DNA from: Gemmatimonadota bacterium
GTDB taxonomy: Bacteria; Gemmatimonadota; Gemmatimonadetes; Longimicrobiales; Gaopeijiaceae
Assembly (NCBI GenBank): GCA_022823365.1
Contig: JAJDXG010000019.1
Location: 62,001 to 126,000 of the forward strand
Direction: 5' to 3'
Length of the DNA stretch: 64,000 nt
Shown here: in pieces, positions 1 to 64,000 of the stretch
Position numbering within the stretch: position 1 is the first letter of the stretch
How the letters are laid out: the number at the start of each line of letters is the position of its first letter
The notes under the pieces: generated by a model
The model's database searches: none
The model's input: the letters and a program-made list of their open reading frames with translations, nothing else
Told to the model about the DNA's origin: nothing
Translations under genes and position numbers: made by a program

Positions 1-2
1 GC

Positions 3-512
3 ATCCGGAACCTCGTCGAGCTCGGGTTCATCGGCAACGCGCCGAGCGGCCTGCTCGTCTACTCCCCGCGCAACCTGGCCGACGCCGTCACCCAGGGCTT
101 CGAGCTCTCGCTGCACGCGCTCGCGGGAGACGGCGAGCTCTCCGCGGGCTACGCGTACCTCGACGCGCGCACGGGGTCCGGCGGGCGGCTCGATCGGCGC
201 GCCAGACACTCCGCGCGAGCCCGCGCCAGCTGGACCGCGGAGGAGTTCCCGGGCCTCCGCCTGGATGCGACCGCCCACTTCACCGGGAGCGCCCCCATCA
301 TCCTGACCCAGCCCGACGGAACCTCGGTTCCGCTGGGGACCCAGGAGCGATTCACCGCGGTGGACCTGCAGGCGACCCTCCCCATCGCGGACAACCTCGA
401 GCTGCTCGCCGGCGTCGACAACCTGTTCGACGCCCGGCCCGAGGGATGGCAGGGAATCATCGAACGCCGCTTCCGGATGAGCGTCCGGCTCCGGGAGCTG
501 TTCGCGGGATAG
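3..512 (+). CDS. TonB-dependent receptor, C-terminal fragment (5' end outside window)
   Basis: Open frame from base 3 to TAG at 510-512: IRNLVELGFIGNAPSGLLVYSPRNLADAVTQGFELSLHA...LLAGVDNLFDARPEGWQGIIERRFRMSVRLRELFAG; beta-barrel end with 'VDNLFDARP' motif. Confidence 0.8.
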   Translation: MRNLVELGFIGNAPSGLLVYSPRNLADAVTQGFELSLHALAGDGELSAGYAYLDARTGSGGRLDRRARHSARARASWTAEEFPGLRLDATAHFTGSAPIILTQPDGTSVPLGTQERFTAVDLQATLPIADNLELLAGVDNLFDARPEGWQGIIERRFRMSVRLRELFAG

Positions 513-670
513 ACCCCGTCACCGCCAGCGCGCGGGGCCCGGATTCCGCTCTCCGCGGCGCAGGCCCATCCCGCCCCGCGCCCGAGTCGTCGCGCACCTT
601 TCCGACTCGGGCGGCCAGCACTTATGTTGCGGGGTCTTTCGTCTCCGGTCTCCCTTCTTGCGGTGGGTCA

Positions 671-2296
671 ATGGTCAAACGAACGATCACAGCGATGCTG
701 GCCGCCCTGGTAATCACTCCCACCGTCCTGTCGGCCGCGCAGGGCCTCTCCGACGATGAGCTTGAGCCTCTCGTGGCCCGTGTCGAAGAGGGCGTACTCG
801 AACGCGCCAAGCTGGCCCAGGTCATGGTGGACAAGATCTTCTCCTTCTCCGAGCTGGGGCAGCAGGAGATCGAGACCTCGGCCTACATTACGGGGATCCT
901 CGAGGAGAACGGGTTCACCATCGAGCACGCACCCTCGGGCATTCCCACCGGCTGGTTCGCGCGCTGGGGAAGCGGCAGGCCGGTCATTTCCTTCGGGTCC
1001 GACATCGACGGCATCCCCAAGGCCAACCAGAAGCCCGGGGTCGCCTATCACGACCCCCTGATTCCGGGCGCCCCCGGCCACGGCGAGGGCCACAACTCGG
1101 GACAGGCCGTGAACGTGGTGGCGGCGCTCGCGCTCAAGGAGGTCATGGAGGCCGAGGGCATCGAGGGCACGCTCGTGCTATGGCCCGGCGTCGCCGAGGA
1201 GCAGTTGGGCTCGAAGGCCTGGTACGTGCGCGACGGCTATCTCCAGGACATCGACATCACCCTCTTCACGCACGTGAGCAGCAACCTGTCGGTGAGCTGG
1301 GGCCAGGGGAGCGGCACCGGGCTGGTCTCCGTGGAGTTCACCTTCGCGGGCGAGGCCGCGCACGGCGCCGGCGCGCCCTGGCGGGGCCGCAGCGCACTCG
1401 ACGCGGTCGAGCTGATGAACGTCGCCTGGAACTTCCGGCGCGAGCACCTGCGGCCCGACCAGCGCTCCCACTACGTGATCAGCGACGGCGGCGACCAGCC
1501 GAACGTCGTGCCGCCAAGCGCTTCGGTATGGTATTTCATCCGCGAGATGGACTACGAGGACATCAGGCGCAACTTCGACACCGCCATCCGCATCGCCGAG
1601 GGCGCCGCCCTGATGACCGACACCGAGATGTCGTACCGGATCATCGGAGCTGCCTGGCCGCGGCACTTCAACAGGGTGGTCGCCGAGACGATGTACGAAC
1701 ACATCGAAGATGTCGGGCTTCCGGAGTGGACCGACCACGACCACGATTTCGCGAGCGCGGTGCAGGAATCGGTGGGAAGCGTCCCGTCGGGGATGCCGAT
1801 CACCCTGTCGCCCCTGGGTGAGCCGGGGCCGCGCCGGAGTGGCGGATCCGACGATATCGGCGACATCTCGTGGAACGTGCCCACGGTGACCCTGCGCTTC
1901 CCGTCCAACGTGCCGGGGCTTCCGGGTCACCACTGGTCGAGCGCCATGGCGATGGCCACCCCGATCGCGCACAAGGGCGCGGTCGCCGGTGCGCGGGTGA
2001 TGGCCCGCACGGCGCTCCAGCTCTTCGCTCAGCCGGAGCTGGTCGACGAGGCGTGGACCTACTTCCGGGAGGAACAGACCGCGGCCGTGGAGTATATTCC
2101 CTTCATCGGCCCCGACGACCCGCCGCCCATCGATCTCAACAAGGAGATCATGGACGCGTATCGTCCGCTCCTCGAGCAGTTCTACTACGACGAAACCCGC
2201 TTCGAGACGTATCTTGAGCAGTTGGGGATCACGTATCCGACGCTCTCGCGGCCGGTTTCCCAGGAAGACCGGCAGGACACCCCGGGATCGCATTGA
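671..2296 (+). CDS. M20-family amidohydrolase/peptidase (AbgB-like), secreted
   Basis: Signal peptide MVKRTITAMLAALVITPTVLSAAQG; GHGEGHNSG and M20 dimerisation-like HGAGAPWRGRSALDAVELMN; ATG at 671 chosen over ORF start 446. Confidence 0.8.
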   Translation: MVKRTITAMLAALVITPTVLSAAQGLSDDELEPLVARVEEGVLERAKLAQVMVDKIFSFSELGQQEIETSAYITGILEENGFTIEHAPSGIPTGWFARWGSGRPVISFGSDIDGIPKANQKPGVAYHDPLIPGAPGHGEGHNSGQAVNVVAALALKEVMEAEGIEGTLVLWPGVAEEQLGSKAWYVRDGYLQDIDITLFTHVSSNLSVSWGQGSGTGLVSVEFTFAGEAAHGAGAPWRGRSALDAVELMNVAWNFRREHLRPDQRSHYVISDGGDQPNVVPPSASVWYFIREMDYEDIRRNFDTAIRIAEGAALMTDTEMSYRIIGAAWPRHFNRVVAETMYEHIEDVGLPEWTDHDHDFASAVQESVGSVPSGMPITLSPLGEPGPRRSGGSDDIGDISWNVPTVTLRFPSNVPGLPGHHWSSAMAMATPIAHKGAVAGARVMARTALQLFAQPELVDEAWTYFREEQTAAVEYIPFIGPDDPPPIDLNKEIMDAYRPLLEQFYYDETRFETYLEQLGITYPTLSRPVSQEDRQDTPGSH

Positions 2297-2321
2297 GGAC
2301 GCCCACAAACGGAGTTTTCCG

Positions 2322-2825
2322 ATGATCGACGCCAGCCGCAGACTTCTCTCCGCCGCCGCCGCCATGCTGTTTGTGGTGCCCCTTACCGGCGCGGGCGGCC
2401 TGCCGGAGGCCGTAACGGAACCCCCGGTCGATGCAGCCTCCGTCGTTTCCGCCGACGATCCCACCGAGGTGGGCTGGCGCCTTCTGGCCAGCCTCAACTA
2501 CCGCACCGGCGAGACGGGTGAGGAATTGGCCGCTCTTGCCGGCAAGCTCGTCAAGATTCCCGGGTTCACGGTGCCGCTCGAGGACTGGGCGTCTTCCGCG
2601 ACGGAATTCCTGCTCGTGCCCTACGTCGGCGCCTGCATCCACACGCCGCCTCCGCCGCCCAACCAGCTCGTCTATATTCAGATGGACGCAGGAAAACGGG
2701 CCACGATGGACGGGTGGAACCCGGTGTGGGTCGAGGGCGTCCTGGAGATCGAGATGACCCAGAGCGTGTACGGCTACGTCGGCTTCACCATCACCGGCCA
2801 GCGGGTCTATCCGTACGGTTCCTGA
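2322..2825 (+). CDS. DUF3299 family protein
   Basis: LVKIPGFTVPLEDWASSATEFLLVPYVGACIHTPPPPPNQLVYIQM is typical of DUF3299. Confidence 0.8.
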   Translation: MIDASRRLLSAAAAMLFVVPLTGAGGLPEAVTEPPVDAASVVSADDPTEVGWRLLASLNYRTGETGEELAALAGKLVKIPGFTVPLEDWASSATEFLLVPYVGACIHTPPPPPNQLVYIQMDAGKRATMDGWNPVWVEGVLEIEMTQSVYGYVGFTITGQRVYPYGS

Positions 2826-2855
2826 TCCGCGATGCGGCCGGCTGCTTGCATCGAG

Positions 2856-2888
2856 CGCGCCCTCGCCTGAGTCGAGGGCGCGTTTTTT
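2856..2888 (+). terminator. Rho-independent terminator
   Basis: Perfect 10-bp stem CGCGCCCTCG / CGAGGGCGCG, 7-nt loop CCTGAGT, followed by TTTTTT. Confidence 0.9.
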
Positions 2889-2920
2889 GTGAGGCGACGT
2901 TCGCAGGGAGACCCCAATAG

Positions 2921-3604
2921 ATGAGCCTCGCGATCGACATCCGGCGCCTGCGCTTTCGCTACGGCGGAGGTCCCTGGGTGCTGGATATCCCCGAGCTGAC
3001 TCTTGAACGCGGCGAGCGCGCATTCCTGTTCGGCCCCAGCGGCAGTGGCAAGACCACGCTGCTCGGGGTGCTGGCGGGGGTCCTGGAAGCGAACGAGGGC
3101 GAGGTCACGGTGCTGGGCGAGGATCTCGCCTCGCTCTCAAGCGCACAGCGCGACGCCTTCCGGGCGCAGCACATCGGCTATGTCTTCCAGATGTTCAACC
3201 TCATCCCCTACCTGTCGGTGCTCGACAACATCGCGCTCCCCGCGCGCATGGACCCTGCACGCCGAGCCCGGCTGGACGGCGCGGGGGTGAAGGAGACCGC
3301 CGCGCTGCTGGCCGATCATCTCCAGATCGGCGATCTGCTGAAGAAACCGGTGACGGAGCTCTCGGTGGGCCAGCAGCAGCGCGTGGCCGCCTGCCGGGCG
3401 CTGATCGGCGCCCCGGAGCTCATCGTCGCCGACGAACCTACCTCCTCCCTGGATTTCGACCGCCGCGAGGCCTTCCTCGAGCTGCTCTTCCAGGAGTGCG
3501 AGCGCGCCGGCGCCACGCTGGTGTTCGTGAGCCACGACCGCACGCTGGAGGGCATGTTCTCCCGCAGGATCTCCCTCCCCGACGTCAACAAGGCGGTGCT
3601 CTGA
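2921..3604 (+). CDS. ABC transporter ATP-binding protein (LolD/MacB type)
   Basis: Walker A GPSGSGKTT, signature LSVGQQQRVAACRAL, Walker B LIVADEPTSSLD. Confidence 0.93.
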   Translation: MSLAIDIRRLRFRYGGGPWVLDIPELTLERGERAFLFGPSGSGKTTLLGVLAGVLEANEGEVTVLGEDLASLSSAQRDAFRAQHIGYVFQMFNLIPYLSVLDNIALPARMDPARRARLDGAGVKETAALLADHLQIGDLLKKPVTELSVGQQQRVAACRALIGAPELIVADEPTSSLDFDRREAFLELLFQECERAGATLVFVSHDRTLEGMFSRRISLPDVNKAVL

Positions 3605-4869
3605 TGCTGGTTTTCGACCTCGCACTCAAGTCGCTCCGCAACCGCGCCTTCAGCACGTCGCTCACGGTGGGCTCCATCGCGCTCAGCGTCGCCCTCCTGA
3701 TCGGCGTCGAGAACGTGCGCGTGGGAATGCGCGAAAGCTTCTCGAACACCATCTCCCAGACCGACCTGATCGTGGGCGCCAAGGGCGGCACCATCCAGTT
3801 GCTGCTGTACTCGGTCTTCGGCATGGGGTCGCCGACCAACAATCTGACCTGGGACACCTACCGCGAGTGGGCCGAACATCCCGCCGTCGAGTGGACCATT
3901 CCCTACGGCCTGGGGGACAGCCACAGGGGATTCCGCGTCATCGGCACCAACGAGGACTTCTACCGGCACTACCGGTATCGAGGGGGGCAGGCTATCGCGC
4001 TGGCCGAAGGCCGGCCCGGCTCGGGGGTTTTCGACGTAACCCTGGGCGCGGATGTGGCGAGCGAACTGGGCTACGGGCTCGGCGACGAGGTCGCGGTGAC
4101 CCACGGGATCGGCGAGGTGGGCTTCCTGAACCACGACCAGATGCCGTTTACGGTAGTGGGCATCCTCGACAAGACCTTCACCCCGGTCGACCGCGCGGTC
4201 TACGTCACCCTCGAGGGCATCGAGGCCATCCACTTCGGATGGGAGGACGGCGCGCCGCCCATGCCGGGCGAGGAGCAAACGCGCGAGGCAGTGCTTGCGA
4301 TGGGTGAGATCGAGATCACCCAGGTGACATCGTTCTTCGTGGGGGCGACGAACCGGAGGGACGTGCTCCGGCTGCAGCGCGAGGTCAACGACTATGAGGG
4401 CGAGCCGATGATGGCGGTCATCCCCGGTTTGGCCCTGAACGAGATGTGGCAGGGGATCGGCTACGCCGAGACCGGGCTCCGGGTAGTGACGATCTTCGTG
4501 GTGCTGGTGGGACTGCTGGGCATGCTGGTGTCGCTCTACACGTCGCTCAACGAGCGCAGGCGCGAGATGGCGATCCTGCGCGCCGTCGGGGCCGGACCCA
4601 ACCGGATTGTCTCGCTGCTGGTGCTCGAGTCGGTGTGCCTGGCCGCGGCGGGGGCGATTGGCGGACTGGCGCTGGTATACGTGCTGCTCTCAGCCGGGCA
4701 GCCCATCGTCGAGGCGCAGGTGGGGCTCTTCATCCCGATCCGGCCACCCGGCTCGATCGAATTGCTCTTCCTCGGCGCCGTGGTGACGGCCGGATTCCTG
4801 ATGGGCTTCGTGCCCGCCCTCAAGGCCTACCGCACCGCCCTCCACGACGGGCTCGCGGTGCGGGTGTAG
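3604..4869 (+). CDS. ABC transporter permease (FtsX/MacB type)
   Basis: N-terminal TM, periplasmic domain and C-terminal FtsX core (NERRREMAILRAVGAGPNRIVSLLVLES); TGATG overlap with upstream ATPase. Confidence 0.92.
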   Translation: MLVFDLALKSLRNRAFSTSLTVGSIALSVALLIGVENVRVGMRESFSNTISQTDLIVGAKGGTIQLLLYSVFGMGSPTNNLTWDTYREWAEHPAVEWTIPYGLGDSHRGFRVIGTNEDFYRHYRYRGGQAIALAEGRPGSGVFDVTLGADVASELGYGLGDEVAVTHGIGEVGFLNHDQMPFTVVGILDKTFTPVDRAVYVTLEGIEAIHFGWEDGAPPMPGEEQTREAVLAMGEIEITQVTSFFVGATNRRDVLRLQREVNDYEGEPMMAVIPGLALNEMWQGIGYAETGLRVVTIFVVLVGLLGMLVSLYTSLNERRREMAILRAVGAGPNRIVSLLVLESVCLAAAGAIGGLALVYVLLSAGQPIVEAQVGLFIPIRPPGSIELLFLGAVVTAGFLMGFVPALKAYRTALHDGLAVRV

Positions 4870-4875
4870 GGGGGT

Positions 4876-5754
4876 TCAGCTCGAAGCCAGCCAACGGTAG
4901 ACCGCACCCACGTTCAGCGGGAACCACTCCTCGTACTGGCCCCAGTGGGCGTAGTCGTCCAGCCGCACCTGGGCCATGGCCTCTTCTTCGGACAGGCCCT
5001 CGTCGAGCGCTGCCTGGACGGCGTCGCGCAGGTCCGCGTAGTAGACGAGCTGGCGCTCGATCGTGCCCCGGTCCCCGACGTCACCGTGCCCGAAGACCAT
5101 GGTCTCGAAGGGAATCTCCATGAGCAGATCCAGCGCCACGTAGAACTCGTCGAAATACCAGCCGGGAAGGTCACGGAACCCGACTCGGTCGTTGCTGACG
5201 AAGTCCACCGCGAAGGCGATGCGCTCCTCGGGGAGAAACGTCACGATCAGGTTGTCGCTGTGGCTCCGCCCCAGATAGTGGAGTTCGATGGCACGGCCGC
5301 CGAAGCGGAGCGTCATCTCGTCGGAGAAGGTCAGGTCCGGGGGCGGCAGATCGGGGTCGCCGCGCTCCAGGATGATGGGCAGCGCGTTCTCCTGGGCGAT
5401 GATCGGGACGTCGTCGCCAAACTCGGCCAGGAGCGCGGGCGCCCCGGTGGCGTGGTCGGCGTCGCTGTGGCTGTAGACGATGGCCGCGAGCGGCTTGTCC
5501 GGGACCGCGCCGCGGATGGCGCCCGCGAGGCCGGCCGCCGCTTCCATCGAGATGGGGTCAACCGCCACCACACCGTCGTCGGTGTCCACGAAGAACGCGT
5601 TGTGCGTGCCCGCGTTGTACCAGAAGACGCCATCGGCGACTTCGCTGGTCGCGGGATCCATGGCGGGGGCCTGTTCGGCTGTCTCGGCACAGGCGCCGAG
5701 GATCAGAACGAAAGTGGCCGCAATCGGAATGGGGCTACGAATGGGACGGGTCAT
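4876..5754 (-). CDS. MBL-fold metallo-hydrolase, lipoprotein
   Basis: Lipobox LILGAC; metal motif HSDADH; YLGRSHSDNLIV; VFGHGDV. Confidence 0.88.
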   Translation of the reverse strand: MTRPIRSPIPIAATFVLILGACAETAEQAPAMDPATSEVADGVFWYNAGTHNAFFVDTDDGVVAVDPISMEAAAGLAGAIRGAVPDKPLAAIVYSHSDADHATGAPALLAEFGDDVPIIAQENALPIILERGDPDLPPPDLTFSDEMTLRFGGRAIELHYLGRSHSDNLIVTFLPEERIAFAVDFVSNDRVGFRDLPGWYFDEFYVALDLLMEIPFETMVFGHGDVGDRGTIERQLVYYADLRDAVQAALDEGLSEEEAMAQVRLDDYAHWGQYEEWFPLNVGAVYRWLASS

Positions 5755-5815
5755 GCGGTCATCCTCCTGCGGGGGCGGGATGGGGCGAGCAGGGTTCCCG
5801 CCCGGCAGCCACCTT

Positions 5816-5837
5816 TGTAATACTCCTGTAATACTCC
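5816..5837. repeat. Two perfect tandem copies of TGTAATACTCC, possible regulatory site
   Basis: TGTAATACTCC at 5816-5826 and 5827-5837, upstream of the 4876-5754 (-) gene. Confidence 0.6.
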
Positions 5838-6008
5838 GCTGCTCATGTCCCACTTGCAACAGGTCGGAGACGCTGCCGCAGCTCCGGCGACCGCACGTCG
5901 TCCGGTCTGATGAGCGGCCGCATGCGGAATCCCTTTCGACATCCGGACAACCCCGGCATCTTGTCCGTGGAACGTACGCACACCGCACCCCCCGGCATCG
6001 AGTCCAGC

Positions 6009-7280
6009 ATGTATACTGCGGTTCCTCACTCAGAACGGCGGACGAGCTGCCGTTACCGGTCCGTTGCACTCGGCTGCCTCATCCTGGCGGCGTGTGCAGC
6101 GCCTGCATCCGACGTCACCGAGCTCGCCCTGGAGGAAGTGGTCGTAGCCACGGCGCACGGAGCCCGCTTCCCGTCCCTCGAACGCCACGGCGAAGCGGTC
6201 GTGCTGAGCTGGCTCGAGCCGCACACGGTGGAGGGCGAGGAAGTGTGGGCGCTGAAGGGAGCGCCTTATGAGGACGGCATCCTGGGCAAGCCGTATGAGG
6301 TGACCCGCTCGGGCGGGGGCGCGACCTTCTTCGTGAACTGGGCGGACTTCCCGGTGGTGTGGCCCGTGGGAGACGGGCGGCTGGCCGCGCACTGGCTCCA
6401 GCGGGGCGGCCCGGCCACCTACGACTATGGGGTGCGGGTCTCCTTCTCCGAGGACGGCGGGCACTCCTGGAGCGCGCCGTGGACGCCGCACGAGGACGGC
6501 ACGCCCTCAGAGCACGGCTTCGTGTCGGTGTTCGGGCTGGGGCACGGCGAGGCGGGGATGGTCTGGCTGGACGGCCGGCGCTTCTTCGAGGCCGACGGTT
6601 CGCGGGCGGCCAATCCCCGCATGACGCTGCGGTACCGCACGGCCGGCGCGGACGGGACCACGACCGCCGAGGTCGAACTGGACGACCGCATCTGCGACTG
6701 CTGCCAGACCGACGCGGCGATGACCTCCGAAGGGCCGGTGGTCGTCTACCGCGACCGCACCGAGGAGGAGGTGCGCGACATCTCCGTGGGCCGCTTCGTG
6801 GACGGCAAGTGGACGGGCGGCGTCCCCGTGCACGACGACGGCTGGGTGATCCCGGGCTGCCCGGTGAACGGGCCTTCCGTTGCGGCCGCGGGCGATGAGG
6901 TCGTAGTCGCGTGGTTCACCGGCGCCGGCAACACGCCCCGGGTGCGGGCGGCCTTCTCCAGCGACGCGGGCGCGACCTTCGGCCCGCCGGTCACCATCGA
7001 CCTGGGCAACCCGGTGGGGCGCGTCGCGACCGTGATGCCCGAGCCGGGAACGGCGCTGGTCGCCTGGCTGGAGGACGAGCGCCTGTTCGCGCGCATCATC
7101 ACCGCGGACGGGAACCTGGGACGCGCCCGCCTGGTAGCAGCCTCCTCCAACGCTCGCGCGAGCGGCTTCCCGGCCATGCTCGTCGACTCGGCGGACCGGG
7201 TCGTCTTCGCGCAGACGGTGGTGGACGAGGGCATTCGCGTCCTGCGGTCGCGAGCGCCGTGGACGGCCTGGCAGGACTGA
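6009..7280 (+). CDS. Sialidase-like (BNR-type) beta-propeller lipoprotein
   Basis: Lipobox LILAAC; repeated S.D.G.TF / F.S.DGG..W motifs; conserved CDCCQT and PGCPVNGP. Confidence 0.7.
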   Translation: MYTAVPHSERRTSCRYRSVALGCLILAACAAPASDVTELALEEVVVATAHGARFPSLERHGEAVVLSWLEPHTVEGEEVWALKGAPYEDGILGKPYEVTRSGGGATFFVNWADFPVVWPVGDGRLAAHWLQRGGPATYDYGVRVSFSEDGGHSWSAPWTPHEDGTPSEHGFVSVFGLGHGEAGMVWLDGRRFFEADGSRAANPRMTLRYRTAGADGTTTAEVELDDRICDCCQTDAAMTSEGPVVVYRDRTEEEVRDISVGRFVDGKWTGGVPVHDDGWVIPGCPVNGPSVAAAGDEVVVAWFTGAGNTPRVRAAFSSDAGATFGPPVTIDLGNPVGRVATVMPEPGTALVAWLEDERLFARIITADGNLGRARLVAASSNARASGFPAMLVDSADRVVFAQTVVDEGIRVLRSRAPWTAWQD

Positions 7281-7368
7281 GACCGGGCAACCGCGGAGGT
7301 TGCGGGCTCAACCCGATCGCCCCGGCGACATCCGATCCCGCCCTCGCGCAACCCGACCGGAGACCATC

Positions 7369-7755
7369 ATGACCGACCAGCCGTTCGGTTCGGCAGGAAA
7401 GTTCTGGCTGCTGTCCCTCGCGTGGCTGCCCGCGGGGATCGTAGCAGTGTCGCTCGTCCGCGGAGTGGCCCCCCCGCTCACCCCCGAGACACTGTTCATG
7501 CTCCCCGTGGCGCTGATGTCGCTTGCGGTCACGGCCCCGTGCGGCCTGCCGCTCGCGCTGGCCTTCCGGGGGATCTGGCGGACAGGATCCACGCGCGCGG
7601 CCTGGAAAACCTTCGCGATCCTCGCGCCCATCACCTCGTTCGCGGCGCTCTTCGCCGGTCTGCTCGGGCCGGTCGCGATCGCGATCTACGCCGGCGTGCT
7701 CAGCGTTCCGGCGTGGATCGTGTACGCGGTCGTGCGCCGGAACTCACCGTCATAG
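7369..7755 (+). CDS. Hypothetical integral membrane protein
   Basis: ATG at 7369; about four hydrophobic helices. Confidence 0.6.
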   Translation: MTDQPFGSAGKFWLLSLAWLPAGIVAVSLVRGVAPPLTPETLFMLPVALMSLAVTAPCGLPLALAFRGIWRTGSTRAAWKTFAILAPITSFAALFAGLLGPVAIAIYAGVLSVPAWIVYAVVRRNSPS

Positions 7756-8001
7756 TCTGGACGTTCTCGGGGTAGGCGGAACCTCGTCGCGGGGCGCTTC
7801 GATGGTCCCCGAGCAGTAGCTGACGATGACCGGGAGCCCGCGGCACCGGATCACCTCCGTCCGCTCGCGAGCCTCGCCGGGATCGTAGTATGTCGTGATC
7901 GTCCGGCTGTACCCGAAGGCCGCAGGGAAACGGAAGAGGCCGCTCAGACCGACAAAGAGGTAGAACAGTACGGCGAGCGTGATGATTCTTTTCTTGTTCA
8001 T
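7750..8001 (-). CDS. Hypothetical small membrane-anchored protein
   Basis: MNKKRIITLAVLFYLFVGLSGLF signal/TM; overlaps convergent neighbour by 6 bp. Confidence 0.55.
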   Translation of the reverse strand: MNKKRIITLAVLFYLFVGLSGLFRFPAAFGYSRTITTYYDPGEARERTEVIRCRGLPVIVSYCSGTIEAPRDEVPPTPRTSRL

Positions 8002-8016
8002 CGGCGATGCCCTCCG

Positions 8017-9318
8017 CTACCGACCCGCCCAGTTCATTACAACGCGCTGCAACTCCCCCAAGCTGGGAGGAATCCGGGTGAAGCGCGAGGGCTTCGTCTC
8101 TCCCGCCGCCAGTTGCGCCGGCACGGGCACCGGCCGCCCGATGGCCTCCCCCACGATGTCCCCGAACTTGGCCGGATGGGCCGTGGCCAGCACGACGCCG
8201 TGGGCGTCGGGCCTTTCGGCGAGGACCCGCTCCAACGCCAGCCACCCGACCGCGGTATGCGGGTCCAGGATGTAGCCATGCTCGTCGAAGACCCGTCTCA
8301 TCGCTTTCCGCGTTTCGGCGTCGCTCCATGCCGAGCCCGACAGACGCCTTCGCAGGCGGGCCGGATCCCCATCGAACAGGGCGAGGATGCGCGCCAGGTT
8401 CGACGGCGACCCGACATCCATCGCGCTGGATAGCGTGCGGACCGACGCCCGCGGCTCGTAGCGGCCGGTACGCAGATACTCCGGGACGATATCGTTGGCG
8501 TTGGTGGCCGTGACGAACGCTGCCGCCGGCAGGCCCAGTTCGCGGGCCATGAGGCCGGCCGCGAGGTTGCCGAAGTTGCCCGACGGCACCGAGAAGAGCA
8601 GCGGCTCCTGCCGGTGCAGCTGCGCCCACGCGAGGAAGTAATAGAAGATCTGCGGCAGCAGGCGTCCGATATTGATCGAGTTCGCGGAGGTCAGCGCGAG
8701 GGCCTCCCGGGCACCCGGATCGCGGAACATCGCCTTGACGAGCCGCTGGCAGTCATCGAACGCGCCCGCCACCGCGACGGCGAGCACCTGGTCGCCCAGC
8801 GTCGTGAACTGCCGCTGCTGGCGCTCGCTCACCTGTCCTTCCGGGAACAGCACCACCACGCGCGTCCGTGGCAGACCCAGAAAGGCGTGCGCGACCGCCC
8901 CGCCCGTGTCGCCCGAGGTCGCCACCATGACCGTCAGGGGAGGCCCGGAGCGCTGCAATCTCGACATCAGACAGCCCATGAAGCGCGCGCCCACATCCTT
9001 GAAAGCCAGCGTCGGGCCGTGGAACAGCTCCAGCACATGCGTGCGCGCGCCCAGCGGAACCAGCGGCAACGGAAACCCGAGCGCCTCGCGCACGGCGGAC
9101 TCCAGCACTTCATCCTCCAGTTCATCGCCGAGAAGATGACGCGCCACGGCGAGCCCGCAACGGATCGCGCCAGCGCCCCTCAGCCCATCGATCTCGCCCG
9201 CGGAGAGGGGCGAGAGCCTCTCCGGCATGAAGAGTCCGCCGTCGGGGGCGAGTCCCCGGAACAGCGCTTCGCCGAAGGAGACGGGCGCGGCCTGGCCCGA
9301 CGTGCTGACGAGCTTCAA
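8017..9318 (-). CDS. thrC: Threonine synthase
   Basis: FHGPTLAFKDVGARFMG PLP-lysine motif, ATSGDTGGAVAHAF, SVPSGNFGNLAAG; TTG start overlaps the thrB stop (TTGA). Confidence 0.93.
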   Translation of the reverse strand: MKLVSTSGQAAPVSFGEALFRGLAPDGGLFMPERLSPLSAGEIDGLRGAGAIRCGLAVARHLLGDELEDEVLESAVREALGFPLPLVPLGARTHVLELFHGPTLAFKDVGARFMGCLMSRLQRSGPPLTVMVATSGDTGGAVAHAFLGLPRTRVVVLFPEGQVSERQQRQFTTLGDQVLAVAVAGAFDDCQRLVKAMFRDPGAREALALTSANSINIGRLLPQIFYYFLAWAQLHRQEPLLFSVPSGNFGNLAAGLMARELGLPAAAFVTATNANDIVPEYLRTGRYEPRASVRTLSSAMDVGSPSNLARILALFDGDPARLRRRLSGSAWSDAETRKAMRRVFDEHGYILDPHTAVGWLALERVLAERPDAHGVVLATAHPAKFGDIVGEAIGRPVPVPAQLAAGETKPSRFTRIPPSLGELQRVVMNWAGR

Positions 9319-10334
9319 TCTCCCTCCGCTTCGAGGTCCTCGACGCGCACCCCATGCCGGTTGACGGGAGAGGCCCAGGCTTCGCAATCAAGCGCCGCGG
9401 TCTCGCCAAAGGCCCGGCGGATGCCCTCGGCGACGCGTTCGGCCGCCTCGCCGCCCCGACACAGCGCGAAGACCGAGGGACCGGACCCGGACAGGGAGAA
9501 GCCGAGGGCGCCGCGAGCCAGCGCCACTTCCCTGGCCCGGGCGAAACCCGGGACGCGTCCGGCGCGCAGCGGCTCCGCCACGACATCCCTGATCGAGCGA
9601 GAGAGAAGGTCCCAGTCGGAGGCGTAGAGCCCGGCGGTGAAGGCCGCCGTGTTGGCCCACTGCGTGACCGCGGCCTTGAGCGGCACGTGTTCGCCCAGCA
9701 CGCGGCGCGCGTCCCGGGTGCGGATTTCCAGGTGGGGGCGGACCAGGACCGTCCAGAGCTCCGCAGGCACGGGAAGCTCCACGACCTGCAGCGACCTTCC
9801 GGGCAGGACCAGCACGATGCCGCCATGGAGGGCGGGCGCGACGTTGTCGGCGGCAGGCGATCCGGAACCCGCCAGCTCGCCGGCGAGCGCACACTGGAGC
9901 AGCTGCGCGCGGGAAAGGCCAGCCCCGATTGCCCGGTCCGCCGCCACCGCTCCGGCCACCGCGCTGGAGGCGCTGCCGCCCATGCCTCCGGCGAGCGGAA
10001 TGCCCTTGTGAAGCTCGATGGCGACTCCGGCTGCGGCATTCCCGGAGTCCGAGGCCATGGCCTCGGCCGTTGCGCCGGCTCGTGCCAACCCCAGCACCGC
10101 GCGCGCGGCCGCCCCGGCACTGTTGCGGGCCGGGTCCACCGGAATGCGTCCCTCGTCGCCCGTGATGCGCTCGATGATGACTCCCGGCTCCCGCGTTGCG
10201 CGCGCCACCACGACATCGGAGGGGCTCTTGACGGCCATGCCGAAGACATCGAACCCGCACGCGATGTTGCCGATGGTGGCGGGGGCGGAAACGCGCACGG
10301 AGGCCGCGCCGCCGGGAGAGGGCGTCCTGGTCAT
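9315..10334 (-). CDS. thrB: Homoserine kinase
   Basis: GHMP kinase motif IPLAGGMGGSASSAVAGAVA; VSAPATIGNIACGFDVFG. Confidence 0.93.
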   Translation of the reverse strand: MTRTPSPGGAASVRVSAPATIGNIACGFDVFGMAVKSPSDVVVARATREPGVIIERITGDEGRIPVDPARNSAGAAARAVLGLARAGATAEAMASDSGNAAAGVAIELHKGIPLAGGMGGSASSAVAGAVAADRAIGAGLSRAQLLQCALAGELAGSGSPAADNVAPALHGGIVLVLPGRSLQVVELPVPAELWTVLVRPHLEIRTRDARRVLGEHVPLKAAVTQWANTAAFTAGLYASDWDLLSRSIRDVVAEPLRAGRVPGFARAREVALARGALGFSLSGSGPSVFALCRGGEAAERVAEGIRRAFGETAALDCEAWASPVNRHGVRVEDLEAEGD

Positions 10335-10341
10335 GGTCGCC

Positions 10342-11883
10342 CTACTTGAACACCCGGAAGAAGGCCCGGAACACCTTCTGGGCGGTGGGCGTGAGCTTCT
10401 GCTTGCGCCAGGCATTCGCCGCGCGCGCAAAGACGTCGCTGCGCGTGGGATAGGGGTGGATGGTGCTCCCGAGCTTGCTCAAGCCGAGGCCCGCCGTCAT
10501 CGCCAGCGTGACCTCGCCGATCATGTCTCCCGCCTGCGCGCACACCAGCGTCGCACCCAGGATGCGGTCGCTGCCCTTCTTCAGATGGACGCGGAAGAAG
10601 CCGTCTTCCTCGCCTTCGAGGATGGCGCGGTCGATGTCGTCGAAGTGGATGGTGATGGTCTCGACGTCGTGGCGCGCCGCGATGGCCTCGTCTCGATGGA
10701 GGCCGACGTGGGCGACCTCCGGGTCCGTGTAGGTCGCCCAGGGGATCACCAGGCGGCTCGCACGGCCGCGGCCGAAGAAGAGCGCGTTCTGCACGGCGAT
10801 GCGTGCCTGGTGGTCGGCGGCATGGGTGAACTGGTGCTTCGACGCCACATCGCCCACCGCGTAGATGCCCTTCGCCGTCGTGCGCAACTGGTCGTCGACC
10901 TGGATGCCGGTGCGGTCGTAGGCCACCCCCGCGGCCTTGAGGCCCATCCCGTCGACGTTGGGCGCGCGGCCGGCGGCCACCAGCACCGCCTCGGCTGCGA
11001 GTTCCTCCTGCTGGCCGCCGTGCTCCACCTCCAGCACGGTGGCGCCGCCCTCGCGGCGTGCCCTGAGCACGGCCGCCGAATTCAGAACACGCACGCCGTC
11101 GGCCTCGATGGCGCGGGTCACGATGGCGGCCGCGTCCCGGTCGTCGCGCGGCAGCGGATGCGGGTCCGCGTGCACGACGGTGACCTCGCTGCCGAAGCGC
11201 GCGAAGGTCTGCGAGAGTTCCACCCCGATGGGACCGGCGCCGATCACGATCACGCGCGGCGGCAGCTCGGTGAGCGAGAAGATGGTCTCGTTGGTGTAGA
11301 TGTTCGGGCCTTCGAGTCCCGGCACAGGGAGGAGCGCCGCGCGGGCGCCGGTCGCGATGACCGCGCGGCGGAAGTGCAGTTCGTCCCCGTTGACGCGCAG
11401 CCGGTCGGGGCCCACGAACTCGCCGTGGCCGAGGAAGACGTCCACCCCCAGCCCGGCGAACCGCGATGCCCCGTCGATCGGGCTGATGCGGGCGCGCAAC
11501 CGCCGCATGCGCTCCATCGCGGCGGTGAACTCGCTCGCCGATCCCTGATCCGTCCCCTCGTCAGCCGCTGATCCGGGACGGCCGTTGGCGGAAGCCGCGC
11601 TCGCCGCGTGCACCCGCCGGGCCGAGCTGATCACCGCCTTTGAGGGAACGCACCCGAAGTTGAGGCAGTCGCCGCCCATGAGGTGGCGCTCCACCATGGC
11701 GACCTTCGCGCCCAGCCCTGCGCCGATGGCGGCGCTCACCAGCCCCCCCGTCCCCGCCCCGACCACCACCAGGTGGTAGCGGTCGCGGGGTTCGGGGTTG
11801 CGCCAGTCGGACGGGTGCACATGGCTCACCAGCTCGCGGTTGTGCACGTCGTCGGGTAGGATCACGACTCTGTCTGCCGACAC
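10342..11883 (-). CDS. Mercuric-reductase-like pyridine nucleotide-disulfide oxidoreductase
   Basis: VVGAGTGGLVSAAIGAGLGAKVAMVERHLMGGDCLNFGCVPSKA redox CxxxxC; NAD motif VIGAGPIGVELSQ; dimerisation domain. Confidence 0.88.
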   Translation of the reverse strand: MSADRVVILPDDVHNRELVSHVHPSDWRNPEPRDRYHLVVVGAGTGGLVSAAIGAGLGAKVAMVERHLMGGDCLNFGCVPSKAVISSARRVHAASAASANGRPGSAADEGTDQGSASEFTAAMERMRRLRARISPIDGASRFAGLGVDVFLGHGEFVGPDRLRVNGDELHFRRAVIATGARAALLPVPGLEGPNIYTNETIFSLTELPPRVIVIGAGPIGVELSQTFARFGSEVTVVHADPHPLPRDDRDAAAIVTRAIEADGVRVLNSAAVLRARREGGATVLEVEHGGQQEELAAEAVLVAAGRAPNVDGMGLKAAGVAYDRTGIQVDDQLRTTAKGIYAVGDVASKHQFTHAADHQARIAVQNALFFGRGRASRLVIPWATYTDPEVAHVGLHRDEAIAARHDVETITIHFDDIDRAILEGEEDGFFRVHLKKGSDRILGATLVCAQAGDMIGEVTLAMTAGLGLSKLGSTIHPYPTRSDVFARAANAWRKQKLTPTAQKVFRAFFRVFK

Positions 11884-11914
11884 GATCTATCGCTCCATTT
11901 CTGGTCCCGTGGGG

Positions 11915-12655
11915 TTAGTCCCCCGTGATATCCTTCAGCGCGCGTCGGGCGATGCGCGTGACCACGGTGGTGACCACGATGGTCGCCGCCAGCCCCACCC
12001 CGAGCACCGTGTAGTAGCCCGCGCCCCGCGCCACCTCCACCCCGCTCGCCAGCGCCGCCACGTCGCCGATGACCTGGCCGTAGTACACGTAGAGGAGCGT
12101 GCCGGGAATCATCCCCAGCGATGCGATCAGGTAGTCCACGAAGCGCACCCTGGTCAGGCCCAGGGCATAGTTGAGCAGGTTGAAGGGAAAGACCGGCGAA
12201 AGCCTCAGGAGGAAGACGATCTTGCGCCCCTGTTCGCCGATGGCGCGGTCGATGGCGGCGAAACGCGGATAGTCGGCCACCTTGCTCTCGATGGCGGACC
12301 GGGCGAGGTAGCGCGACACCAGAAAGGCGAGCGCGGCGCCCGTCGTCGCCCCCACGAAGACGATCACGGTTCCGCGGGCGATGCCGAAGACGGCCCCCGC
12401 GGCCAAGGTCAGAATCGAGCCCGGCGCGAAGGCCACGGTCGCAGCCGCGTAGGCGCACACGAAGACCACAGGACCCCACACCCCCATCTCCTCGATGCGC
12501 TCCGCGAGCGCGGGGATGACCCCGGCCAGCTGCCTTCCCGCAAACACCAGCAGCACAACCACCGCCACCGCCACGAGCGCCAGCAGCCACGGTCGCCGCC
12601 GCCGCGACTCGCGGGCCTCCGAATTCGCGTCGGTCACTTTGCCTCCTCTCCGCAT
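11915..12655 (-). CDS. TVP38/TMEM64 family (DedA-like) membrane protein
   Basis: VAFAPGSILTLAAGAVFGIARGTVIVFVGATTGAALAFLVSRYLAR; downstream of the oxidoreductase on the same strand. Confidence 0.88.
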   Translation of the reverse strand: MRRGGKVTDANSEARESRRRRPWLLALVAVAVVVLLVFAGRQLAGVIPALAERIEEMGVWGPVVFVCAYAAATVAFAPGSILTLAAGAVFGIARGTVIVFVGATTGAALAFLVSRYLARSAIESKVADYPRFAAIDRAIGEQGRKIVFLLRLSPVFPFNLLNYALGLTRVRFVDYLIASLGMIPGTLLYVYYGQVIGDVAALASGVEVARGAGYYTVLGVGLAATIVVTTVVTRIARRALKDITGD

Positions 12656-12756
12656 CGGGGCAGTGCGCGCCACTTGCCGGATGCGGGCGGCTGCGGTATT
12701 GAGGTGGTTCGTCCGGAGAATTCGCCGGCAGTCCCGAGCCATCACCAGGAGAACCA

Positions 12757-13128
12757 ATGAGCCCCGAACGGCGCGCCCGTCACTTCCGCTGGGACGATAT
12801 GCCAATGGAAGAGGTGAAGGAAGGTTTGGGAAGGCGCGTGGTGACCGGCGAGCGCATGATGCTCGCGCACTGGTACATGGTCAGGGGCACCGTCGTCCCG
12901 CTGCACGAGCACGACAACGAGCAGATCGCCCATGTGCTGGATGGCGCGCTCAGGCTCCGGCTCGGCGATGACGAGGGCGAGGAGGTGATCGTTCGCACCG
13001 GCGAAGTGCTCTACATCCCGTCCGGACTGCCGCACAGCGCGCTCGCGCTCGAGGACACGCTTGTGACGGATGTCTTCTGCCCACCGCGCCAGGACTGGCT
13101 GGACGGCACCGACACCTACCTGCGGTGA
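12757..13128 (+). CDS. Cupin domain protein, copy 1
   Basis: 123 aa; VVPLHEHDNEQ...GEVLYIPSGLPHSALALEDT cupin motifs. Confidence 0.9.
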   Translation: MSPERRARHFRWDDMPMEEVKEGLGRRVVTGERMMLAHWYMVRGTVVPLHEHDNEQIAHVLDGALRLRLGDDEGEEVIVRTGEVLYIPSGLPHSALALEDTLVTDVFCPPRQDWLDGTDTYLR

Positions 13129-13298
13129 GGGCGCTGAGGCCCTCCGGGCCGACGGACCGTGCACCACCCTCGGAACCATCGACCTCCGCTACTTGCCGAA
13201 GTCCCGCGGTTACGGTATTGAGAGGGTTCGCCCGGCCCATGTGCCGGTCGTGATCCGGTCCACTACAGCGTCCATTCAACCCACTGCCGAGGAACCCA

Positions 13299-13670
13299 AT
13301 GAGCTCCAAACAGAGCGTACGCCACTTCCGCTGGGACGACATGCCGATCGAACCGGTCAAGAAAGGACTTGGGCGGCGCCTGGTGACGGGCGAGCGCATG
13401 ATGCTCGCGCACATCTATCTCGACAAGGGCTCCGTTGTGCCGCTGCACTCGCACGACAACGAGCAGCTCACCTACGAGCTCGAGGGCGCGCTGCACTTCT
13501 GGATCGGGGAGGATGAGAGCGAGGAGGTGATCGTGCGCGCCGGAGAGGTGCTGCACATTCCCTCGTGGGTGCCGCACAAGGCGGTCGCGCTCGAGGACAC
13601 CCTGGACGTGGATGTCTTCTGCCCGCCCCGGCAGGACTGGCTGGACGGGACCGACGCGTACCTGCGATGA
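13299..13670 (+). CDS. Cupin domain protein, copy 2 (tandem paralog)
   Basis: 123 aa, same length and strongly similar to 12757-13128; VVPLHSHDNEQ...GEVLHIPSWVPH. Confidence 0.9.
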   Translation: MSSKQSVRHFRWDDMPIEPVKKGLGRRLVTGERMMLAHIYLDKGSVVPLHSHDNEQLTYELEGALHFWIGEDESEEVIVRAGEVLHIPSWVPHKAVALEDTLDVDVFCPPRQDWLDGTDAYLR

Positions 13671-13693
13671 ATCCCCCCGCCGCGTGAGGTGAC

Positions 13694-14485
13694 ATGGACC
13701 TCGGGCTGACCGGCAAGGTCGCGCTGGTGGCGGCCTCAAGCCGCGGGCTGGGACGCGCGGTGGCGGAGGAGTTCGCGCGCGAGGGGGCCCGGCTGGTGAT
13801 GTGCGCCCGGGGCGAAGACGACCTGAACCGCACGCGCAACCGCATCGCACGCGACACCGGCTCCCGGCCCGTCGCCGTCGCCACCGACCTCACCGACCCG
13901 GAGGGCGTGCGGCGCGTCACCGACACCGCCGCCGAGGCCTTCGGACAGGTCGATATCCTGGTCACCAACACCGGCGGCCCTCCCTCCGGCCCCTTCGAGG
14001 CGCACACCCCGGACGCGTGGCGCTCCGCAGTCGCCCAGAACCTCGAGAGCGTCCTCAACCTTACCCGGGCCGTCCTCCCGGGCATGCGCGAGCGCGGCTG
14101 GGGCCGGATCATCAACGTCACCTCGATCGCGGTGAAACAGCCGGTCGACGGGCTCATCCTCTCCAACAGCGTGCGCGCCGCGGTGACCGGCTTCGCCCGC
14201 ACCCTGGCCAACGAGGTGGCGCGCGACGGCGTCACCGTGAACAACGTGATGCCCGGCTACACGCGCACCGCCCGCCTGGACTGGCTGGCCGGCCAGATCG
14301 CCGCGCGCGAGGGCATCGACCGGGAAGCCGCGTTCGACCGCTGGGCCAGCGAGATCCCCGCGGGACGCGTGGGCGACCCTGCGGAATTCGCCGCGTTGGT
14401 TACCTTTCTCGCTTCCGAGCGCGCGAGTTACATCACCGGCACCTCCATTCCCGTGGACGGGGGATGGATCCGCGCCCTGGTATGA
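13694..14485 (+). CDS. SDR-family oxidoreductase
   Basis: Rossmann start GKVALVAASSRGLGRAVAEEFAREGARLVMCAR; NNVMPGYTRT; YITGTSIPVDGGW. Confidence 0.9.
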   Translation: MDLGLTGKVALVAASSRGLGRAVAEEFAREGARLVMCARGEDDLNRTRNRIARDTGSRPVAVATDLTDPEGVRRVTDTAAEAFGQVDILVTNTGGPPSGPFEAHTPDAWRSAVAQNLESVLNLTRAVLPGMRERGWGRIINVTSIAVKQPVDGLILSNSVRAAVTGFARTLANEVARDGVTVNNVMPGYTRTARLDWLAGQIAAREGIDREAAFDRWASEIPAGRVGDPAEFAALVTFLASERASYITGTSIPVDGGWIRALV

Positions 14486-14526
14486 CGACAACGACCCCGA
14501 CCTGATCCCCGAGACCGAGAACCCCG

Positions 14527-15453
14527 ATGGCCCTTGAGCTAAAGGAAACCGAATTCGTCTGGAAGGACGGAGAGTTCATCCGCTGGCAGGACGCCCAGGT
14601 GCATCTGCTTTCGCTGGCCGTGCAGTTCGGCGTCTCCCTCTTCGAGGGCATCCGCTGCTACGAGGCGGAGGGGCGGCGGGCCATCTTCCGCCTCGGCGCG
14701 CACATCCGCAGGCTCTACAACTCCTGCATCGTCTATCGCATGGCGCCGGAGTACTCGCAGGCGGAGTACGGACAGGCGTGCGTCGACGTGGTGGCGAAGA
14801 ACGGTCTGGGCAGCTGCTACATCCGCCCCATGGTGATACGCGGATACGGCGCCGCGGCGCTCGATCCCCGCGCGAGCCCCATCGAGTCGTACGTGGCCTG
14901 CTGGCCGCTGGACACCTACCTGGGCGCGGGAGCTCTCGAGAAGGGCGTCGGGGTGAAGGTCTCGTCCTGGCAGCGCGCCGAACCCAACACCTTCCCGATG
15001 CGAGCCAAGGCGGCCGGCCACTACAACGCGGCCATGCTCATGAAGATGGAAGCGCACGCCGACGGCTACGCGGACGCCATCGCGCTCGGCCCCAACGGGC
15101 TGGTGAGCGAGGGAAGCGGACAGAACCTCTTCCTGGTGGTGGACGGCCAGCTCATCACGCCCATTCTCGACGGTACCTCCCTCCAGGGCATCACCCGCGA
15201 CACGGTGCTCAAGCTCGCGGGCGACATGGGCATCCCGGCGAGCGAGCAGCTGGTCGCGCGGGAAACGCTCTACACCTGCGACGAGCTCTTCTTCTCGGGG
15301 ACCGCCACTGAGGTGACCCCCATCACGAGCGTCGACCGCATCCCGGTCGGGTCCGGCAAGGCGGGCGAGGTTACGCTGCAGATCCAGCGGCGCTTCATGG
15401 ACATCGTCAAGCAGCGGGCGGAAGATCCCTATGGCTGGCTGACGCACGTGTAG
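14527..15453 (+). CDS. ilvE: Branched-chain amino acid aminotransferase
   Basis: FVWKDGEFIRWQDAQVHLLSLAVQFGVSLFEGIRCYE; YNAAMLMKMEAHADGYADAIAL; SEGSGQNLF. Confidence 0.92.
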   Translation: MALELKETEFVWKDGEFIRWQDAQVHLLSLAVQFGVSLFEGIRCYEAEGRRAIFRLGAHIRRLYNSCIVYRMAPEYSQAEYGQACVDVVAKNGLGSCYIRPMVIRGYGAAALDPRASPIESYVACWPLDTYLGAGALEKGVGVKVSSWQRAEPNTFPMRAKAAGHYNAAMLMKMEAHADGYADAIALGPNGLVSEGSGQNLFLVVDGQLITPILDGTSLQGITRDTVLKLAGDMGIPASEQLVARETLYTCDELFFSGTATEVTPITSVDRIPVGSGKAGEVTLQIQRRFMDIVKQRAEDPYGWLTHV

Positions 15454-15490
15454 GGCGCATGGGCGGGGCAGCCGACACAAGGAGCAGGCC

Positions 15491-17461
15491 ATGACCCGTT
15501 ATCGGAACGCGGAGGCGGCCCTCCGCCGGCAATCCGCCACGAACCTGACTTCGGTCCTCGTCCTCGCGGCCGCGGCGGCCGCGGGCGTCCCGGCTCAGGC
15601 TGGCGCCCAGGAGGCCGACGTCCTCACCATCGACCAACTGCTTTCCATCGAGTCGGTCGTCTCCGGCTCGCCCGCCTGGTCGCCCGGCGGCACGTCGATC
15701 CTCTTCCGGTCTTCGCTCTCCGGCGGACTGGTGACGCTTTCGCCCGACGGCGGATTCCCGACCCGCGTCCCCATCGAGATGGGCAGCTCGGGCCACTTCC
15801 TGGCCTCCCAGATGCCCGGCTGGTCACCGCAGGGCAACTGGATCTCGTACGTGTCGGACAAGGGCGGCTCGCCGGAGATCTGGATCTGGTCCACCCGCGA
15901 CGGCACCGAAGTCCAGCTGACCAACCTGGGCGGACGCATCAACTCGATGACCTGGTCGCCCGACGAGCGCTCGATCGCCTTCGCCGGCGACCGCTACGGC
16001 AATTACGACATCTGGACGGTCGAGGTCGCCACCCGCCGGGTCCGGCGCATCAGCAGCGAGAAGAACTACGAGGTCTTCCCCACCTGGACCCCGGACTCCC
16101 GGCGCATCCTCTACGTGCGCCTCGACGAAGCCTGGGAGGATCATGACGTCATCGAGGTCGCTCCGGACGGATCGGGCGCACGCACCGTGCTTCAGGACCG
16201 CGACTTCTTCGACTATGGCGCCGGCAGCACCTTCGGCTATCCGCAGGTCTCGCCCGATGGCGGCCAGGTCCTGTTCCGCTCGCACCGCAGCGGCTGGATC
16301 AACTACTGGCTCGCCCCCGTCGAGGGCGGCGAGCCCCGTCCGGTCGCGGCGGCCGAGGCCGACCAGAGCAGCGCGGCCTGGTCGCCCGACGGACGCTCGA
16401 TCGCCTACATCGAGAACCACAACGGTCACCACGACCTGCGCGTGGTCTCGCCCGGCGGCGGCAAGCCCCGCCTGCTTGTGTCCCCCGACGGCGGGGCGGC
16501 GTCGAGTCCCTCGTGGTCGCCCGACAGCCGCGCGATCGCCTACCTGAAGGCCGACGTGGTCACGCCGCAGGATCTGCATGTGGTGTCCGTCGAGACCGGC
16601 GAGAGCCGCCAGCTCACCTTCTCCATGCCCGCCGGCAACCTTGCGAACCGGCTGGTCCTGCCGGAGAAGGTCCACTACCCCAGCACGGACGGGTACTCGA
16701 TCCCGGCCTACCTGTACCGCCCGGTGGGAGTCCCCGCCGGCGAACGCGCACCCGGCATCCTGTGGATTCACGGCGGCCCCACCTCGCAATTCAACGACAC
16801 CTTCCAGCAGCACGTGCAGTTCTTCGCTCAGCGCGGATACGCGGTACTGCTGCCCAACATCCGCGGCAGCTCGGGCTACGGGAAGGACTTCGCCGACGCG
16901 AACAACGGCTGCTGGGGCCACTGCGACCTCGAAGACGTGCTCGCGGGCGCCGACTTCCTGAAGGCGCAGCCCGGGATCGACCCCGACCGGATCGGCCTGA
17001 CCGGAACCAGCTACGGCGGCATAATGGGCATGTACGCCGCGGCGTTCGCTCCGGACGCCTTTCGCGCGATCATCCCGGGCTCGGGCTACTCGGACTGGGT
17101 ACACTTCTATCGCAGCGAGAACGAGCTGCGGCACGTCAAGCTCCTCGAGCACGAACTCGGGCCCTTCGAGACGAGCCAGGACGTGTGGCGCAACAGCTCG
17201 GCGATCTACGAAGTCGACAAGGTCTCCACGCCGATCTTCCTGGTGCACGGCGAGGGCCGTTATCCCGGCTCGGACCAGTCCGAGATCTTCGCGCGCGCAC
17301 TCGAAAACCACTACAAGCCGTTCGAATACGCGACCTACCCGAACGAGAACTACTACGTCCGCGGCAAGGCCAACCGGCGGCAGATGCTGCTGGACATGCT
17401 GGACTTCTTCGAGCGGTTCCTGAAGGACGAGATGGTCGACGCGGGTGATCGGATGAAGTGA
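15491..17461 (+). CDS. S9-family peptidase with TolB-like beta-propeller
   Basis: WSPDG propeller repeats; catalytic LTGTSYGGIMGMYAA; C-terminal HGEGRYPGSDQ. Confidence 0.92.
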   Translation: MTRYRNAEAALRRQSATNLTSVLVLAAAAAAGVPAQAGAQEADVLTIDQLLSIESVVSGSPAWSPGGTSILFRSSLSGGLVTLSPDGGFPTRVPIEMGSSGHFLASQMPGWSPQGNWISYVSDKGGSPEIWIWSTRDGTEVQLTNLGGRINSMTWSPDERSIAFAGDRYGNYDIWTVEVATRRVRRISSEKNYEVFPTWTPDSRRILYVRLDEAWEDHDVIEVAPDGSGARTVLQDRDFFDYGAGSTFGYPQVSPDGGQVLFRSHRSGWINYWLAPVEGGEPRPVAAAEADQSSAAWSPDGRSIAYIENHNGHHDLRVVSPGGGKPRLLVSPDGGAASSPSWSPDSRAIAYLKADVVTPQDLHVVSVETGESRQLTFSMPAGNLANRLVLPEKVHYPSTDGYSIPAYLYRPVGVPAGERAPGILWIHGGPTSQFNDTFQQHVQFFAQRGYAVLLPNIRGSSGYGKDFADANNGCWGHCDLEDVLAGADFLKAQPGIDPDRIGLTGTSYGGIMGMYAAAFAPDAFRAIIPGSGYSDWVHFYRSENELRHVKLLEHELGPFETSQDVWRNSSAIYEVDKVSTPIFLVHGEGRYPGSDQSEIFARALENHYKPFEYATYPNENYYVRGKANRRQMLLDMLDFFERFLKDEMVDAGDRMK

Positions 17462-17493
17462 AGGCGCACCTCATCCCTGGCTCCTGAGAGCCG

Positions 17494-17541
17494 TTGACGT
17501 CTGACGGATTGTCGGCTACTGTTGTCTACGAAGATCTTCGT
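17494..17541 (+). promoter_or_regulatory. Predicted promoter plus BlaI-type operator
   Basis: TTGACG (17494-17499)-N17-TACTGT (17517-17522), then perfect 14-bp palindrome ACGAAGATCTTCGT (17528-17541). Confidence 0.7.
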
Positions 17542-17562
17542 GGGACAGCAAGGGCACCAGGA

Positions 17563-18858
17563 ATGAGTCGAGAGCGATTGACCTGCCTCAGAGGACCCCG
17601 CCACAAGGCCGTCGCGTGGTCATGCGGTGTACTGGTACTCCTGGCCGCTTGCGGCAACGACACGCAGTCCACGCCCTCCGAAGCCCAGGTCACCGACTCG
17701 GCGGGCGTCGCCATCGTCACCAACCCCTCCGGCGATGCCGTCTACGCTACCATCGCCCCTGAACCGGTCCTCTCCATCGGCGCCATCGACGGCCCCGCGG
17801 AAGTGCTCTTCGGGCGCATTTCCTCGGTCGCGGTCGACGGCGCGGGCAATCTGATCGTCGCCGACGGCCAGATGGATGAGATCCGTATCTTCGACGCGGG
17901 CGGTGTCCACCTCCAAACCATTGGGGGCCCCGGAGAGGGGCCGGGCGAATTCCGGGCGCTCGCGGGAGCCTGGCCCACCGCGGGGGGCGCCATCGTCGCG
18001 GCGGACCAGCGGCTCGACCGCATCACCCGCTTCGGTCCGGACGGCGAGCTGGTGGGCACCGCCACCTTCCGGGGCCCGGGCGAGCAGCCCGTGATCCGCC
18101 CGATCCGCGTGGCGGGGCCGGACCTTTTCCTCAGCCGGGTGGAATCCCTGAACCTCCCCTCGCTGGAGGGAGCCTTCAGCCTGGAAGAGGCCCTCGAATC
18201 GATCTCGGACCCTTCCGGAAGCAGATCCGAGTACCTGGTCCGGCACGACCTGGAGGGCACCCTGGTCGACACGGTCACGTCAGTGCCTGGTCAGGCTACC
18301 CAGACTTCGGCACAGGGCAGCGGAACCAATCTGTCGATCCAGATCCTGCGGTTGCCCTTCTCGTCGGCTGCCGCCGCCACCGCCTCGCCGGAAGGGCGCA
18401 TGGCCGTCACCACGGGCCGATCCTACGAGTTCTCCACCTACGACCCCACGGGCACGCTCGAGCGCATCGTGCGCCTCACCGAAGAGCCGCCCCTGCGAAC
18501 CGACGCGCACCTCGAAGCATGGGTTCGGGGCTCCACAGGTGGGCGCGAGCCCATGGACGACACCCAGGTGGAGGCAGCCCTGCGCCGCTACCGGGAGATG
18601 CCCCTTCCCGACCGTCTCCCCGCGTGGAACTCGCTGGTGATCGCCGGCGGCGGCGAGATCTGGTCGCGCCGCTTCGCGATCAGGGGTGCCGAGACGGTGG
18701 CTCGCGATGTGTTCGCCGCCGACGGCCGCTTCCTGGGCCAGGTGGTGGCACCCGCCAGCCTTCGCATCCAGCATATCGGCGACGGAAGGGTGACTGTCGT
18801 ATCCACCGACGATCTCGGCGTAGAGCGCGTGGAGGTGTACGAGCTGCAGATGCCCTGA
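17563..18858 (+). CDS. 6-bladed beta-propeller (NHL-like) lipoprotein
   Basis: CGVLVLLAAC lipobox; GRISSVAVDGAGNLIVADGQMDEIRIFDAGGVHLQTIGGPGEGPGEF. Confidence 0.8.
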   Translation: MSRERLTCLRGPRHKAVAWSCGVLVLLAACGNDTQSTPSEAQVTDSAGVAIVTNPSGDAVYATIAPEPVLSIGAIDGPAEVLFGRISSVAVDGAGNLIVADGQMDEIRIFDAGGVHLQTIGGPGEGPGEFRALAGAWPTAGGAIVAADQRLDRITRFGPDGELVGTATFRGPGEQPVIRPIRVAGPDLFLSRVESLNLPSLEGAFSLEEALESISDPSGSRSEYLVRHDLEGTLVDTVTSVPGQATQTSAQGSGTNLSIQILRLPFSSAAAATASPEGRMAVTTGRSYEFSTYDPTGTLERIVRLTEEPPLRTDAHLEAWVRGSTGGREPMDDTQVEAALRRYREMPLPDRLPAWNSLVIAGGGEIWSRRFAIRGAETVARDVFAADGRFLGQVVAPASLRIQHIGDGRVTVVSTDDLGVERVEVYELQMP

Positions 18859-18927
18859 GGTTGGCGGCAGCCGCCACCATATCGGAGATACGCGGGCGCG
18901 GTCGGGCAGCTTGTCGGCTACCAGCCG

Positions 18928-19440
18928 CTACTTGAGCTGCTTGGGTCGAACGTAGTGCTCGAGGGTTCCGCTGGCTCCCGGGAGATCGGCCCACCTGTCG
19001 ATCCTGAACGAGAGCACGGCCAGCGCGCCGGTGGGATACTTGCGCCGCATGCGCGCAATCTTCTTCTCGTTGCCGAAAACGGAATAGCGCCACGCGAATT
19101 CGGCGATACCCGGGTTGTGCCCGACCACCGCCACCGTGTTCGCCTCGTCGTCCTGTTTGACCAGCTGCTTCAGGATCGCCTGCATCGACGCGTGGTAGAG
19201 GGCCCGCCGGTGCACGACCGGCACCTCGCCCAGCTCCGGAACCATGCGCTCCCAGGTCTCCGCGGTGCGGCGGGCGGCCGAGCACAGCACCCGATCGGGC
19301 ACGAGATCGTGGTCACGGATCCAGGCCGCGACGCGGGGTGCGGCCGCGCGCCCGCGTGGCGCCAGCGGCCGGTCGTAATCCGCAAGAGTGTAGTCCTTCC
19401 AGTCGGACTTGGCGTGGCGGAGCAGAAGGATCCTCTTCAA
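18928..19440 (-). CDS. SixA-like histidine phosphatase
   Basis: MKRILLLRHAKSDW RHxK motif; VVGHNPGI; TTG start. Confidence 0.88.
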   Translation of the reverse strand: MKRILLLRHAKSDWKDYTLADYDRPLAPRGRAAAPRVAAWIRDHDLVPDRVLCSAARRTAETWERMVPELGEVPVVHRRALYHASMQAILKQLVKQDDEANTVAVVGHNPGIAEFAWRYSVFGNEKKIARMRRKYPTGALAVLSFRIDRWADLPGASGTLEHYVRPKQLK

Positions 19441-19446
19441 GAGCGC

Positions 19447-19614
19447 TCAGCGGTTCTTCCTTCGTCGCCACTCGTACCCCGGCGGGGCGGGCGGCTTCGG
19501 AAGACGGAATGGGTTGTCGGGTTTCTCGGCGGTGGGCGGCTTCGGCTTCTTCGGACGCTGGACGCGCGGCTTGTCGAAGACGCCTCCCTTCTTCGTGATC
19601 AGCTTCCAGATCAT
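19447..19614 (-). CDS. Hypothetical small basic Pro/Lys-rich protein
   Basis: MIWKLITKKGGVFDKPRVQRPKKPKPPTAEKPDNPFRLPKPPAPPGYEWRRRKNR, between sixA-like and flotillin genes. Confidence 0.5.
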   Translation of the reverse strand: MIWKLITKKGGVFDKPRVQRPKKPKPPTAEKPDNPFRLPKPPAPPGYEWRRRKNR

Positions 19615-19732
19615 GACGCGGGCTCCTTGGGAATGCGAGGGGATGCTACACGAATACACCTCGTTACGACAGGGGCCGGCCGGCCGTTTCGGCCTCCGCC
19701 GCCCCGAAGAGCCCCATTATCCCTGCCGGGAA

Positions 19733-21034
19733 TCACCCCGGCGGGAGTTCGCCGGCCGCCTCCGGGGTCGTCGCCCCCGCCGCTCGGCGCAGCACCTGCT
19801 GGATGTCGAGACCGAGCACCGAGGCCAGCCCCTCGAGCGTCCCGTAGGCGCCCCGGACGCGCTGGTTGAGCGCGTTGGAAACACCCTCGCCCTGACCCCC
19901 GTCCATGACCACGACGCGGTCGATGTCGACCCCTTCCACGGCCCCCACCGCGATCTCCAGCAGCTCCGGCAGCTTCTCGGCCATGAACACGGCGAACGCC
20001 GCATCCCCTCCGGTCTGGACCTCCGCGTAGAGCCGCTTGAGCACCTCCACCTGGGCCTTTCCGCGCTCCAGAATCGGCGCCGCTTCCGCCTGGGCGCGGG
20101 CGAAGGCGGCCATCTTCTCGGCCTTGGCGGGCTCCACCACGTCGGCGCGCAGCCGCTGCTCCTCGCGCTCGACGCGCTTCATCTCCAGGATCTTCTCCGC
20201 CTCGACCTCGGCCTCCTGCGCCTTGACGCGCGCGATCTTCTCGGCGGTCTCGCCCTCGCGGTCGAGCTCGGCCTTGCGCACGCGCAGTTCGTTCTGCGCC
20301 TCCGCCACCTTGATGGAGGCCGCCGCCTCGCGCACCTGGGCGCGGCGGCGGGCCTCGGCGCGCGCTTCACGTGTGTCCGCTTCAGCCTGGGCTTCCGCGA
20401 TTTCGGCCGCCCGAATGGCCTCGGCCGACTTCTCGCGCCCGATGGCCTCCAGGTAGCCGCGCTCGTCGCTGACGTTCTGGATCTTCAGGACGTCGAGGTG
20501 GAAGCCGAGCGAAGCCAGGTCCTCGCCGGCGTCATCGGCCAGCGCCTTGGCGAAACCGAGCCGGTCCTCGTTGACGGCCTCGGGGGTGAGGGTGGCGAGC
20601 ACGCCGCGCAGGTTGCCGGTGAGCGTGTCCTGGGCCAACTCGCGCACCTCCTCCTCCGTCTTCCCCAGAAGACGCTCGACGGCGTTGTTGAAGACCCATT
20701 CCGGCTCCGAGGCGATCTTCACGTTGGCGATCGCCTCCACGCTGAGGGGAATGTTCCCCTTGGAAAAGGCGTTGTTGACCGAGACCTCGATGGGGATGGT
20801 CTCGAGGTTCATGTGCTGCACCGTCTCGATGATGGGGACCCGCAGCGTGCGGCCGCCGGAGATGGAGCGATAGCCCACCCGCTGACCGTCGGAGGACGTG
20901 CGGTTGCGGCCCGTGAGCACGGCGGCGCGGTTGGGAGGAACGATCACGATCAGGCTCTTGATGGTGATGACGAACACCATCACCGCCACCAGAATCACAA
21001 TGGCCATCGTCAGGGGTGCGGCGAGAAAATCCAC
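19733..21034 (-). CDS. Flotillin-like SPFH/band-7 protein
   Basis: N-terminal TM, SPFH domain, long Ala/Glu/Arg coiled-coil; GTG start. Confidence 0.9.
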   Translation of the reverse strand: MDFLAAPLTMAIVILVAVMVFVITIKSLIVIVPPNRAAVLTGRNRTSSDGQRVGYRSISGGRTLRVPIIETVQHMNLETIPIEVSVNNAFSKGNIPLSVEAIANVKIASEPEWVFNNAVERLLGKTEEEVRELAQDTLTGNLRGVLATLTPEAVNEDRLGFAKALADDAGEDLASLGFHLDVLKIQNVSDERGYLEAIGREKSAEAIRAAEIAEAQAEADTREARAEARRRAQVREAAASIKVAEAQNELRVRKAELDREGETAEKIARVKAQEAEVEAEKILEMKRVEREEQRLRADVVEPAKAEKMAAFARAQAEAAPILERGKAQVEVLKRLYAEVQTGGDAAFAVFMAEKLPELLEIAVGAVEGVDIDRVVVMDGGQGEGVSNALNQRVRGAYGTLEGLASVLGLDIQQVLRRAAGATTPEAAGELPPG

Positions 21035-21046
21035 TATGCGCCTCCT

Positions 21047-21088
21047 CTTGTATTGTTCCTGTATGTTTATCTTGTATTATCCTGTATG
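21047..21088. repeat. Direct repeat CTTGTATTGTTCCTGTATG / CTTGTATTATCCTGTATG in flotillin promoter region
   Basis: Copies at 21047-21065 and 21071-21088 (24-bp period), immediately 5' of the flotillin gene. Confidence 0.65.
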
Positions 21089-21164
21089 CCAGCCAAGTCT
21101 CGCCGGGGGAGCGTGACGCGGGACGCTTCCGGGACAGCGGATCGGGATGCTCGGCCCTGCGCCG

Positions 21165-21731
21165 TCACTCATCGACCAGCTTCATCTCCACTGGAACCAC
21201 GGCTGCGATCCCCGACTCCATGCCGACGACCACTACTGACTGGCCGGGGCCCAGTGTCCGGTCCGGCAGGCAGCTCGAATCGAGCCGGGCGCGGATTCCG
21301 TGGCGCCGGTCGCCGCGCAGCACCCGGATCGAACCCGGACTCGCGGCCGTGATCTCGAGCGACACCTCCCCGGTCAGCCCTACGAAGGACTGCTCCCCCA
21401 GCAGAGCTCCGGCGCTGCTACGCTTGAGGAACCCGAACGCCGCCCCGATCAGCGCGCCCGTGGCCAGTCCGGTGATGCCGGCGACCAGCGCCGTCAACCC
21501 GGGACGGGCACCTCCCCACACCAGGTGAAGAAGGGAGCCCGCGGCGCCGAATCCGAAGAGCGCGTAGACGATCGCGCGCAGCGAGAAGAGCTTCGCGACA
21601 TCGCCAGCGTCCCCCAGACCGAGATCCGCGTCCGTGTCGATGTCCGCGTCAGCTTCCAGAAAGTCGCCGAAGAGCGACAGGAGCAGGAAGCCGCCGCCCA
21701 CGACGAGGCAGAAGATGTACGCTGCGAGCAT
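21165..21731 (-). CDS. NfeD/YuaF-like membrane protein with C-terminal OB-fold
   Basis: TM helices then QSFVGLTGEVSLEI...GQSVVVVGMESGIAAVVPVE; next to flotillin. Confidence 0.75.
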   Translation of the reverse strand: MLAAYIFCLVVGGGFLLLSLFGDFLEADADIDTDADLGLGDAGDVAKLFSLRAIVYALFGFGAAGSLLHLVWGGARPGLTALVAGITGLATGALIGAAFGFLKRSSAGALLGEQSFVGLTGEVSLEITAASPGSIRVLRGDRRHGIRARLDSSCLPDRTLGPGQSVVVVGMESGIAAVVPVEMKLVDE

Positions 21732-21817
21732 GGAAGGTCCCTGTTGCGCAGACTCGGGAGCGGGAATCTACCCTGCTTCGGGCGAGCCGCAAAACCCCGG
21801 CCCGGCCCCGCCGAGGG

Positions 21818-23950
21818 CTACATCGCCGGCCGCGCCTTCAGCCACTGTTCCCACCATTCGAGCTGGACCCAGGTGCGGTGCACCATGCGCCAGGGGGTCC
21901 AGCCGCCGTGGTAGGAATCGGGATAGCGCACGAACTTCGCCGGAACCCCCTGCTTGTGCAGGGCGACGTACATCTGCTCGGCCTCTTCGATGGGAACCCG
22001 GTGGTCGGATTCGCCGTGCACGAAGAGGGTCGGGGTGGTCACCCCGTCGGCGTGGATGATGGGCGAGGAGCGCAGCAAGTTCTCGAGCCCGCGCTCTTCC
22101 CAGGGCGGCCCGTAGAACTCGCTCTCCTTGGTGCGGGGGATGTCCGCGACGCCGTAGTCGCTCACCCAGTTGGAGATGGAGGCTCCGGCGATGGCGGCCG
22201 CGAACCGGTCGGTCTGCGTGATGACCCAGTTGGTCAGGTAGCCGCCGTAGGAGTACCCGGTCACGCCCATGCGTCCGGTGTCGATGCGGTAGTTGTCGAT
22301 GGCGTGGTCGACGCCCGCCATGAGGTCGTCGTAGTCGTTGAAGCCCCATCCGCCCCAGGTGCCCCAGCGGAAGTCCTCCCCGTAGCCGGTCGAGGCGCGC
22401 GGGTTCGTGTAGAGGACCATGTAGCCCTGGCCGGCGAGCAGCTGGCGGTCGAATGAGAAATCGTTGCCGTACATGCCGTGCGGCCCGCCGTGCATCTGGA
22501 GAATCATGGGGAAGTCGCCGCTCCCCGCCTCGTAGCCGCGCGCGGGCAGCATCCAGCCCTCGACCTCGGTGCCGTCGGGGCTGTGGAAGATGAGGTTCTC
22601 GGGTTCGAAGAGCTCGAGTTGGGCCAGCAGCGCCGCGTTCACCTCGCTCAGGCGGGTCTCGGTGCCGCCCGATACGGGCGCGACATGGATGTCACCGGGC
22701 TGGGTGGGGGCGGTGGCGCGAAAGGCCATGCGCGAGAAGTCCGCCGAGAAGGAGAAGCCCGCCAGCCGGCGGTCGCCCTCGGTGACCTGCTCGACCGCGC
22801 CGCCGTCCACGGCCACACGGAAGAGGTGGGTGTTGCCGCGGATGCCGGCGGAGAAATAGACATGCCCGTCGGGGGACGTGACGGGCCCTCCGGGGATCAG
22901 GTCCCAGTCGGCGGTGAGGTTGCTTCGGCCACCGCCGTCGGGGTCGAAGGCGAACAGGTCGTTGGCCGCCCCGCGGTCCCTTCCCTCCCGGATGATCACG
23001 TCCAACCCCTCGTTGCCGCGGACCACGATGCGGTCGCCCTCTGCCGACCAGGCGGGACCGGAGTAGTTGTATTCGTCGTCGGTGAGGCGGGTGACGGCGC
23101 CGTCCAGGTCGACGGTCCACAGGTCCGCGCGCTCATAGCTGAGCTCGTCGCGCTGGTGCATGTCGGCGGTGAAGGCCAGGCGGCTGCCGTCGAGGCTCCA
23201 GGCCAGTCCGGAGGCATCCACGTTGAGGTCGGTCAGGCGGCGGGGTTCACCTCCGGTGGCGGGCAGCACGTACACCTCGCGCGGCGGAGTGGCGGCGGGG
23301 TCGCGGGGGTCGGGCAGGTAGCCGCGGCGGTCGAAGCGGTAGTTCATCCAGTCGTACATGCGCCCGTCGAAGCGCTCGGCCGTGCGGCGCTCGAAGTCGG
23401 AGGCGTATACGGGCTCGGGGCCCGGATCGGGCGGGGTGGGCCGGGTGAACGCGATCCACTCGCCGTCCGGGCTGAACACCGGCGACCCGCCCAGGCCCTC
23501 GATCTGGAAGGCTTCGCCGGCTGGCTGGTCCATGCGCAGGAACCAGGTGCTGCCACCGCTCCCGCCATCTCCACCCGGGCGGTCCGATGTGAAGACGAGC
23601 AGGCGCCCGTCGGGCGACCAGCCGGGCCCCGAGGCGCTGAAGCTCGGGCTGGTGAGCCGCACCGGTTCATCGCCTCCCGTGGCATCCGCGAGCCAGATCC
23701 CGCTGTGGCTCCGGTTCTCCTCTTCGAGGACCGACGTGATGACGAACGCAACCCGCGACCCATCCGGCGAGATGGCCGGGCTGTTCGCGTTCTTCAGCCG
23801 GTAGTAGTCCTCGAGTTCGACGGGCCTCCGCTCCTGGGCTGCCAGCCCGGTGGCCAGCGGGTGTACGCCTGCGAGACCGAACGCGAGAAGCGACAGGAAA
23901 GCCGCAGGGAACCCGAGGCGGCGCAGGGCGGACGATGGACGTGGAATCAT
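21818..23950 (-). CDS. S9-family peptidase (acylaminoacyl-peptidase type)
   Basis: Signal peptide; WSPDG repeats; catalytic VTGYSYGGYLTNW; HGESDHRVPIEEAEQMY. Confidence 0.93.
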   Translation of the reverse strand: MIPRPSSALRRLGFPAAFLSLLAFGLAGVHPLATGLAAQERRPVELEDYYRLKNANSPAISPDGSRVAFVITSVLEEENRSHSGIWLADATGGDEPVRLTSPSFSASGPGWSPDGRLLVFTSDRPGGDGGSGGSTWFLRMDQPAGEAFQIEGLGGSPVFSPDGEWIAFTRPTPPDPGPEPVYASDFERRTAERFDGRMYDWMNYRFDRRGYLPDPRDPAATPPREVYVLPATGGEPRRLTDLNVDASGLAWSLDGSRLAFTADMHQRDELSYERADLWTVDLDGAVTRLTDDEYNYSGPAWSAEGDRIVVRGNEGLDVIIREGRDRGAANDLFAFDPDGGGRSNLTADWDLIPGGPVTSPDGHVYFSAGIRGNTHLFRVAVDGGAVEQVTEGDRRLAGFSFSADFSRMAFRATAPTQPGDIHVAPVSGGTETRLSEVNAALLAQLELFEPENLIFHSPDGTEVEGWMLPARGYEAGSGDFPMILQMHGGPHGMYGNDFSFDRQLLAGQGYMVLYTNPRASTGYGEDFRWGTWGGWGFNDYDDLMAGVDHAIDNYRIDTGRMGVTGYSYGGYLTNWVITQTDRFAAAIAGASISNWVSDYGVADIPRTKESEFYGPPWEERGLENLLRSSPIIHADGVTTPTLFVHGESDHRVPIEEAEQMYVALHKQGVPAKFVRYPDSYHGGWTPWRMVHRTWVQLEWWEQWLKARPAM

Positions 23951-24055
23951 GAGATCCTCCGGATGCGATGGACTTCCGTCCAATGTGAACGACGTGCGCT
24001 CGGCAGTCCACCAGACGAACGGGGTCCAAGGGGCGGGCGCGCGGGTGTTCAGCGG

Positions 24056-24481
24056 CTACGATGGCCCGGTAAGACGCTCCTTCAGGGCGCTCGGGGTGAT
24101 GATCGCGACAGCAAAATCGGGCGCCAGCGCCAGCAGATCCGCGTCACCGGTAACGAGCGCATCGGCCTGGCCCGCGACCGACAGCGCGAGGAACGGCCGG
24201 TCGAAGGGATCCCGGCAGTCGGGAAGCGGCAGAGGTTCTTCCACCATCACGGGCTCGCAATATGGAAGGTAGTCCGCGAGAAGATCCTCTCGCTCATCTC
24301 GCGTCAGGCTGAACTTCGGATATCCGAGTACCCTGACGAGTTCCGATGCTGTTTCGCGGCTGACCAGAGGCACGACGGCCCCCGATCTCCACATCCGGCG
24401 CAGCCAGCTCGCGCCTCCCTCGGGGAAGAGCAACGCCGAAACCAGCACATTGGTGTCGAGAACAGTCCGTAGCGGCCTCAT
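24056..24481 (-). CDS. PIN-domain toxin (VapC-like)
   Basis: VLDTNVLVSALLFPEGG...DCRDPFDRPFLALSVAGQADALVTGDADLL acidic PIN residues. Confidence 0.85.
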   Translation of the reverse strand: MRPLRTVLDTNVLVSALLFPEGGASWLRRMWRSGAVVPLVSRETASELVRVLGYPKFSLTRDEREDLLADYLPYCEPVMVEEPLPLPDCRDPFDRPFLALSVAGQADALVTGDADLLALAPDFAVAIITPSALKERLTGPS

Positions 24482-24702
24482 TCACCTCGGCGCGCCCAGG
24501 CGACGGCCCGGTTCACATCCGCCTCGGAAAGACCGAGTTCCGCAAGTTTGGCGCGAACCGCATGGGCCCTCGTAAGCCGCACGGGCGTCAGGATGATGCG
24601 ACCGCGCTCCCGGGTAACATCGAAGTACTCGGTGTCCGGGAACGTGGAGATGACGGCCTTTGGGAGGGTAAGCTGGTTCTTGGACGTGAGCTTTGCGAGC
24701 AT
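24478..24702 (-). CDS. AbrB/SpoVT-like antitoxin (VapB-like)
   Basis: MLAKLTSKNQLTLPKAVISTFPDTEYFDVTRERGRIILTPV; ATGA overlap with downstream PIN gene. Confidence 0.83.
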   Translation of the reverse strand: MLAKLTSKNQLTLPKAVISTFPDTEYFDVTRERGRIILTPVRLTRAHAVRAKLAELGLSEADVNRAVAWARRGE

Positions 24703-24946
24703 GCCTCCTCCTTCCATTGGTCCCATGATACCGGGATACAAGGATTCCTTACCATGCAGACACGAGACTGCCCATGTCAAGATCCGGGCAGGAGGGCGGA
24801 ACGGCCAACTTGACCGCGTCCAACGGGTCCTGAATGCTAACCGCATGGAATGCATCGACGGCTGAGGCGGGCGGCAGCATCCGGAGACACGCTCGGCGCC
24901 CCGTTCCACGCCCGGTCGCAGGCACACCTGTCAGGACAATGCATCG

Positions 24947-26227
24947 ATGAGCGACACACAGAACGACGCGGGCTCCCCCCGCCCTTCCCTCCGGTTCCAC
25001 CGCGCACGGTGGTGCGCTCTCGCTCCCGCTGCGGCCGTCCTTGTCGCCGCGTGTGCGACCGATGCTCCGGACCAGCCTCAGGAAGAGGCCGGTGCAGCGG
25101 CCGCGGCGTCGGCCCCGAGCCTCACCGGCCCCGACTCCGGTCCGATGCTCGACCTGGAGACCGCGTTGTCCCTCGCCGCAATGCCCCTGTCCTGTGTGGA
25201 CCGCCCCCACGCGCTGCGTCCGGACCGGGCCGGCTACCTGGACGACATCAGCTACGTCCGGCGCCGCGACTTCGACCAGAACCGCGCCTTCTACGGCTGC
25301 TGGGACTGGCACTCGGCCGTGAACTCGACGTGGGCCATGGTGCGGCTGGTGAAGGAAGTTCCGGAGCTGCCGGTGGCGCCCCTCATCCGTGAGAAGCTGA
25401 GAGACCATCTCTCCGAGGAAGCCCTCGCCGGCGAACTCGAGTATCTCTCGGACAACCCGTCCTTCGAGCGGCCCTACGGCTGGGTGTGGCTTCTCCTCCT
25501 GCACGGGGAACTGGCGTCCTGGGACGATCCCTTCGCTGCCCGCTGGGCGGAGCGTCTCGAACCCGTGGTGAGCCACCTGAGCGACCGCCTCATCGACTAT
25601 CTCGAGGACCTGGAACGACCGGTGCGCACCGGCGTCCACCCCAACACCGCCTTCGCCATCGCCACAGCCCTGCAGGCGGAAGGGATGGCGGAGCGTCCCG
25701 GACTGGCGGAGGCGCTGCGTGCGTCCGCCGAGCGTTTCTTCGGTGCGGACCGCAACTGCCCGGTCGCCTACGAGCCCGGCCGGTCCGACTTCCTCTCGCC
25801 CTGCCTGGAGGAGGCTGCGCTCATGGGGATGGTGCTGGCCCCCGAGTCCTACGCCGCGTGGCTCGACGGCTTTCTCCCGGCGCTCGACTCCGACGAGTTC
25901 GAGCCGCTCCGCGAGACCAATCCGGCGGGCGCCGGGGAGGATGAACCGCCCGAGGGCGACGTGGTCACCAATGACTCGCTGAGGTCCACGTACGGCACCT
26001 ACTCTCACCTCATCGGCCTGGCGTTCACCCGCGCGGACGCCATGCTGCGCATCGCGGCGGCGCTTCCCGCCGAAGATCCCAAGGTTCCCGAGCTGCGCGC
26101 GCTGGCGACCCGGCACGCCCGCACCGGCTACGACACCATGTTCGACGCCGACTACGCCGGATCCCACTGGATCGGCTCGTTTGCGCTCAAGTACCTGGTC
26201 CTGACGACTGGAGACTCCTCGCCATGA
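24947..26227 (+). CDS. DUF2891 family protein, lipoprotein
   Basis: CVDRPHALRPDRAGYLDDISYVRRRDFDQNRAFYGCWDWHSAVNSTWAMVRLVKEVPEL is typical of DUF2891. Confidence 0.8.
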   Translation: MSDTQNDAGSPRPSLRFHRARWCALAPAAAVLVAACATDAPDQPQEEAGAAAAASAPSLTGPDSGPMLDLETALSLAAMPLSCVDRPHALRPDRAGYLDDISYVRRRDFDQNRAFYGCWDWHSAVNSTWAMVRLVKEVPELPVAPLIREKLRDHLSEEALAGELEYLSDNPSFERPYGWVWLLLLHGELASWDDPFAARWAERLEPVVSHLSDRLIDYLEDLERPVRTGVHPNTAFAIATALQAEGMAERPGLAEALRASAERFFGADRNCPVAYEPGRSDFLSPCLEEAALMGMVLAPESYAAWLDGFLPALDSDEFEPLRETNPAGAGEDEPPEGDVVTNDSLRSTYGTYSHLIGLAFTRADAMLRIAAALPAEDPKVPELRALATRHARTGYDTMFDADYAGSHWIGSFALKYLVLTTGDSSP

Positions 26228-27456
26228 CGCATTCTTCCCTGCATCCGCCCCGGCGACCCTCCGGGGTCCGCCTGACGATGACCCGTATCCTCGCAGTGCT
26301 GGCACTCCTTCCCGTCCTGGCTCCAGCCATCCCCCTCGCGGCCCAGGGAACGGTCGTCACCCGCGCAGCGCCGGCGGACGCGGGCATGTCCGAGGGCGTT
26401 CTCGCCGGTGGCGTGGCGCTCTATGAAGAGGCCATCGAGCGGGGCGACCTCGTGGGCGCGGTGCTGCTCGTGGCAAAGGATGGCAAGGTCGTCCTGCACG
26501 AGGCTCTGGGATGGCGAGACAAGGCGCGCGGCATCCCCATGGAGCGCAATACCATGTTCCGCATGGCGTCCAATACCAAGCCCCCGGTGGCGACCGCCAT
26601 CGCGCAACTGGTGGAGGACGGGAGGCTGGCCTACGACGACCTGGTGCGCGAACACCTGCCGTCCTGGGACAACTATCGTGCCGGCTTCATCAACATCGGC
26701 CATCTGCTGTCGCACGCGAGCGGGCTCCGCATCCCGACGCTCTTCCTGCAGCCCTACATGGAGCCGTCCGCCGAGCACCCGGACGCTCCCACCCTGCAGC
26801 TGGAAGCGGCCCGCTTCGGCGGCGTGGGCGCGGAGGCCATCCCCGGCACCACCTACAGCTACAACAACCCCGGCTACAACACCCTGGGCGCCGTGGTGGA
26901 GATCGCGTCGGGGATACCGCTCGAGGAGTATCTCGACCGGGAGATCTACGCGCCCCTCGGCATGCACGACAGCTACCATCACGAGGTCGACGAGAAGATG
27001 GACGGCAAGCTGGACCGGATGGGGGTCGTCTACTACGAACGCGACGGCGAGGGCGGCTGGATGCCCGGATGGACCCCGGGGGATCCGCCCCAGGTCCCCT
27101 TCGTGCGGGCTTCGGGAGGCATGATCTCTACCGCCGACGACTATGTGATCTTCTGCCAGATGTTCCTGAACGGCGGAGTCTACGACGGGCAGCGGATCAT
27201 CTCCGAGGAGACCGTGGAGTTGATGACCTCGCCCAAGATTCGCACCAACCCCGGTTCCGAGGGCCCGGCGCGCTTCTACGGGTACGGATGGTCGGTGTCG
27301 GAGGATGGCGTGTACTCACACACCGGATCCGACGGCACCGGCGCCTGGGTGGATCCTTCGACAAACCTGATCGTGCTGGTGTTCACGCAGACCCCGCGGG
27401 GCCGCGATCCGGTCGCGCGCTTCCGCGAGATCGTGAACCTGGCGATCGAGGGATGA
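26224..27456 (+). CDS. Serine hydrolase, class C beta-lactamase family
   Basis: FRMASNTKPP (SxxK-type), YNNPGYN, HTGSDGTG; ATGA overlap with upstream CDS. Confidence 0.9.
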   Translation: MTHSSLHPPRRPSGVRLTMTRILAVLALLPVLAPAIPLAAQGTVVTRAAPADAGMSEGVLAGGVALYEEAIERGDLVGAVLLVAKDGKVVLHEALGWRDKARGIPMERNTMFRMASNTKPPVATAIAQLVEDGRLAYDDLVREHLPSWDNYRAGFINIGHLLSHASGLRIPTLFLQPYMEPSAEHPDAPTLQLEAARFGGVGAEAIPGTTYSYNNPGYNTLGAVVEIASGIPLEEYLDREIYAPLGMHDSYHHEVDEKMDGKLDRMGVVYYERDGEGGWMPGWTPGDPPQVPFVRASGGMISTADDYVIFCQMFLNGGVYDGQRIISEETVELMTSPKIRTNPGSEGPARFYGYGWSVSEDGVYSHTGSDGTGAWVDPSTNLIVLVFTQTPRGRDPVARFREIVNLAIEG

Positions 27457-27482
27457 CCGTCGAGCGGATGGGAGGCACTCTT

Positions 27483-27698
27483 ATGCACCGGATTGTGGCA
27501 CGCATACCCAGGGAGCTTTCCACGAGATTGGACGCGGCCGCTCGGACACTGCGGCGGAGCCGGAGCAGCATTGTCCGGGAAGCACTGGAGGGTTGGCTCG
27601 CAGACGCTGAAGAGGCGGGCGTTTGCGCGAGACGGCTCGGCGATTCGAGTGACCTCGTGCTAGATTGGAAGGACGTACGCGCGGATCTGCTCCGCTGA
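27483..27698 (+). CDS. Ribbon-helix-helix (CopG/RHH) DNA-binding protein
   Basis: MHRIVARIPRELSTRLDAAARTLRRSRSSIVREALEGWLADAEEAG; SD-like GGGAGG upstream; alternative ATG at 27453 overlaps preceding stop. Confidence 0.7.
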   Translation: MHRIVARIPRELSTRLDAAARTLRRSRSSIVREALEGWLADAEEAGVCARRLGDSSDLVLDWKDVRADLLR

Positions 27699-27734
27699 AT
27701 CGGTTCTGCCCCGCTCTCTGATTCCGAGGGTCTC

Positions 27735-28316
27735 ATGACTCAGCTTCGCCCCAGCGTCGGCTTCCTTTTACTGATCCTGGTCGCCTGCGGACCGGCCGAG
27801 CCACGAGACGCGGATGGCGCTTCGGCATCGCACGAAGCCCATGCCTCCCACGCGTCCGGGGAAGTGGCAACGGCTGCTGCCGGCGAGGCAACCGCGACCC
27901 TGGCGGCGTCGCCCGCGCGGACGGACGCCGATGCCCTGCCCAAAGCACTGGTCTACAAGACACCCAGCTGCGGCTGCTGCAACCTGTGGGTCGATCACCT
28001 GCGGGAGGCGGGCTTCGAGGTGGATGCACGCAATCTGAACGACCTCATCCCGGTGAAGATCGACGCGGGTGTGCCGCCCCGGATGTCGTCCTGCCACACC
28101 GCGCTGATCGACGGCTACGTGGTCGAGGGGCACATCCCGGCCGAGCACGTCAAGCGGCTGCTGGAGGAGCGGCCGGACGTCGTCGGCATCGCGGTTCCCG
28201 GCATGCCGATCGGCTCCCCGGGGATGGAGGGGATCGGCGCGCGACCCTATCAGGTCCTCTCCTGGGACCGCCAAGGCAACGTGGAGGTCTACGCGGAGGT
28301 GGATCCGCGCCGCTGA
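27735..28316 (+). CDS. DUF411 family metal-binding protein
   Basis: LVYKTPSCGCCNLWVDHLREAGFEVDARNLNDL...MSSCHTALIDGYVVEGHIPAEHVKRLL; lipobox ILVAC. Confidence 0.88.
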   Translation: MTQLRPSVGFLLLILVACGPAEPRDADGASASHEAHASHASGEVATAAAGEATATLAASPARTDADALPKALVYKTPSCGCCNLWVDHLREAGFEVDARNLNDLIPVKIDAGVPPRMSSCHTALIDGYVVEGHIPAEHVKRLLEERPDVVGIAVPGMPIGSPGMEGIGARPYQVLSWDRQGNVEVYAEVDPRR

Positions 28317-28404
28317 GCGGAAGACAGTCGCTACGGAGTTGGCACGCGGGCTTCCATGTGAGCCCGAACCTGTCTCCGCCGAGAAGCCCGCTTCTCGCGC
28401 ACCC

Positions 28405-28431
28405 TTGACAGGCCCGCAGGGGCCTTACATT
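28405..28431 (+). promoter_or_regulatory. Predicted promoter of the SAM riboswitch transcript
   Basis: TTGACA 28405-28410, TACATT 28426-28431 (15-bp spacer, shorter than ideal). Confidence 0.45.
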
Positions 28432-28440
28432 CTCACCCAA

Positions 28441-28560
28441 CTCATCGAGACCGGCCGAGGGACTGGCCCTGTGACGCCGGGGCAACCGGATCGTTTTCTC
28501 TGGAGAGCGATTAGCGGTGCCAACTCCCGCGGATTCCCGTGATGGAATCCGAGAGATGAG
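28441..28560 (+). ncRNA. SAM-I riboswitch (S-box leader)
   Basis: P1 CTCATC...GATGAG; conserved CGAGGGACTGGCCCTGTGACGCCGGGGCAACC and GGTGCCAACTCC; lies upstream of methionine biosynthesis genes. Confidence 0.93.
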
Positions 28561-28628
28561 TGCCTCGGTCGGCTTGGCCGCCCGGCGCATCCAGGGGTTG
28601 GCATCGCGCCAACCTGTGGAGAGCCAGG

Positions 28629-29738
28629 ATGCGAGCGACGACCTCCCCTCCCCAAGCGTTCCCGCTTCCGTACCCCCCCGCCCGCAACGGGAGCGTCCCT
28701 GACCTCAGGCAACCCCCGCGCGCTCGCCCCCTGCCGCCCGCCCGCCGCGGAGCGGTCTACATGCGCCCCGGCTGGAAGCCGGAACTCGAACCCGAGTTGG
28801 CGGCGCGCTTCCGGATTCCCTTCGAGGTCGCGGGGCCGGAGGACGGCCCCCTGCTGGTGGCCATGGGCGGGATCTCGGCGAGCCGGCATGTGGCCGCCAA
28901 CGCCGACGACCGCTCCGAAGGCTGGTGGCGGAAGATCGTCGGACCGGGGCTCGCCATCGACTCGCGCGAGTGGCGCATCCTCGGCATCGACTTCATCGGC
29001 GCGCCGGGCACCATCGAGCCGGTTGGCGGCGACGGGTCGCGCTCGCACTTCCACATCACGCCGGCGGACCAGGCGGACGCGGTGGTGGCCGTGCTGGACC
29101 ACCTCGGCGAAAAGAAGGTCCATCGGGCCGTGGGCGCGTCTTACGGGGGTAACGCCGCACTGGCCCTGGGCATCCGCTATCCCCGGCGTGCGGAGGGCGT
29201 GGTCGTCATTGCGGCCGCCCACCGCCCCCATCCCCTCGCGACCGGGGTGCGCAGCGTACAGCGCGCGATCCTCGAGTTCGCACGCGACCAGGGCCGCGAG
29301 GCCGACGGCGTAGCCATCGCGAGGGCGCTGGCCTTCACCACCTACAAGACGGACGCCGGGCTGGACGCGCGCTTCTCCTTCGAGGCCGACCTGTCGAGCG
29401 GCAAGCCGGTCCACCCGGTGGACCGCTACCTGTGGAAGCGCGGACGGGCCTTCGCGGGGCGGTTCGATGCGAGAACCTACCTGACGCTCTGCGCCTCGAT
29501 CGATCTGTGCGACCTCGAGCCCGAGGCGCTGACGGTCCCCTCCTGGCTGATCGCCTGGGAGGAGGACAGGTCCGTGCCGCTCTGGCTGGTCGAGGAGATG
29601 CACCGCCGGACCGGTGCCCGTTCGCGCCTTCGGATACTTCATTCGGACGGCGGGCACGACGCCTTTCTCCTTCACGCACCCGAATACCAGGCCGCTCTGC
29701 GGGAGAGCCTGGGGCTTTCCGTCGGACAGGAGGCATAG
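28629..29738 (+). CDS. metX: Homoserine O-acetyltransferase
   Basis: alpha/beta hydrolase; GASYGGNAALALGIRYP nucleophile elbow; C-terminal SDGGHDAFL; downstream of SAM-I riboswitch. Confidence 0.88.
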   Translation: MRATTSPPQAFPLPYPPARNGSVPDLRQPPRARPLPPARRGAVYMRPGWKPELEPELAARFRIPFEVAGPEDGPLLVAMGGISASRHVAANADDRSEGWWRKIVGPGLAIDSREWRILGIDFIGAPGTIEPVGGDGSRSHFHITPADQADAVVAVLDHLGEKKVHRAVGASYGGNAALALGIRYPRRAEGVVVIAAAHRPHPLATGVRSVQRAILEFARDQGREADGVAIARALAFTTYKTDAGLDARFSFEADLSSGKPVHPVDRYLWKRGRAFAGRFDARTYLTLCASIDLCDLEPEALTVPSWLIAWEEDRSVPLWLVEEMHRRTGARSRLRILHSDGGHDAFLLHAPEYQAALRESLGLSVGQEA

Positions 29739-29741
29739 ACC

Positions 29742-31076
29742 ATGAAAGAGCACTGTACCCCAGATCGGAACCTCCCCGGGAATTGCCTCGGCGTGCCGAC
29801 ACCCGGTCCCGATGGCAAGGGGCGCATCTCGGCGCGGGCAACTGACGTCGTCCGGGCCGGGCTCGCCTCGGACACCGCGTACGGGGCGGTCATGCCCCCC
29901 CTCTACCTGTCAAGCAACTTCCGCTTCGCCGGGCTTGAGGACCCGCCGCCATTCGACTACACCCGATCCGGCAATCCCACCCGCGAACATCTTACCGGCG
30001 CGCTGGCCCAACTGGAGGGTGGCGCGGGCGCCGTGGCGACCTCCTCCGGAATGTCCGCGGTGGGCGTCGTCCTCAACCTGGTGCACGCCGATGACCTGGT
30101 GCTGGCTCCGCACGACTGTTACGGGGGGACGCACCGTCTGCTGGTCGGCCTCGAGCGTCAGGGTCGGCTGCGCGTGCGCCTCGTGGACTTCACGGATCCG
30201 GTCTCGCTCGCGGCCGGGCTGGAGCAGGGGCCACGCATGATCTGGGTCGAGACGCCCAGCAACCCGCTGCTGCGCATCACCGACCTGGCCGCAGTGGCGC
30301 GCGAGGCCCGGCGCGTGGGAGCGACCGCCGTCGCCGACAACACCTTCCTCTCACCGGCGCTCCAGCAGCCCATCGACTTCGGCTTCGATCTGGTCGTGCA
30401 CTCCACCACCAAGTTCATCAACGGCCACAGCGATGTCGTGGGCGGCGCGGTGATCGCGGCGAGCGACGAACTCTTCGAGGAGATCGCGTGGTGGACCAAC
30501 GCCACCGGCGCGGCCCAGAGCCCCTTCGACAGCTACCTGGCGCTGCGCGGCGTGCGCACGCTGTTCGCCCGCACCCGCATCCACGAGGAGAACACACGCG
30601 CGGTCGTCGACCTGCTCGCGTCGCATCCCGCGGTTGCCCGGGTCTATCACCCGGGACTCACGACGCACCCCGGCCACGACCTCGCCCGCCGCCAGCAGTC
30701 CGGATACGGCAGCCTGTTCAGCTTCGAGCTGAAGGGCGGGCGCGCGGCAGCCGAAGAACTCCTCACCCGGCTTCGCCTGTTCACCCTGGCCGAGTCGCTG
30801 GGCGGTGTCGAGAGCCTCATCTGCCACCCGGCCACGATGACCCACGCGGCCATGGACGAGGCCGCTCAGGCCGTCGCGGGGATCGGCAAGGGCCTGCTCC
30901 GGGTCTCCGTCGGCATCGAGTCCGCGGACGATCTGGTCGCCGATCTCAGGCAGGCGCTGTCGGCGTGTCGGGCGGCGGCTCCGGGGTGCGGTCCCCATGC
31001 CGCCGATGTCGTGCCCATCGGTTCGGTGGCGGAGGAGCCCGGTCTCGCGCGGGCGAGCATCGCAGGGATCGGCTGA
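29742..31076 (+). CDS. Cys/Met metabolism PLP enzyme (cystathionine gamma-synthase type)
   Basis: YTRSGNPTREHLTGALAQLEGG; ETPSNPLLRITDL; VVHSTTKFINGHSDVVGG. Confidence 0.92.
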   Translation: MKEHCTPDRNLPGNCLGVPTPGPDGKGRISARATDVVRAGLASDTAYGAVMPPLYLSSNFRFAGLEDPPPFDYTRSGNPTREHLTGALAQLEGGAGAVATSSGMSAVGVVLNLVHADDLVLAPHDCYGGTHRLLVGLERQGRLRVRLVDFTDPVSLAAGLEQGPRMIWVETPSNPLLRITDLAAVAREARRVGATAVADNTFLSPALQQPIDFGFDLVVHSTTKFINGHSDVVGGAVIAASDELFEEIAWWTNATGAAQSPFDSYLALRGVRTLFARTRIHEENTRAVVDLLASHPAVARVYHPGLTTHPGHDLARRQQSGYGSLFSFELKGGRAAAEELLTRLRLFTLAESLGGVESLICHPATMTHAAMDEAAQAVAGIGKGLLRVSVGIESADDLVADLRQALSACRAAAPGCGPHAADVVPIGSVAEEPGLARASIAGIG

Positions 31077-31156
31077 CAGGCAGGCGGCCGAGGCTCTGAA
31101 GGGGAGCGGACCCGGCCGGAAGCCACCGATTCATCCGGACGCTTGCGATCTGTCCT

Positions 31157-31220
31157 ACGAAGATCCTCGTTGACAACCGGGGAGCCATCGGTTACAATCC
31201 CCGACTACGAAAACCTTCGT
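31157..31220 (+). promoter_or_regulatory. BlaI-type double operator bracketing a sigma70-like promoter
   Basis: ACGAAGATCCTCGT (31157-31170) overlaps TTGACA (31170-31175)-N17-TACAAT (31193-31198); second site ACGAAAACCTTCGT (31207-31220) at the predicted start site. Confidence 0.8.
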
Positions 31221-31239
31221 GAAGTGCGGGGAGAGCAAC

Positions 31240-31647
31240 ATGGCGAGTGAATCAGCCGAATCGAGGCGGGAACCGAATCGATTCACCCACCGCGAGCTGG
31301 ACATCATGAGCGTCCTCTGGCGCCGGGGATCGGGGACGGTGGCGGAGGTCCGGGACGTCCTCGGGGAGGATGTCGGCTACACCACCGTTCTCAAGATGCT
31401 GCAGATCCTGGAGGGCAAAAACGCGGTGCGCCACGAGAAGGAAGGGCGGGCCCACCGCTACTACCCGCTGGTCGAATCCGCCGACGCGGGCGGCAACGCG
31501 CTCAAGCGGGTCATGAACAAGATCTTCCACGGCTCCGCGGAGCTGCTGCTCGCGACGCTGGTCGAGAACCGGGAATTCAGCGACGAGGAGATCGAGCGCA
31601 TGCGCTCAATTCTGGATCGAGCGCAGGAGAAGGAGGAAGACCGATGA
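31240..31647 (+). CDS. BlaI/MecI/CopY-family transcriptional repressor
   Basis: FTHRELDIMSVLWRRGSGTVAEVRDVLGEDVGYTTVLKMLQILEGKNAVRHEKEGRAHRYYPLV. Confidence 0.93.
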   Translation: MASESAESRREPNRFTHRELDIMSVLWRRGSGTVAEVRDVLGEDVGYTTVLKMLQILEGKNAVRHEKEGRAHRYYPLVESADAGGNALKRVMNKIFHGSAELLLATLVENREFSDEEIERMRSILDRAQEKEEDR

Positions 31648-32930
31648 TCATGTGGATGGCATTTGCCGCGGTGATCGGCGGTCTGCTGGCGGCTGGAGGA
31701 TGGGCCTGCGAGCGCCTGTGCGAGGCCATGGGATGGCCGCGCCGCTTCGCCTGGCTGGCTGCTCTCACGCTGGCGGTGGTGATCCCCCTCTCTGCGAGGC
31801 CGCCGGCGCCCACGCTGGAGGCTCCCTTGAACGCCTTGCCGGCCGTTGAGCAAGTCGTCGCAGGGACGCAAAGCCCGGTGGCGGTGACCCCCGGCCCGAT
31901 GCTCGACCGCATGGCGGCGATGTCCTGGGGCACCGCCTCCCTGGCCACCCTCCTGGTGTTCGGCGCAATCCTGGGCCTCATGGCCCGCTCGCGCCGCCGC
32001 TGGCCCCGGCGGTCGGTGGACGGCGAGGATGTCTACGTGTCGGAGGGCTTCGGCCCGGCGCTGATCGGCGTGACCCGTCCCTCCGTGGTCATCCCCGACT
32101 GGCTCCTGTGCGCGGGTGACCGGGCCGGCCGCGTCGCGATCCAGCACGAGCGCGAGCATGCGCGCGCCCGAGACCACCTGGCTCTCCTCTACGGCGCAGT
32201 GATCGCTGCTCTCTTCCCCTGGAGCCCGGCGGTCTGGTGGATGGTCCGCAACCTGCGCGGTGCCGTCGAGATCGACTGCGACCGGCGCGTCATCGCCTCC
32301 GGAATCCCGGCGGACGACTACGGAAAGATGCTGCTCGCCATCGGGGTGGGACGGCACCGCCGCTGGGCGTTGACGCCCGCCCTCGTCGAATCCCGACATT
32401 CCCTCGAACGGAGACTGAAGGTCATGGCTGCGAAGAAGACGAAGTGGACCCCGCTGCGCACGGTGACGCTGGCGGGCCTGACCCTGGCGGCGGTGGTGAT
32501 CGCCTGTGACGCCAACGCCCCCACCGCTCTCGACGATGCGCTCCTCGACGTGTTTGCGGACCCGGAGGCGGAGGCCAGCGCGGACGGGTCCCTCACCCCG
32601 CAAGCCCGGGCCGAGCAGGTCGAGGCGATGCGGCTGAGGAGCAGCGAACTTGGAATCGAGCCCCGGCCGCTGATCTTCATCGATGGCCTGGAGGTGACGA
32701 ATCCCGACTTCGTGCTCCGGGCCGGCAGGTACACGTTCACGACCAGCGGCGGCGGTTCCTCCTCGCCGCTGATCTCCGTGAATCCCGACCACATCAAACG
32801 GATCGAGGTCGTCAAGGGAGAGGCCGCGCGCCGCTTGTTCGGCGACGAGGCCGAGAACGGCGTCATCCAGATCTTCACGAAGGAATCCGAGGCGTCGGAA
32901 CCGGCGGCCGGGACCCCGGGCTCGCGGTAG
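31644..32930 (+). CDS. M56 (BlaR1-type) metallopeptidase with C-terminal TonB-plug-like domain
   Basis: Four N-terminal hydrophobic segments, QHEREHARARDHL (HExxH), then VVIACD, then LIFIDGLEV...NPDHIKRIEVVKGEAARRLFGDEAENGVIQIFTKES; ATGA overlap with blaI-like gene. Confidence 0.88.
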   Translation: MIMWMAFAAVIGGLLAAGGWACERLCEAMGWPRRFAWLAALTLAVVIPLSARPPAPTLEAPLNALPAVEQVVAGTQSPVAVTPGPMLDRMAAMSWGTASLATLLVFGAILGLMARSRRRWPRRSVDGEDVYVSEGFGPALIGVTRPSVVIPDWLLCAGDRAGRVAIQHEREHARARDHLALLYGAVIAALFPWSPAVWWMVRNLRGAVEIDCDRRVIASGIPADDYGKMLLAIGVGRHRRWALTPALVESRHSLERRLKVMAAKKTKWTPLRTVTLAGLTLAAVVIACDANAPTALDDALLDVFADPEAEASADGSLTPQARAEQVEAMRLRSSELGIEPRPLIFIDGLEVTNPDFVLRAGRYTFTTSGGGSSSPLISVNPDHIKRIEVVKGEAARRLFGDEAENGVIQIFTKESEASEPAAGTPGSR

Positions 32931-33068
32931 CCCGGCATCGCCTGTGGAGTTGACGAGCGCTATTGTGTAGCCGTTCGGCTCACCATGGGCTCAGGACCGC
33001 GCAGGCCCCGAGTGATGCCGGACGCCCTCATAGAATCAGGACCCGCACTCGAACGGAGATTGGAGGTC

Positions 33069-33464
33069 ATGGACCCCACGAGGATGAATCGGAGCCCGCT
33101 GCGCGCGGCACCGCTCGCCGGTCTGACCTTGACGGCGGTGGTCATGGCCTGCGACACCGAAGCCCCCACCGCTCTCGACGACGCGCTCCTCGACGTGCTG
33201 GCGGACCCCGAGGCAGCCGTCAACGCGGACGGGGCCGACAATCCGGGAGCACTTCAAATCAGGGGCGCGCTCGGAGACGGCGCCCCGCTGGTCTTCGTCG
33301 ACGGCGTCGAGCTCGAAGCGGGCAGCGCGGGGCTCAGCTCCCTGAACCCGGACGACATCGAGAGCATCGAGGTCATCAAGGGAGAGGCGGCCGCCGACCT
33401 GTACGGCGAGCGCGCCGAGAACGGCGTCATCCGGATCCTGACGATCGAGTCCCCGGGCGGCTGA
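33069..33464 (+). CDS. Putative lipoprotein with TonB-plug-like domain (partial paralog of M56 C-terminus)
   Basis: MDPTRMNRSPLRAAPLAGLTLTAVVMACDTEAPTALDDALLDVLADPEA...VFVDGVELEAGSAGLSSLNPDDIESIEVIKGEAAADLYGERAENGVIRILTIES; SD GGAGG before ATG 33069; frame open from 32985. Confidence 0.65.
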   Translation: MDPTRMNRSPLRAAPLAGLTLTAVVMACDTEAPTALDDALLDVLADPEAAVNADGADNPGALQIRGALGDGAPLVFVDGVELEAGSAGLSSLNPDDIESIEVIKGEAAADLYGERAENGVIRILTIESPGG

Positions 33465-33527
33465 ACCCGGGAACCGGCGCGTCGCCGAGCGCTGCGCCGC
33501 CGTCCGGCGACGCCAGCTCTTTCCGCC

Positions 33528-35584
33528 CTACCCGTCCTGCGTCACCGGCGTCTTGTGCGTCCCCCACTTCTCGAACCACTTGCGCAGATATAGCTGCGTC
33601 CGGAGGAAGTTCGAGGGCCGCGAGCTGGTGCCGTGCCACTCCTCCTGGAAGCGGATCATGACCGTGGGCACGCCCACGTACTGCAGCGCCTGGTAGAACT
33701 CCTCGGTCTGCCCCATGGGGGTGCGCAGGTCCATCTCGCCGGTCAGGAGCATGGTCGGCGTGGTCACGTTGCCGACGTAGAAGATCGATGAGCGGTCGAT
33801 CCACTCCGCCGGATCCTCCCAGAAGGGCTTCTCGAAGGTGCGCGTGTAGCTGATGGCGTCCGAGGTGCCCATCGCCGACATCCAGTTGACGATGGGGCAG
33901 TTGGCGGATGCGGCGGTGAAGCGGTCGGTGTTGCCCACGATGTAGCTGGTGAGGATGCCGCCGCCCGAGCACCCGTAGACGAAGAGGTTGTCCTCGTCCA
34001 CGTAGCCGCGCCCGAGCATCTCGTCGACGCCGGCCATCAGATCCGGGAAGTCCGCCCCGGGATAGTCGTGGTTGATGGCGTTGGCGAACTCGGTGCCGTA
34101 ACCGGTGCTGCCGCGCGGGTTGGTGTAGAGCACCACGTAGTCGTTGGCGGCGTGTTCCTGGAAGGCGAAGTTGAAACCGCCGTTGTACATGGCGTGCGGG
34201 CCGCCGTGGATGACCAGCATCATCGGGTAGATGCGGGAGGGGTCGAAACCCGGCGGCTTCACGATCCATCCCTGGATGCGGAAGTCGTCCTCCGAGTCGT
34301 ACCAGATCTCCTCGACTTCGCCCAGTTCGACGTATCCCAGCACGTCCGCGTTCACGTCGGTGAGGCGCCGGGTCTCGTCCGGGCTGTCGAGGTCGAAGCG
34401 GAAGACGTCTCCGGGCTCATGCGCGCTTGAGATCACACCCACGCCGACGCCGTCGTCCGAGAACGACGACAGGCCGAAGAGGTGCTCGCCGGAGGTGAGC
34501 TGCGTCACCCCCCCATCGACCGACACGAAGTGAAGCTGCGCGTAGCCGTCCCTGCGTACGCTGAAGTAGAGGCCGCTGCCGTCGCGCGCCCACATCATGC
34601 CTCCGACCTGCCGGTCGTAGTCCCCGGAGATGACGCGCGAGCCGGAGCCGTCCCGGTTCATCAGGTGGATCCTCTGGTTGCGATAGGTATCGCGGTGGGC
34701 ATCGATCCCGGTGTAGGCGATGAGCGACCCATCGGGCGACGGCACCGGGCCACCGTCGGGGCCACGCCTGTCAGTAAGCCTCCGGATGTCGCCACTCGCT
34801 ACGGCAACCGCGTAGATCTCCGACTCCTGCCAGTGCTCGGGGCGGTCCCAGTCGTCCTCCCGGTATGACGTGAAGTAGATCTCGCTGCCGTCGGGGCTCC
34901 ACTGGATGCCCGAATGGTTCCAGTCCCCGTCGGTCAGTTGGCGCGCGGTCCCGCCCCCGGCCGGGACCACGAAGACATGCGTCCAGCCGGTGTCCACGTA
35001 GCCCTGCCGGTCCCGCTTGTACCCGGCCCGCTCCACCACCTGGGTTCGCGCACCCACTGGGCTCCCTCCGGACGGCGCGGAAGCTCCACGCCGGCGAAAT
35101 CGGCCCGGTCGGCCACCCGGCTCGTGAAGGCGATCCACTCGCCGTCGGGGGACCACTGCGGTCCCGACGGCCCGCTCTCCAGACGCGTGATCTGGCTGAC
35201 CGCGCCCTCGTCGTCCATCCAGCGGACGAAGAGCTGGGAGCCGCTGGGCTCGCCGCGCGCGGTGAAGAGGATGCGCGTGCCGTCGGGCGACCAGCGGGCT
35301 CCGCTGCCGTCGAGGAGGTGCCTGGCGCGGGACCCGTCGGCGTTCATGATCCAGAGCGACGATTCCCGCCGGTCGGCCTGTTTGTCGACCCAGCCCCTGG
35401 TATGGACGATGCGCTCTCCGTCAGGGGAGATGCGCGGATCGGACACGCTCTCCATGTCCAGGTAGTGCGTGAGCGAGAGCCGCTCCTGGGCCGCTGCGGG
35501 GGTGGCGATTGTCAAAGCGGCGAATCCTGCCGCGGCGAAGGTGGCGACGGCGGCCATCCGGGTTGCGGTGCGTGAACGTCTCAT
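33528..35584 (-). pseudogene. S9-family peptidase split by an apparent single-base frameshift
   Basis: N-terminal part in ORF 34934-35584, remainder incl. catalytic VYGCSGGGILTSYIV in ORF 33528-35156; joined near 35040 as PEGAQWVREPR|VVERAGYKRDRQGYVDTGWTHVFVV. Confidence 0.75.
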
Positions 35585-35695
35585 CAGTTACTCCTCCACT
35601 TCCGTTTACTCGGTACGCTGCGGAAAAACACTCATTACGTTGAGTAAATCGTCATCATGGGTAACTCATCGCAGTTTTTTACTCTGTCAATTACA

Positions 35696-36844
35696 TCACC
35701 CCGGTCGCGGCAGCTCCGCAGGCGCCGGCCCCGATTCCCCGTGGATGATCAGCTCCCGCTTCGGATACGGAATCTCCACGCCGGCGTCGGCGAAGGCGGC
35801 GACCGCCCGGCCCGTGATTTCGTCCGCGATGCGGCGGCGGTTGCGGGCCTCGAGGATCCAGACGCGCAGCTGGATCTGGACGTCGGAGGGCCCGAAGCCG
35901 CGCACGATAACGATAGGCTCGGGCTCCAGTTTCACCCCCTGCACCTGCTTCGCGGCCGCGATCAGCAGCACCTTGGCGCGGTCGATGTCGGACTCGTAGG
36001 CCACGGAGAACGGGATGCGCAGGCGAATGTCCTGACCGGACATGGTGTAGTTGACGATGTCGCGCACCATGATCAGGCTGTTGGGCACGATGATCACCAG
36101 ATTGTCCGGGTTGCGGATCTTGGTGGCGCGCAGGCCGATCTCGATGACATCGCCCCAGGTGCCGGTCTCGTTGGGCGCGGTCCACAACTCGATGCGGTCT
36201 CCGACCTTGAAGGGCCGGTCCATGATGAGGAGCACGCCCGCGATCAGGTTCGACAGCGTGTCCTTGGCCGCCAGTGAGAGCGCGAGGCCCATGACGCCGG
36301 CGCCGGCCAGCAGCGGGGCGATGTTGAGGCCCAGCAGGTCCAGGGCCAGCACGACTCCGAGCGCCAGGATGACGAAACGGACGGTGCGGTTTATGAGGGG
36401 AAACGCCGTCTCGTCGAGCGTTGTTTCCCCCTTGGCGATGACCCGGCCCTCGACCACGTCGAGGATGTCGCCGATGAAGCGGCTGAGCGGAAGAAACAGG
36501 AGTCCGACCCAGATTGCCAGAACCCAGTTGGCGGCCGGCGGCGAATCCCCGGTCGCAGTGGGGATGGACCAGACATGGATGAGGCGCCAGGCGGCCCAGG
36601 CGATGATCGAGAACAGCCCGGCGCTCAGCAGAAACTCGACGAAGTGATCGTCGAGCCGGGTCTCGGTGCGCTTCACCCATCGCTTCTTCGCGCGCCCGAG
36701 AATCCAGCGGACGATGAAATAGACGACGGTCGCCAGCACGATCGTCGCAGCGGTAGGCATCCAGCGTGGCGAAGCGTAGGCGAGCGCCGCCCGCCAGAGC
36801 GTGCCGATGTCGAAGGACCCGAAGTTGAAACCCAGGAATTCCAA
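35696..36844 (-). CDS. MscS-family mechanosensitive ion channel
   Basis: GVMGLALSLAAKDTLSNLIAGVLLIMDRPFKVGDRIELW...GLRATKIRNPDNLVIIVPNSLI. Confidence 0.92.
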   Translation of the reverse strand: MEFLGFNFGSFDIGTLWRAALAYASPRWMPTAATIVLATVVYFIVRWILGRAKKRWVKRTETRLDDHFVEFLLSAGLFSIIAWAAWRLIHVWSIPTATGDSPPAANWVLAIWVGLLFLPLSRFIGDILDVVEGRVIAKGETTLDETAFPLINRTVRFVILALGVVLALDLLGLNIAPLLAGAGVMGLALSLAAKDTLSNLIAGVLLIMDRPFKVGDRIELWTAPNETGTWGDVIEIGLRATKIRNPDNLVIIVPNSLIMVRDIVNYTMSGQDIRLRIPFSVAYESDIDRAKVLLIAAAKQVQGVKLEPEPIVIVRGFGPSDVQIQLRVWILEARNRRRIADEITGRAVAAFADAGVEIPYPKRELIIHGESGPAPAELPRPG

Positions 36845-37046
36845 GCCCGCCTCGCTGAGTGGGGTTGCGCACGATGATCAGACGCCGGAAGGCCTAGCCT
36901 AATCGTTTGGTCGCTCGTATATCAACCGAATCGCCGGAGCCCGTCCCGGTCGTCCGCGCCGCTTGCAGCTCGAATTGGCGGAACATAACCGGCAACCCCG
37001 GACGGGACACCGCCGCAATGGGACTCCTCCCCCGGAGAACTCGCCG

Positions 37047-38708
37047 ATGAAGGTGCACGCTGTCTCCAGGATTCCGGCGCTCCGGTTCGTGCCTCTCCTG
37101 GCCCTCCCGCTTGCGGCCTGCACGGTGGGCGGGGAGCCGGCCGACATCCTCATCCTCGGGGGCTCGGTGGTGGACGGTTCGGGGGACGAGGCGATGACGG
37201 CCGACGTTGCGGTGGCCGGTGACCGCATCCGCTTCGTGGGGGATGCTGCGAGCGAGGGGATCACGGCGCTGGACACGGTCGACGCGCGCGGGCTGGTGGT
37301 CGCGCCCGGATTCATCGACATGCATTCGCACGCCGAGCTCGACGCCGATCACGGCCGGGACGCGCGCGCCTTCCTTTTCCAGGGCGTCACGACGGTCGCT
37401 CTCGGGCTCGACGGGGGCGGCTCGGCCCACGTTGCGGACCGGCTGGCCGGGTGGACCGAGGACGGCATCGGGGTGAACGCCTTTCTCTCCGTGGGCCACA
37501 ACTGGGTGCGGCGGCAGGTGCTGGGGATGGCGGACCGCGCGCCCACCGAGGCCGAGCTGGACGAGATGCGCGCCCTGGTGCGCAAGGGGATGGAGGAGGG
37601 CGCATATGGCCTTTCCTCCGGGCTCTTCTACCTGCCCGGCAACTATGCGGAGACCGAGGAGGTCATCGAGCTCAACCGGGTCGCCGCCGAGTACCCGGGG
37701 GCGATCTACGACACCCACGACCGCGATCTGGGCGCCGCCTATCCGTCCTTCGGCTACCTCAAGTCGATCGAGGAGGGGATCCGCATCGGCGAGGAGGCGG
37801 GGACCAAGGTCATTTTCAGCCATTTCAACGCCCAGGGAGCCCACAACTACGGCCGGGCGCCAGAGGGGGCGGCGCTGATCGAGGCGGCGCGGGCGCGCGG
37901 GGTCCAGGTGGCCGGAGCGCATCACTCCTACACCGCGACCCAATCCAACCTGCGCTCCTACACGATCCCCAGCTGGTTCGTGGCGGGGGGCGACACGGCC
38001 ATGCTGCGGCGCTTCGACGATCCCGACACGGTCCAGGTGATCGACAGCCAGACGCTCGAGATGCTCACCATCCGGGGCGGGGCAGATCGCCTTCTGTTCG
38101 CCGACCGGCGGCCGGAACTGAACGGCAGGACGCTCCAGGACGTGGCCGACGAACTGAGCATGCAGCCCTCCGCCGCGGCCCGCCACATCCTGCGCGACGG
38201 GAACGCCGCGGTGATGAACCTCGGTCTCTACGACATCGAAAACGTGCGCTACCTGGCGCAGCTCGACTGGATGATGACGTGCACGGACGGGCGCGACCCG
38301 GGACCGACCCGGCCCATCACCCACCCCCGCGCCTTCGGGTCGTTCTCGAAAAAGCTCCGCGAGCTGGTGCTGGACGAAGGACTCATCACGCTGCCCTTCG
38401 CGGTGCGCTCCATGACCGGGCTGGCGGCCGACTTTCTCGAATGGCCCGAGCGGGGCTATCTGCGCGAGGGATACTTCGCCGACATCGCCGTGCTGGAGCT
38501 GGCTGCGGTGCGCGACATGGCCACCTACGAGGATCCGCACCAGTACTCGGAGGGCACCGTGCATGTGCTGGTGAACGGAGCGTTCGCCATCCGGGACGGC
38601 GAGGCCACGATGGCGCTGGCGGGACGCGCGCTGGTGCGGGGCGGGGCGGGCTTCGTGGCGGGGGGTTCTGCGGAGGCTGAGGTCTCGGCGGACGCGGGGG
38701 CCCCGTGA
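37047..38708 (+). CDS. D-aminoacylase / N-acyl-D-amino-acid deacylase family amidohydrolase
   Basis: ADILILGGSVVDGSG; GLVVAPGFIDMHSHAELD; GLSSGLFYLPG; lipobox. Confidence 0.88.
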   Translation: MKVHAVSRIPALRFVPLLALPLAACTVGGEPADILILGGSVVDGSGDEAMTADVAVAGDRIRFVGDAASEGITALDTVDARGLVVAPGFIDMHSHAELDADHGRDARAFLFQGVTTVALGLDGGGSAHVADRLAGWTEDGIGVNAFLSVGHNWVRRQVLGMADRAPTEAELDEMRALVRKGMEEGAYGLSSGLFYLPGNYAETEEVIELNRVAAEYPGAIYDTHDRDLGAAYPSFGYLKSIEEGIRIGEEAGTKVIFSHFNAQGAHNYGRAPEGAALIEAARARGVQVAGAHHSYTATQSNLRSYTIPSWFVAGGDTAMLRRFDDPDTVQVIDSQTLEMLTIRGGADRLLFADRRPELNGRTLQDVADELSMQPSAAARHILRDGNAAVMNLGLYDIENVRYLAQLDWMMTCTDGRDPGPTRPITHPRAFGSFSKKLRELVLDEGLITLPFAVRSMTGLAADFLEWPERGYLREGYFADIAVLELAAVRDMATYEDPHQYSEGTVHVLVNGAFAIRDGEATMALAGRALVRGGAGFVAGGSAEAEVSADAGAP

Positions 38709-38711
38709 TGC

Positions 38712-39566
38712 GTGTACGGGAACATGCGCGAACGGATTCCGGGTGCGGATACGAGCGGAGCGGGCTTCGTGGCTGCTGAGCTCGAGGGGAGGGAGATCCT
38801 CGCGACGCGCGATGGGGCGCTGCTTACGCTCACCCTCCATCGCCCGCATCGGCTGAACGCCGTGAACCTGCCGCTCTACGAGAGGCTGGTCGCGGAGCTG
38901 GAAGGGGCGGAGCGGGACGCTGCCGTTCGCTGCGCTGTTCTCACGGGCAGCGGGCGGGCGTTCTGTGCCGGGGCGGACCTGAAGGCGCACGCCGAGACCC
39001 CGATGACGGGGGAGCGGCGGGAGCGCTATGTGCGCACCGCCCAGCGCGCCAACCACCTGATGCAGACGATGGGCACGCCGGTGGTGGCAGCCGTGAACGG
39101 GCACGCCATCGGGGCGGGGCTTGAGCTGGCCTTGTCCGCGGACTTCGCCATCGTCGCCGAGGAAGCGAAGCTGCGGCTGCCCGAGATCGCGCTCGGCACC
39201 TTCCTGGGCGGGGGCGTCGTGTACACGCTGGCCGAGCGGGTCGGGGTGCTCAAGGCGCGCGAACTCATCTACCTGGGCGACTTCTTCTCGGGAGCGGAGG
39301 CGGCCCGCATGGGGGTGGTTAACCGCGCTCTGCCGGCGGAGGAGGTAGTGCCCGCGGCCCGGGAGCTGGCGACGCGTCTGGCACGCCGCGCGCCGATTCC
39401 GCTCGCGGAGGCCAAGCGCCTCATCGGGCCGGCGGGCAACCTGTCGCGCGAGCAGGCGCTGGCGCGAGAGCGAGCCGCGCTGGAGGAGATCTTCCGGACG
39501 GATGACTGGGCGGAGGGGGTGGCGGCGTTCCGGGAAGGGCGGGCTCCGGACTATCGGGGTCGATAG
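38712..39566 (+). CDS. Enoyl-CoA hydratase/isomerase family protein
   Basis: LTLHRPHRLNAVNLPLYERL; GSGRAFCAGADLK; AVNGHAIGAGLELALSADFAIVAEEAKLRLPEI; start may be ATG 38724. Confidence 0.9.
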   Translation: MYGNMRERIPGADTSGAGFVAAELEGREILATRDGALLTLTLHRPHRLNAVNLPLYERLVAELEGAERDAAVRCAVLTGSGRAFCAGADLKAHAETPMTGERRERYVRTAQRANHLMQTMGTPVVAAVNGHAIGAGLELALSADFAIVAEEAKLRLPEIALGTFLGGGVVYTLAERVGVLKARELIYLGDFFSGAEAARMGVVNRALPAEEVVPAARELATRLARRAPIPLAEAKRLIGPAGNLSREQALARERAALEEIFRTDDWAEGVAAFREGRAPDYRGR

Positions 39567-39614
39567 TCGCGGGCCGGCCAGCCGCTTGCGGACCATCATC
39601 TCAGGGATCCCGAA

Positions 39615-41789
39615 ATGACCCTCCGGCGCATCTTCGAGCCCGCTTCGATCGCGGTGGTGGGGGCCAGCGCCAATCCCACGAAGAGGGGCTACCAGATCCT
39701 GCGCGGGCTCGCGAAATCGGGCTACCCGGGCCCGGTCTACGCCGTGAACCCGCGCGGCGGAAGACTGTTGGGACACGTACTGCTCACATCCGTGGAGGCA
39801 CTGCCGCACGGCGTGGATCTGGCCGTCCTGTGCACCCCCGCCGAGACGGCGCCGGCGCTCGTGCGCGCCTGCGGGCAGCGGGGCGTCGGGGGGGTGGTGG
39901 TGCTTGCGGTGGGCTTCGGCGAGTCGGGACGCCGGGGCACGGAACTGGAGGCCCGCCTGGGCGAGGCGGCGCGCGCGCACGGCGTGCGGGTGATTGGTCC
40001 GAACACCTCCGGGATGATGAACCTGCACAAGGCGGTAAACCTGATCGGCGTGCGCGGTGTGCGGGCCGGCGGGATCGCGCTGCTGGTGCAGTCCGGGAAC
40101 ATCGCGCTGGGGCTCATGAACGAGATCGGCGCGCGCACGCGGGAGGGAATTTCCGTGTGCTGCGGGCTCGGCAACCAGGTCGACGTCGGGTTCGGCGAAG
40201 TGCTCGGGTACTTGGGTGAGGACGAGCACACCAGAGCGGTGATCGCGCATGTGGAGGGCTTCACGGACGCGCGCGCGTTCCTGCGGGCCGCCGCCCGGGT
40301 CACGCCCCGCAAGCCCGTGGTGGTGATCAAGTCGGGGCGGACGGCAGTGGGGGCCAGGGCGGCCCTGTCGCACACCGGGGCGGTGGCGGGCCCGTACGAC
40401 CGCCTGCGGGCGGGACTGGCGCAGGCCGGGGTGACCGAAGTCCGTCGCACCGACCAGCTGGTCGCGGTCGCGCATGCGCTGGCGTCGCAGCCCGCCGCGC
40501 CGCCCGGCAGCGGGATCGCCATCCTCTCGGACGGCGGCGGGCAGAACACCCTGGCGGTGGACGCGATCGCCGAGTCGGGGGCGCGGCTGGCAACCCTTGC
40601 GCGCGAGACCCGCGACCGGCTCCGGGAGGTGCTCGGCCCGGCCGCCGCGGTCGCCAACCCGGTGGACGTGGCGGGGGCGGCGGACGCCGAGCCGCGCGCG
40701 TTCGAGCGCGCCCTGAATGTGCTCGCCCCCGACCCGGCGGTCGGGATCGTCCTGGTGGTGGGGCTCTTCGGCGGCTACGGCATCCGCTTCTCCGACACCC
40801 TCACCGCCTCCGAGACCGAGGCCGCCCGGGCGATGGCGGCCAGGATGCGCGCCCTCGGCAAGGCCATGGTCGTGCACTCCATGTACACGACCCACGACAG
40901 CCCGCCCGTGGACGCCTTCGTCGACGCCGGCGTTCCCGTGATCGAGTCGCTGGAGGCGGCGTGCCGCGCCACGGTCGAGCTCGAGCGCAGATCGCGACGG
41001 GGACGCGCATCCCGCTGGAATCCCGACGGCCATCCGAGGGGGGTGGGCTCGGTTGGCCCGCCGCGGACCACCTCCCGCCCGCTCCACCCCGCGATCCGCG
41101 CGGCCCGCGAGGAAGGGCGCATCACTCTGACCGAGGTGGAGGCGCGCGCCCTGCTGGAGGCGGCGGGGCTGGTCTTCCCGGCCGCCGAGGTCGCCGACTC
41201 GGGAGACGCGGCGGCTCGGGCGGCAGAGCGCCTCGGGGGTCCGGTGGCGGTCAAGCTGCTCTCCCGCCGGATCACTCACAAGTCGGACGCCGGCGGGGTG
41301 GTGCTCGACGTAGCGGATGGCGCCGCTGCCGCCCACGCCTTCGAGGCCATCGTCTCAAATGCCCAGGGCTATGCCCGCGCCGAAGGCCTGCCTCCTGAAG
41401 CCTGGTCCGCACTGGTCACCCCGATGCTGCCCGCACCCACGGCCGAACTGCTCATCGGCGCATACCGCGACCCCCAGCTCGGCCCCATGGTGACCGTGGG
41501 CATCGGCGGCACCCGGGTGGAGGTGCTGCGCGATGTCACCCACCGGGTGCTTCCCATCGAGCCCCGTGACGTGGAGATGATGATCGGGGAACTGCGCGCC
41601 AGTCCTCTGCTCACCGGAAGCCGGGGCCGCTCCGCGGTTTCGGTCTCCGGAATCGTCCGCGCCGCCGAGGCCGTAGCCGGCTGCGTGATGGCGTGGAGCG
41701 ATGTCGCAGAGGTCGAGGTCAACCCCCTGTTCGCGTACGGCGACCGCGCCGTGCCGGCCGACGCGCGCGTGGTCCTGTCCCCTCCGTGA
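39615..41789 (+). CDS. Acetate-CoA ligase (ADP-forming) family protein
   Basis: IAVVGASANPTKRGYQILRGL CoA-binding; succinyl-CoA-ligase-like region; C-terminal ATP-grasp (GPVAVKLLSRRITHKSDAGGVVLDV). Confidence 0.88.
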   Translation: MTLRRIFEPASIAVVGASANPTKRGYQILRGLAKSGYPGPVYAVNPRGGRLLGHVLLTSVEALPHGVDLAVLCTPAETAPALVRACGQRGVGGVVVLAVGFGESGRRGTELEARLGEAARAHGVRVIGPNTSGMMNLHKAVNLIGVRGVRAGGIALLVQSGNIALGLMNEIGARTREGISVCCGLGNQVDVGFGEVLGYLGEDEHTRAVIAHVEGFTDARAFLRAAARVTPRKPVVVIKSGRTAVGARAALSHTGAVAGPYDRLRAGLAQAGVTEVRRTDQLVAVAHALASQPAAPPGSGIAILSDGGGQNTLAVDAIAESGARLATLARETRDRLREVLGPAAAVANPVDVAGAADAEPRAFERALNVLAPDPAVGIVLVVGLFGGYGIRFSDTLTASETEAARAMAARMRALGKAMVVHSMYTTHDSPPVDAFVDAGVPVIESLEAACRATVELERRSRRGRASRWNPDGHPRGVGSVGPPRTTSRPLHPAIRAAREEGRITLTEVEARALLEAAGLVFPAAEVADSGDAAARAAERLGGPVAVKLLSRRITHKSDAGGVVLDVADGAAAAHAFEAIVSNAQGYARAEGLPPEAWSALVTPMLPAPTAELLIGAYRDPQLGPMVTVGIGGTRVEVLRDVTHRVLPIEPRDVEMMIGELRASPLLTGSRGRSAVSVSGIVRAAEAVAGCVMAWSDVAEVEVNPLFAYGDRAVPADARVVLSPP

Positions 41790-41913
41790 CGACGCGCATC
41801 CATCGAGTCCGGAGATGGCCCGCACTCCCGGGCCAACGTTGCAAGCCCGCGAGCCGGACCCCCATCTTGCCATCTGCCGAATTGCACGCCCCACCCTCAC
41901 CCTGGAGGCATCC

Positions 41914-42315
41914 ATGAACAAGAACTTCCTCGTGGCCACGATCGCGGGCGGCATTACCCTGTGGGTACTGGGTTTCGTCATCTACGGCGTACTGCTGGCG
42001 GACTTCTTCGCCAACGACGCGATCAACCCCGAGCCCATCATGTGGGCGGTGACGCTGGGTCAGCTCCTTTCCGCGGCGTTCCTCACCATCATCCTCGGAT
42101 GGAAGGGCGTCGCCAACGCGAAGGAGGGCTTTCAGGCCGGAGCGATCGTCGGGGCCGTGATGGGCCTTGCCTTCGGCCTGATGATGTACGGGACGATGGT
42201 GGGCATGCACACGATGGCCACGCTTCTCGGCGATACCGTGGTCTCGCTGGTCGTCTACGGGGTCGGTGGCGCGGTGATCGCGATAATGCTCAACCGGGGA
42301 GGCGCCGCAGCCTGA
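41914..42315 (+). CDS. Small four-TM protein (DUF1761-like), copy A
   Basis: MNKNFLVATIAGGITLWVLGFVIYGVL...LGWKGVANAKEGFQAGAIVGAVMGL. Confidence 0.65.
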   Translation: MNKNFLVATIAGGITLWVLGFVIYGVLLADFFANDAINPEPIMWAVTLGQLLSAAFLTIILGWKGVANAKEGFQAGAIVGAVMGLAFGLMMYGTMVGMHTMATLLGDTVVSLVVYGVGGAVIAIMLNRGGAAA

Positions 42316-42370
42316 TTCGGGCTCCTGAAGCGTAGTCGGCCGAAGCTCCACCAGGGGCCGAAGGATGCCT

Positions 42371-42826
42371 CTATCGGCCAAACACTACCGACAGGCGCCT
42401 CCGCAGCTCGTCCCGCACCTCCCGGAAGGCATCCAGCTGCGCCTGCGGAGTCCCGACAGCCGCGGCCGGGTCGGGCAGGCCCCAGTGCACCCGGTGCGCG
42501 TCCCCGAGCCAGACCGGGCACACCTCCTCGGCGCACAGCGTGACCACGGCGTCCACCGGACGCGCCACCTCGTCCACGCCCTTCGAGCAGTGACCCGAGA
42601 TGTCGATTCCGATCTCGGCCAGCGCCGCCACCGCCTGCGGCCGCACCGACGCCGGCTCCGAGCCCGCGGAAGAGACCCTGACGCCGGCGGGCGCGAGAGC
42701 GCGCGCGATCCCTTCGGCCATCTGACTGCGCGCCGAGTTGGCTACGCAAAGGAAGAGGATGTGCCGGAATCCCGGTTCGCGCAGCGCGTCCGTGTCCGAG
42801 CGCCAACTCTCGCCGAGCCCAGTCAT
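42371..42826 (-). CDS. arsC: Low-molecular-weight phosphatase-like arsenate reductase
   Basis: HILFLCVANSARSQMAEGIARALAP (CxxxxxR P-loop variant), VVTLCAEEVCPVW. Confidence 0.85.
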   Translation of the reverse strand: MTGLGESWRSDTDALREPGFRHILFLCVANSARSQMAEGIARALAPAGVRVSSAGSEPASVRPQAVAALAEIGIDISGHCSKGVDEVARPVDAVVTLCAEEVCPVWLGDAHRVHWGLPDPAAAVGTPQAQLDAFREVRDELRRRLSVVFGR

Positions 42827-42881
42827 CCGCTCCGTTTCCTCCTGTCCCGGCCGGGATCGTGGAAGTAGGATTGCACATCCC

Positions 42882-44147
42882 ATGAAACACGCTACCGACC
42901 GGCGGGTTCGCCCCGCCACGCCCATCCTCCCGGCGGCCAACGGACTGCTGGCCTTGCTGGCCGCCTGCACTCCGTCCCCGGAAGCGCTGTCCACCGCCGA
43001 TGAGGCGATCGTGCAGACGGCCCTCCACGACTTCCGGGTCGAGGAAGTCGCCGACGGCCTGGTCCGCCCATTTGCCATGGCCTTCACGCCTGAGGGCGAT
43101 CTGCTGGTAACGGAGCGTCCGGGCCGGCTCCGCATCATCCGACACGGAGAGCTGCTGCCCGATTCCGTGGACGGTTTGCCCGAGATACGCGCCCTGGGAC
43201 GCGGGGCGCGATCGATGGACGGGTTCGAGCAGGCCGGGCTGCGCGACGTCGTCCTCCACCCGGACTTCGCCGCAAACCGCCTTCTCTACCTCAGCTACAC
43301 CAGGCCCGGACCCGATTCGCTGGGCAACATCGCCATCGCGCGCGGCCGGTTCGCCGACGACAAGCTGACCGAGGTCGAGGAGCTGTTTCACGCGGATGCG
43401 CCCGGGAACGGAACCGACCGCAGCTCGATGTGGGGAGGGCGACTCGCGTTCGACGGCGACGGGTACCTCTTCATGACGCTGGGAGACCGGCAGTGGCCTT
43501 CCGTAGGCGACCTGACGGCACACCCCGCCCAGGATCTCTCGAATCACAACGGGACCACGATCCGGATTCATGACGACGGCCGCATCCCCGCCGACAACCC
43601 GTTCGTGGACGCGGAGGGTGCGCGCCCGGAGATCTGGACCTACGGCCACCGCAACGCCCAGGGGATGGCCATCGACCCCGAGACCGGCGACCTGTGGCAG
43701 AACGAGCACGGCCCGCAGGGCGGAGACGAACTCAACCTGATCGAGTCCGGCCGCAACTACGGCTGGCCCGTCGTCGGCTACGGCGTCCACTACCGGACCG
43801 GCCTCCGGATCCACGCGGGCACGCAGCACGAGGACATGCAGGCGCCGGCGCACGTCTGGGTTCCCTCGATCGGTGTATCGGGGATGCTTTTCTACACGGG
43901 CGAAGCGTTCCCCGAATGGCACGGCGACGTGCTGGTGGGCGGACTGCGAGGCCAGCGCCTGGCCCGGCTGCGCCTCGACCAGCGCAGGGTGGTCCGCGAG
44001 GAAACGCTGCTTCAGGACATCGGCCGCATCCGCGACGTTCGCCAAGGGCCCGACGGGCTGATCTACCTGGCCATCGACGGCACCACTCGCGACGTCGATG
44101 GCCCGCCCACCAGGATCGTCCGAATGGTGCCGGCGGGCCGGCGATAG
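42882..44147 (+). CDS. PQQ-dependent sugar dehydrogenase (glucose/sorbosone dehydrogenase family)
   Basis: LVRPFAMAFTPEGDLLVTERPGRLRII; GHRNAQGMAIDPETGDLWQNEHGPQGGDELNLIESGRNYGWP. Confidence 0.92.
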   Translation: MKHATDRRVRPATPILPAANGLLALLAACTPSPEALSTADEAIVQTALHDFRVEEVADGLVRPFAMAFTPEGDLLVTERPGRLRIIRHGELLPDSVDGLPEIRALGRGARSMDGFEQAGLRDVVLHPDFAANRLLYLSYTRPGPDSLGNIAIARGRFADDKLTEVEELFHADAPGNGTDRSSMWGGRLAFDGDGYLFMTLGDRQWPSVGDLTAHPAQDLSNHNGTTIRIHDDGRIPADNPFVDAEGARPEIWTYGHRNAQGMAIDPETGDLWQNEHGPQGGDELNLIESGRNYGWPVVGYGVHYRTGLRIHAGTQHEDMQAPAHVWVPSIGVSGMLFYTGEAFPEWHGDVLVGGLRGQRLARLRLDQRRVVREETLLQDIGRIRDVRQGPDGLIYLAIDGTTRDVDGPPTRIVRMVPAGRR

Positions 44148-44182
44148 GGGCGCGTCGGCCGGGAGCCTTCAGCCGATTCGAC

Positions 44183-46849
44183 TCAGGAGCCCGCCGGATC
44201 CGGGATCCGCGCCACGATCACGCGCACGTCGAAGTCGTGGGCCCCAACCTCGACGAGGAATGTCGCGCTCGCACCTCTTTCCGCCGCACGGAAGTCGTGG
44301 AAGCGAACGCCGCTTCCGGTAAGTTCACCGCGGAAGGGCCGGCTCACCGAGAAATCCGCCCATAGCACCGCCGTGTCGTCGGACGATCCGGTTCGCGTCA
44401 CCGGCCAGGGATAGTGCCCGGGGGCGTTCAGGGAGGGAGCGAACTCCCCGACTTCCGGAAAGTCATAGGAATAGAAGCGCGGTACTCCGTCCACCAGGCG
44501 GTCCTCGGCCCCCGCCACCGACATGGCCACCGCGTGCTGGGTCAGCAGATCCCCGAAGGACAGACCGCTGACGCTTTCGATGCCCGACAGGCCGGGGGCG
44601 GTGAGGGAGTCGTTCAGCGCCGTGACGAACGCCTCGTCCCCGGCGGGCGAGCTGCCGGCCGCGCCGAACCAGTCGCGCAGAAAGCGGTGATAGTGCCAGC
44701 CGCTCCCGTACACGTTGCCCCGGTCCCTGGGCTGGAACGTGACCGCGTTGGGACGATCGGTGAACCAGGCGAAGGCGGACGCGGTGCGGCCTATCAGGTT
44801 GACGATCCCGTACACTTCCGGATACGACCCGTTGATCCCCGCCTCGAGCTCCTCGCCGGTCACCCGGGCGTTCACCGCCGGGCCCCCCGCGGCCTCCCAC
44901 GCGAGGCGGGAACTCATTTCCTTGGCGATCTCTGCCGTGCCCTCCTCGATCCAGGTCGGATGAAAGTCAGGAGACGTCCCGCCCGCTACGCCGAGCGAAT
45001 GCCGTACCCGCTTGTAGAGCGAGCTGACGTGCTTGACTTCGTGGACGAGCCCGCCGAAGGCCCAGTAGCGTTCGCCGTCGAGCTGAGCGAAAGCGGCGGC
45101 ACTCATGCGCACAAGTTCCATTTCGTTGGAGGAGGCGCATTCCTCGCGGGGGAGGGTATGGTCTCCTCCCCATACGAACGCCCTGATCCCGTTGAGCAAT
45201 GGGTCCACCACCACGGCGACCCGGCCATCGCCGTTGACGTCGCTCGTGCCGCCGAAGTAGCGCTCGATCACGGGGGCTCCGTAGTCCGCGTAGTAGGCGA
45301 TGATGCGGTCGGCGTTGGCCTTGGAGATGCCTGCTTCTTCGCCTGCGTCTTCGTAAACGGCAATGTGCCGGTTCTGAGTGACCAGGCGGGCCTCGAGAGT
45401 GGTGTAGGCATCGCAGCGGTCCCATGGTTCGGCCGTCGGATTGTACAGGCGGAACGTGCGCGTCGACGGGATCCGCCCTGCATCAGCAGCGACGGTTCCA
45501 CCGGCCCGGGGTGAGCGGTCGGGCAGGATCTCCAGACGACCATCCACCGACAGGCGCGAGAAGAGCTCGTCTTCCTGCCGTCGTATCTCTCGATGGAGCG
45601 CCGCGTTGGCGCGCTCGATCTCCTGGATCTCCTGCAGTTCACGGGCGGAGATGGCCTGGCGGAGCGCGCGCGCGGCTGTGGCCCGGCGCGCGACCGGTGC
45701 CCGCGCCGGTGGCGCGACGGCAGCGGCCCGACCGTCCGCGGCATCCGGCTCGACGTGCAGCGCCACCGGCGTGATGGCGGCGCTCTTCCCATCCGCTCCC
45801 GCCAGCGTGACCCGGTAGTACGCACCCGCCCGGGGAGCGCGCACGTAGAAGCCGCATCCACGCATCGAGTCCTCTTCCAGAATCCGCACCTCCCCCAGTT
45901 CGAGTCCCAGCGGAGCATCGCACGCGCGCAACGTGAACTCGCGAACCGCTTCCGCGCCCTCCGAGTCGGTGAGCCGCACCTCGAGGACGACGGTGGCCGT
46001 ATCCTCCGGAACGCCGTCGATGGTCCCGCGGGGGTCGAACCGGAGGCCCGCGGGGAGGCTGCTCTCCTTGTCGAGGCTCCACGCGTATCCCTCGGTGGAG
46101 CCGCCCCTGGCGCGCAGACGGACTAAGTAGGGCAGCGAAAGCCGCGCCCGCGACAGGGAGTCCGTCTCTATGGTCAGCGGCAGCCGCTCCCCGGTGGCCT
46201 GGAACTGCGCGGTGACGCTCCCCGCGGTGGCGGCCAGCGTGTGTTGGGCCGCCGTTCCCAGCGTCCAGGTGGTCTGGGCGAGGCCGGCGGGGTTGGTGAC
46301 GGCCGACGCGGGCGTCACGGAACCGCCGCCCGACGTGACCGCGAACCGCACTTGCACCAGCCCCGTCGGATGGCCGTTGGCATCGGTCACGCGCACCACG
46401 GCCGCGACCGCCAGCGGCTCGCCGATGAAGCCCGCCTGGAGGTCGCCGGCCACCTTTTCGACTGCGTGCGGCTCCTGGGCTACCGTCACCTGGATTCTCG
46501 AGTTGAGCGTGCCGGAGGCGGCGGTCACCGTCGCCGTCCCCGGCGCGACCGCCGTGGCCACCCCGGTGCCGAAGTCAACCATGACCGTCCCGGGCCGGTC
46601 GCTCGTCCACGCCACCCGCTGGCCGGACACCGGATCGCCGTAGTGGTCGACGACCTCAGCCTGCAGCTGCCGGGTCTGCCCGATGGCGGTCAGCGTCAGG
46701 TCGCCGGGGGACACAATCAGGGCGGCGGGGATCCCCGGCGGCGGCCCGGCCGGCTCATCGCTGCAGGAAAGCAGCACGGCCACGCACAGACACGCCCCAA
46801 GCGGGCTTGACAGCACGGTGGGAAGTTGCGTCAGGAGTCGATGCGGCAT
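44183..46849 (-). CDS. Big_2/Ig-like domain lipoprotein with putative zinc metallopeptidase domain
   Basis: Lipobox VAVLLSC; VSPGDLTLTAIGQTRQLQAEVVDHYGDPV Ig-like; GGLVHEVKHVSSLYKRV (HExxH). Confidence 0.8.
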   Translation of the reverse strand: MPHRLLTQLPTVLSSPLGACLCVAVLLSCSDEPAGPPPGIPAALIVSPGDLTLTAIGQTRQLQAEVVDHYGDPVSGQRVAWTSDRPGTVMVDFGTGVATAVAPGTATVTAASGTLNSRIQVTVAQEPHAVEKVAGDLQAGFIGEPLAVAAVVRVTDANGHPTGLVQVRFAVTSGGGSVTPASAVTNPAGLAQTTWTLGTAAQHTLAATAGSVTAQFQATGERLPLTIETDSLSRARLSLPYLVRLRARGGSTEGYAWSLDKESSLPAGLRFDPRGTIDGVPEDTATVVLEVRLTDSEGAEAVREFTLRACDAPLGLELGEVRILEEDSMRGCGFYVRAPRAGAYYRVTLAGADGKSAAITPVALHVEPDAADGRAAAVAPPARAPVARRATAARALRQAISARELQEIQEIERANAALHREIRRQEDELFSRLSVDGRLEILPDRSPRAGGTVAADAGRIPSTRTFRLYNPTAEPWDRCDAYTTLEARLVTQNRHIAVYEDAGEEAGISKANADRIIAYYADYGAPVIERYFGGTSDVNGDGRVAVVVDPLLNGIRAFVWGGDHTLPREECASSNEMELVRMSAAAFAQLDGERYWAFGGLVHEVKHVSSLYKRVRHSLGVAGGTSPDFHPTWIEEGTAEIAKEMSSRLAWEAAGGPAVNARVTGEELEAGINGSYPEVYGIVNLIGRTASAFAWFTDRPNAVTFQPRDRGNVYGSGWHYHRFLRDWFGAAGSSPAGDEAFVTALNDSLTAPGLSGIESVSGLSFGDLLTQHAVAMSVAGAEDRLVDGVPRFYSYDFPEVGEFAPSLNAPGHYPWPVTRTGSSDDTAVLWADFSVSRPFRGELTGSGVRFHDFRAAERGASATFLVEVGAHDFDVRVIVARIPDPAGS

Positions 46850-46935
46850 GGACCTAAGATAGGGGAACCGGCGGTTCGGGCACGTTCGCGCGATGCGCCC
46901 GGTACTCGGCCCGGAGGCCTGCCGCGGCAGGACCG

Positions 46936-47700
46936 CTACCCCGCCAGCACCGCCCCGCCGTTGACGTTCAGGATCTCGCCGGTGACGTGCCGCCCCAGTT
47001 CGGAGCAGAGGAAGACCACAGGGCCCGCCACGTCCTCTGCGGTCGCGATGCGCCCGATGGGGATGGACGCGGCGATCCGCTCCCGACCGCCGTTCTGGAA
47101 GGCGGTGGCCGACATTTCCGTGTCCACCCAGCCCGGCGCGACGCAGTTGACCGTGATCCCCCGGGGCGCGAGCTCGATGCAGAAGCTCTTCACGAACGAG
47201 CCCATCGCGCCTTTGGCCGCCGCGTAGTCGGCGTGATACGCCTCTCCCCGCTGCCCGGCCGTGCTGCCGATCAGCACGAGCCGGCCGTCAGCCCGCAGCA
47301 TGCGCGCGGCACTCCGGCAGGTGTAGAACACAGAGTGCAGGTCGGCCGCCATGGTCTCGTGCCAGCGCTCGTCGCTGATCTCTGCCACCGGAGTATCGGC
47401 GGTCGGCCAGACCCCGTGGTTGCCGACGAAGATGTCGAGGCCGTCGAACTCGCGCGCCGCGCTCGCGAACAGGGCATCGGCGGCTTCCCGGCGGGACAGG
47501 TCGCCCGCCGCCGTCCAGGCTCCCACGCCGTGACCCCGCACTTCCCCGGCAACCGCCTCCGCCTCCTCGCGGCGGCTGCGGTACGCGATCCCCACGGACG
47601 CCCCGGCCCGCGCCAACTGCAGCGCAACCGCCTTTCCGACGCCGCGGGATGCCCCCGTGACCAGGGCGTTCCGGCCGCGCAGATCGATCAGATCGTTCAT
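46936..47700 (-). CDS. SDR-family oxidoreductase (FabG-like)
   Basis: GRNALVTGASRGVGKAVALQLARAGASVGIAYRS; YHADYAAAKGAM; GEILNVNGGAVLAG. Confidence 0.9.
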   Translation of the reverse strand: MNDLIDLRGRNALVTGASRGVGKAVALQLARAGASVGIAYRSRREEAEAVAGEVRGHGVGAWTAAGDLSRREAADALFASAAREFDGLDIFVGNHGVWPTADTPVAEISDERWHETMAADLHSVFYTCRSAARMLRADGRLVLIGSTAGQRGEAYHADYAAAKGAMGSFVKSFCIELAPRGITVNCVAPGWVDTEMSATAFQNGGRERIAASIPIGRIATAEDVAGPVVFLCSELGRHVTGEILNVNGGAVLAG

Positions 47701-47773
47701 CGGACTCCCAGCCTTCAGTACAGGTCTCGCGATTTCACCGCGGGCTCCATCCGTCGGACGGCCGCGTCGGAGG

Positions 47774-50521
47774 TTACTCCCACCGATAGCCGAACCGAAG
47801 GTAATAGAACCCGCCGTTCGACCCGAACGGCGAGTTGGGACCGTATCGATTGCCCGAGAAGACGGCGTTGGGGTTCTCCTGCGGATAGTGGTTGAGGGCG
47901 TTCTGCCCCCCGACCGTCGCGGTCGCCGCCTCACTCAACGAATACGACGCCTCGAGGTCGACGAGATGATTGCCGCCGTAGGACGTATCATCTCTCGAAT
48001 CGAACCAGCCGGCGTAGTAGCTGAGCCGCGCCAGCAGGCGCACGCCGCCAAGGGCATGCTTGCCGGTCACCAGCCAGCGGTACCTCGGGAGCCCTTCCTG
48101 CAACTGCCTGATGCGGGTGTCGTTCACCACATCCGCATCGTACCGGGTGACGCGCGTGTCGGTGTGATTGAAGGCCAGGCTGAGCTCCGTATCGCTGGAC
48201 GACGGAGGTGCCCAGGTCGCGACGATGTCGATCCCCCGCGTGCGGGTCCGGAAGTCGTTGGTGAAGAAACGGAAGTTCTGCAGATTGGTCGCACTCGAGA
48301 TGCCCTCCGCGACAAGCTGGGCCTTCTGGGCGTCGGTCAACTCGAACGACTGGGTGAGCGCCAGGCGGTCGGAGACCCGGACGTGGAAGTAGTCCGCGGT
48401 AAGCTGAAAGGGACCGGCCCCCACCACGGCCCCCAGCGCCACGTTGCGCGATTTCTCAGCGTCAAGCGCTGTGCCGCCCACCAGCTGAGCGACCCTCGAG
48501 GTCGAGGGGATCGTGCCGTTGTTGACCAGGTCGCGGAGTTCGCGGTTGAACTGGGTCGACACGTTGAAGGCGTTCTGCTGGCCCGGTGTGGGCGCGCGGA
48601 AACCGGTGCTCAGGCTGCCGCGCAGCGCCAGTCCCTCAACCAGCGCGTAGCGGGCGGCGAGCTTCCCGTTCAGGGTGGCGCCGAAGTCCTCGAAGTTCTC
48701 GAAGCGGAGCGCTCCCCCCAGGTTCCAGCGGCCGTCGCCGGGTTCCAGCACCTCCGCGTCGCCATAGAACGCGTAGTTGGCGCGGTGCCAGTCACCGGCG
48801 GCGATCGGGCTGAAACCGGGAAAGCCGTTGGACCCCGCGCTGAACCCCTGGGCGGCGTAAGGACCAATCACCCACGACTCGTCCTGGCCCAGGCCGATGG
48901 TGAAGTGCTCGTCGCGCCATTCTGCGCCGGCGGCGAGGTTGACCATGTCGCTCGCGGCGTATCCCAGATCGACGTTGACGCTGACTTCCTCCTGCCGGTA
49001 GAGCCCGGGGTCGAACTCGTCGGGCGTGTCCGGGCCCAGCGAGGCGTTTACGGTGTTGAAGATGAAAAAGTCCACGTCGTTGGCGCCGTAGCTGGCGCTG
49101 GCGTCCCAGAGCAACCCTCCCGCGGTCTGGCCCTTCATCCCGGCGACCACGGAGGCGTCGGTGACGTCGGCTCCGAACTGGGGGGTGAACCCGCCCGGAA
49201 ACATCTTCTGGAAGGTGAAGCAGTTCGGGTCGGCCATCACCTGGGCGAGCGCGGCCGGGTCGGGCAACCCGTCGTTCACCCGGACGGTGGGACATCCCGC
49301 CGACCCGTCCAGCACTCCGTCCTGGGCGTCGAGCGCATCTCCGATGAGAAGGGTCTCGCCCCCGTCGCTGCTGAAAACGGCCGCGCGCGTGTTGGGATTG
49401 CGGAAGAAGAAACCGCCGGTGACGCGTTCGCCGGCGTAGTTGGCGTGGCCGTACAACTGGGTGCCGCCGCGCAGGTGGCCGAAGTTGCCCCAAAGCTTGA
49501 AGTCGTCCTCGATCTTGGGAGAACCCCAGATCTGGGCGGGATCGCGCACGTGCGTATTCCCCACCGACGTCAGCAGAGCGGCGTCCGAGCGCTGCACGCT
49601 GCGGCTGGTCGCGTCCGCGTCCCCGTACTCCGCGCTCAGGTTCGCGAACCCGAACGTGCCGAGCGGCAGCCCGATGTTGCCCGACACGGTGTACGACTCG
49701 CCACCGCCGTCCGCGAACCCTCCCCCGCGCACCTCGAGCGCGCCGCCGGAACGATCGTTCCTGAGCTGGAAGTTCATGACCCCGGCGATGGCGTCCGAGC
49801 CGTACTGGGCCGAGGCTCCGTCGCGCAGCACCTCGGCTTGGCGCAGCGCGATGGCCGGGATGCTCGACAGGTCCGGTCCCTGGGCCCCGTCGGAAACCCC
49901 GTTGCCGATCCACAGGATCGCCGCCGCGCGGTGGCGCCGCTTGCCGTTGACCAGCACGAGCGTGTGGTCGGGCGCGAGGCCGCGCAGGTTGGCGGGTCGG
50001 ACGATCTTGGCTGCGTCGCCGGTGGCCTGCGGGTTGATGTTGTAGGAAGGCACCACGGTCCGCAGCAGATCGGCCACGTCGGTGTCGCCCTGGTCGACGA
50101 AGTCCGAGGGAGGGATGGCGTCGATGGGCACCATGGACTCGGTGACGGTGCGTGGCCGGGCCCGGGTGCCGATGGCGACCACCCCCTCCAGGGCGATGGC
50201 CTCCTGTGCCAGCACCAGGTCGAGGTATGTCGTCACGTCGTCGGTGATCACCACGTCGCGACGCTCGGTCTGGTAGCCGATGAGCCGGATCTCCACCACC
50301 CTGGTGCCGGCCGGGATGCCACCGATCCGGTAGTGGCCCTCCGCGTCGGTGATGCCCCCCGTCCCGAGTTCCGGCAGCGAGATCTGGACGCCGGCAAGGG
50401 ACCGCCCGCTGGCCACGTCGCGCACCTGTCCTTCCAGGCCACCCTGGGCCGACAGTGCTCCCGCAGGTCCGACGATGACGGCCGTTACATGCAGAAGCTG
50501 CTTCAAGAATCGCCTGATCAT
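47774..50521 (-). CDS. TonB-dependent receptor with N-terminal carboxypeptidase-like regulatory domain
   Basis: LEGQVRDVASGRSLAGVQISLPELGTGGITDAEGHYRIGGIPAGTRVVEIRLIGYQ; plug and barrel; C-terminal YYLRFGYRWE. Confidence 0.93.
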   Translation of the reverse strand: MIRRFLKQLLHVTAVIVGPAGALSAQGGLEGQVRDVASGRSLAGVQISLPELGTGGITDAEGHYRIGGIPAGTRVVEIRLIGYQTERRDVVITDDVTTYLDLVLAQEAIALEGVVAIGTRARPRTVTESMVPIDAIPPSDFVDQGDTDVADLLRTVVPSYNINPQATGDAAKIVRPANLRGLAPDHTLVLVNGKRRHRAAAILWIGNGVSDGAQGPDLSSIPAIALRQAEVLRDGASAQYGSDAIAGVMNFQLRNDRSGGALEVRGGGFADGGGESYTVSGNIGLPLGTFGFANLSAEYGDADATSRSVQRSDAALLTSVGNTHVRDPAQIWGSPKIEDDFKLWGNFGHLRGGTQLYGHANYAGERVTGGFFFRNPNTRAAVFSSDGGETLLIGDALDAQDGVLDGSAGCPTVRVNDGLPDPAALAQVMADPNCFTFQKMFPGGFTPQFGADVTDASVVAGMKGQTAGGLLWDASASYGANDVDFFIFNTVNASLGPDTPDEFDPGLYRQEEVSVNVDLGYAASDMVNLAAGAEWRDEHFTIGLGQDESWVIGPYAAQGFSAGSNGFPGFSPIAAGDWHRANYAFYGDAEVLEPGDGRWNLGGALRFENFEDFGATLNGKLAARYALVEGLALRGSLSTGFRAPTPGQQNAFNVSTQFNRELRDLVNNGTIPSTSRVAQLVGGTALDAEKSRNVALGAVVGAGPFQLTADYFHVRVSDRLALTQSFELTDAQKAQLVAEGISSATNLQNFRFFTNDFRTRTRGIDIVATWAPPSSSDTELSLAFNHTDTRVTRYDADVVNDTRIRQLQEGLPRYRWLVTGKHALGGVRLLARLSYYAGWFDSRDDTSYGGNHLVDLEASYSLSEAATATVGGQNALNHYPQENPNAVFSGNRYGPNSPFGSNGGFYYLRFGYRWE

Positions 50522-50915
50522 GGGGCGAAGCTCCCGTTCTTGCGATGAAGGTGCTGGACGGGTTCTCGGCGAAGCGGAAACGGCTCCAGGCATCGTTGCT
50601 GTCACAGGCTCAGGTGCCGCGTCACGAAGTGGTTACTTGCGCGAACCCCGGCGGGATCCCATTGTGACGGATTGCTGTTTCCCGTTGTCCCTGCTGTCCG
50701 ATGTTGCGGGGCCTGCTCCCGCGATGGTGGGGGAGCCTCCCCGACCGGACGGCGCCGCTGTTCCCCCCAGCCGTGTCCCCCTCCGAGGAGTAGCCATCGA
50801 CTGACCCGGTACCGAACCAACCAACGGCCCCTCCGGGGACGCACGGCATGTTGCGCGTGCACGGCGAGCCCGGTTGAGCGTTCTTCCAGCAGGTTCACTC
50901 CAGGAAGGAGGCAAT

Positions 50916-51263
50916 GTGGACAAGAATTTTGCAATTGGAACCGTCGCGGTTGCCGTCGCGCTGCTGGTTCTCGGCTACGTCGAGGGCGCGGTAGGTGTCG
51001 GAGAAGCGGCCACCCTTGACCTCGCCGGAATCCTCGGCCTCCTCTTCGCCGGAGCATTCTACACACTTGTCCTTGGCTGGAGGGGCGTGGGCAACGCTCA
51101 GGACGGCTTCAAGGGAGGAGCTGTGCTCGGCGCTGTCATGAGCTTGATGGGCAATGGCATCATGAGCGGCGACGCAGTGATGGCACTCGTGGTTGCGGCG
51201 GTTGTGACGGGTATAGTCGGTGCCGTGCTGGGTGTTCTCGCGGCCAGAGGCGACTCCGGCTGA
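50916..51263 (+). CDS. Small four-TM protein (DUF1761-like), copy B; GTG start
   Basis: GTG at 50916 with GGAAGGAGG upstream; MDKNFAIGTVAVAVALLVLGY...LGWRGVGNAQDGFKGGAVLGAVMSL. Confidence 0.65.
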   Translation: MDKNFAIGTVAVAVALLVLGYVEGAVGVGEAATLDLAGILGLLFAGAFYTLVLGWRGVGNAQDGFKGGAVLGAVMSLMGNGIMSGDAVMALVVAAVVTGIVGAVLGVLAARGDSG

Positions 51264-51480
51264 TCTCGATCCCTTAGGACGACGGCGGCCGCGGCCCGCA
51301 GGGGCCGCAGATACGCTTCGGGGCGCGGCCGCCGATCCAACTTCATCGCTGCACCTAACTCCCGGTACGCCCCGCCTTCCCGGCCGTTCCGGTCAATCCG
51401 CTTGCTTCGTTGACTTTCCCCGGGTAGCGTGCGCCCTCTCCGAGCCCCGCGCGCTCCTCCTCCAAGACAGGAATCCTACG

Positions 51481-52932
51481 ATGTACCGCTCCCCCCGCGT
51501 CTCGCTCGTCGCCCTGGCCACGTGTTTCGTCCTGGCTCCCGCGGGCTGCAGTCCGGCCACCCAGGCCTCGTCCGCAACAGCAGTCACCGAGGGACCTTCC
51601 CATCCCGGGGTCGACGCCGTGTTCGCGGATCTGGGCCGCGACGGCCCCGGCGCGGCGGTCGGAGTCCTGCTCGCGGGCGAAATCGTCCATCGCGCGGGAT
51701 ACGGCGTCGCGCACCTCGACCACGGCGTCCCCATCACGCCGGGGACGGTGTTCGACATCGCTTCCATCTCCAAGCAGTTCGGGGCAATGGCGGCCCTCCT
51801 TCTCGAAGCCGACGGCAGGCTGGACCTGGACGAGGACGTGCGCGCCTACGTTCCCGAACTCCCCGACTTCGGGGTCCGGATCACACCACGGCATCTCATC
51901 CACCACACCAGCGGGATTCGCGACTGGGTGCACGTAATGTCGCTCGCGGGGCTTGAGAGGAGCGACGTCATCTCCTTCGACCGGATCCTGCGCATGCTCT
52001 TCGAGCAGCAGGCCGTCAACTTCGATCCTGGGGCCGAGTACGCCTATTCCAACACGGGGTACAACCTGCTCGCGCGGGTGATCGAGGCGCAGTCGGGGAT
52101 GAGTTTCCGCGAGTTCACACAGCGGCGGATCTTCGAACCCCTGGGGATGAGCCGCACGCATTTCTCGGACGATCATCTGGAGGTGGTGCCGGGACGTGCC
52201 GAGTCCTACTCGCCTGACGGGGACGGGGGCTTCGTGCGTCAGCCCAACCAGCTCACGGCGCTGGCCTCGAGTTCGCTCAACACCACCATCGACGACTTCA
52301 TCCTGTGGATGCGGAACTACGAAACCGGCGAGGTCGGAGGCGAGGAGGTGGTGAAGACGATGGTCGAGCAGGGCGTACTGAACGACGGCGAGGCGCTGGC
52401 GTACGCGCATGGGCTCACCGTCGGCGCGTATCGGGGACTGTCCAACTTCGGCCACGGCGGCTCCTGGGCAGGATACCGCACCAACTTCGTGCGCTTCCCG
52501 GAGCAGGACCTTTCGATCGCCGTGTTCTGCAACGTGTCGGACTGCGATCCCGCGCGGCGCGCGCTGCGGGTGGCGGAGGTCTTCGCCGGCGAGCTGATGG
52601 GCCCGGCACCCGAGCCGGTGGGCAGCGCCGAGATCACCGACGCGCCTCCGCCCACGCCCACGGAGGCTCAACTGCGCGAGTTCGCCGGACGCTACCGGAG
52701 CCCCGAGCTGGACATGACCTACGAGATCGTGGTCGAGCACGGCAGCCTGGTCGTCCGCCACTGGCGCACCGGCCCGTCGGCGCTGGCGCCCGCAGGGGAG
52801 GACACCTTCACCGGCAACCCGCGCCTCTTCCCGGAGCTGCTCTTCTGGCGGGACGGGGCGGGCAGCGTGGTGGCCTTCACCGTCACAGGCGGCCGCGTAC
52901 GCGACCTGTTCTTCGATCGGGTGGGCGGATAG
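51481..52932 (+). CDS. Serine hydrolase, class C beta-lactamase family
   Basis: DIASISKQFGAMAALLL (SxxK), YSNTGYN, GHGGSWAG. Confidence 0.92.
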   Translation: MYRSPRVSLVALATCFVLAPAGCSPATQASSATAVTEGPSHPGVDAVFADLGRDGPGAAVGVLLAGEIVHRAGYGVAHLDHGVPITPGTVFDIASISKQFGAMAALLLEADGRLDLDEDVRAYVPELPDFGVRITPRHLIHHTSGIRDWVHVMSLAGLERSDVISFDRILRMLFEQQAVNFDPGAEYAYSNTGYNLLARVIEAQSGMSFREFTQRRIFEPLGMSRTHFSDDHLEVVPGRAESYSPDGDGGFVRQPNQLTALASSSLNTTIDDFILWMRNYETGEVGGEEVVKTMVEQGVLNDGEALAYAHGLTVGAYRGLSNFGHGGSWAGYRTNFVRFPEQDLSIAVFCNVSDCDPARRALRVAEVFAGELMGPAPEPVGSAEITDAPPPTPTEAQLREFAGRYRSPELDMTYEIVVEHGSLVVRHWRTGPSALAPAGEDTFTGNPRLFPELLFWRDGAGSVVAFTVTGGRVRDLFFDRVGG

Positions 52933-53646
52933 CTACGGCAGTCCCCCGTCCACGAGCAGGCTCTCGCCGGTGACATAGGACGAGGCGTCCGAAATCAGGA
53001 AGGCCACCGCCTCGGCCACCTCGCGGGTGCGCGCGGCGCGGCCGACGGGGATAGTGGCGCGCACGGCCTCGTCCACCGGGTAGCTGTCGACGTAGCCGGG
53101 CAGTACGTCGTTCATGCGGATGCCGTCGGCGGCATAGCGCGCGGCGTACATGCGTGTGAATGCCCCCAGGCCCGCCCGGATCGCCGACGAGATGGGGAAG
53201 GCGGCGGTGGGCTGCTTCGCCCCGAAGGTGGAGATGTTCACGATGGAGCCCCCGCCGCCGGCCTTCAGGATGGGCGTCACCAGGCGGCTCATGCGCACCA
53301 CGTTGAGGAGCAGCAGGTCCAGGCCGTCGTGCCACGCCGCATCGTCGAGGCCGAGCAGGTCACCGCGCGCGGCGTGCCCGGTGTTGTTCACCACCCCGTC
53401 CAGGCGGCCGAAGCGGTCGAGCGCGCCTTCCACCAGGCGGGCAAGGTCGTCCGGCTCGGTGACCGAGCCCCTGATACCCCATCCCCCCAGCCGCCCCGCC
53501 AGCTCGCGCGCCTCCGCCGACCGCGACATGAGCGCCACCCGGTAGCCGCGCTCGGCGAGCAGCTCGGCGCACGCCGCCCCCATACCCCGCCCCGCCGCGG
53601 TGACCACGGCGACGGGCGTGTCGGTGGAGCCGGTGGACGCGCTCAC
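52933..53646 (-). CDS. SDR-family oxidoreductase
   Basis: PVAVVTAAGRGMGAACAELLAERGYRVALMSRS; SSYVTGESLLVDGGLP. Confidence 0.9.
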   Translation of the reverse strand: MSASTGSTDTPVAVVTAAGRGMGAACAELLAERGYRVALMSRSAEARELAGRLGGWGIRGSVTEPDDLARLVEGALDRFGRLDGVVNNTGHAARGDLLGLDDAAWHDGLDLLLLNVVRMSRLVTPILKAGGGGSIVNISTFGAKQPTAAFPISSAIRAGLGAFTRMYAARYAADGIRMNDVLPGYVDSYPVDEAVRATIPVGRAARTREVAEAVAFLISDASSYVTGESLLVDGGLP

Positions 53647-53802
53647 GGGACGCGCACCCGCGAGAAAGCCCGCCCGACCCGCGCGCGGCCGCGCAGACGA
53701 GGCCGGTGGGCCGGCGACCCGGGTGAACGCGCGAATCCTTCCCCGGGTAAGACCGTATCGGTCACTGGATCCGCACCCCGCCGATCACAACCGGACTGAA
53801 CG

Positions 53803-54165
53803 TTGCGCAAACTCCTCCTCTCACTCGGCATCAACGCGGCCGCGCTCTGGGTCGCGGCGCAAGTGGTCGCGGGCATCCGGCTCGGCGAGCGGTTCGAGGA
53901 GGTCGTCGTGGTCGCGGCCGTCTTCGCCCTGGTGAACGCCTTCATCCGACCGGTGGTGAAGTTCTTCGCCTTTCCGGTCATCCTCCTCACCCTCGGGCTC
54001 TTCACCCTCGTCATCAACGCCGGCATGCTCATGCTCGCCGACCTGCTGGCGGAAGGGCTGTTCGTGGCCGGCTTCACATCGGCTCTCCTGGGCAGCGTGA
54101 TCATCTCGTTGGTGAGCGTGGTGCTGGGATCCATCCTGGACGTGAAGAAGAAGAGGCGGGACTAG
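53803..54165 (+). CDS. Phage-holin-family / YvlD-like membrane protein
   Basis: Four hydrophobic helices; FALVNAFIRPVVKFFAFPVILLTLGLFTLVINAGMLMLAD; TTG start. Confidence 0.85.
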   Translation: MRKLLLSLGINAAALWVAAQVVAGIRLGERFEEVVVVAAVFALVNAFIRPVVKFFAFPVILLTLGLFTLVINAGMLMLADLLAEGLFVAGFTSALLGSVIISLVSVVLGSILDVKKKRRD

Positions 54166-54620
54166 GGCACGACCGGATAGTACCACACCCGCTGGATGAG
54201 CCCGTCGCGCACGTGGTAGACGGCGAGCGAGGCCTGGGACCGCTCTTCCCCGTCCGGAGCCGTCCACGACGCCCGTTCGCGCACCGCCACGAAGTCCCCG
54301 GTGACGACCGCCTCCTCGATCTCGGACCGCACCGTGGGCTGCGCCTCGAAGTAGGTCGCCATGTAGTCGCGCAGCATCTCGCGGCCCCGTACTTCGACCG
54401 ACGTGATGCTCCCCTGCACGTTAACCCACTCTACGGCGGGCGACACCCACGAAAGCAAATCCTCGGCGTCGTGGCGGTTGAAGGCGTCCACATGCCCCTG
54501 CACCACCGCCAGCGGCCCGACCACCTCCGCTTCGCTCTCCGCCGCGGAGGGTCCCGAGCATGACGTCCCGGCCCATCCCGCCATCAGGGCCGCGCCGACG
54601 GCCAACCACATCCTGCCCAT
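54162..54620 (-). CDS. SnoaL/DUF4440-like protein, lipoprotein
   Basis: VVQGHVDAFNRHDAEDLLSWVSPAVEWVNVQG...MLRDYMATYFEAQPTVRSEIEEAVVTGDFVAVRERASW. Confidence 0.82.
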   Translation of the reverse strand: MGRMWLAVGAALMAGWAGTSCSGPSAAESEAEVVGPLAVVQGHVDAFNRHDAEDLLSWVSPAVEWVNVQGSITSVEVRGREMLRDYMATYFEAQPTVRSEIEEAVVTGDFVAVRERASWTAPDGEERSQASLAVYHVRDGLIQRVWYYPVVP

Positions 54621-54623
54621 CCT

Positions 54624-55331
54624 CTACTCCTCCGCCAACACCATCTCCGCCAGCGTCGCCAGATCCGGCACTTCCAGATCGGGCCGGGCGCTCACGGGCA
54701 TCGTAGCCCCCGATCCGCCATGGGGGGAGACCCTGTTCACATGCACCGTGGCGAACCCGAGGCGCTTCGCCGGGGCGATGTCGTGGAAGAGGCTCTGGGC
54801 GACGTGCAGAATGGCGTCGACGGGCAGGCCGAGGCGCTCGAGAGCCAGTTGGAAGTTGCGCGCATCGGGCTTGTAGCTGCCGACCTGCTGGGCCGTCACG
54901 ACTTCGTGGAACTCGACCCCCAGGCGGCGCGCCGAGAAGGCGAACAGGTCGTCATCCACGTTGGAGATCACCGCCAGCCGATAGCGGGACGCGAGGATGC
55001 GCAGGGCGGCCACCGTGTCGTCGAAGGGAGCCCAGCGGGCGATCGACTCCGGAAGCGAGGCTCGCTCTTCGGAGCTGGGCGCGAACCCCAACTCGCGCCC
55101 GAACTCGTCCACTACCCGGGAGAGGACTTGCCGGTAGGTAAGGTAGGCACCGGCCTGGATGGTCGACTCGAAGCGCGCGAAGTGCTCCAGGATCTCCGCG
55201 GGAGGAAGGTCGAGGCCGCGCGCACCCAGCACGCGCTGGACGGCCCCGAGAATCCCGCTCTCCCAGTCGATGAGCGTGCCGTAGCAGTCGAAGGTGAGGA
55301 CCTCGAAGGAGGAGAGGTTGATCGCCTGCAC
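54624..55331 (-). CDS. HAD-superfamily hydrolase (haloacid dehalogenase type II-like)
   Basis: EVLTFDCYGTLIDWESG; LAVISNVDDDLF; GSYKPDARNFQLAL. Confidence 0.9.
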   Translation of the reverse strand: MQAINLSSFEVLTFDCYGTLIDWESGILGAVQRVLGARGLDLPPAEILEHFARFESTIQAGAYLTYRQVLSRVVDEFGRELGFAPSSEERASLPESIARWAPFDDTVAALRILASRYRLAVISNVDDDLFAFSARRLGVEFHEVVTAQQVGSYKPDARNFQLALERLGLPVDAILHVAQSLFHDIAPAKRLGFATVHVNRVSPHGGSGATMPVSARPDLEVPDLATLAEMVLAEE

Positions 55332-55335
55332 GTGC

Positions 55336-55563
55336 CTATCTCCTTCTCTGCGCGCGCCGCTGCCGCGAACGGGCCACCGCCTCCCCCACCAGCGGCCCGG
55401 CCAGCCCGCCGATGGTTCCTCCCAGCACCATCATGAACCCCAGCGGACCGATGGTGCGCACGAGCCCCACCCCCGAGCTGATCGCCTGGTATACGCTCGC
55501 GAGCCCGAAGGCGAGCGCTCCGACCACGAAGCCGATCAGGGTACGCCGCACGATTCGGTTCAT
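55336..55563 (-). CDS. Hypothetical small membrane protein
   Basis: Two hydrophobic helices; overlaps upstream cytochrome c stop. Confidence 0.6.
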   Translation of the reverse strand: MNRIVRRTLIGFVVGALAFGLASVYQAISSGVGLVRTIGPLGFMMVLGGTIGGLAGPLVGEAVARSRQRRAQRRR

Positions 55564-55937
55564 CGACCCTCTCCCGTTGTGGCTTCCTCGCGGGTTGCGC
55601 CGTCCACGCCCGACCCGTCCGCCAGCCCGCGCGTCTCCAGCAGATAGCGCGCGGTCGCACGGTACTCCGCATCTGTCATGGTTCCCGGGGCCTCATAGGG
55701 CATCGCCAGGCGCAGGTACCGGGTCAGGGTCTCCTCATCGCCCCGGGACGCAAGGGTCGCCGCGGTGATCTCGGCCCCGACCTGGCCCTCCACGTCATGG
55801 CAAAAGGCGCAGCGCTGGGCGTACACCAGGGCGCCGTCGATCTCGGGGCTATCGTTACAGCCGGCCAACAGCGCGGTGGTGGAGACGGCGCCCCCGGCCA
55901 GGACGAGCGCCACCGCCGCGCGCGCGCGGCGCTTCAC
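55560..55937 (-). CDS. c-type cytochrome, lipoprotein
   Basis: Lipobox LLAGC; CAFCH heme motif; AMPYEAPGTMTDAEYRATARYLLETRG. Confidence 0.85.
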   Translation of the reverse strand: MKRRARAAVALVLAGGAVSTTALLAGCNDSPEIDGALVYAQRCAFCHDVEGQVGAEITAATLASRGDEETLTRYLRLAMPYEAPGTMTDAEYRATARYLLETRGLADGSGVDGATREEATTGEGR

Positions 55938-57125
55938 TCAACTCACCTCCACCGGGTGCGGAAGCGCCAGGTTGAGCAGGTAGCCCTTCTGGTTCCACAC
56001 GCCCTCCATGGGCTGGGTGTTGCCTGCCACATCGGTGGCGCGGGTGCGCAGTGTGTAGGAGCCGGGCGCGGCCTGCCACTCGAACTCGAAGCGCGTCCAG
56101 GCGTAGCGCAGACGAGGTCCCATCAGGCGTGCAGGCGCCCAACTGGCGCCGTCGTCCGCGCTCCATTCCACCGACTCGACGGGGCCGTCGTTCGAGTACG
56201 CGAAGCCGCGCAGCCGGGTTCTCCCCGCCGGGACCGTCCCCGGCCAGGGCAGGGCCAGCGCGCTCTTCACCGGGAGCGCCGTCACTGGAGCACCGTCGGC
56301 GGGCGCGTACTGCCCGGCCGGCCAGTCCGGGCCGATCAGGACATAGGAGGTGGTGTTCGCGCTCACCCAGATCGGCTCGGTCGAGACCTGGATCTCCCCC
56401 ACCCACTTGATGCTGTTGCTCCCCGCCCAGCCGGGAACCACCCCGCGCACGGGGAACCCGTGGTCGGGAGGCAGCGGTTCGCCGTTCATCGACAGGGCGA
56501 GCAGAGTGTCCGGATCCATCGCCTTGTCCACGGGCATGGGCCGGCTGAAGCCCCCGTCGTCGAGGCCGATCAGGTTCACCGCCACCGCCTCCGGGCGCAG
56601 GCCGGCCGCCGAGAGCACGGAAGCCAGCGACGGTCCCGACCACGCCGCGCATCCGACCGCCCCTGTGCCCCACTGCGTGCCCTCGGCCGCCTGCCCCAGC
56701 ACGCGCGCGTAGAAACCGCGCCAGTTGCCGGCGCACTCCAGGTACGCGATGACCGACTGGCTCGGCAGCGCGCGCAGGTCGTCGAAGCCGAGCTCGATGC
56801 TCCGTTCGATGCCGTCGCCGGTGACGCGCAGCCGGTAGTCGGCCGCCGCGATTGCCGGGGTCGGGGCGTGGTTGCGTACGAAGAACAGATCGTTGGGAGT
56901 GATCAGCCCGTCCAGGAGCTCGAGCCGGCTCTCCAGGTTGAGGGCGTGGCGGATGAATGGATCGGGATCCTTGAACCACGCAGTGTCCAGTTGGGGATCG
57001 ACTGCGCCCGTGTCGGAGCGGCAGCCCGGGAGGAAGGTCGATGCTCCGCCGGCGGCCAGCAACGCCGCGAACTGCCGGCGGGAGAGCGAGCCGCCCGGCA
57101 ACCCCTGCCCCTGCCGCCCGCTCAC
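55938..57125 (-). CDS. Molybdopterin-dependent sulfite oxidase-family protein, Tat-exported
   Basis: Tat motif SRRQFAALLAAGG; AYLECAGNWR Moco Cys; FPVRGVVPGWAGSNSIKWVGEIQV; C-terminal dimerisation domain; GTG start overlaps OsmC stop (GTGA). Confidence 0.88.
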   Translation of the reverse strand: MSGRQGQGLPGGSLSRRQFAALLAAGGASTFLPGCRSDTGAVDPQLDTAWFKDPDPFIRHALNLESRLELLDGLITPNDLFFVRNHAPTPAIAAADYRLRVTGDGIERSIELGFDDLRALPSQSVIAYLECAGNWRGFYARVLGQAAEGTQWGTGAVGCAAWSGPSLASVLSAAGLRPEAVAVNLIGLDDGGFSRPMPVDKAMDPDTLLALSMNGEPLPPDHGFPVRGVVPGWAGSNSIKWVGEIQVSTEPIWVSANTTSYVLIGPDWPAGQYAPADGAPVTALPVKSALALPWPGTVPAGRTRLRGFAYSNDGPVESVEWSADDGASWAPARLMGPRLRYAWTRFEFEWQAAPGSYTLRTRATDVAGNTQPMEGVWNQKGYLLNLALPHPVEVS

Positions 57126-57580
57126 GACACGATCTCGATTTCGAGTTCGGTGGAGAACTCGACGCACCCGACCAGGGTGCGGTAGACCGGGCAGTTCGGG
57201 TGATGGATCTCGTGCGCCCGCCGCGCCCGCTCCTCCTTCCCCGCCTCCATGCGCAGGTGGTAGCGCACATGGACGGTGCGAATCACGAGCACGCCGTCCT
57301 CCTTGTCGATGCCTCCCTCGACCTCGGAGGTCAGACGATCCTGCCCCGCCGGAATCCCGCGCGCCTCCAGCGCGCCGCCAAGGGTTCCCGTCAGTCAGCC
57401 GCCGGCCGCCGCCACGATGTAGTCGAGGGTGGTGGCCACCGGCGTTTCGGGCTCGACGCCGTAGTGGCTGGCGATCTCGCTGTGCACCCCGAACAGGACG
57501 GGGTCGGGCGTGGCCGGCAGATGCGCGTGGCGGAGCGGGCCCGCCTTGCGCTCGATGCGGACTCGGGAGGTATAGACCAC
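57122..57580 (-). CDS. OsmC-family peroxidase-like protein, predicted selenoprotein (in-frame UGA at 57397-57395)
   Basis: GTG start with AAGGAG; MVYTSRVRIERKAGPLRHAHLPATPDPVLFGVHSEIASHYGVEPETPVATTLDYIVAAAGG-U-LTGTLGGALEARGIPAGQDRLTSEVEGGIDKEDGVLVIRTVHVRYHLRMEAGKEERARRAHEIHHPNCPVYRTLVGCVEFSTELEIEIVS; TGA replaces the conserved OsmC Cys. Confidence 0.82.
57351..57388 (-). promoter_or_regulatory. Bacterial SECIS-like stem-loop
   Basis: Starts 6 nt after UGA: GGAACCC-UUGGCG-GCGCGC-[UGGAG]-GCGCGC-GGG-A-UUCC; lower stem 7 bp with bulged A, upper stem 6 G-C bp, loop UGGAG 25 nt after UGA. Confidence 0.75.
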
Positions 57581-57733
57581 GGGTTGTCTCCTTGCGTGAC
57601 GGCTTGCGATTGCGTGCGTGTTGGCGGTGGCGTCTGCGCGCGTGCAGTGGCAGCTGGTGCTTGCGATGGTCTGGCGGGCGGCGGGCTCCTGGGCCGGGGC
57701 TGCGGGCGCTGCCGGATCGGGCGTCGGACGCGG

Positions 57734-58939
57734 CTACACGGCGACCGCGCGGGACGACCCGAGCTCCTCCATGGCTGCATCTACCGCACCCGCTGTGTCG
57801 ACCGCGCACCCGCTCGCTCCCAGGGCGTCGCCCACGGCGCGGATGGTGCGCCGCAGCAGGTCCGGCCGGGTGGTCACGTAGCCCATGTGCCCAACGCGGA
57901 AGTACCGGTCGGCCATGGCGGGATGCAGTCCCGCCGCGACGATCACGCCCCACGCGACGATGCGGCCCACCAGGGAGGCGTCCACGCCCTCCGGGTACCG
58001 GACGGCGCTCAGGGTATTCGCGCAGTGTGCGTCGCTGGCGGGGACCATGCCGAGCCCCATCTGCGCCCACGCCGCCCGCATGGCCCGGCCCGCACGCGCG
58101 TGGCGTTCGATGCGCGCATCCACCCCCTCGAGCCCGTCCAGCCGATCGGACAGGATCTCCCCCAGCGCGACCTCGGCCGCGACGACGAGGTTGGTGGCCG
58201 GGGTGGCGAAGTAGCTCATGCTCCCCGCCTCATGGGTCTCCATGATGGGCAGCCAGACATTCCAGTCGAGGTACAGGGGGCAGGGTGTGCGGCGCGTCCG
58301 GCTCGCCTCCGTCGCGCGCGGACCGGCAACGAACAGCGCCAGGCCGGGCGGGAGCCCCATCGCCTTCTGCGAGGCGGTGAAGTAGACGTCTGCGCCCCAT
58401 TCGGACATCTCGAAGGCCTCCGCCCCGGTGGCGCAGACGCCATCGAAGACCGAGAGCACCCCGCGCGAGCGCGCGACCGCGGCCAGCCCGGCCGGATCGA
58501 CGAGCACGCCGGTCGAGGTATCGACATGGGTGGCGAACAGCGCCTTGGCCGCGCAGGCGTCCAGGGCGGCAGCTACCTCGTCCGGCTCCGGCCGCTCGCC
58601 CGGCGGGCTGATCACCGTATGGACCTTGACCCCGCGATGCTCCAGCACCAGCCGCATGCGGTCGGCGAAGTAGCCGGTGTCCACGAGCAGGGCTTCGTCG
58701 CCCGGGTCGAGCAGGTTCACCGCCGCCATGTCCATCGCCAGCGTCCCGCTTCCCGCGACCATGAACGGCTGCGCGCCCTCCCCGGCTCGCCACACTTCGC
58801 GCATCCGGCTCAGCGACTCGCCGAACGCCTTCACCACAAAGGGTTGACCGTGGCCGGGAGGCGGCCTCGAAAAGGCGCGCAGTACCTCCGGGGACACCTC
58901 GATGGGTCCGGGGATCATCAGCAGGGGACGTTCGCTCAT
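57734..58939 (-). CDS. Class V aminotransferase (alanine-glyoxylate aminotransferase type)
   Basis: MSERPLLMIPGPIEVSPEVLRAFSRPPPGH; SVFDGVCATGAEAFEMSEWGADVYFTASQKAMGLPPGLA. Confidence 0.92.
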   Translation of the reverse strand: MSERPLLMIPGPIEVSPEVLRAFSRPPPGHGQPFVVKAFGESLSRMREVWRAGEGAQPFMVAGSGTLAMDMAAVNLLDPGDEALLVDTGYFADRMRLVLEHRGVKVHTVISPPGERPEPDEVAAALDACAAKALFATHVDTSTGVLVDPAGLAAVARSRGVLSVFDGVCATGAEAFEMSEWGADVYFTASQKAMGLPPGLALFVAGPRATEASRTRRTPCPLYLDWNVWLPIMETHEAGSMSYFATPATNLVVAAEVALGEILSDRLDGLEGVDARIERHARAGRAMRAAWAQMGLGMVPASDAHCANTLSAVRYPEGVDASLVGRIVAWGVIVAAGLHPAMADRYFRVGHMGYVTTRPDLLRRTIRAVGDALGASGCAVDTAGAVDAAMEELGSSRAVAV

Positions 58940-59122
58940 GGCACCTGGCAAACGGTTGAAGTCTGGGGAGCGCGGGCACCTTGAATCGCTCTCGCCCGGG
59001 TGCCGAAGCTAACAAATACGGCGGAGCCTCGGAAAGCCGCCCGACATCCCCGATCTTTCTGTTCTTCCCCGTGCCTCCCATTATGCCCGGCGGACGCCCT
59101 CCATCATCCAGCGGAGAAACCC

Positions 59123-60604
59123 ATGGCCCAGAACCCCGGCCACGCCCCGGCGGAAGCCTCCGAATTCGACCAGCTCGAGCTTCCGGACCGCTCGGCGCGC
59201 GGACTTCTCCGGCATTTCGGACCGGGGATCATCCTGATGATGACCGGGATCGGCACCAGCCACCTGGTCACCGCGCCCACCGCCGGAGGCCGCTTCGCGT
59301 ACGCGCTGCTCTGGTGCCTTCCGGTGGCCTACATCTTCAAGTACTACGGCTTCGAGATGGCCTTCCGCTTCACCAACGCCACCGGCAAGAGCCTGATCGA
59401 GGCCTACGCCACGGCACGCGGGAAGTGGCCGCTCTGGTACGTCCTGGTGACGACGCTGATCCAGTGCGCGATCGGGCAGGCGGGCAGGCTGATCGCGGCA
59501 GCCGCGGTCGTCTACTACGTGGGCTCCGAAGTGCTCGGCTGGCCCGTCACCCTCACCGGGGCGGCGGTGGGGCTGGGGGTCGTGTCGGTGGGCATCCTGC
59601 TCATGGGACGCTACAAGGCGGTGGAGAACTCGGCCAAGATCCTCGCGGCCATCATGGTGGTGTCCACGCTGGCGGTCTACTTCTTCGAGCCCGCGCCCCT
59701 CTCCGAGATGGGCGCCTTCTTCCTGGTCGAAATCCCCGACGGCTCCTGGCTGGTGATCGCCGCGTTCCTCGGCCTCCTTCCCACGGGGATGGACGTCTCG
59801 CTTCAGGCCTCGGAGTGGGGGAAGGCCAAGAAGGCGGGAATGAGCAAGATCCGCGACCGCATGGAGGAGCTGGGGATCGCGCGCTCGTTCAACCCCTTCT
59901 CGCCGCGCCTCCGCGACCTGACCGTCCACACCGACCGCCTCCCCGCGCACGCGCAGGAGTATTGCCGACGCTGGTTCCAGATCGGCCTCTGGGACTTCCG
60001 CCTCGGGCACGTGGTGTCGTTCGTGATGGCCGCCGTGTTCATGCTGCTCGCGGCGGTGTGGCTCTATCCAAGCGCGGTGGAAGGGCAGGCGGTGATGGGC
60101 GAGATCGCGGGCATCTTCACGAACTCGGTGGGCCCGGGTATGATGGGCCTGTTCATGTTCGGCGCCTTCGCGGCCACCTTCTCAACCGCTTTCAACTACT
60201 TCGACGGCTGGCCGCGCATCGTCGGGGCCTGCGCCCGCAACCTCTTCCGCGGCACCGCGCGCACGGCGGGCATCGACAGGAAGCAGAAGGGCTGGTACTC
60301 GGAGTACAACCTCTACCGCGCCACCATGATCTACTCGCTGATCGGCTCCGTGGCAGTGATCGCGGGGCTGCCGCGGCCGGTGTTCCTGGTGCTCGTCGCC
60401 TCGGCGCTGGCCTTCTTCATCGCCCCGGTGATCTTCTTCCTCAACTTCTACTACTGCCTGGTTGTGATCCCGAAGGAGGACCGCGCCTTCTACCCGTCGA
60501 CCTTCGCCCGCTGGTTCGGCTGGTTCAGCCTGATCGTGTTCACCGCCATGAGCGTGCTGCTGATCTTCGCGCGGGTGTTCGAGATTCCACTGTTCGGGGC
60601 GTGA
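59123..60604 (+). CDS. Nramp-family divalent metal transporter
   Basis: LLRHFGPGIILMMTGIGTSHLVTAPTAGGRF; about 11 hydrophobic helices. Confidence 0.8.
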   Translation: MAQNPGHAPAEASEFDQLELPDRSARGLLRHFGPGIILMMTGIGTSHLVTAPTAGGRFAYALLWCLPVAYIFKYYGFEMAFRFTNATGKSLIEAYATARGKWPLWYVLVTTLIQCAIGQAGRLIAAAAVVYYVGSEVLGWPVTLTGAAVGLGVVSVGILLMGRYKAVENSAKILAAIMVVSTLAVYFFEPAPLSEMGAFFLVEIPDGSWLVIAAFLGLLPTGMDVSLQASEWGKAKKAGMSKIRDRMEELGIARSFNPFSPRLRDLTVHTDRLPAHAQEYCRRWFQIGLWDFRLGHVVSFVMAAVFMLLAAVWLYPSAVEGQAVMGEIAGIFTNSVGPGMMGLFMFGAFAATFSTAFNYFDGWPRIVGACARNLFRGTARTAGIDRKQKGWYSEYNLYRATMIYSLIGSVAVIAGLPRPVFLVLVASALAFFIAPVIFFLNFYYCLVVIPKEDRAFYPSTFARWFGWFSLIVFTAMSVLLIFARVFEIPLFGA

Positions 60605-60605
60605 T

Positions 60606-60746
60606 ATGACAAAGCGCAAAGTGCAGGGCAGCGAGAAGGAGACGGAGCCGGACGCCCGCTTTCGCCCCACGCTGCTGAAGGTCCTTCTGGTCCAGGTGGT
60701 CGCCCTGGTTCTGCTCTGGCTCCTGCAGGCCACCTACCACAGCTAG
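60606..60746 (+). CDS. 46-aa single-TM small protein between two transporters
   Basis: ATG at 60606: MTKRKVQGSEKETEPDARFRPTLLKVLLVQVVALVLLWLLQATYHS; below ORF-track length cutoff. Confidence 0.6.
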   Translation: MTKRKVQGSEKETEPDARFRPTLLKVLLVQVVALVLLWLLQATYHS

Positions 60747-60756
60747 CGACCCGCCC

Positions 60757-62436
60757 ATGCATCCCGTCAACTGGCTGATCGTCGTCGCGTACGTCACCTA
60801 CGTGCTGGTCGACGGCGTCCGGCGGGCGCGCGGCACCACCGAGGTCGAAGGCTACTTCCTGGCGAACCGCTCGCTGCCCTGGTGGGCGGTCGGGCTATCG
60901 GTGATGGCGACGCAGCTTTCGGCGGTGACCATGATCGGCACGACGGGACAGGGCGCCACCGACGGGCTGCGCTTCGTGCAGTTCTACTTCGGGCTGCCGC
61001 TCGCGATGGTCCTTCTGGGCGTCACGCTGGTTCCGTTCCTGCGCGGAGCCGGCGTCTTTACGGCGTACGAGTATCTGGAGCGCCGTTTCGGGCCGCGCAC
61101 GCGCGCACTGACCGCCTTCCTCTTCCTGCTGTCGCGCGGGATGTCGTGCGGGGTGATCATCGCGGCGCCGGCGGTCGTCTTCTCGGCGGTGTTCGGATGG
61201 CCGCTCCTCTGGTGCGTCGCGCTGATCGGCGTTCCGACCGTCGCGTACACGATGCTGGGCGGCATCCAGGCGGTCACCTGGGCCGATGTCAAGCAGATGG
61301 TCCTGATCGTCGTCGCGCTGCTGGCCGTGGTGGTGGTGCTCGTCGTGCGGATGCCGGTCTCGCCGGGCGAGGCGCTGCACATCGCGGGCGCGACGGGCCG
61401 CCTGAGGGTCTTCGACTTCTCGTTCACCGTCACCGAGACGTACACCTTCTGGTCGGGGCTGATCGGCGGCACCTTCCTCATGCTGTCCTACTTCGGCACG
61501 GACCAGTCGCAGGTGCAGCGCTACCTGGCGGCGAAGTCGGTCGGCGCCGCCCGCACCTCGCTCCTGATGAGCGCGTACTGGAAGATCCCGCTGCAGGCGC
61601 TCGTGCTCCTGGTCGGCGTGATGGTGTTCGTCTACTACCAGTTCCAGCCGCCGCCACTGCTGTTCAACCCGGCGCACGAGAACGCGGTGGTGGAGGTGCG
61701 GGGGACGGAGTACGCCGCGCTCCAGGGCCGCTACGGGGAAGCGCTGGCGCTCAGGGAGGACGCAGCCCGCCGCGCGGCGGGACTGGCCGCCACCGTTGAC
61801 TCGAACGCCGCCGGCCAGGCCGCCCTCGACGAATTCCGGGGCCGCGAAGCGACCGTCCAGGAGATCCGCGCCGAGGCCCTCGCCATGGCCGAGGAGGTCA
61901 CCGGCGAGGCCTCCCGCGACGTCAACTACATCATCCCCCGCTTCGTCCTCGGCGAGCTGCCGATCGGGCTCGCGGGCCTCTTCATCGCGGCGATCATCGC
62001 GGCCGCCATGTCGAGCATCTCGTCGGAGCTGAACTCCCTGTCGACCACCAGCATCATCGACTTCTACCGGCGCTGGTTCCGCCCCGAGGCGAGCGACGCC
62101 CACTACCTGGCGGTCTCGAAGGCCGCGACCGCGTTCTGGGGGGTGTTCGCCTGCTTCGTCGCCCTCTACGCGGTCAGCCTGGGCTCGCTGATCGAGGTGG
62201 TGAACCGGTTCGGGTCATTCTTCTACGGCTCGATCCTGGGCGTCTTCCTCCTGGCGATGGTGCCACGGGCCAGGGCGGCCGGCGCGTTCGTCGGGCTGCT
62301 CGTGGGGATGGGGGCGGTCGCCACCGTGACCTTCGGCGCACCCGACGTTTCGTTCCTGTGGCACAACGTGATCGGCGCGCTCACGGTGGTGGGGGTGGGG
62401 GTGGTGTTGTCGCTGCGCGGGCCCGGTCGGGCTTAG
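60757..62436 (+). CDS. Sodium:solute symporter (SSS) family transporter
   Basis: VEGYFLANRSLPWWAVGLSVMATQLSAVTMIGTTGQ; FGTDQSQVQRYLAAKS; ISSELNSLSTTSIIDFYRR. Confidence 0.92.
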   Translation: MHPVNWLIVVAYVTYVLVDGVRRARGTTEVEGYFLANRSLPWWAVGLSVMATQLSAVTMIGTTGQGATDGLRFVQFYFGLPLAMVLLGVTLVPFLRGAGVFTAYEYLERRFGPRTRALTAFLFLLSRGMSCGVIIAAPAVVFSAVFGWPLLWCVALIGVPTVAYTMLGGIQAVTWADVKQMVLIVVALLAVVVVLVVRMPVSPGEALHIAGATGRLRVFDFSFTVTETYTFWSGLIGGTFLMLSYFGTDQSQVQRYLAAKSVGAARTSLLMSAYWKIPLQALVLLVGVMVFVYYQFQPPPLLFNPAHENAVVEVRGTEYAALQGRYGEALALREDAARRAAGLAATVDSNAAGQAALDEFRGREATVQEIRAEALAMAEEVTGEASRDVNYIIPRFVLGELPIGLAGLFIAAIIAAAMSSISSELNSLSTTSIIDFYRRWFRPEASDAHYLAVSKAATAFWGVFACFVALYAVSLGSLIEVVNRFGSFFYGSILGVFLLAMVPRARAAGAFVGLLVGMGAVATVTFGAPDVSFLWHNVIGALTVVGVGVVLSLRGPGRA

Positions 62437-62467
62437 GCTCCATGCCGCCATGGCGGCACCATCCGCG

Positions 62468-62929
62468 TCACGGCATCCGCGGACTGCGCGTCCCGCCCCG
62501 GCCGGGCGGATATCGGCCGGGAAGCGGATCGAACCCCGCCTGCGAGAAGTGGCGGTCCGTGGTCAGGACCGTCTGGATGCGCAACTCCTGCATTACGACA
62601 AAACTGGTAAAGTCCGTGAGTGAGAAATCCCTGTCATTCCAGTCGAAGAACCAGCGCCTGGCGTTCTCGGCGCGCGCCGGAGTGATCCACTCCCACCGAA
62701 GCCGGGAGCTGGCATCGATCTGTTCCCACCAGCGGGCGGCGGCGCGCAGCCCCAGCCGCATCCGAATCAGGGTCAGGGTCTCGTCGATCACATAGTCGGT
62801 CGAGAGGAGGTTCCCCCCGCTCCGCAACCAGGCGTCACGCGATCCCCGGCTGGCATCGTGCATGGGATCCGCCGCGTCAGCCATGGCCATCCAGCCGGCC
62901 GTGTCGACGAACAGCGTGCGGTCAGGCAC
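62468..62929 (-). CDS. PIN-domain toxin (VapC-like)
   Basis: TLFVDTAGWMAMADAADPMHDAS...STDYVIDETLTLIRMRLG...WNDRDFSLTDFTSFVVMQELRIQTVLTTDRHF. Confidence 0.88.
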   Translation of the reverse strand: MPDRTLFVDTAGWMAMADAADPMHDASRGSRDAWLRSGGNLLSTDYVIDETLTLIRMRLGLRAAARWWEQIDASSRLRWEWITPARAENARRWFFDWNDRDFSLTDFTSFVVMQELRIQTVLTTDRHFSQAGFDPLPGRYPPGRGGTRSPRMP

Positions 62930-63176
62930 GCGGTTGCCCGTAGAGCGAGCGATCGTGTTGCTCCGCCGTCAACCCGTCGTCCGATCTTCCAACCGCCTCG
63001 GCCCCGTAGAGCGAATCGTCCTCGGCGACGCCGTGGGTGAAGACGCCGCTCAGAGGCACGATCCGGAACGCGGGGCGGCTGCGATAGAGCACGGTGAAAT
63101 CCTCGCCCTTGCGGACGCGGTCGATGATCCGCCCCATCTCGTTCCGGAGCGTCTTGACGTTGATCGTGCTCGACAT
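62922..63176 (-). CDS. Phd/YefM-like antitoxin
   Basis: MSSTINVKTLRNEMGRIIDRVRKGEDFTVLYRSRPAFRIVPL; 8-bp overlap with PIN toxin. Confidence 0.8.
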   Translation of the reverse strand: MSSTINVKTLRNEMGRIIDRVRKGEDFTVLYRSRPAFRIVPLSGVFTHGVAEDDSLYGAEAVGRSDDGLTAEQHDRSLYGQPRA

Positions 63177-63213
63177 CGCTCGGATACCTCCGAAAGGGTC
63201 ACAGCAGCAGATA

Positions 63214-63233
63214 AGATCATGTTAAGATGATCT
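63214..63233. promoter_or_regulatory. Putative toxin-antitoxin autoregulatory operator
   Basis: Inverted repeat AGATCAT-GTTAAG-ATGATCT in an AT-rich patch upstream of the antitoxin. Confidence 0.55.
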
Positions 63234-63346
63234 GTATATGATGACAACCTCACTGGCGCAGGGCTGAGACGTTTCAGCTGAAACGCTTCGCGGGAAGGAT
63301 CCCTGTGAGCACGCCGAATGGTTGGGACGCGGCCTGCGGACCCTCC

Positions 63347-64000
63347 CTAGCTCTTCCCGCCCGTCAGCCGCTTCACCCAGGGCGCCGCCAGCAACCCTGC
63401 GATGCCCACGATGCCGATCGTCATCGCGACGTTCTGGAAGAGCGGTCCCGGTTCGAGATCCGCCAACTGGCCGGCCACCAGCCCGGCGAACAGGTTCCCC
63501 AGCGCCGCCCCCACGAACCACACCCCCATCATCTGACCGACCCGGTTGGCGGGCGACAGCTTGGTGATGGCCGACAGGCCGATGGGCGAGATGCACAGCT
63601 CACCCACGGTGTGGAAGAAGTAGGTGACAACCAGCCACGACGGACTCACCAGGTTGTCGGTCGTGGCGTTGGCGGCGCCCCAGGCCAGCACGAAGAACCC
63701 CATCGACAGCCCCACCAGCCCCATCCCCGCCTTCATGGGAATCGACGGGTTGCGTTTGCGCCGCTCCAGCCAGACCCAGAGCGATCCGAAGACCGGCGCC
63801 AGCAGGATGATGAAGAAGGAGTTCACCGACTGCAGGAAGCCCGCCGGCATCAGCCACCCCATGATGTTGCGGTCGGTGTAGTCGCGCCCGAAGAGGTTGA
63901 GGGAGGAGCCGGCCTGCTCGAAGCCGGACCAGAACACGGCGATCAGCAGGAAGAGCCAGAAGATCACCCCCAGCCGCCGGTTCTCCTCCCGCGTGTGGCC
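63347..64000 (-). CDS. POT-family peptide MFS transporter, C-terminal part (5' end outside window)
   Basis: HTREENRRLGVIFWLFLLIAVFWSGFEQAGSSLNLF...YFFHTVGELCISPIGLSAITKLSP; frame open to window edge. Confidence 0.9.
   Translation of the reverse strand, partial: GHTREENRRLGVIFWLFLLIAVFWSGFEQAGSSLNLFGRDYTDRNIMGWLMPAGFLQSVNSFFIILLAPVFGSLWVWLERRKRNPSIPMKAGMGLVGLSMGFFVLAWGAANATTDNLVSPSWLVVTYFFHTVGELCISPIGLSAITKLSPANRVGQMMGVWFVGAALGNLFAGLVAGQLADLEPGPLFQNVAMTIGIVGIAGLLAAPWVKRLTGGKS

Follow-up and report, generated by a model that had tools for sequence, protein, structure and literature searches.

A three-gene operon of a Gemmatimonadota bacterium (G000, 3.8 Mb genome) combines a BlaI/MecI-family repressor with an M56 metalloprotease that ends in half of a TonB-dependent receptor plug, which we term the mini-plug, and with a lipoprotein carrying a stand-alone copy of that domain. 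Most of what is known of BlaI/M56 pairs concerns beta-lactam resistance. We regard it as about evenly balanced whether the operon encodes a regulated-proteolysis circuit of the BlaI/BlaR1 type that has been re-purposed to follow an envelope signal, with the membrane-tethered mini-plug as its periplasmic sensor. All coordinates below refer to the window, the whole stretch of 64,000 nucleotides that was analysed; relatives come from public assemblies, which carry the labels Gemmatimonadetes, BD2-11 clade or, in what is probably an error, Gammaproteobacteria.

The repressor gene (blaI, 31240–31647, + strand) encodes 135 aa with a clear Penicillinase_R domain (Pfam, E = 8.3e-29 for the BlaI reading taken from 31219), and its stop codon overlaps the start of the M56 gene by 4 bp (ATGA). 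The 428 aa product of the M56 gene (31644–32930, + strand) matches Peptidase_M56 over residues 137–260 (Pfam, E = 3.8e-16, 59.6 bits against a cut-off of 31). Both zinc motifs are present and invariant across the alignment examined, namely the H, E and H of HEREH (H168–H172, 32145–32159, + strand) and the ExxxD gluzincin motif (defined in PMC9834060), here EIDCD (E209–D213, 32268–32282, + strand). The kinship with BlaR1 is also seen with a profile built from 27 homologues (E = 7e-7) and with the AF2 model of the fusion, which matches the BlaR1 cryo-EM structures (8exq, E = 3.2e-5, prob 1.00). Only M56 and Plug exceed the Pfam cut-offs in this protein, which thus has no penicillin-binding domain by that search, and the NCBIfam model blaR1_generic reaches just 32.2 bits against a cut-off of 400, with the match confined to the protease part. 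These results bear out the original prediction, made from the letters of the sequence, of an M56 sensor protease whose C-terminus holds a plug-like domain instead of a penicillin-binding sensor and which has BlaI as its partner.

The architecture therefore resembles that of BlaR1/BlaI and MecR1/MecI in its M56 zinc protease with four transmembrane helices, HExxH and ExxxD motifs and an adjoining repressor gene, and in having its sensor at the C-terminus, on the outer side of the membrane. It differs from both in that a mini-plug replaces the penicillin-binding domain, in that a lipobox stands at the end of the last transmembrane helix, and in that the predicted target is a lipoprotein instead of a beta-lactamase or PBP. 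Upstream of the operon (28560–31076) we identified by reading alpha/beta-hydrolase-like and PLP-dependent, sulfur-amino-acid-type genes, which are syntenic in close relatives.

Half a receptor plug, fused and free

The mini-plug occupies residues 339–415 of the M56 protein (32658–32888, + strand). Pfam assigns residues 336–407 to Plug (PF07715, E = 8.9e-6, 26.6 bits against a cut-off of 23.9), and the family profile of the 27 homologues matches the plugs of solved SusC/RagA structures at E = 1.1e-11 to 2e-7, while 22 of the 27 homologues individually pass the Pfam Plug search at E = 0.001. Because the Pfam, family-profile and single-homologue searches all find it, the likeness of the tail to plugs is far above chance. 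The proposed plug signature is thus homologous to SusC/TonB receptor plugs as claimed, but it represents the second half of the domain only: the tail covers positions 55–107 of the 107-position profile, the TonB box and the N-terminal plug half are absent from the Pfam and profile alignments, and the reading frame stops 13 residues past the plug motif, so that no beta-barrel follows. The mini-plug therefore shares the motif and the predicted fold of the C-terminal half with plugs of SusC/RagA-type TonB-dependent receptors, and is unlike those receptors in lacking the barrel, the TonB box and the N-terminal half and in being carried instead by an inner-membrane protease or a predicted lipid anchor.

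In the profile alignment the homologues correspond to residues 70–141 of BtuB. When the BtuB plug is placed under force, its labile part is residues 23–73, which adjoin the TonB box, and a signalling role has been proposed for the mechanically strong C-terminal part (PMC5413942). Judged by this alignment, the mini-plug is the mechanically strong part of a plug from which the force-labile N-terminal half is missing. That such a half-plug folds on its own is a prediction of the models; the full FepA plug behaved as unfolded when isolated (PMC11658791). In the model of the fusion the plug strands reach a pLDDT of about 78, which is of moderate confidence, and the matches to the SusC and Cir plugs combine a weak E-value of about 0.2 with a prob of 0.97–0.99. 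Comparison of nine close orthologues gives the protease a dN/dS of 0.12; the first plug strand follows at 0.18 and the plug motif at 0.31, with the loop between them at 0.75. Together, the predicted fold, the matches to plugs in the PDB and the purifying selection indicate that the mini-plug is a conserved folded domain, and they speak against the alternative raised at the outset that the segment is disordered and unconserved.

The third gene of the operon (33069–33464, + strand, with a possible alternative start at 33084) encodes a 131 aa paralogue of the M56 tail, to which it is 49% identical. Its Plug match (Pfam, E = 2.5e-13) is stronger than that of the tail itself, and it has a signal peptide with a lipobox, from which lipidation at Cys28 (33150–33152, + strand) is predicted on the basis of its sequence and the family pattern. 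The duplicated segment starts just before the equivalent of the fourth transmembrane helix and looks like an ordinary lipoprotein. Its model has a pLDDT of mostly 77–95 over residues 71–125, and the top 34 PDB hits are without exception TonB-dependent receptors, led by SusC/RagA plugs (best match 8a9y, E = 4.4e-3, prob 1.00, 50% identity over 58 columns). We rejected the idea that this downstream copy is a pseudogene, as every one of the eight close relatives has an intact reading frame for it. When fused and free tails are put into one tree, the two sets fall mostly apart with weak support, and for that reason we make no claim on the age of the duplication. Other barrel-less plug proteins were seen among the loci examined: a 203 aa lipoprotein of the source genome (L046, G000:C6:70500-73500) has a nearly complete plug and adjoins a SusC-like gene, and in L049 and L051 the plug stands behind a carboxypeptidase-regulatory-like domain.

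Tails and lipoboxes of Gemmatimonadota M56 proteins

The survey of M56 proteins for plug domains that had been suggested covered 121 complete Gemmatimonadota proteins extracted from 148 loci. One or two mini-plugs are present in 69 of the 121, six of which also have TonB_C; a further 29 have TonB_C only and 23 have neither by the profiles used. The plug share is biased upward, since the proteins sampled were ranked by their resemblance to a profile made up mainly of plug-M56 family members. Plug-bearing proteins span at least five of the numbered families, blaI lies directly 5′ of 52 of the 69 plug-type M56 genes in the loci surveyed, and a tblastn search of plasmids returned no plug-type M56 protein. 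Some tails depart from these patterns: the M56 proteins of L012 and L143 have four consecutive TonB_C matches and lack the lipobox Cys; one from the source genome itself (L013, G000:C20) has a long repetitive tail of HRGHVATLRGEIA repeats followed by coiled-coil-like sequence; and in L009 (G185) a 382 aa lipoprotein (L009_+0_879) encoded 5′ of an M56 relative contains weak mini-plug segments with a long AAERGRE repeat between them.

The VVIACD segment that the original prediction had described as hydrophobic is the end of the fourth transmembrane helix (32451–32507, + strand) and reads as a lipobox, VIA-C288 with Asp at +2. The helix is a short hydrophobic run with Lys/Arg before it. It closes with [AG]C in 68 of the 69 proteins that have a plug versus 39 of 52 other M56 proteins (Fisher p = 6e-5, indicative only as the sequences are related), and being common in proteins without a plug the lipobox is not specific to it. 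The Cys is absent from 14 of the 121 complete homologues; all 107 Cys-bearing tails pass the PROSITE-type lipobox pattern, with Asp or Glu at +2 in 86 and Pro at +6 in 101 of them. By comparison, the +2 residue is A, G, S, T or N in the nine other predicted lipoproteins of the window and D/E in none. In E. coli an Asp at +2 retains a lipoprotein in the inner membrane, a rule from which Gemmatimonadota may differ. A disulfide role for Cys288 is disfavoured, as a second Cys is usually absent from the tail (the lipobox Cys is the sole one in 56 of 63 plug tails). We also considered an internal start at a conserved Met that stands before the last transmembrane helix, which would let the M56 gene itself produce a free lipoprotein.

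In S. aureus, the signal peptidase SpsB sheds the BlaR1 sensor by a cut between Gly331 and Gln332, directly after the last transmembrane helix (PMC9834060). The lipobox lies at a corresponding place, and by this analogy processing there via the lipoprotein pathway is plausible.

Operator-like sites and a predicted target

A near-consensus promoter (TTGACA-17-TACAAT, 11 of 12 consensus matches, 31170–31198, + strand) precedes blaI, where shuffled sequences give a mean of 0.2 promoter sites. Two palindromes of the type ACGAA-N4-TTCGT flank it and are kept in all close relatives: CTACGAAGATCCTCGTTG (31155–31172) overlaps the –35 element, and CTACGAAAACCTTCGTGA (31205–31222) lies just 3′ of the –10 element, 50 bp after the first. 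On sequence grounds they are candidate operators. Allowing one mismatch or none, the search of the whole genome finds the pattern four times and the reversed-pattern control not at all; the four sites are the blaI pair, one on another contig and a perfect match in the window, CTACGAAGATCTTCGTGG (17526–17543), 3 bp after a –10-like TACTGT.

The gene conserved behind this third site (17563–18858, + strand) is the predicted target and encodes a 431 aa lipoprotein. Its assignment as a beta-propeller is weak, the match to the 6-bladed family DUF5128 falling just under the Pfam cut-off (E = 6.7e-5, 22.7 bits against 22.9). The site is kept in seven of the eight genomes of the genus and absent in G193; among the genomes that have it, the target frame of G132 as read stops after 189 aa. 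Its arms are kept while the four central bases vary (GATC, GGAT, GAAC, GTTC), but it is not a fully independent footprint because the whole upstream region is conserved among close relatives. A lipoprotein is transcribed divergently from the blaI operator-like sites in at least five loci of relatives (L001, L002, L005, L006, L054), and this is a different protein, distantly related to the 17563–18858 kind at about 28–30% identity. No receptor gene was found behind the three of the four genomic sites that were examined. A further operator-like pair, at 4360 and 4417 of L057 (G053:C132), precedes the gene of an amidohydrolase-like lipoprotein; the cluster there has three tandem M56-plug genes.

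What the mini-plug may report

If the operon is a re-purposed BlaI/BlaR1-type circuit, then BlaI would repress its own operon by binding the ACGAA-N4-TTCGT palindromes, and via such a palindrome also the beta-propeller-like lipoprotein gene 13.6 kb away. The M56 protein would sit in the inner membrane with its zinc protease site in the cytosol and its mini-plug sensor tethered at the membrane surface via the lipobox cysteine. There the mini-plug would meet or lose a partner, for which the likeliest candidate is an outer-membrane-protein or lipoprotein intermediate, upon which the protease would cut BlaI and the lipoprotein genes would be turned on, while the co-transcribed free mini-plug lipoprotein may compete for the same partner and so damp the response. 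Such a circuit would be like FecA/FecR surface signalling in that a piece of an outer-membrane receptor takes part in transcriptional control via regulated proteolysis (PMC11658791); there, however, the receptor retains a signalling domain that contacts an inner-membrane regulator, whereas here the receptor piece is built into the protease.

The strongest rival, which also fits much of this evidence but which we hold to be appreciably less probable, is a switch based on lipoprotein processing. In this model the fourth transmembrane helix serves as the signal peptide of a lipoprotein, with Cys288 as the target of Lgt and signal peptidase II. The mini-plug is thereby released as an inner-membrane lipoprotein and processing holds the protease off, so that failed lipoprotein maturation or traffic would leave an uncut, active protease. 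The wider occurrence of the lipobox than of the plug, the short helix with its preceding basic residues, the single Cys of most tails, the duplicated tail that reads as an ordinary lipoprotein and the lipoprotein nature of the predicted target would all fit, and the SpsB cut of BlaR1 offers a precedent. However, that an internal transmembrane helix serves as a signal peptidase II substrate is an assumption here, homologues that lack the Cys do not fit, and the model leaves the plug nature of the tail unexplained. Taken further, and equally tentatively, Gemmatimonadota may have a BlaR1-like class in which the last transmembrane helix doubles as a lipoprotein signal peptide and the sensor, mini-plug or TonB_C, becomes an inner-membrane lipoprotein, coupling BlaI cleavage to lipoprotein or outer-membrane-protein biogenesis.

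The mini-plug could instead bind TonB or empty receptor barrels and report transport demand, as first proposed. Its homology to receptor plugs and the abundance of receptors suggested by 53 Plug matches in the source genome agree with this, and the sibling M56 proteins with TonB_C, some with both domains, keep a link to outer-membrane transport open. However, the tail has neither a TonB box nor the force-labile N-terminal half and so lacks the usual TonB contact, which makes direct TonB sensing less likely; in addition, the predicted target is not a receptor, nor is any gene behind the three of four operator-like sites examined. We therefore consider this reading rather unlikely. More improbable still is a passive mini-plug, acting as a structural spacer or dimerisation unit while sensing resides in the transmembrane and loop region: tails are exchangeable (Plug, TonB_C or none) on one protease core and the linker and loop evolve fast, but the plug strands are under purifying selection and a separate, conserved plug lipoprotein exists. 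For the re-purposed circuit that we prefer, the lipobox, together with a paralogue and a target that are both predicted lipoproteins, makes an envelope- or lipoprotein-related signal at least as likely as sensing of TonB or receptors.

In the open-access literature searched we found no study of the M56-plus-plug architecture. A possible link to BAM stress was dropped, as the BlaI/M56 text matches in PMC12578637 are look-alikes among gene names and catalogue numbers. The present family bears on what BlaI/M56 members without a penicillin-binding domain sense, a question that its defined sensor fold, conserved lipobox, predicted operators and predicted target make directly testable. An answer would also show half of a plug working outside a barrel, and the protease may prove to monitor the cell envelope instead of antibiotics.
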